20,083 nucleotides of DNA from a virus. The notes beneath the pieces are model-generated. The model was not told the origin of the DNA. It saw nothing but the letters and a program-made list of their open reading frames with translations, and did no database searches. Both the position numbers and the translations under genes were made by a program. The stretch is from positions 1 through 20,083 of IMG/VR virus record IMGVR_UViG_3300049893_000373; one strand, 5' to 3'. How positions within the stretch are numbered: position 1 is the first letter of the stretch; every line of letters starts with the position of its first letter. Positions 1 to 20,083 of the stretch are shown here, in pieces.

Positions 1-243
1 AATTAATACATAGAGATCGTGTGAAGCTGCGTTAGTAATTGCCTGGAGCACTGATCCCACAGGTACGGTTAGCGTCAGCTTGTCCCCATTATCCACAAGA
101 TAACCACTCGTACTCGTTACACCTGCGCCACCTACATAGGTAGCACCTTTTGAATGTAGATAAACATTCTGCGTTACATCATCGACATTCACTATCGTTT
201 GAGCGGTTGTCGTCACTGTTACTTTACTACTTGTTATTGCCAT
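1..243 (-). CDS. Small structural-type protein, 3' end cut by window edge
   Basis: The frame opens with ATG at 243 (begins MAITSSKVTVTTT) and stays open for 81 codons to the window edge, so the C-terminus is missing. A Shine-Dalgarno-like GGAG lies 7 bases upstream. The first 17 bases overlap the 3' end of the glycosyltransferase gene before it. The peptide is rich in Thr, Val, Ser and Gly with alternating hydrophobic residues and no Cys, which suggests a beta-sandwich. Such small beta proteins in phages are often head decoration or tail accessory proteins, but this is inference from composition; I see no diagnostic motif. That it is a real gene is well supported by the ribosome site and overlap; the function is open. 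Confidence 0.7.
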   Translation of the reverse strand, partial: MAITSSKVTVTTTAQTIVNVDDVTQNVYLHSKGATYVGGAGVTSTSGYLVDNGDKLTLTVPVGSVLQAITNAASHDLYVLI

Positions 244-973
244 TACTTATCTCCATCTCTTGTTCTGCGCTGTGATGCCGAGTCTTAACGTACTTGGCAT
301 AATCTTTATGATGCTCTTGAGTGAGCCAGTAACTTCTTTTGTGTGGCAGCTGTACGCCAGTATGCGCGAACATCTTGTAGCCAAGAGCCTTAACACGAAT
401 AGACCAAAAGATATCTTCACCTACCCAGGATCCATTAATAGGCATATCACGATAGAAGCCCCACATCGGCCCCTCGTTTTGTTGATCGGCCGCTTCTCTT
501 TGTTTCTCGAATACTGATCTGTGTACGAGTATGCATCCAGTACCAGCCGCATCGATCTCGATAATCTCATCCTCAGGATAATCGTGGACTGCATATAGCC
601 CACCTTCAGTTCCTACTTTAAAGATACAAGGGACAGGCTCAGGATAAACATTATTAGTCTCCCAGGCTGCGTGGACGATTCCACTCACGATAGGTCGCTC
701 ATCTTTATCAGCTGCCGCGATTAATTTCTTAAACGCATCTACTTTAATAATCTGATCTGTATCTATCTGCAATAGCCAGTCATCGGTCGTCTTTTCTAAG
801 AATGTAGCTACAACTTGATTACGCAGACGACTAATTACACCTGATCCTTCCAAGCTAATCAGCTGCCCCAATTGCGACTGGCTTCTAGCGATATCGATGA
901 TCGAGGTAGCGAATAACGACGTCCATACTCCAGGCGAGCAGACGCCTATCGATATCTTTTCTCGTAGATCCAT
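227..973 (-). CDS. Glycosyltransferase, GT-A fold (family 2-like)
   Basis: The 248-residue protein probably transfers a sugar from a nucleotide-sugar donor. Residues 69-73 read QIDTD, a DxD motif that in GT-A enzymes holds the metal and nucleotide sugar. Near residues 140-148 comes EIDAAGTGC, and GEDIFW follows near 188-193, matching the acceptor-side ED motif of family 2 enzymes. The start is ATG at 973 with AAGGGA 5 bases upstream. It lies between a lysozyme-like gene and the truncated structural gene. The acceptor is not visible: virion protein, host surface polymer or modified DNA bases are all possible. It is a second glycosyltransferase beside the one at 5425-6105, with no close similarity by eye. 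Confidence 0.8.
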   Translation of the reverse strand: MDLREKISIGVCSPGVWTSLFATSIIDIARSQSQLGQLISLEGSGVISRLRNQVVATFLEKTTDDWLLQIDTDQIIKVDAFKKLIAAADKDERPIVSGIVHAAWETNNVYPEPVPCIFKVGTEGGLYAVHDYPEDEIIEIDAAGTGCILVHRSVFEKQREAADQQNEGPMWGFYRDMPINGSWVGEDIFWSIRVKALGYKMFAHTGVQLPHKRSYWLTQEHHKDYAKYVKTRHHSAEQEMEISNGNNK

Positions 974-1015
974 AATTGTCCCTTTCTGTTACTTAATGGC
1001 GCAAAATGTACCCTA

Positions 1016-1342
1016 TTAGTACCAATTATTGCGCTTATGGAACGCTAAAGCGCTACAGAAATCACCGTAACGATGGCGGACATAATTGATTCCCCAATGG
1101 ATCTGTAGCCTCGGTGATTTCCTAAATGCATCGATCTCAGCTTTTGTCTTACCCTTCATATGTCTTTGTGGGATTCCGTAATCGTGTGTCGGAGATTTAG
1201 CTTGTGGTCTCCAGTTACTCTCTTTACGCCATAGTTCCTTCATACAGTGAACCTCGTACTTGTGAACGTGCTTGGCTGCGTATTCCTGGTATTCAGCTGG
1301 AGAATTCATCATCATTATTAGACTTATCATTAATAGCTTCAT
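1016..1342 (-). CDS. Lysozyme-like / lytic transglycosylase-type protein
   Basis: A 108-residue protein with a short hydrophobic N-terminus (MKLLMISLIMMM) that may act as a weak signal or anchor. Residues 36-48 (ELWRKESNW) resemble the catalytic Glu region of SLT-type transglycosylases, with Glu41 as likely acid. GIPQ at 56-59 and the C-terminal QIHWGINYV...RYGDFCSALAFH pattern fit the same fold, in which repeated aromatic and Gly positions line the glycan groove. It would cut peptidoglycan glycan strands. ATG at 1342 is favoured because GAGAGG lies 5 bases upstream, although this gives a 50-base overlap with the HNH gene. It is far from the endolysin at 6478-6960, so it may be a virion-associated or secreted second wall enzyme rather than part of the lysis cassette. 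Confidence 0.7.
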   Translation of the reverse strand: MKLLMISLIMMMNSPAEYQEYAAKHVHKYEVHCMKELWRKESNWRPQAKSPTHDYGIPQRHMKGKTKAEIDAFRKSPRLQIHWGINYVRHRYGDFCSALAFHKRNNWY

Positions 1343-1727
1343 ATTCGCCTCTCGGTATGAGATAGAGGATCGCTTTCGCTAGATATTGACGGTTTTCGTC
1401 GAATGAGGCTATGCCAGTATTGCAGTCGTGGCAGAGTAGGCCTCGGATCTCTTGTGTTTTATGGTTGTGGTCTATTCCTAGACGACTTGTATCGTTATGT
1501 ATGGCGCATATGGCGCATCGATAGTTTTGATTTTGTAGGAGCTGTTCATAATCAGATTTTACCCTACGCAATACCCATCGTGCCAAATTTCGGCAATTCT
1601 GACATTGATGGCGTCGTTTATTACGCGCCTTATTTACCCATCCAAATTTTTCTAAAGGTAGGATTTTGTCGCACGAGCGACAGTGCTCCCATCCTTCAGG
1701 CGTCGGTTTCCTCGTCCGTCTCGTCAT
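1293..1727 (-). CDS. Endonuclease VII-like HNH nuclease
   Basis: The frame extends up to 1757, but clustered Met codons make the start uncertain; ATG at 1727 (MTRRTRKPTPEGW) gives 144 residues with the least overlap. Residue numbers here use the 154-residue long form. Two zinc sites are visible: C26xxC29 with C52xxC55, then C81xxC84 with C109xxC112. Between the latter pair lies GIDHNHK (95-101), the HNH catalytic core, followed by IRGLLCHDCNTGI. This layout matches the recombination endonuclease VII family, which in T4 resolves branched DNA before packaging. Free-standing HNH homing enzymes of the same fold are the alternative. The gene overlaps the end of the small acidic protein before it and the start of the lysozyme-like gene after it. 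Confidence 0.85.
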   Translation of the reverse strand: MTRRTRKPTPEGWEHCRSCDKILPLEKFGWVNKARNKRRHQCQNCRNLARWVLRRVKSDYEQLLQNQNYRCAICAIHNDTSRLGIDHNHKTQEIRGLLCHDCNTGIASFDENRQYLAKAILYLIPRGEYEAINDKSNNDDEFSS

Positions 1728-1911
1728 CATTCGCATCGGCATCGAGGCCGAGTGCATACTGCCTATCTTTTGGATCCATCGAATTAAACAATACGAGGAC
1801 GGCTGAAACGGATCTACTTAACATTGATTCGATTGCGTCGAATGACATTGATTCATCGGTATTTATATCTGTAGAAACTTCACCGATAGAGATCGATATA
1901 TTCAGAGTCAT
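1696..1911 (-). CDS. Small acidic protein, function unknown
   Basis: 71 residues, not recognised. The first half is Ser/Ile-rich with two possible amphipathic helices, and the last 15 residues are almost all Asp, Glu, Ala and Thr (DADANDDETDEETDA). AAGGGA stands 5 bases before ATG at 1911, and a plausible promoter lies 60-90 bases upstream, so it would be the first gene of the leftmost operon. The acidic tail is encoded in DNA that overlaps the start of the HNH gene, which could have shaped its composition. An acidic tail can mimic DNA or bind basic proteins, but I have no evidence for either role. Confidence 0.6.
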   Translation of the reverse strand: MTLNISISIGEVSTDINTDESMSFDAIESMLSRSVSAVLVLFNSMDPKDRQYALGLDADANDDETDEETDA

Positions 1912-1970
1912 ATGGATCCCTTCACTGGTTTCCTTGTGTAGGTTCTATTGTAATTCTTTTTTTATTTATT

Positions 1971-1999
1971 TTTATAGATATACCCTGAGATCAGAGCAA
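1971..1999 (-). promoter_or_regulatory. Candidate sigma70-type promoter for the leftmost operon
   Basis: On the minus strand TTGCTC (1994-1999) is followed by a 17-base spacer and TATAAA (1971-1976). The -10 matches 5 of 6 consensus bases, the -35 only 3 of 6. The downstream 40 bases are very AT-rich and lead to the small acidic protein at 1911. Position after a terminator-like hairpin supports a separate transcription start, but the host's promoter consensus is unknown. Confidence 0.45.
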
Positions 2000-2010
2000 G
2001 AGGAGAAATG

Positions 2011-2024
2011 CCCCCCTACCCCCC
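2011..2024. repeat. C6-TA-C6 tract (G6-TA-G6 on the coding strand)
   Basis: Two runs of six C separated by TA, directly upstream of the candidate promoter and outside any gene I can support. On the transcribed-sense (minus) strand it reads as two G6 runs, which could favour G-quadruplex formation or slipped-strand length change. The only other G6 run I noticed is at 20068-20073, upstream of the first packaging gene. Confidence 0.7.
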
Positions 2025-2133
2025 ATAAATTAAAAATCTTTTATGGTAGGTACGGAAGGATCTCTGTAGCCCTGTCTAGGTTTTTATACCCTTCGACCGT
2101 CGCTTTCGGAGTTCCTGCCCCCAGTCTCATCGA

Positions 2134-2269
2134 CCAGGGCGGAATATAGTCCCTGGGCCTGTCACGGTGTCAAAAAAGGCGAAAGGGACTGACACCGCAC
2201 ATAGTAGCCAGTCCCTAGCCATTGGCCGTACCCTCAGTAGGCCAAGCCTTAAACGGCCTTTATAGCCGT
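2134..2269 (-). other. Structured non-coding segment with five inverted repeats
   Basis: Most of the 382 bases between 1912 and 2293 holds no convincing gene. Within it inverted repeats follow one another: 2134-2139/2151-2156 (6 bp), 2165-2172/2190-2197 (8 bp), 2184-2191/2209-2216 (8 bp), an imperfect one at about 2224-2244, and 2253-2257/2265-2269 (5 bp plus wobble pairs). The two 8-bp stems overlap and exclude each other. This could be a non-coding RNA, an attenuator, or a protein-binding or replication site. The sequence alone does not decide. Confidence 0.5.
2172..2216 (-). terminator. Candidate intrinsic terminator after the nuclease-like gene
   Basis: Minus-strand reading: AGGGACTG (2216-2209), a 17-base loop, CAGTCCCT (2191-2184), then TTCGCCTTTTTT. 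The stem is perfect over 8 bp and the tail ends in six T. It lies about 80 bases after the stop at 2294. The loop contains the left arm of a competing hairpin (2190-2197 with 2165-2172), so it could be a regulated terminator. The long loop and the GCC inside the tail make it weaker than a classical one. Confidence 0.45.
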
Positions 2270-2293
2270 CCTAATTGGTTTATGTATATCTGC

Positions 2294-2806
2294 CTATCCC
2301 TGTCTGCTCCAATAGCCTAAAAACGGCTTTAGAGCCTGATTCTGTGGCATATATTGGTAGAGCCTGTCGCGTGGGATAAACCAGGTATTTTCATTGGGTA
2401 ACTTGAACTCAGGGATGCGCCCCATTTTGACAGGTAGAAAGCCTGCCAGGAATAGACGATCGATGGATGAGCCTTGTACCAAAAAGGCTAAATCTCCATC
2501 TCTATCGTAGGTGCGCAGGATGAGGTTCTCACTCCTCGACCAGCGCACCTCGATATTTTCGCCCACGTCAGCGAATTCCTTGAATGTGTTAAGGCCATTC
2601 CACGGTAGATCTAATAAACGAGCTACGGCGATTTCTGCGCCATATGCCATCGTCATTTCCCATTTACGTTCGTGATCTGATTTCCAGGGAACGGCTCGTG
2701 TGTGTGGTTTATCTGTTTTATTTTGATCTATCGACCAGCGGATAAATTCATCGGCGGCGTCTCGAGCTAGATCTTGATCTTGGCTGGACAGCTTTAGCGG
2801 CCTCAT
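2294..2806 (-). CDS. Unknown protein, possible PD-(D/E)xK nuclease
   Basis: 170 residues. A stretch with E58 (GAEIAVARLL), D80 and E86-V-R88 (ADVGENIEVR) followed by a strand-rich segment resembles the PD-(D/E)xK layout, with Arg in place of the usual Lys. Later positions such as FLVQGSSIDR and WFIPRDRL fit alternating strands and helices of that fold. If correct it would cut or trim DNA, in line with the adjacent Rad52-like annealing protein; exonuclease and annealing protein pairs are common in phages. The active site is atypical and I did not recognise the family, so the function is tentative. The start at 2806 lies within the end of the Cys-rich frame at 2748-2957. A terminator-like hairpin follows the stop. 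Confidence 0.65.
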   Translation of the reverse strand: MRPLKLSSQDQDLARDAADEFIRWSIDQNKTDKPHTRAVPWKSDHERKWEMTMAYGAEIAVARLLDLPWNGLNTFKEFADVGENIEVRWSRSENLILRTYDRDGDLAFLVQGSSIDRLFLAGFLPVKMGRIPEFKLPNENTWFIPRDRLYQYMPQNQALKPFLGYWSRQG

Positions 2807-2957
2807 CCTTCTCTCTCTTTAGGTATCTATGAACGTCGTTAATTGTCTGTATAGACACATCCAGGGCGAAAAACCATCGACAACACTCGCAATATCGCCA
2901 CGGTTTATCGCCTCGGATGCGGATCTGTAGGTCATCGAACGTTAGCTCTTTTTCCAG
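2748..2957 (-). CDS. Cys-rich small reading frame without a normal start codon
   Basis: Between the Rad52-like gene and the nuclease-like gene the minus strand holds an open frame of 69 codons that looks like protein: DDLQIRIRGDKPWRYCECC, then a helical ALDVSIQTINDV and RYLKREKDE, and a tail of Ser and Arg. The CECC cluster suggests metal binding. No ATG, GTG or TTG occurs at its start; only CTG at 2957 is available. It is in the -1 frame of the Rad52-like gene and the two overlap for only 19 bases, which include the run TGG-AAA-AAG. A -1 slip there would join it to that protein. Alternatives are a CTG start or a one-base error in the A run. The competing ATG frame (2819-2935, 38 residues) looks less protein-like. 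Confidence 0.5.
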   Translation of the reverse strand: MEKELTFDDLQIRIRGDKPWRYCECCRWFFALDVSIQTINDVHRYLKREKDEAAKAVQPRSRSSSRRRR

Positions 2958-3619
2958 GGCTTACCGTCCATTGATAAAGGCGTACAGGCCTCGCTATATG
3001 GCTTACGCTGGCAGAAAAGACCCTCATATGGCTTACCTGTATTACTTGTACCGCTGCGGTAAATACGGCAGTCGAAAGAGCCATATTTACAGTGCGCTTC
3101 TCCTCCAGGTGGTATCACTATTGGAGCTGGATCATCAGGTCGCTGCTCTTGTAAGAATTCTGCTAGAGCTGGACTTTCGGTTTCGACAGGTTTTAACGGC
3201 GGTACAGCTCGCAAGGTTGGCGCGACAGGTGCTACCTCGCTCGCTGTACCAGGATTGCTATCAGCGCCCCATAAATCGAGAGCTACTCCAAAACGCATAG
3301 CGGCGTTTTTAATAGCGTCACTGATAGCAGTCTTTACCGCGTCGGCTCCTTTTTGATGCGGCTCGGAGGCTCCATAACCGATTCGCGTTACGCCGCAGAT
3401 GGTCAGCTTGATCCATAGACCGTTATGGTCATCAAGTATCGGCATCCCAGTTTCACCGATCGCCATCGGTTGCCAGTACCAGGTCGGATCTACTGATATC
3501 AAGCGGTCGGTGACTACCGCGTGATTAATAAAATTATACGATCGAGAGCCTACGACTTTTTTCTCGACTAAATCATCCTTAAATGAAGCGCGTAGAGCTT
3601 TAGCTTGTTTTTCGTCCAT
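2942..3619 (-). CDS. Rad52-family single-strand annealing protein with Cys-rich tail
   Basis: 225 residues. Residues 10-118 fit the Rad52/Rad22 annealing fold: RSYNFINHAVVTDRL near 26-40, strand segments, then KGADAVKTAISDAIKNAAMR at 90-109 followed by FGVALDLW, the signature helix of the family. Such proteins coat and anneal single-stranded DNA in phage recombination and end repair. A Pro/Ala-rich linker (120-175) leads to a C-terminal block with H176, C177, C184, C203 and C212 around GTSNTGKPYEG, probably a zinc-binding module. The ATG at 3619 overlaps the previous stop as TAATG, implying translational coupling. The gene ends in KPWKKS; the A run there may permit a frameshift into the next frame. 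Confidence 0.8.
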   Translation of the reverse strand: MDEKQAKALRASFKDDLVEKKVVGSRSYNFINHAVVTDRLISVDPTWYWQPMAIGETGMPILDDHNGLWIKLTICGVTRIGYGASEPHQKGADAVKTAISDAIKNAAMRFGVALDLWGADSNPGTASEVAPVAPTLRAVPPLKPVETESPALAEFLQEQRPDDPAPIVIPPGGEAHCKYGSFDCRIYRSGTSNTGKPYEGLFCQRKPYSEACTPLSMDGKPWKKS

Positions 3620-4128
3620 TACTCGATCTCTTTTCGTCTCTGTGATTCAACATAATTATTGAGCCAGGGAAGCGACGTTAAACGATGCTCACGCATCGCA
3701 TCGAGTACGACCTCACGTCCATCGGCAGCGAACCGAGTCGAGACGTATGCTGGCTTTTGTTCAAGTCCGACGAAAGATAAGACCTCACCTGTTAAGGTGC
3801 TAAAGATCTGATTCTCGTGCGTAATGGCAAGAGTTTCGATAAATTTCTTTCGAAATGAGTCGCGTACTTTTGTCTCAGTCTCAGTCGAGAAATTCTCTAA
3901 TACCCAGGTGAGAAGCGCCTTCTCATCCGTAATCACAAAAGCCATATCTCGCGATACAAGAGTTATTTTCGCTACCTCTTGATTATCGACGACGGCTTTC
4001 GTCATATCAGCGCCTACATTCGTTAGCTCATCTTTGGCTAATTCGCGTAGGTGATTAGTAGCTTCGGTTACTGCATCCTTGATTACAGTAAGAGCAGCTA
4101 ATTCGGCTGCGATTTCCTTTAGATTCAT
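3619..4128 (-). CDS. Conserved-type protein of unknown function before the annealing gene
   Basis: The frame can start at 4161, but ATG at 4128 (MNLKEIAAELAAL, 169 residues) is preferred: it overlaps the preceding stop as ATGA and has GGTGG 5 bases upstream. The N-terminal 40 residues are helical and charged, then strands around KITLVSRDMAFVITDEKAL, then ENFSTETETKVRDSFRKKF. The C-terminal half carries LTGEVLSFVGLEQKPAYVS. Overall it resembles proteins of unknown function that sit beside exonuclease or annealing genes in actinobacterial phages; I cannot name a family. The coupling by TAATG to the Rad52-like gene suggests that both act in the same process. Confidence 0.75.
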   Translation of the reverse strand: MNLKEIAAELAALTVIKDAVTEATNHLRELAKDELTNVGADMTKAVVDNQEVAKITLVSRDMAFVITDEKALLTWVLENFSTETETKVRDSFRKKFIETLAITHENQIFSTLTGEVLSFVGLEQKPAYVSTRFAADGREVVLDAMREHRLTSLPWLNNYVESQRRKEIE

Positions 4129-4403
4129 CGGATCCACCGATACCAATATGTCGCTAGACACTTGAGACAGATATCGAATTTATTGCATTTCTCGTAAAAG
4201 TAATGCGTAACGCCGAAGCGCTTAATCTGCGGCATCTTTTCTACACCGCAACAGCTTTCATTTTCGTAAAGAATATGGATACGATCACTGACACCGATCC
4301 GAGCTAGTTTCATAGCATCGTCAGGCATATTCGCCGCTAGATATGAATAATTTTCGCGAGCCTCAGCCACAAGGCTAGACGGCGTGACAGTAGTGCTTTT
4401 CAT
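4125..4403 (-). CDS. Small Cys-rich protein, paralogue B
   Basis: 92 residues, related to the protein at 4866-5162. Shared pattern in order: MP (26-27), a basic residue and IHI (R41, 42-44), CG.EK (52-56) and a C-terminal CxxC (79-82, ICLKCL). One His plus three Cys could hold a zinc ion. Its ATG at 4403 overlaps the primase-polymerase stop as ATGA, and its own stop overlaps the next start in the same way, so it is translated as part of the operon. Short proteins with H...CG...CxxC are frequent in actinobacteria and their phages; the function is unknown. An adaptor or DNA-binding role beside the replication genes is only a guess. Confidence 0.75.
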   Translation of the reverse strand: MKSTTVTPSSLVAEARENYSYLAANMPDDAMKLARIGVSDRIHILYENESCCGVEKMPQIKRFGVTHYFYEKCNKFDICLKCLATYWYRWIR

Positions 4404-4864
4404 CGCGCACCTACTAGATCTCCAATGGGCTTGATATCGCTATCGTTATCGACTGCGTATATCGCTCCGCTTGGATGCCGTGATGGAGCAGCTACGACAT
4501 AGCCGTTCCACTTGATATCGATACCTTCCCTAAATTTACCTGGAAAGGTCATCGATTGATCTGCCGAGTAGTAATAATGGAAGCCATTACCAGTACGGAT
4601 TCGACGCGTCTCAGGTAGGCCGTCGATAGTTCCACCATTACGCAGATCTACATCGAGCACCACGAGATTAGATGCGCGGCAGGCAATTCCGATATTGATC
4701 TCAGGTTCAAGATGAAACCATTTCTCGATCATTTCGTAGTTATCTGTAGCGCTATAGAGGCCTCGAGGTGCAAGGCGCTTATGAGGCTGTTTAGCCTGGA
4801 TGCCTAATGGCAATATATGAAAACCTAAAAGCGAGTAGCTAATAGCGTACTTTTTAATCATCAT
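4400..4864 (-). CDS. Stand-alone primase-polymerase (Prim-Pol) domain protein
   Basis: 154 residues matching the N-terminal bifunctional DNA primase/polymerase domain of the archaeo-eukaryotic primase superfamily. Seen: an opening helix with YSLLGFHILPL, a basic stretch KQPHKRLAPRG, NIGIAC (57-62), the metal-binding VVLDVD (D71 and D73), GNGFHYYYS with H96, then GIDIKWNGYVVAAPS with D116. These are the expected catalytic positions. It would make RNA or DNA primers at the phage fork or act in repair. Many family members carry a C-terminal helicase; here the protein ends just after the catalytic core, so the helicase must come from elsewhere or the protein is an accessory. Two start codons in a row (4864, 4861). 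It is flanked by two related Cys-rich proteins. Confidence 0.85.
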   Translation of the reverse strand: MMIKKYAISYSLLGFHILPLGIQAKQPHKRLAPRGLYSATDNYEMIEKWFHLEPEINIGIACRASNLVVLDVDLRNGGTIDGLPETRRIRTGNGFHYYYSADQSMTFPGKFREGIDIKWNGYVVAAPSRHPSGAIYAVDNDSDIKPIGDLVGAR

Positions 4865-4865
4865 C

Positions 4866-5162
4866 TTAGTAACTCGCTAGATTCTCGTAACAGGCTATGC
4901 ACAATGTTGAAATATGTGTATTACTTACAGGTAAAGTTTTAGGATAAGTTCTAGGAAAAGATTTTTTTTCTCCTCCGCAGGCTGTATCTTTATCCTCTAT
5001 CTGAATATGTATCTTTTTGCCTGTTCCAATCTTTGAAAATCGGATCTTTTGTACCCACTCAGGCATCGTGGTTACGCTTACACGATATTTAAGCGCATAA
5101 GACAATTTTAAGTCATCAAGACTTACATCAATATCTTTTGTTGTATCAATTATGTTCGTCAT
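4866..5162 (-). CDS. Small Cys-rich protein, paralogue A
   Basis: 98 residues. It shares with the protein at 4125-4403 MP (33-34), KKIHI (49-53), CG.EK (62-66) and a C-terminal LCIACYENL with CxxC (88-91), so the two form a diverged pair around the Prim-Pol gene. Its DNA is visibly more AT-rich than its neighbours and uses fewer CGA and CTA codons, with a run of eight T at 4962-4969 on the plus strand; this hints at separate acquisition. The N-terminal 30 residues (DTTKDIDVSLDDLKLSYALK) are not shared. The Cys and His positions suggest zinc binding; no function can be assigned. Confidence 0.75.
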   Translation of the reverse strand: MTNIIDTTKDIDVSLDDLKLSYALKYRVSVTTMPEWVQKIRFSKIGTGKKIHIQIEDKDTACGGEKKSFPRTYPKTLPVSNTHISTLCIACYENLASY

Positions 5163-5329
5163 TAGATTCTCTCATTTCTAAGAGATGGATGACGACGTGC
5201 AGCTACGCGACCAGCTTTGAAACCGCGACTATGGCCGACCATATGGCCGTACGAGTATCCGATAGTAAAAAGTCCGACGCACATTAAGTAAATAATCACG
5301 TCTGTATTGCGTTGAATGAAATCAATCAT
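5162..5329 (-). CDS. Small single-span membrane protein
   Basis: 55 residues from ATG at 5329, chosen because AAGGGA lies 7 bases upstream; the same frame is open to 5386 but without ribosome-site support. One hydrophobic span (about residues 9-25, DVIIYLMCVGLFTIGYS) is followed by a His/Gly segment and a basic tail rich in Arg and Lys, so the C-terminus is likely cytoplasmic. It follows the lysis genes and a glycosyltransferase, so a role in lysis (for example a holin partner) or at the membrane is possible but unproven. The ribosome site lies at the base of a hairpin (5338-5374). Its stop overlaps the start of the next gene. Confidence 0.65.
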   Translation of the reverse strand: MIDFIQRNTDVIIYLMCVGLFTIGYSYGHMVGHSRGFKAGRVAARRHPSLRNERI

Positions 5330-5337
5330 TTTCTTGT

Positions 5338-5374
5338 CCCTTGTCGAGAGGGTTAAGGGAGCTTCTCGACAGGG
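5338..5374 (-). promoter_or_regulatory. Hairpin at the ribosome site of the small membrane protein
   Basis: TGTCGAGA (5342-5349) and TCTCGACA (5364-5371) form a perfect 8-bp inverted repeat with a 14-base loop, extended by three more pairs past a bulged A. The lower stem includes part of AAGGGA, the probable ribosome site of the gene starting at 5329. Pairing would therefore affect access to it. The rest of the 94-base gap (5331-5424) contains no convincing gene. Confidence 0.45.
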
Positions 5375-5424
5375 ATAACGGTACACCTGGCCGCCGACGC
5401 CACAATAGGCGACACGCCGTAACC

Positions 5425-6105
5425 CTAAAGGCTGGCTATAAGGTCTTTATAGTCTTGTCCGTCTATGTACGCTTGGTAGGCCTTCTCATCGTGATCGTAA
5501 TACTCCCTGGAATTGACCCTCGCGTAATGGTCATCCATCGGAGCTTTACGAGCTAAGGGATGCATATGCTCGATCACGATATCGTGACTGTATTGAAGGT
5601 TTCCTAGATCTGTACCCAAAACCTTCCAAAAATTATCGGCGTATAGATGCTTGAGAGTTCCTGGAACCATTCCTTTGAGCTTCTCGCAGATACCTCGAGT
5701 CATTAGGCAGGATGTAGGCAGGTTAGCGCCTTGTAAAAGATCATTACCGTATGCGATGCCGTTACGACCAAGAGGTAACAGTAGGCGCAATAAATAATCC
5801 CAGTAGGGAGTACGCGGAACGTTATCGTCGCCCATAAAACCAAAAAAATCATAACGATCATATTTTGAGTCGTCGAGAAGGAGCATCACGGCCATATTTA
5901 GAGGCTCGACCATTCCTGTAGCAGTGTGATAATTAACAAAAATGTTTATTCCATCGATTTTTTCATAATCTCGTAAGGCCCAGTCATCTGAATCGCATAC
6001 GAAATAGAGATCTGCTACAGCTTTTGTATCCTCCCAGGCTTTAAGCAGCCTTTCGGCGTTTTTTGGCCTTCCCCTGGTTGGTACTACATAGGCAGTCTTT
6101 AGCAT
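5425..6105 (-). CDS. Glycosyltransferase family 2-like protein
   Basis: 226 residues with an N-terminal beta strand and PTRGRPKNAERLLKAW (9-24), typical for nucleotide-sugar binding GT-A enzymes. DSDDW at 38-42 and FMGDDN at 90-95 supply the acidic metal-binding positions. LYADNFW (154-160, D157) and the His pair EHMH (179-182) may complete the acceptor side. ATG at 6105 with AAGGGGA about 5 bases upstream gives a clear start, although it overlaps the preceding holin-like gene by 65 bases. It probably decorates a virion or host surface component; the acceptor cannot be seen. No membrane span or signal peptide is visible, so it should act in the cytoplasm. Confidence 0.8.
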   Translation of the reverse strand: MLKTAYVVPTRGRPKNAERLLKAWEDTKAVADLYFVCDSDDWALRDYEKIDGINIFVNYHTATGMVEPLNMAVMLLLDDSKYDRYDFFGFMGDDNVPRTPYWDYLLRLLLPLGRNGIAYGNDLLQGANLPTSCLMTRGICEKLKGMVPGTLKHLYADNFWKVLGTDLGNLQYSHDIVIEHMHPLARKAPMDDHYARVNSREYYDHDEKAYQAYIDGQDYKDLIASL

Positions 6106-6301
6106 TTTGTCCCCTTTGATCGTGCTCTTTTAAGTGTTGGAAAACCATTCGACGCAGCTCTCGTAGATCTGTTAAGACCTCCTCGGCGAAACCGTTAGAG
6201 ACTGGCCTTGAATTCTTTTCAGCTCGAGCAGCGAATATAGCCGATACCCCTGATATCGTCGCAGCGGCTATTACGCCTAATTGAATAAAAACATTATCCA
6301 C
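6041..6301 (-). CDS. Small membrane protein, holin-like
   Basis: 86 residues starting with GTG at 6301, which overlaps the previous stop by 8 bases. One N-terminal span (about residues 5-25, FIQLGVIAAATISGVSAIFA) is followed by a charged helix with heptad-like spacing (EEVLTDLRELRRMVFQHLKE, 40-59) and a strongly basic C-terminal tail. This plan (one span, coil, basic tail) is found in accessory lysis proteins of actinobacterial phages, and its place after the endolysin and the first holin candidate agrees. The 3' third overlaps the glycosyltransferase gene by 65 bases. Confidence 0.65.
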   Translation of the reverse strand: MDNVFIQLGVIAAATISGVSAIFAARAEKNSRPVSNGFAEEVLTDLRELRRMVFQHLKEHDQRGQNAKDCLCSTNQGKAKKRRKAA

Positions 6302-6503
6302 GTCCGAGAGGATCCTTAGGATTGAGGAAACGTAAAATCGGAGGTAATACAGCGGCTAGAGCAGCGCTTGATAAACCTTTAGCGGTCATATCTCCACTGG
6401 CAAGATAATAAGCAATAGCGGCAGCGGCAGCGGAACGGCTCCAGGATGCAGCTAATTCTTTAGCTGTTTTAATCTGTTTATTCTGTTTTTTCGCCTTCAT
6501 CAT
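6294..6503 (-). CDS. Probable holin
   Basis: 69 residues with a basic N-terminus (KAKKQNKQIKTAKE) and two hydrophobic spans: about 20-36 (SWSRSAAAAAIAYYLAS) and 42-60 (KGLSSAALAAVLPPILRFL). Size, the two short spans and position directly after the endolysin gene indicate a holin, which makes the membrane holes that release the endolysin. Two ATG codons in a row (6503 and 6500) follow a GGAG; the second has better spacing. It overlaps the endolysin by 26 bases. I infer the function from topology and context. Confidence 0.65.
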   Translation of the reverse strand: MMKAKKQNKQIKTAKELAASWSRSAAAAAIAYYLASGDMTAKGLSSAALAAVLPPILRFLNPKDPLGRG

Positions 6504-6960
6504 TCTCCAGTTCTAAACCTCGAATCAATGTCTCAACCTGGACAGGATTTAACGCAATCTCGAAATGCATCTCGTCTTTTCTTGTCCGATAGTCGCCGCC
6601 CCATTTTAGTCCATATTTACGACATAAACGACGAATAGTGGCAGCTTGTTCGGCTGTAAAGGTATTAACAGCGCCTAAAGGATGCTTTGTTGCATTTATA
6701 TCTATGGCGGTACCGCTGGAGTGATTAGAGACGACAGTATTAGATCCGCGAACTTTACGGTAGGCGTAACCCCAGTCGTCGAGCGTCCCTTTATCGATAG
6801 GTTCGACCTGTTTATGAAATTCAGCTGCGAAAGCGATTAATAATGGCGCTACAGGTTTAGCGACTCGTAATTTTAGATCTGTACCTGGGACAGGTTTTCT
6901 AACGATATCGATAGCCTCAGCATCGGCAGATGCAGGCCATCCATTAGCGCTCTTTTCCAT
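6478..6960 (-). CDS. Endolysin, M15-type (VanY-like) peptidase
   Basis: 160 residues. The zinc site of the M15 family is clear: SNHSSGTAIDIN at 78-89 supplies H80 and D87, and DEMHFEI at 129-135 supplies H132; WGGDYR lies between at 120-125. These enzymes cut L-Ala-D-Glu or D-Ala-D-Ala bonds in peptidoglycan stem peptides and free progeny at the end of infection. There is no separate cell-wall binding domain and no signal peptide, so release depends on the adjacent holin. The C-terminus is acidic. It begins 25 bases after the small 42-residue frame. Confidence 0.88.
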   Translation of the reverse strand: MEKSANGWPASADAEAIDIVRKPVPGTDLKLRVAKPVAPLLIAFAAEFHKQVEPIDKGTLDDWGYAYRKVRGSNTVVSNHSSGTAIDINATKHPLGAVNTFTAEQAATIRRLCRKYGLKWGGDYRTRKDEMHFEIALNPVQVETLIRGLELENDEGEKTE

Positions 6961-6984
6961 AGCGCGTATCTAAGCATAAAACGC

Positions 6985-7113
6985 TTAAATTGACGTCCAT
7001 CCACGAATAGATCCACCATCTATCGGACACTTAAAAGGTAAGTGTTTTCCGTCGAGGATCCATTGACGATGAGCTGCATTAATCGCGGCCCAGTCGATAG
7101 CGTGAGAATCCAT
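6985..7113 (-). CDS. 42-residue hypothetical protein
   Basis: A short frame from ATG at 7113 with an AGGA about 8 bases upstream. The peptide starts MDSHAIDWAAINAAHRQW and ends FKCPIDGGSIRGWTSI. It is compact, Trp-rich with one Cys, and fills the space between the 81-residue protein and the endolysin exactly as the other packed genes do. Small Trp-rich proteins of this kind often sit at tail-to-lysis borders in related phages, but no function is known to me. A 6-bp inverted repeat (7027-7032/7040-7045) within it could be chance. Confidence 0.5.
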   Translation of the reverse strand: MDSHAIDWAAINAAHRQWILDGKHLPFKCPIDGGSIRGWTSI

Positions 7114-7147
7114 AAACTCATCCTAGAATTATCTTACGGAATTGTGC

Positions 7148-7393
7148 CTATAGTCCGAGGGCTACTTTCAGATCATCTAGGCTCAGTCCTACCGAGGCCA
7201 GTTTCTCTGCTACTGACGGCTCTTGAAAAGAAGCAATATGAGAATCAATAGCATTTTCTAATTCAGTAACACTTATTGCACCGTCACAAGACTCAATAAA
7301 ATATGTTCCGTCTTTTTCTGCCATATTTAAAGGAGCATTATTAAGTTCTTTAGAAAGTTGCCCAAGATTTATTTGTTTATTCGTTTGTATCAT
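7148..7393 (-). CDS. Small tail-associated protein, function unknown
   Basis: 81 residues from ATG at 7393, which overlaps the tail fibre stop as TAATG; a longer frame to 7483 exists but would run 90 bases into the fibre gene. The C-terminus is helical and Leu-rich (EKLASVGLSLDDLKVALGL), like the ends of small proteins that follow fibre genes and may help fibre folding. The DNA is AT-rich like the 3' part of the fibre gene, so the two probably travel together. Fibre chaperone is an inference from context only. Confidence 0.65.
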   Translation of the reverse strand: MIQTNKQINLGQLSKELNNAPLNMAEKDGTYFIESCDGAISVTELENAIDSHIASFQEPSVAEKLASVGLSLDDLKVALGL

Positions 7394-8382
7394 TATCCTA
7401 AAACCACCATTCTTGGATATTGATTTGAACTGTCTCCGATAATTTGCGCTGCTTGTCCTGAATTGTTTGTGCGAAAAGTCCAATCTACATTATAGGCTGT
7501 ATTTGCTGTTAAACCAGTAACAATATGTACGGTGCAAGCCTCATTAACGCCGATGTAACTTGCATTACAAGCCACCATTTCATAAGTCGTTCCAGCACCT
7601 AACGAAACGCTCCAACTATTAATTGCGCCACCAGCAATTTGAGCTGTTCCTTTCAAGATTACAACAATTGTTGTGCTCGACCCTGTTGTAATTGAAACAC
7701 GGAAGTTTGTCGTATTTACTGCGGTTTGTGTCGTTGATGTAGTTGTGTAATTAATTCCAGCGGTAATCGTTTTCTGTCCAAGTATTGAAATACCACTGGA
7801 CGCCGTAGCCCATTTAAGTCCACTAGCCGTCGTAGAGTCGGCAGTAAGCACAGTATTATTACTACCTACTGTCAATTCCGTAACGGTTCCTGATCCAGTA
7901 CCTACTAATAAACCACCTTTAGCAGTGGTATTAAATTTAAGATCTGCCGTTCCACTCGTTACGCCACCTGTTAGACCAGATGTTGCGCCTGTAGTAATTC
8001 CTGTAATGTCTCCAGTAGCACTACTGGCATATTCGAACCATATCGCCGACGATGGTGAAATAAAATACAGCACACCGCCTTCATACTGATTTACGGCTAA
8101 AGTCGCAGAGGTATTTACCGTAGCTGTACCAGCTGTAATCGTTACGACGCCTGCGCCTGTATTTTGAATATAGACAGTGTCTCCAGCATCGAATAAACCA
8201 GTATTTACCGTACAGGTGACGGATCCTGAGGTACTAAATTCGATGCGAGTACCTTTATCCGCAGCTACTAAAACGTAACTAGCAGTCTTAGCACTAACCG
8301 TCTGATTAAAATCGTTAGTCTGTAGCGAATTGACTTGAGCTGCGGTAAGTACCTGCCCTGTCGTAAAGGTTTGTTTAGCCAT
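7393..8382 (-). CDS. Tail fibre / minor tail protein
   Basis: 329 residues rich in Thr, Ser, Gly and Ala with few charges, typical of beta-structured fibres. It opens with MAKQTFTTGQVLTAAQVNSL, an N-terminal module seen in many phage fibres that probably attaches to the tail tip. Residues 30-120 look like a beta domain, 120-190 a Gly/Thr-rich shaft (GDITGITTGATSGLTGG), and from about 195 a C-terminal domain with Cys and aromatic residues (YEMVACNASYIGVNEACTV) suited to receptor binding. The DNA of the last third is more AT-rich and uses other codons than the first part. It should recognise the host surface. Confidence 0.75.
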   Translation of the reverse strand: MAKQTFTTGQVLTAAQVNSLQTNDFNQTVSAKTASYVLVAADKGTRIEFSTSGSVTCTVNTGLFDAGDTVYIQNTGAGVVTITAGTATVNTSATLAVNQYEGGVLYFISPSSAIWFEYASSATGDITGITTGATSGLTGGVTSGTADLKFNTTAKGGLLVGTGSGTVTELTVGSNNTVLTADSTTASGLKWATASSGISILGQKTITAGINYTTTSTTQTAVNTTNFRVSITTGSSTTIVVILKGTAQIAGGAINSWSVSLGAGTTYEMVACNASYIGVNEACTVHIVTGLTANTAYNVDWTFRTNNSGQAAQIIGDSSNQYPRMVVLG

Positions 8383-8390
8383 TTTTCTCC

Positions 8391-9638
8391 TTAATAAGCG
8401 AGGGAATCCTCATTCAAAAGGCCATCTACGCTCGAGTCTAGCACGAAACCACTAGCGAACGGTTGCGCGGTCGTAAAGGTAGTAAAAAACGTATTCGGTG
8501 TTATGTCATAGGCCAACCCTGTAATAACAGTATCCGACGTGGCGTTTCCGCTAGGTAAAGTCTGAATGACTCTAATTGGGTCGAACATATCGAGATCTAA
8601 AGCGGCCACGATACGAGTGGGATAGGCGCTATCGGAAGCATCGATGGTTAGGCTTTCCATTCTTAGATCTGTTCCTACCTCTTTACGACTAGCGATGACC
8701 ATAAGAGCTTGATTTAAACTATCGGTATCGGTCTGCGCGATAGTGCTGCGATTTCGACTATGTAAAAAGTAGGTATCGATGCTGGCCGTATCCGTAGCAG
8801 TCTGCGCCGTTCCACCTGTACGAGTAACCGTACAGCTATTGATAAGTCCAAAATCTGAGAGATCGAAAGAGACGGCCTGGTAAGTAACCGTACCTATAGC
8901 ACCGCTATCACTAAAGGTCGTATATGCGCCACCTGATCTCGAGATGATATCGGCCCTAGAGAGGAATGTGGCGTAGCCCTGTTGGTTTATGTAAAAGGCT
9001 CCAAGTTCGGTCGTTTCGACGCTCTGACAGGCTGCTAGAGCCGTTCTCGTAGTACCTCCGTCGGCTTGTACGGTTGTCGTTGCAGTGGTCGATATGGATC
9101 TCATACCTATAGGCCAGTCGGCAGCATCCAGGATACTCGTGACTCGCTGCGCCGTCGTCTGTCCAGCTGTACCTCCTGTTACAGTAGAAATCGAGGCTAG
9201 ATTGAGAAGCTGAAAGCCATCGACGCAATTTAGATCTACATAGGCAGGATCGAACCCTGTCGGAGATTGATATTTCCAGGATTGGACGTACATAGATCCG
9301 AGCGCATATTCCGTACCTGCATAAGAGGCTGTAAAACGAATTTTACGCATCGGTAAAATCTTGCCGTAGAGAGCGCCGCTCGTATTAGCTGGATTAAATA
9401 GACCAGTGCGATCAATTAGGCGAACCGCAGCCGTACCAGCTGTAAAACTGTCGGAGGTTCGATTATAAGCTCGCTTGATTGAAGCCTTTAATACATATTG
9501 AGTAACATCAACGATTTCACTAGCGGCAGTACCAAGTATGGCCACATCAAGAGGCGTCGAGGGATCGTCTAACACGAGCGCTGGATCGAATGTAGCGCCG
9601 TTAGAAAAGTCGATGGTGCATTTGAACGTCGCCGACAT
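8391..9638 (-). CDS. Minor tail protein (distal tail / tail-tip type)
   Basis: 415 residues following the tape measure gene by one base. DVTQYVLKASIKRAYNRTSD (44-63) with later AAVRLIDRTGLFNP resembles the N-terminal part of baseplate hub or minor tail proteins of siphoviruses, which start with a definition of a reference frame and segments 'FNP.N..s...GkilPmr'. ILPMRKIRF near 95-103 agrees. The middle contains repeated Ala/Thr-rich strands, the C-terminus GLAYDITPNTFFTTFTTAQ ends in a beta region. It probably forms the tail tip that links tube and fibre. No catalytic domain is seen. Confidence 0.75.
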   Translation of the reverse strand: MSATFKCTIDFSNGATFDPALVLDDPSTPLDVAILGTAASEIVDVTQYVLKASIKRAYNRTSDSFTAGTAAVRLIDRTGLFNPANTSGALYGKILPMRKIRFTASYAGTEYALGSMYVQSWKYQSPTGFDPAYVDLNCVDGFQLLNLASISTVTGGTAGQTTAQRVTSILDAADWPIGMRSISTTATTTVQADGGTTRTALAACQSVETTELGAFYINQQGYATFLSRADIISRSGGAYTTFSDSGAIGTVTYQAVSFDLSDFGLINSCTVTRTGGTAQTATDTASIDTYFLHSRNRSTIAQTDTDSLNQALMVIASRKEVGTDLRMESLTIDASDSAYPTRIVAALDLDMFDPIRVIQTLPSGNATSDTVITGLAYDITPNTFFTTFTTAQPFASGFVLDSSVDGLLNEDSLAY

Positions 9639-9639
9639 A

Positions 9640-11589
9640 TTAAACCGCTATAAGTATCGGATTACCTGTTCGCTGCGTTTCATAGACCGCATCGGTTACA
9701 GCTGAGACTAGATCCTGTTGAGATAATAGTGAACCCTCAACCGTCACATTTACGATTACTGTTGGAGATGCCGCTTGTGCTCCTATACCAAAATCAACCG
9801 TATCGCCGACTCGTTTAGATAGATTACTAATGGCTGGATTAGCAGCTACCGCCGCTGGAGTGACTACAGGATTTAATAGGGCAGTATCTATCGTATCTAA
9901 CGTATCGCCGACTCTTTTGGCGATATTACTTATCGCTGGATTAGGCCCTAGTGAGGTAGCCGCTGGAGATTGAATAGATCCAAAAAAAGCCTCATCAATA
10001 GCATCAAGAGTATCGCCTACTCTTTTACCTATATTCGTAATAGCTGGATTAGGCCCTGTTACGGTAGGCGTCGCTCCCTTACTGGTTATTGTTGTACCGC
10101 CGATACCTGTCGTCGTACCAAGACCGCCAGTATTTACGCCGATATTCACAGAATACTTACCTTCGATTAATGCTTTTAATCTCGATATTACGCTATCGAG
10201 ATTGTCTGTAAATTTAATATCAGGTTTCATCGCCGCTAGAGCATCGATGGCAGCCTTGCTATTAGCGAAACCTGCCGTCGTAAGTAATTGCAACATTTTC
10301 TCAAGGTTCATCGCATCGTCATAACGACCCTGTGTTGCGGCCTGCAGCGTCTTTATTGCTTCTTCATCATTTTGATAATCGCTTATTTTCAAGGCTGAAA
10401 GTTGTAATACTCTTTCACGATCGGAGGCCGAGATATTGCGGCGTAATGCTGCCTGGAGATTAATAGCATCGATATCGAAACGGAACTGGATAGCCGATTT
10501 TAAGCGTTCGATTTCAGCTGTACGCTTCTTTTCAGCCTGAGCCTGTTTTTCTCTTTTGATGCGATCGGCTTCAATTTTTGCAGCTCTCCTAGCCGCTTCT
10601 TCTTCGGCTTTTTTCCGCGCACGTTCAATCTTGTCATAGAAATCCGTCGCGCCAGTGACGCTCATACCGACCGAAAATGGCTTAGGCGCTGTTTTTACCT
10701 CGTTACCCAAACCACGAATAACATCATTTAAAAGGCCATATGGATTAGTAAAGCTCAATAAATTAATGTCATCGATAATACTTTTAAATTTTGATACGTC
10801 TAGTTCTTTTATGATGCGGATTAATTCGCCAGTGCCTACTATTGCGTCACCAATTTCTTTACCGAGTTTATCTATAGCGCTAGTCGTACCGCCGACGCCT
10901 TGATCGCCTGATACACGTTCTAGCGCGGTTATTAAATCTCTACCTATAGTCTCTTTGAAATTCTCAAAAGAGACATTTAGTAAGTCTAATTTACCTTGAT
11001 ATGTTTCAAGTCGCGCCGCATTTTGTCCACTAAATCTTTCATTTAATAATTTTTGTATCTCTGCGAATGATTTACCTTTAAGTTCGGCATCGGTTAAACC
11101 TAAACTATATTTCTTTAGACCTTTAGTGCTGCCTACATATGCTCGACTTAAATCACTGGCTGCCGTAACTAGATCTACACTACCGTCGGCAGATAAATCT
11201 AATGCTAGTTTTAATAATTCTTGTGATTTAGTTACTGATCCTGTCGTCTGTATTAATTTTTGAAAGGCAGGTCTTAAAGTGTCGTCGGTAACTCCACTGG
11301 TTTTCTCAAGATCTGAAATGAATTTTTTTACTCGTGCATCCTCGAAAGCTAGACCTAGATTACCTATTGCTCTTGTAAGACTTTTCGCTGCTCTTTCATC
11401 ATCAAGAAAAGCCTTCACAGAATCCTTAGCGAATTTAGCTAAAGCAGCAGCTCCGAAAACTGTACCTAATTTTTTACCTAAAGCGGCTATAGCCTTTTCG
11501 CTACCTTTAGCGTTTTTTTGTAGATCCTTAAAACCCTTATCTTTAAGTTTCGTTACTAGATCTACTGCTACCTCTGTACGCGGAGCCAT
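9640..11589 (-). CDS. Tape measure protein
   Basis: 649 residues; it sets tail length by spanning the tube lumen during assembly. By the usual relation of about 0.15 nm per residue the tail would be near 100 nm (inference). The N-terminal 250 residues are helical with GSEKAIAALGKKLGTVFGAA and segments such as TSGVTDDTLRPAFQKL and DLSRAYVGSTKGLKKYSLGL, familiar from tape measure proteins of actinobacterial phages. Residues 320-365 form a charged coiled coil rich in Ala, Glu, Lys and Arg. Three copies of a NPAISNIAKRVGDTLD-like motif lie near the C-terminus. It starts with ATG in a TAATG overlap with the gp10-like gene. No peptidase domain is visible. Confidence 0.9.
   Translation of the reverse strand: MAPRTEVAVDLVTKLKDKGFKDLQKNAKGSEKAIAALGKKLGTVFGAAALAKFAKDSVKAFLDDERAAKSLTRAIGNLGLAFEDARVKKFISDLEKTSGVTDDTLRPAFQKLIQTTGSVTKSQELLKLALDLSADGSVDLVTAASDLSRAYVGSTKGLKKYSLGLTDAELKGKSFAEIQKLLNERFSGQNAARLETYQGKLDLLNVSFENFKETIGRDLITALERVSGDQGVGGTTSAIDKLGKEIGDAIVGTGELIRIIKELDVSKFKSIIDDINLLSFTNPYGLLNDVIRGLGNEVKTAPKPFSVGMSVTGATDFYDKIERARKKAEEEAARRAAKIEADRIKREKQAQAEKKRTAEIERLKSAIQFRFDIDAINLQAALRRNISASDRERVLQLSALKISDYQNDEEAIKTLQAATQGRYDDAMNLEKMLQLLTTAGFANSKAAIDALAAMKPDIKFTDNLDSVISRLKALIEGKYSVNIGVNTGGLGTTTGIGGTTITSKGATPTVTGPNPAITNIGKRVGDTLDAIDEAFFGSIQSPAATSLGPNPAISNIAKRVGDTLDTIDTALLNPVVTPAAVAANPAISNLSKRVGDTVDFGIGAQAASPTVIVNVTVEGSLLSQQDLVSAVTDAVYETQRTGNPILIAV
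9793..10050 (-). repeat. Three protein-level repeats in the tape measure C-terminus
   Basis: A 16-residue motif NPA-I-(S/T)-N-(I/L)-x-KRVGDT-(L/V)-D occurs at 10003-10050, 9895-9942 and 9793-9840 (tape measure residues from about 514, 550 and 584). Period is 36 then 34 codons. The DNA copies are diverged at synonymous sites, so the repeat is old and kept at protein level. Confidence 0.85.
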
Positions 11590-12215
11590 TAGATAGACCT
11601 CGTAAATAGGCGCATACGCTCGGCTACTACTTTCTGTACCTCTGTGCGCACACTATCCCCCATAATCGCCTCGGCTCTAAAAAGGATACGTCCATTTTTA
11701 CTATCGCCTGTTAATGGGGATATTTTAGTCATTAAATTTCGAAAGTCATCTTGCGCGTTAGGATTTCGAGAAACGCTTTTTGTGCGTTTCCTTGAGGCCT
11801 CAGATCCGCGACCTGATAACTCATATATTGCTCCAGCTGGCGCGCTATTGACTACTGATAGAGCTGCGGTTGCAACCTTGTTATATCCGAAAGGAACTTT
11901 ATTACGAGTAGTACGCTTGATCTTAATTCCTTTAATAACCGCCGCTGGTTGCCACGTCCATCGAAGGGGATCGCGTGATCGATGATATTTATCGTTTATC
12001 CAGGATGCCGAGGTATAAGTGGGAGGCGTCGGTCTAAAGATATATTTTCCTGTGTTATTGACTACTTGAGAAGGTACGAATGTCTTAGCTTTAGCGGCTA
12101 AAGGCCGAGCAGCTGCGGTCAGTGCCTTACTAAAATCCTTGCGTAATTGCGGATCTAACTCTTTTAACGCCTTTTGCAATTTATCAAAATCAGGAACGAA
12201 AACGGATTTAGCCAC
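11589..12215 (-). CDS. HK97 gp10-like tail/connector component
   Basis: 208 residues starting with GTG at 12215, with AGGAGG 5 bases upstream inside the end of the chaperone frame. The N-terminus (LQKALKELDPQLRKDFSKAL) followed by AARPLAAKAKTFVPS matches the HK97 gp10-like group: a helix, then small residues before the Pro. The middle is basic, with IKIKRTTRNKVPFGYNK and AIYELSGRGS. Members complete the tail or join it to the head. In most phages the gene lies between connector and major tail genes; here it lies after the chaperone and directly before the tape measure gene, sharing TAATG with it, so it may have another tail role. Confidence 0.65.
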   Translation of the reverse strand: MAKSVFVPDFDKLQKALKELDPQLRKDFSKALTAAARPLAAKAKTFVPSQVVNNTGKYIFRPTPPTYTSASWINDKYHRSRDPLRWTWQPAAVIKGIKIKRTTRNKVPFGYNKVATAALSVVNSAPAGAIYELSGRGSEASRKRTKSVSRNPNAQDDFRNLMTKISPLTGDSKNGRILFRAEAIMGDSVRTEVQKVVAERMRLFTRSI

Positions 12216-12217
12216 TT

Positions 12218-12642
12218 TTACCTCCTCCGCGGCGCCATCGCCTTTCGACTTTGTGCCTGTTCCTGCAAGATAAACTTTATCGCTGCGTATATGGCTGGGT
12301 CGCTTGCAAGTAAATCGTTAGGAGATATACCTGTAGCTACCGACACGGCTGCGACCTCCCATATGTCGCCGCGTCGGTCTATCCATTTTTTGGATCGATA
12401 ACGAAATCTACATCCTTATAAGAATTTAGAAATGCGTCATCAAGAGGCCCTGATATCTCGCCTTTAGCGGTCATCAAGTAATGCGCGAACCACCATAGAT
12501 CGGACTCACGCTGTTCATCGATGAGGCGCTTACGCCATCCGACTTTGAAATGACTTTCAAAAGCCACTTTAGCCGCTGGCGTAAGCTCGTAATCAACCTC
12601 TTTATTATCTTTTTTTGTTACTCGGATTAATTGCATAGCCAT
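12218..12642 (-). CDS. Tail assembly chaperone, long -1 frameshift product (GT-type)
   Basis: The short chaperone frame ends at 12379, but a second frame in -1 register continues to a stop at 12218 and encodes 55 residues beginning WIDRRGDIWEV and including ISPNDLLASDPAIYAAIKF, which is clearly protein-like. The stretch shared by both frames contains CCA-AAA-AAT, a run of six A. A -1 slip there joins 86 residues to 55 and gives a 141-residue protein. Tailed phages with long non-contractile tails almost always make such a G/GT pair that wraps the tape measure protein during assembly. The extension has no ATG near its start; a GTG with GGGAGG upstream exists within it, so independent start is a weaker alternative. 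Confidence 0.8.
12379..12642 (-). CDS. Tail assembly chaperone, short product (G-type)
   Basis: 87 residues, directly after the major tail gene, with AGGGGGC 5 bases before ATG at 12642. Sequence features: a short N-terminal strand with basic residues, YELTPAAKVAFESHF (18-32), GWRKRL, and a Trp-rich helix SDLWWFAHYLM. The content and position match the first tail assembly chaperone of actinobacterial siphoviruses, where 'Lt..a...fE...g......l......i..laW.a' is common. It would be the main product, with the extended form made by frameshifting just before its stop. Confidence 0.8.
   Translation of the reverse strand: MAMQLIRVTKKDNKEVDYELTPAAKVAFESHFKVGWRKRLIDEQRESDLWWFAHYLMTAKGEISGPLDDAFLNSYKDVDFVIDPKNG
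12385..12391 (-). other. Probable slippery site for the -1 frameshift
   Basis: Minus strand A-AAA-AAT in the chaperone frame, preceded by CC. The zero frame meets TAG six bases later, and the -1 frame stays open for 55 codons. Possible downstream pairing (GCGAC/GTCGC) is short and begins about 15 bases away, so I see no strong stimulatory structure. Slippage at the preceding CCA-AAA would alter just one residue of the product. Confidence 0.7.
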
Positions 12643-12664
12643 TTATTGCCCCCTATGAATTGGA

Positions 12665-13069
12665 TCAAGTTGTAGTTTTTGTTAGAGCTGTTACTGGAAG
12701 GGTGATTGATGCGGTTGCAGGGCCATCGAGAGTTCCGTTAATCGGCTGCCATTGTGAAACTAAAACGCTCATACTGTATCGAGGATTTGTCGCAGTGACG
12801 GTTCCTGATACTGGGATAAGTTGTAGAGCGAGTTTTGTACCGATTGCATTTTCAAAAATTGAGTTTACGGATGAAGCCGCGAAATCGTTGTAAAGTTCTA
12901 ACGAAACGCTAGGACGTTCGATCCCACCTACCAGATTTTGAATACTATCAGTCATCGCGGTGATTTCTACGGCGTCCACTTCTCGAGAAAGACTGACCGC
13001 GCTAACGAAAGTAGTGATGGTTGTCGTTCCAGCGACTACCGCCACTTGATTACCCATAAAGATCGCCAT
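12665..13069 (-). CDS. Major tail protein
   Basis: 134 residues, the tube-forming subunit. Position between tail terminator and chaperone genes is decisive, supported by composition: small, beta-rich, few charges, with TTTITTFVSAVSLSREVDAV (15-34), EITAMTDS near 35-42, LELYNDFAA (56-64) and the C-terminal pattern SQWQPINGTLDGPATASITL common in major tail proteins of actinobacterial siphoviruses. AAAGGAG lies 8 bases before ATG at 13069, a strong ribosome site as expected for a protein needed in hundreds of copies. Its GC and codon use differ mildly from neighbours, consistent with high expression. Confidence 0.8.
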   Translation of the reverse strand: MAIFMGNQVAVVAGTTTITTFVSAVSLSREVDAVEITAMTDSIQNLVGGIERPSVSLELYNDFAASSVNSIFENAIGTKLALQLIPVSGTVTATNPRYSMSVLVSQWQPINGTLDGPATASITLPVTALTKTTT

Positions 13070-13085
13070 TTGTTTTTCTCCTTTT

Positions 13086-13484
13086 TTAGCCGATCAGTTC
13101 TACTACATATCGATACGCGAGGTAATCGATACTAGCTACCTGTACCGACCCTGCCGTAGCCGTTGTGACTCGTAAGGTCTGTACCGCGCCGCTGAGTGTT
13201 TTATCCGCCTCGATTGCGGCCTTCACCGAGGTAGATCCTGTAGATGCTAGATATCCGTCGAGCTTGGCCTGTCCAGCTGACTCACTCATACGACCTACGA
13301 TGAGTAGTATAGTGCAGGTCGCTTGGTCATATCCGCGGTTAAACGTGTAATCAAAATTGAGATCTAATTGTCCGACGATTGCTCCAGGTACATTTACAGA
13401 ATCAGGAATCGACTCATAAGTCTTTAGGCCTGAGATAGTCGCTAATCTATTTTTTAGATTTGTGCGCACAGTCGAGGGAACCAT
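13086..13484 (-). CDS. Tail terminator / tail completion protein
   Basis: 132 residues. The start MVPSTVRTNLKNRLATISGL, then TYESIPDSVNVPGAIVGQL, and a later Y-D-Q-A-T-C-T-I-L-L-I-V-G-R segment follow the pattern of siphoviral tail terminators: N-terminal helix, loop with conserved Pro, and a beta sheet. LDGYLASTGSTSVKAAIEAD (75-94) is also typical. These proteins form a ring that stops tube growth and joins to the head connector. The ATG overlaps the connector stop as TAATG. The gene directly precedes the major tail gene. Confidence 0.7.
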   Translation of the reverse strand: MVPSTVRTNLKNRLATISGLKTYESIPDSVNVPGAIVGQLDLNFDYTFNRGYDQATCTILLIVGRMSESAGQAKLDGYLASTGSTSVKAAIEADKTLSGAVQTLRVTTATAGSVQVASIDYLAYRYVVELIG

Positions 13485-14107
13485 TAAGCCGCTACCTCTT
13501 TACGATAAGCGCGTACCATCGCGGTTACGTCGCGTCCGAGTGGACTCATTCGTACAGCTCCAAGATCTCCTAATCCAAGAATTCCACCTGGAGAGTCTTT
13601 ACGCTTGTAAAGATCTGCCGTAAGAATCTGACAGGCCGTTTCGATATCGTCAGGAACGCTCGGCCATCCCCATTTCGCCGTGACTTGAACGCCTGGACGT
13701 AGGCCATTAGAAAACATACCAGGAAATACAGGCCACGAATACATCGTATTAACCATAGTTAAATTTGTATAAGGCCGAGCGAGAGCAGGTGCCGTTAATG
13801 GATCTAAAAGATAATCCGTATTAAGGGTAAGGGTAGTTTCAAAAGTTCCATCGCCATCCTCGTCAAGCGCTACCACTAAATTCGTCGTAGATCCAATGTC
13901 ATCGACAAAACATAAAACCTCATTATAAGCGCGATATTGGCGAGCTGAGGCGTTAGCATCAAGATAAAAGCGACGGTTTGCAATTTTATCGATACTGCGT
14001 GAGGCTGACTCAATTAATGACTCTAAGAGTGTATCGTCGCTGTTATCAGAAATCGATAAAAATGTTTTCATCGCGGTAAGAGTCGTATATCCGTTAGTTA
14101 TAGCCAT
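13484..14107 (-). CDS. Head-tail connector (gp6-like adaptor)
   Basis: 207 residues with helical start TTLTAMKTFLSISDNSDDTL and LLESLIESASRSIDKIANRR (27-46), the signature of gp6-like adaptors that bind beneath the portal. The middle is a beta region with Asp/Gly turns (ALDEDGDGTFETTLTL), then GVQVTAKWGWPSVPDDIETA and a long C-terminal helix ACQILTADLYKRKDSPGG. The last residues (GRDVTAMVRAYRKEVAA) also fit. It extends the portal channel and opens the way for the tail. It overlaps the 54-residue protein by 10 bases and the terminator gene by one. Confidence 0.8.
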   Translation of the reverse strand: MAITNGYTTLTAMKTFLSISDNSDDTLLESLIESASRSIDKIANRRFYLDANASARQYRAYNEVLCFVDDIGSTTNLVVALDEDGDGTFETTLTLNTDYLLDPLTAPALARPYTNLTMVNTMYSWPVFPGMFSNGLRPGVQVTAKWGWPSVPDDIETACQILTADLYKRKDSPGGILGLGDLGAVRMSPLGRDVTAMVRAYRKEVAA

Positions 14108-14262
14108 CCAGGATCTCCATCATAAATAGGGACAGGTATTTTCGATAATGGGACGGCGCTTAGTGTAATAGCTCCTGAATTACGCATAAGTATCGCCCCT
14201 AAAGATCCTGGATAGTTATAACCACTCGGCCGCCTGGTCAAGTGTGACGGCCGAGAGGTCAT
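14098..14262 (-). CDS. 54-residue protein between capsid and connector genes
   Basis: A frame from ATG at 14262 to TAA at 14098, directly after the capsid stop and overlapping the connector start by 10 bases. The peptide begins MTSRPSHLTRRPSGYNYPG, continues SLGAILMRNSGAITL and ends VPLSKIPVPIYDGDPGWL. The packing and codon use match the neighbours, and no other frame fills the gap. Small basic N-termini followed by Gly/Pro-rich segments are common in proteins after the capsid gene, sometimes head decoration or joining proteins, but no motif allows a function. A perfect 8-bp inverted repeat lies near its start. Confidence 0.6.
   Translation of the reverse strand: MTSRPSHLTRRPSGYNYPGSLGAILMRNSGAITLSAVPLSKIPVPIYDGDPGWL
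14225..14255 (-). promoter_or_regulatory. Hairpin just after the major capsid gene
   Basis: CTCGGCCG (14225-14232) and CGGCCGAG (14248-14255) make a perfect GC-rich 8-bp stem with a 15-base loop, 14 bases beyond the capsid stop. No T tract follows, so it is not an ordinary terminator. A stem here could stop 3' decay and stabilise the capsid message, or reduce readthrough to the connector genes. Confidence 0.45.
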
Positions 14263-14268
14263 TCGGTA

Positions 14269-15624
14269 CTAGAAGCTAGGTGCAGCTAGGCCAGTGCCGT
14301 TAATTTGCGCGAACGCTTTTGGATAGCGTAGCGAGGTATATGCGAACATTCCGAACATAACGATATTTAGTGCGACTTTACCGTTTGGTTCCTCGAATGT
14401 GACATATGTAGGCGAATTCGCTTCCTCGAACAAGTGTGACTCGTTGAGATCGACGATATGAATCGAATCCTGGTTGGTTGCAGCTCCAAGATTAGTAGCG
14501 AGGTTCGCGTCTGTGATAATCGGCAGACCGAGAATGGAGTAACCACTATTCGTTCCGTATGACGGATATCCTGAACCAGTACCCATCGCATTTGTCGGAT
14601 TGTACGCAGTCGGTACGACCAATGGACGGTTATTACCGTCGAGGCCTGAGAGGAACCATCCGAGACGACGTGGGTGCATAAGAATCGCGTTTGGCGATGC
14701 ATATACGTTGCTCTGAATCTGTTGAATCGCATCTGCGATCTTTGGATAAACGCCTGCGACTGTTCCAGTCGTTGCGGTGTAAGTAACCAAAATACCTGTA
14801 GTCATATTTTGGATACCGAGAGGCTGACCGTTAGAGCCAGTTCCGTTAATGATGAGATCGTCGAGCTTAGTGTTATAAGCGCGGATGAGATCGCTCAAAA
14901 CGATACTCTCGATATTGTAACCGCGGAGAAGAGCCTGCTTTGAAACCGAGTTTTGACCTGCAACGGTATTAACGTTAATAGTCAAGCTGGAATCTGCTGG
15001 ATCCTGTGAAACTGCGGCGGTGTTTTGTGAAGTTTGAGCTGCGACTGACGTTCCAGTGCCAATCAAGGATAAGACCACGCTCATACCTTGTGGTGGGAGT
15101 GTGTGCTTACGAGATGCATCTGCGAATGGACGACCAGCACGAGCCAATGGCGCATAAAGATCTACGAGGTACTGTGGTACGACAAGACCTGAGAAGCTAG
15201 AGGTACTAGCTGCACGATATTCCACGCGCATTTCCTCTTGATGGCGACGAATACGATCGCTGGCTTCTACGTCTGTATTGAAATGTGCTTTAACTGCATC
15301 CGAGAGGAATGAGTTTTCGCTGCGCTCGTGATATGTGACAGGCTCAGAGATAACCTTGATAGCTTCGCGCTTTTCTGTCGCTGGCTTTGTGCTATCTACT
15401 TTAGCTGCCAATTCAGCGGCTTTAGCATTACGCAATTCGATATCAGAAATCTGTTCGATGCGTTCATCGAGCTTCTTAATTTCAACATTAAGAGCTTCGA
15501 TATTAGCGAGTTCTACCTCGCTCACGTCGCGAGTTTCCTCAGCGGCGCGATCGACGATTGCTTGAATCATCGAGGTTTTGCTCTCGCGCTTTTCGCGTAG
15601 AGACGATAAAAATGTGTTTGCCAC
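14269..15624 (-). CDS. Major capsid protein, HK97 fold
   Basis: 451 residues. It starts with GTG at 15624 preceded by AAGGAGAG at a 6-base spacing, one of the strongest ribosome sites here. Residues 1-105 form a charged helical coil (RAAEETRDVSEVELANIEAL, IKKLDERIEQISDIEL), the delta domain that acts as built-in scaffold and is normally removed by the prohead protease. The shell domain starts near GLVVPQYLVDLYAPLARAGR and shows the usual capsid family pattern: NTVAGQNSVSKQALLRG, ILMHPRRLGWFL, SILGLPIITDANLA, and a C-terminal MFGMFAYTSLRYPKAFAQ. A candidate cross-link Lys cannot be assigned. The gene stands apart behind a 125-base repeat-containing leader. Confidence 0.92.
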   Translation of the reverse strand: MANTFLSSLREKRESKTSMIQAIVDRAAEETRDVSEVELANIEALNVEIKKLDERIEQISDIELRNAKAAELAAKVDSTKPATEKREAIKVISEPVTYHERSENSFLSDAVKAHFNTDVEASDRIRRHQEEMRVEYRAASTSSFSGLVVPQYLVDLYAPLARAGRPFADASRKHTLPPQGMSVVLSLIGTGTSVAAQTSQNTAAVSQDPADSSLTINVNTVAGQNSVSKQALLRGYNIESIVLSDLIRAYNTKLDDLIINGTGSNGQPLGIQNMTTGILVTYTATTGTVAGVYPKIADAIQQIQSNVYASPNAILMHPRRLGWFLSGLDGNNRPLVVPTAYNPTNAMGTGSGYPSYGTNSGYSILGLPIITDANLATNLGAATNQDSIHIVDLNESHLFEEANSPTYVTFEEPNGKVALNIVMFGMFAYTSLRYPKAFAQINGTGLAAPSF

Positions 15625-15652
15625 GTTTTACTCTCCTTAAGAATAAAAGTTA

Positions 15653-15658
15653 ATTATT
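15653..15658 (-). promoter_or_regulatory. Candidate -10 element before the capsid gene
   Basis: Minus strand AATAAT (5 of 6 to TATAAT) lies in AT-rich DNA 11 bases beyond the last repeat copy. No good -35 hexamer is found at 16-18 bases, so a promoter would need an activator, for which the four repeats just upstream could be the sites. Confidence 0.3.
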
Positions 15659-15663
15659 TTTAA

Positions 15664-15733
15664 GAGGTGTCGATTTCTTTCGTGGCGAGGTGTCGCTCGA
15701 GGCGAGGTGTCGCATCCTAAAAATCGAGGTGTC
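15664..15733. repeat. Four direct repeats upstream of the major capsid gene
   Basis: GAGGTGTC occurs at 15664, 15687, 15704 and 15726 (plus strand), three of the four followed by G. Copies two and three share 13 bases (15684-15696 and 15701-15713), exactly 17 bases apart. Each core carries dyad symmetry around GGTG (GA-GGTG-TC, extended to GCGA-GGTG-TCGC in the two middle copies). This is the only multi-copy short repeat I found between genes. The rest of the gap 15625-15749 holds the capsid ribosome site and AT-rich DNA; a 21-codon frame within it is not convincing. Confidence 0.8.
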
Positions 15734-15749
15734 TTTCTATCGGATTATC

Positions 15750-16274
15750 TTACTTTATTTTCCGTAAAAGTTTTAATATACCAAGAGCGCGGTTAGTGCG
15801 ATCTTGATTTTGAGCTGCTATCTTGTCGGCCCACGATTTACCTGGATCTCCTCCCCATAAGGCCCAGGCGATACGACCATTACTAGGATAACCAGGTTCG
15901 CCAGGTCTAAATCCTTCGGCCTCTTTATCAACTCGATGACGTGCGAAAAATGATCGCATCCTTAAAACGGTATCTAAAGGTAGGGATCTACCATTGGCTA
16001 TATCTCTTGCTCGAGCTATTCCCACAGCTGTACCACCGCGACCGAATTCACGTCTCCAGGCTAGACCTCTTTCAGCTTCCGCTTTCATAGCTGCCGTAGG
16101 TGTAAAACCCTCTGCCCTAGCCTCACGATTTCCATATTCGGAGATATTGATAGCTGTTAATTGATCCTCGGCTTGAGCCTTTGTTTTATGACAGCCCATT
16201 ACCTCATTAGTTGAATCTTTTACTACTGCGAAACCGCTACAGTCAGGATGATTACTTTTTATGCTGTATGGCAT
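15750..16274 (-). CDS. Conserved head-region protein of unknown function
   Basis: 174 residues from ATG at 16274, chosen over an upstream ATG at 16295 because AAAGAG lies 7 bases before it. Two parts are seen. Residues 1-45 (YSIKSNHPDCSGFAVVKDST, then GCHKTKAQAEDQL) look like a small domain found in several phage head proteins. The rest is basic and Trp-rich with GLAWRREFGRGGTAVGIARA, TVLRMRSFFARHRVDKEAEG, and IAWALWGGDPGKSWADKI. I know this second pattern from phage proteins near or fused to protease or portal genes, without an assigned function. Position between protease and capsid suggests an assembly or morphogenesis role. Confidence 0.75.
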   Translation of the reverse strand: MPYSIKSNHPDCSGFAVVKDSTNEVMGCHKTKAQAEDQLTAINISEYGNREARAEGFTPTAAMKAEAERGLAWRREFGRGGTAVGIARARDIANGRSLPLDTVLRMRSFFARHRVDKEAEGFRPGEPGYPSNGRIAWALWGGDPGKSWADKIAAQNQDRTNRALGILKLLRKIK

Positions 16275-16818
16275 TGAGGATCTCTTTAGCCGCATCGAGT
16301 CGAGGAGTTTCGACTGTCTCTTGAGACCTCACACCTGTTACGGCAGCCATATCACCATAAGCGCCAAAAGTAACAAGGGAGACCTCGGCGAGATGAGCTT
16401 TAAGGCGTTCGATAACACCGTCGGATCTCTTACGATTTTTAATTGGCATAAATCCGATAGATAACTGATCTAATGCGCCGTCTTTAACAAGTTCTAAAGC
16501 ATCATCGCCTTCTCGCGTTTTAGAGATCTTAAATTCAGCATATAAGCCCTGGTCTGTCTCGCGTAACAATGTGGCGCGACCGATAGGATTTTTAGAATCG
16601 TGATTACGCAATAACTTTACGCGGTGTGCAGCTTTAATTACGTCTGCGAAAGCGCCTTTACGAAATACCTCCGTCGTATCCGAACTGACGCGCTGCTCTT
16701 TATCGTATGGTACGGCGATACCCATAATGGTACGACCTTCGGCATCTTGGCGAATCTCTAGGTCGATGTTGTAGCTACGAATCTCATTATCAGAGTTCAC
16801 TACTATCCACTCCTTCAT
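16252..16818 (-). CDS. Prohead (capsid maturation) protease, HK97 family
   Basis: 188 residues of the S78-type serine protease family. The expected catalytic triad is visible: H73 in LLRNHDSKNPIGR, S120 in LDQLSIGF and E145 in HLAEVSLV. IMGIAVPYDKE (31-41) and EVFRKGAFADVI (50-61) are also family features. It cuts the delta domain of the capsid protein, and usually itself, after shell assembly. It overlaps the portal gene by 29 bases and the next gene by 23, so all three are translated together. The C-terminal 25 residues are a charged helix (LDAAKEILNAIQHKK) and may be the part lost on self-processing. Confidence 0.92.
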   Translation of the reverse strand: MKEWIVVNSDNEIRSYNIDLEIRQDAEGRTIMGIAVPYDKEQRVSSDTTEVFRKGAFADVIKAAHRVKLLRNHDSKNPIGRATLLRETDQGLYAEFKISKTREGDDALELVKDGALDQLSIGFMPIKNRKRSDGVIERLKAHLAEVSLVTFGAYGDMAAVTGVRSQETVETPRLDAAKEILNAIQHKK

Positions 16819-17977
16819 CTTCTTCGCTTAAATCCGAACCTGGTTCTTCCATATCGATAGGATCTTGATCGATAGGATTAATAGGATCTCTATTTTCCAT
16901 TTCTCGCACCTCATTTACCGTTAAGAATCCACTCTGAATTCCGACAGCGTGAGCCTGATAACGTGACAGCGTATCGGTTCTCAATAACGTATCGTAATTA
17001 AATTTAGCCTCTTGGCCGCGTACCAATAAATCCGAGAGAGCCTGTTCGATACGTTCGGCTATTGGTTGAATAGACCAGCGCACAAGCTGGAGGTTTTCTT
17101 GTTCGACGTTGGCGTAAGTACGAGAGCTATTAGGTGCTCCAAGATAATAAGCTGGTAAACCAAGAATGTTCGCGGCTTCCGTTAGCCCTGCGATCTGCGC
17201 TTCGATTAATTGTGACTCTTGAGCGTTCGATGAAAGTATTTCAAAATCAGTCGTCGCATTTAAGACCGCTGGCTGACGATTGCGACCGCTATACATAGAC
17301 AACCAGGCAGCCTTGAGAGCATCGGCTTCCTCTTGAGTAAGATCAGGATTACCGCTTTTAATCACGGCTGTCGGATTTACACCGCCATCAAAATATCGAG
17401 CCGCGTATTCATTGATAGCGATTTCTTTACCGATAGCTTGTTTTTGTGTCTGCACGATACCGCGACCGAATACCTCGCCTGGTAATGTGAAATTTTTAAT
17501 GTGCAGGATTTCATCTGTCGGATAAACCCTGTCATCGATGCGATAAATGAGTTCGCCATCTTGACGTCCAATATGTACGCGATCTATTGCTACAGGATAA
17601 AAGAAATCAGGATAGCCATTATCGTTTGCTGGCCCTAATACCGCGATGTAATTACCATCGAGAATAAGAGAAGCGGCCATCGCGCTAATAGTTTCCATTC
17701 GCGTCTCTTGTGGATTAGGACGTTTAAGAATCGGCGGCGTTGGATCTACGCGCTCACCATTACGATAACTATGTAATCCAAGTGCTCCGATAGCATCTGC
17801 TAAAAGTGTGACACCGCGATAAATTGCAGGTACGCCGAGAGCTGTATTCGTATCGACGTAAGTTCCAGCCCAATTAGCTTGAAATGCTCGACCTACGCGA
17901 CCTAAAGAATCGACATAACCTGACGACGTATAGACGACGGAAGGTTGGATCTGCCGTTTTAGGAGACGTCCGAGCAT
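16790..17977 (-). CDS. Portal protein, HK97 family
   Basis: 395 residues, the usual size. Features: TNTALGVPAIYRGVTLLADA (43-62), the conserved start of the portal core; KRPNPQETRMETI; ASLILDGNYIAVLGPANDNG; HIKNFTLPGEVFGRGIVQTQ; and AANILGLPAYYLGAPNSSRT, followed by the long helix region and an acidic C-terminal tail (EEPGSDLSEEDEGVDSSEL). Twelve copies form the ring through which DNA enters and leaves, and it is the docking site for the terminase. ATG at 17977 overlaps the stop of the 52-residue membrane protein as TAATG. Confidence 0.93.
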   Translation of the reverse strand: MLGRLLKRQIQPSVVYTSSGYVDSLGRVGRAFQANWAGTYVDTNTALGVPAIYRGVTLLADAIGALGLHSYRNGERVDPTPPILKRPNPQETRMETISAMAASLILDGNYIAVLGPANDNGYPDFFYPVAIDRVHIGRQDGELIYRIDDRVYPTDEILHIKNFTLPGEVFGRGIVQTQKQAIGKEIAINEYAARYFDGGVNPTAVIKSGNPDLTQEEADALKAAWLSMYSGRNRQPAVLNATTDFEILSSNAQESQLIEAQIAGLTEAANILGLPAYYLGAPNSSRTYANVEQENLQLVRWSIQPIAERIEQALSDLLVRGQEAKFNYDTLLRTDTLSRYQAHAVGIQSGFLTVNEVREMENRDPINPIDQDPIDMEEPGSDLSEEDEGVDSSEL

Positions 17978-18135
17978 TATTTATTCCTTCTTTCCATCGC
18001 GATACCGAAAAGGATGAGAAAAGACCCTCCTAATACTATCGCAGACTGGGGATAAATCAGATACGCGCCATACGTCAAGACGGCTGTACCGATTAATTGA
18101 ATGAGGAGTGGTATTACGGCTAGAAATGTTTTCAT
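17977..18135 (-). CDS. 52-residue membrane protein between terminase and portal
   Basis: The frame ATG 18135 to TAA 17977 joins both neighbours with TAATG overlaps, strong support for a real gene. Two hydrophobic spans are visible: residues 3-27 (from FLAVIPLLIQLIGTAVLTYG) and 31-46 (SAIVLGGSFLILFGIA), then a basic end MERRNK. It is a two-span hairpin membrane protein. Small membrane proteins at this place occur in actinobacterial phages, but the role is unknown. Attachment of head assembly to the membrane or an effect on the host membrane are both speculative. Confidence 0.75.
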   Translation of the reverse strand: MKTFLAVIPLLIQLIGTAVLTYGAYLIYPQSAIVLGGSFLILFGIAMERRNK

Positions 18136-19541
18136 TAGAAAATCTTGCTCCTTGCCACTGGCAGTTCGACAGGTTCATTTATTACACCGTAGCGAGCCAG
18201 TGTCGCCGCTACCAATGGGGTTATGTTATTCGTACTCTTACGAGACCAGGCCCACGAGTCACCTAAAGCTCGTTTAGTAGATCCGATGATGGCGTCTCGT
18301 AAATTAGGGTCGTCTAAATGGCATATCGTTTTAGCCTGGACTGCATCGTAAAAGGATCCACACGCTCTAGCGTAATCGCGTAGGCCTATTGAGATGATTT
18401 TGATGCCTGCATTTTCTAATTCACCGATCATCGATGACGCTGGAGATCCATTATCGATAACGACTGGCGCATCCCATTTTTTAGCGATTTCAATAAGTCG
18501 CGGTAATACCCAGTTAGCTCCATCTCGCGCCTCGATGATTTCTACAGGCGTCTTATCGCGAATTGTGGAGGATGCGGCGATCGAGGATTTATCTCGTTCT
18601 CGTGAGATATCTACACCTAAAACGATTTTATTACCTACGGTTATATCTGTTCGAGCCAAGCTATCCCACAGATCTACGTCGATCACAGCTACCGCCTCAA
18701 GAGCTGGCCACACATTGAGCCATTCTTTCGTAAATATCTCAGGGCTATTAGTTGTAGCAGCTTCTCGGACAGCTTCGATAAGTACGCCATTACTTTCACC
18801 GAGAGAAGGTATCGCCTGTCGCCATATGGACTCATCCATATAATCGAATTTTTCCTCGGTCGGCGCCCATTCGAACCAAGCTAGTCGCGTCGATTTATCA
18901 GCGATATTGGCGTGAGCTACAGATCGATAATGCTGGAGTAGTTCGCTCTTTCCTGGAATTCCAGCATTAGACAGGATCCATAATTGTCCATCTTTACGAG
19001 TAGCTAGGGTTGGCTGTAATGAAGCTATGAGTGAAAGAGGATGCATCAAGGCTTCATCGATAACCATAAGATTAAGACTCATACCTCGAGCGCCTTTATC
19101 GTTAGGCGTGACGATGCCATAACTAGATCCATTTTTCATATAAATCCGTTCGCTTCCGTTTATGTATGAAATGCGATGGATCTGTTTAGCTATGGCTGGA
19201 CACCGTTCGAAACTATTGACGTGCTCTTGCCACTTGAGTTTCGCCATATTGCGATCTTGAGCTGTATAGGCGACGTGATGACGTGGCTTTAATAATTCAA
19301 AAGCTATTCGAGTTTCGACGAGCTTCGATTTTCCTGACTGGCGACCTACGCCGACTCCGACGGTTCGATACCAGTAATGCCCATCGACCTTTTCTAAAGC
19401 TGTATCGGCTACCTGGCGCTGCCATTGATACAAGCTGAAACCCATTAAATTAGCGACCTTCTCCAGTTTATCGCCATCGGTCGGTAAATCAGGATCTCTT
19501 AAGGTCGCCCACCTGGGAGCGCATACATTTAGGACGTCCAT
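18135..19541 (-). CDS. Terminase large subunit (packaging ATPase/nuclease)
   Basis: 468 residues. ATPase: Walker A GVGRQSGKS (64-72), Walker B LMVIDEA (158-164) with catalytic Glu163, and the coupling motif SNAG at 191-194. Nuclease: VLGVDISRERD (308-317, D311) and PVVIDNGS (359-366, D363) carry the first two acidic positions; DPNLRDAI and the C-terminal ITPLVAATLARYG region complete the RNase H-like fold. It pumps DNA into the prohead and cuts the concatemer. It overlaps the small-subunit candidate by 13 bases. The upstream HNH gene suggests packaging with cohesive ends (inference from other HNH-associated terminases). Confidence 0.93.
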   Translation of the reverse strand: MDVLNVCAPRWATLRDPDLPTDGDKLEKVANLMGFSLYQWQRQVADTALEKVDGHYWYRTVGVGVGRQSGKSKLVETRIAFELLKPRHHVAYTAQDRNMAKLKWQEHVNSFERCPAIAKQIHRISYINGSERIYMKNGSSYGIVTPNDKGARGMSLNLMVIDEALMHPLSLIASLQPTLATRKDGQLWILSNAGIPGKSELLQHYRSVAHANIADKSTRLAWFEWAPTEEKFDYMDESIWRQAIPSLGESNGVLIEAVREAATTNSPEIFTKEWLNVWPALEAVAVIDVDLWDSLARTDITVGNKIVLGVDISRERDKSSIAASSTIRDKTPVEIIEARDGANWVLPRLIEIAKKWDAPVVIDNGSPASSMIGELENAGIKIISIGLRDYARACGSFYDAVQAKTICHLDDPNLRDAIIGSTKRALGDSWAWSRKSTNNITPLVAATLARYGVINEPVELPVARSKIF

Positions 19542-19804
19542 AGATCATCGACCGAATCAGTAGGCGCGATCTTGAACCATATCTCGCGTAGCTCTTTTGA
19601 GATGCTAGGGATGCTATGAAGGTTTTGATTACTCTCCTCGATCTTGTCCCAGGCAGTCGATAGACCTAGTAGCATCGTTACCGTGACCGCATCGATGTCA
19701 GTGCGACCGCGTAGCATCCGCTTCATAGCTCTTGTATGCCTACCTCCGCGACGCCGCCTACCACTTACGGCTAGGTCGGACGGCTTTTCTTTTTTTGTTG
19801 CCAA
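19529..19804 (-). CDS. Probable terminase small subunit
   Basis: 91 residues starting with TTG at 19804, with GGGGAG 6 bases upstream. Its place directly before the large subunit is the main evidence. The N-terminus is basic (SGRRRRGGRHTRAMKRML), suited to DNA binding, and the rest is mostly helical (TVTMLLGLSTAWDKIEESNQ, SKELREIWFKIAP). It is shorter than most small terminases (about 120-180 residues), and no clear helix-turn-helix is seen. It would recognise the packaging site. Other head or DNA-binding proteins cannot be excluded. The first 47 bases overlap the HNH gene. Confidence 0.6.
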   Translation of the reverse strand: MATKKEKPSDLAVSGRRRRGGRHTRAMKRMLRGRTDIDAVTVTMLLGLSTAWDKIEESNQNLHSIPSISKELREIWFKIAPTDSVDDLWTS

Positions 19805-20018
19805 AAGATGCTCCCCTCGAGTAATTACATTTCGCGCAGCTCGGTCTCAAGTTTCCGCGCCATTGACTCAGATCCTCAACGCTGGCCAGTGGAGGATCGT
19901 GATCGATGGTCGTCGCAGGCCTCCAATGGCACCAATAACACGTCGGATTTTGACTAAGAATAGATTTACGCAATTTTCGGTAAATCGATCCATATTTCAA
20001 ATTATGCGAATGTTTCAT
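19758..20018 (-). CDS. HNH endonuclease next to the terminase
   Basis: 86 residues with all HNH elements: C27xxC30 (CYWC) and C61xxC64 (CAKC) as zinc knuckles, catalytic TIDHDPP with D39-H40, N56 in WRGNLRP and N65 after the second knuckle. Small HNH proteins at this site, as HK97 gp74, work with terminase in specific cleavage of the packaging site and are linked to cohesive-end packaging. That role is likely here. The gene is the first I can see in the operon; no strong ribosome site precedes ATG at 20018, and the upstream 65 bases are AT-rich. Confidence 0.88.
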   Translation of the reverse strand: MKHSHNLKYGSIYRKLRKSILSQNPTCYWCHWRPATTIDHDPPLASVEDLSQWRGNLRPSCAKCNYSRGASFGNKKRKAVRPSRKW

Positions 20019-20083
20019 AACAAATCTTTATTTTTTATTTTGTTTTTTGTGAGCCAAGTTATCCACAGGGGGGAGAGAGAAAC
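20019..20083. promoter_or_regulatory. AT-rich leader with DnaA-box-like site and G6 run
   Basis: No gene is seen in this last stretch. From 20019 to about 20050 the DNA is almost pure A/T. A perfect match to the bacterial DnaA box TTATNCACA lies at 20059-20067, followed by six G at 20068-20073 and a purine run. It may hold the promoter of the packaging operon, a replication start or the cohesive-end site. TTGGCT on the minus strand could be a -35, but no good -10 follows. Confidence 0.35.

Follow-up and report, generated by a model that had tools for sequence, protein, structure and literature searches.

Bacteria and phages hold translationally coupled, overlapping gene pairs, joined at NTGA or through longer overlaps, in which the downstream gene starts with ATG, GTG or TTG in −1 register within the end of the upstream gene. 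Coupled starts lying upstream of the stop have been documented, as in the lysis gene of phage fr, at −38 nt (PMC12548453). A different mechanism, programmed −1 frameshifting of the dnaX type, uses the site A_AAA_AAG, which is an efficient heptamer in bacteria, where A_AAG alone constitutes a minimal element and the stimulator usually lies 5–9 nt 3′ of the slip site (PMC5009743). Here we describe a junction in a viral record (IMG/VR IMGVR_UViG_3300049893_000373, 20,083 nt, hereafter called the window) that has features of both. It shares with coupled pairs a −1 register start within the end of the upstream gene, a stop 13 nt downstream and a dense one-strand operon, but its gene would start with CTG and the coupling is putative; it shares with dnaX an A-rich stretch of Lys-Lys codons followed by a hairpin, but the run reads G_AAA_AAG and the hairpin is spaced 26 nt away.

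The upstream gene belongs with PHROG 3290, the Mycobacterium phage single strand annealing proteins (SSAPs), to which the window SSAP shows approximately 50% identity over 117 residues. In phage Mutaforma13 the gene that follows encodes an HNH endonuclease and overlaps by 4 nt, an arrangement different from that of the window. Sister phages carry small Cys-pair genes in the same slot and register, with a start at or close to the same position in the SSAP C-terminal codons; their proteins have two Cys pairs (CPQC...CWGC) and ATG/GTG starts, and no sequence similarity between them and the window protein was found. The relatives of this phage infect actinobacteria. The following features define the locus:

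2942–3619, minus strand: SSAP gene, Rad52-like, with a Cys-rich C-terminal tail (PHROG 3290 and Pfam Rad52_Rad22).
2748–2957, minus strand: small overlapping gene, read here from CTG 2957, 69 codons plus stop, MEKELTFDDLQIRIRGDKPWRYCECCRWFFALDVSIQTINDVHRYLKREKDEAAKAVQPRSRSSSRRRR.
2294–2806, minus strand: next gene, PHROG 18407, of unknown function, with ATG and its own purine-rich ribosome-binding site.
2955–2957, minus strand: CTG, the proposed start, formed out of the SSAP Pro-Trp codons CCC-TGG and invariant in seven genomes.
2963–2969, minus strand: Shine–Dalgarno (SD)-like GGACGGU, 5 nt 5′ of the CTG, with 3+3 anti-SD pairs and one interruption.

An earlier note, made from the letters of this DNA alone, had described the upstream gene as Rad52-like with a Cys-rich tail, and profile matches to PHROG 3290 (E 3.6e-44, residues 3–120) and to Pfam Rad52_Rad22 (above cut-off) support the Rad52-like assignment. 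The tail itself (2978–3151, minus strand) also aligns with the C-terminal portions of two profiles, PHROG 364 (ribonucleoside reductase class II) and, below its cut-off, Pfam Phage_gp49, and is apparently a module common to unrelated phage proteins. The small gene sits between the SSAP gene and the PHROG 18407 gene that usually follows it, in a tightly packed minus-strand phage operon. Its stop-to-stop frame (2748–2960) holds 70 sense codons with the 5′ end GCC-CTG-GAA-AAA, or 69 counted from CTG 2957, and is bounded by an in-frame TAA immediately 5′ and by the stop TGA at 2748–2750. It overlaps the SSAP gene by 19 bases (2942–2960) in −1 register and the PHROG 18407 gene by 59 nt. Codons 1–34 include no ATG, GTG or TTG, and the first such codon is a GTG (codon 35) that is replaced by GTA in L001 and by CTA in L005. 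The coordinates, 19-base overlap and A run given in the earlier note are all correct.

The small-gene frame is a genuine protein-coding gene under purifying selection. A search of a viral collection found it in six more viral contigs (96–100% identity; L083, 90% over the aligned part), and, with the overlaps left out, it runs uninterrupted through all seven genomes, each of the other five frames containing 1–5 stops. Its variable sites, counted outside the downstream-gene overlap, fall at codon position 3 in 19 of 25 cases (P = 1.6e-5). The small-gene frame has a pN/pS ratio of 0.107 (SSAP, 0.04), whereas the two remaining sense frames give 1.6 and 1.9; random placement of the same changes gave a ratio as low in 0 of 400 trials. 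Thus, the proposal that this frame looks like real protein yet has no ATG, GTG or TTG start is upheld, and there is strong support for a real coding region that lacks a normal start. Of the five variable sites in codons 6–12, four are synonymous and one exchanges Asp and Glu, so translation probably starts 5′ of codon 13. Codon usage in the small gene does not resemble that of a gene, yet is uninformative at such short length. Antisense coding across the region was also considered and ruled out, the frames being interrupted.

To place the junction in its family, the SSAP 3′ end was compared across 78 loci. The junction could be read in 65 other relatives, of which nearly all carry a −1 register gene starting at NTGA (−1) or at an NTG at −10, −13 or −16. 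In the close non-carriers L017 and L019–L047 (72–75% SSAP identity), the downstream gene begins at the SSAP stop, where TGG-AAA-AAATGAGGCCG supplies ATGA; in L019–L047 the gene beginning there (ATGA) is the PHROG 18407 homologue. A different small gene of approximately 79 codons has the same start at the SSAP stop in L007–L016, L018 and L048, and the downstream gene of L049–L056 begins with GTGA (ATGA in L055). The small Cys-pair protein occupies the slot in L057–L061, L063–L067, L069, L070 and L073, with a possible ATG/GTG start 10–16 nt before the stop: the sole possible start is GTG at −10 in L057 and L058, taken from Pro-Trp CCG-TGG where the CCC-TGG of the window gives CTG, and ATG at −16 in L070 and L073, while the cognate NTG is ATG in L059–L061 and L063–L066. 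Slot genes in all these clades have the same −1 register as the small gene. Across the family, ordinary start/stop overlaps in this slot produce this register, and frameshifting is therefore not needed to account for it. The slot holds a Cys-pair protein, a 79-codon gene or none, depending on the clade, and is a turnover site for small genes.

The most economical, and in our judgement probable, reading is that the small gene is translated from a CTG start coupled to SSAP termination. CTG is a rarely used start codon of translation table 11, and it alone, with no ATG, GTG or TTG, is available in all seven genomes. It falls inside the last SSAP codons, at −13 relative to the stop, and is the same CCN-TGG-derived NTG that relatives use; the genome is tightly packed and has numerous overlapping starts. 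The SD-like site pairs with the anti-SD at −6.8 kcal/mol, better than 24 of the 33 canonical starts of the window and than L057–L061, which use the same start position (−2.2 kcal/mol), although approximately 5% of random 20-nt stretches equal it. Ribosomes ending SSAP synthesis at TAA 2942–2944, 13 nt past the CTG, would re-initiate at CTG 2957, to which they could be delivered because the SSAP stop is only 13 nt downstream, with GGACGGU aiding re-initiation. A separate 69-residue protein would then be made from within the last SSAP codons, and weak initiation would yield it in low amounts relative to the SSAP. We infer CTG use, coupling and low expression alike. CTG initiation, listed earlier as one alternative, is thus the best supported of the readings through the slot register, the cognate NTG starts and the SD-like site.

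Several observations weigh against a CTG start. A start-codon selection in mycobacteria gave no enrichment of CTG, at 0.03% compared with 20–29% for ATG/GTG/TTG (PMC4633059). Any change at the third base of CCC, the Pro codon, would be silent and produce ATG, GTG or TTG, yet none of the seven genomes has one, against 61 third-position changes elsewhere in the SSAP gene. The SD-like match is imperfect, ordinary gene calls assign a CTG start to no other gene of the window, and simple coupling does not explain the following invariant tract:

2944–3019, minus strand: invariant tract at the SSAP 3′ end, running up to the stop codon, 76 nt, identical in seven of seven genomes.

This is the longest invariant run in the 2452-column alignment (the next is 44), with a permutation p of 0.003 within the SSAP gene. 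Together with the poor activity of CTG and the missing silent changes, it would fit either a deliberately weak start or an element for recoding, and recent recombination could also be the source of the tract. We found no RNA structure in the tract beyond chance and no credible promoter, terminator or Rfam element, and a DNA-pattern search for the junction returned, besides the six contigs already known, just one match, L109, which is unrelated. The other SSAP clades have no such invariant 3′ tract.

The strongest competing explanation, which we consider unlikely, is a programmed −1 frameshift: a fraction of ribosomes decoding AAA-AAG before the SSAP stop would slip, producing the SSAP fused to the Cys/helix/basic domain (PWKK-ELTFDD...). 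Two further features bear on it:

2948–2954, minus strand: G_AAA_AAG run, the proposed slip site, containing the A_AAG tetranucleotide.
2856–2921, minus strand: long hairpin inside the small gene, 29 pairs and a 3-nt loop, 26 nt 3′ of the A run.

The A run (plus-strand T2949–2953) is embedded in TGG-AAA-AAG-AGC-TAA, just 5′ of the SSAP stop, and its A_AAG is a minimal bacterial −1 element (PMC5009743). A normal start is absent from all seven genomes, silent changes improving the start codon are likewise absent, the tract at 2944–3019 that holds the slip site is invariant among the seven and a strong hairpin lies downstream. However, the 5′ base is G, so that the site G_AAA_AAG forms no X_XXY_YYZ heptamer of the A_AAA_AAG kind, and the hairpin begins 26 nt downstream, outside the 5–9 nt range, and shows no two-sided compensatory changes; the first 78 nt 3′ of the slip site, where a stimulator at that spacing would lie, are no more stably folded than shuffled sequences (z 0.0). 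The A run is plain Lys-Lys codons, conserved in the SSAP, and is even longer in relatives using ATG; codons at its position in relatives are AAA-AAA, AAG-AAA or CGA-AAA, with normal downstream starts. The slip site and register are invariant in the seven close genomes, inside the 76-nt tract, but other clades show no link between them and the small gene, and ordinary gene overlap explains the identical register.

In the comparison with homologous phages put forward earlier as a check, the −1 register and A run are kept in the seven carriers, no relative was seen to have the two proteins as one continuous fusion, and distant relatives have other genes with normal starts. The register and A run on which a −1 frameshift from the Rad52-like gene had been proposed are indeed present; the mechanism is not their best explanation, given the ordinary register of the slot and the lack of a heptamer or close structure. 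It is accordingly doubtful that a fraction of this Rad52-type annealing protein acquires a second Cys/helix/basic module through a short −1 shift just ahead of the SSAP stop; that a minimal G_AAA_AAG site acts with an unusually conserved upstream element, as part of the same proposal, we rate as equally tentative. We keep frameshifting as a minority explanation because CTG is a poor start in mycobacteria, no silent start improvement is seen and the 76-nt tract is invariant. A limited search of open-access literature turned up no phage annealing protein for which frameshifting is described.

The hairpin at 2856–2921 has z values of −4.4 to −4.8 in the window, −5.3 in L006 and −1.9 in L005; with 7 of 666 scanned stretches giving z below −4, it is notable but not unique. 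As a candidate conserved RNA it was rejected: 96.6% of cells are paired, but there are no two-sided changes and shuffles equal it. Elsewhere on the minus strand, very strong hairpins are predicted within the PHROG 18407 gene (2454–2563, z −6.0) and in the non-coding stretch behind that gene (1974–2293, z about −4).

Initiation at another non-standard codon (CTA at codon 6, ATC at codon 13 or codon 15), or at the GTG of codon 35 inside the frame, is improbable. ATT acts as a start in mycobacteria (PMC4633059), which makes AUU/AUC-type starts conceivable, but no SD precedes the ATC codons (+0.3 kcal/mol), substitutions of the coding type already occur 5′ of them and the GTG is not conserved, being GTA in L001 and CTA in L005. 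Still less probable is that there is no gene, only a chance open frame around the hairpin, or that a 38-codon ATG frame in the SSAP register (2819–2935) is the real product: the strong hairpin, the non-gene-like codon usage of the small gene and the ATG frame MTYRSASEAINRG..., likewise open in all seven genomes, would agree with this, but pN/pS is 0.107 in the small-gene frame against 1.6 in the ATG frame. A sequencing or assembly error, in which one base lost or gained at the short A run hides a normal gene or a fusion, had also been raised and is very unlikely, because the junction recurs letter for letter, save TAA/TGA, in six other contigs, which come from four IMG datasets.

The protein encoded by the small gene has the CECC cluster, long predicted helix (residues 25–58) and Arg-rich basic tail that had been described, as its sequence and an AlphaFold2 model agree; the mean pLDDT of the model is low to moderate at 67.8, higher in the helix and too weak for a fold search. 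The basic tail is encoded where the small gene overlaps the downstream one, which partly determines the sequence of the tail. We found no family match or remote homologue in PHROGs, Pfam, NCBIfam, phage records or GTDB genomes, only weak zinc-finger-like and other matches among PDB sequences (E 0.57 and worse), no copy elsewhere in 32 relative records and no relatives outside the clade. Because the protein combines a Cys cluster, a helix and a basic tail, and because sister phages put a small Cys-pair, zinc-ribbon-like protein in the same slot, a plausible guess is that it may bind nucleic acid and assist the recombination module.

Another −1 register pair occurs in the window upstream of the tape-measure gene (12218–12642, minus strand). 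Frame 12379–12642 ends in CCA-AAA-AAT-GGA-TAG, with A_AAA_AAT at 12385–12391, and a stop-free frame, 12218–12415, overlaps it and then extends past it. Position and layout suggest a tail-chaperone G/G-T frameshift; the pair has no PHROG match.

The small gene is of a known kind, an overlapping small phage gene, and its non-standard start is the main unusual point. Gene callers limited to ATG, GTG and TTG miss it in every genome of the clade, and substitution patterns recover it. With translation from the CTG, the SSAP Pro-Trp codons (CCN-TGG) would give the next gene its NTG, so that one silent base would set the start strength of the neighbour. The CCN-TGG junction may thus offer a clean test of a weak CTG start against frameshifting in an apparently actinobacterial phage.
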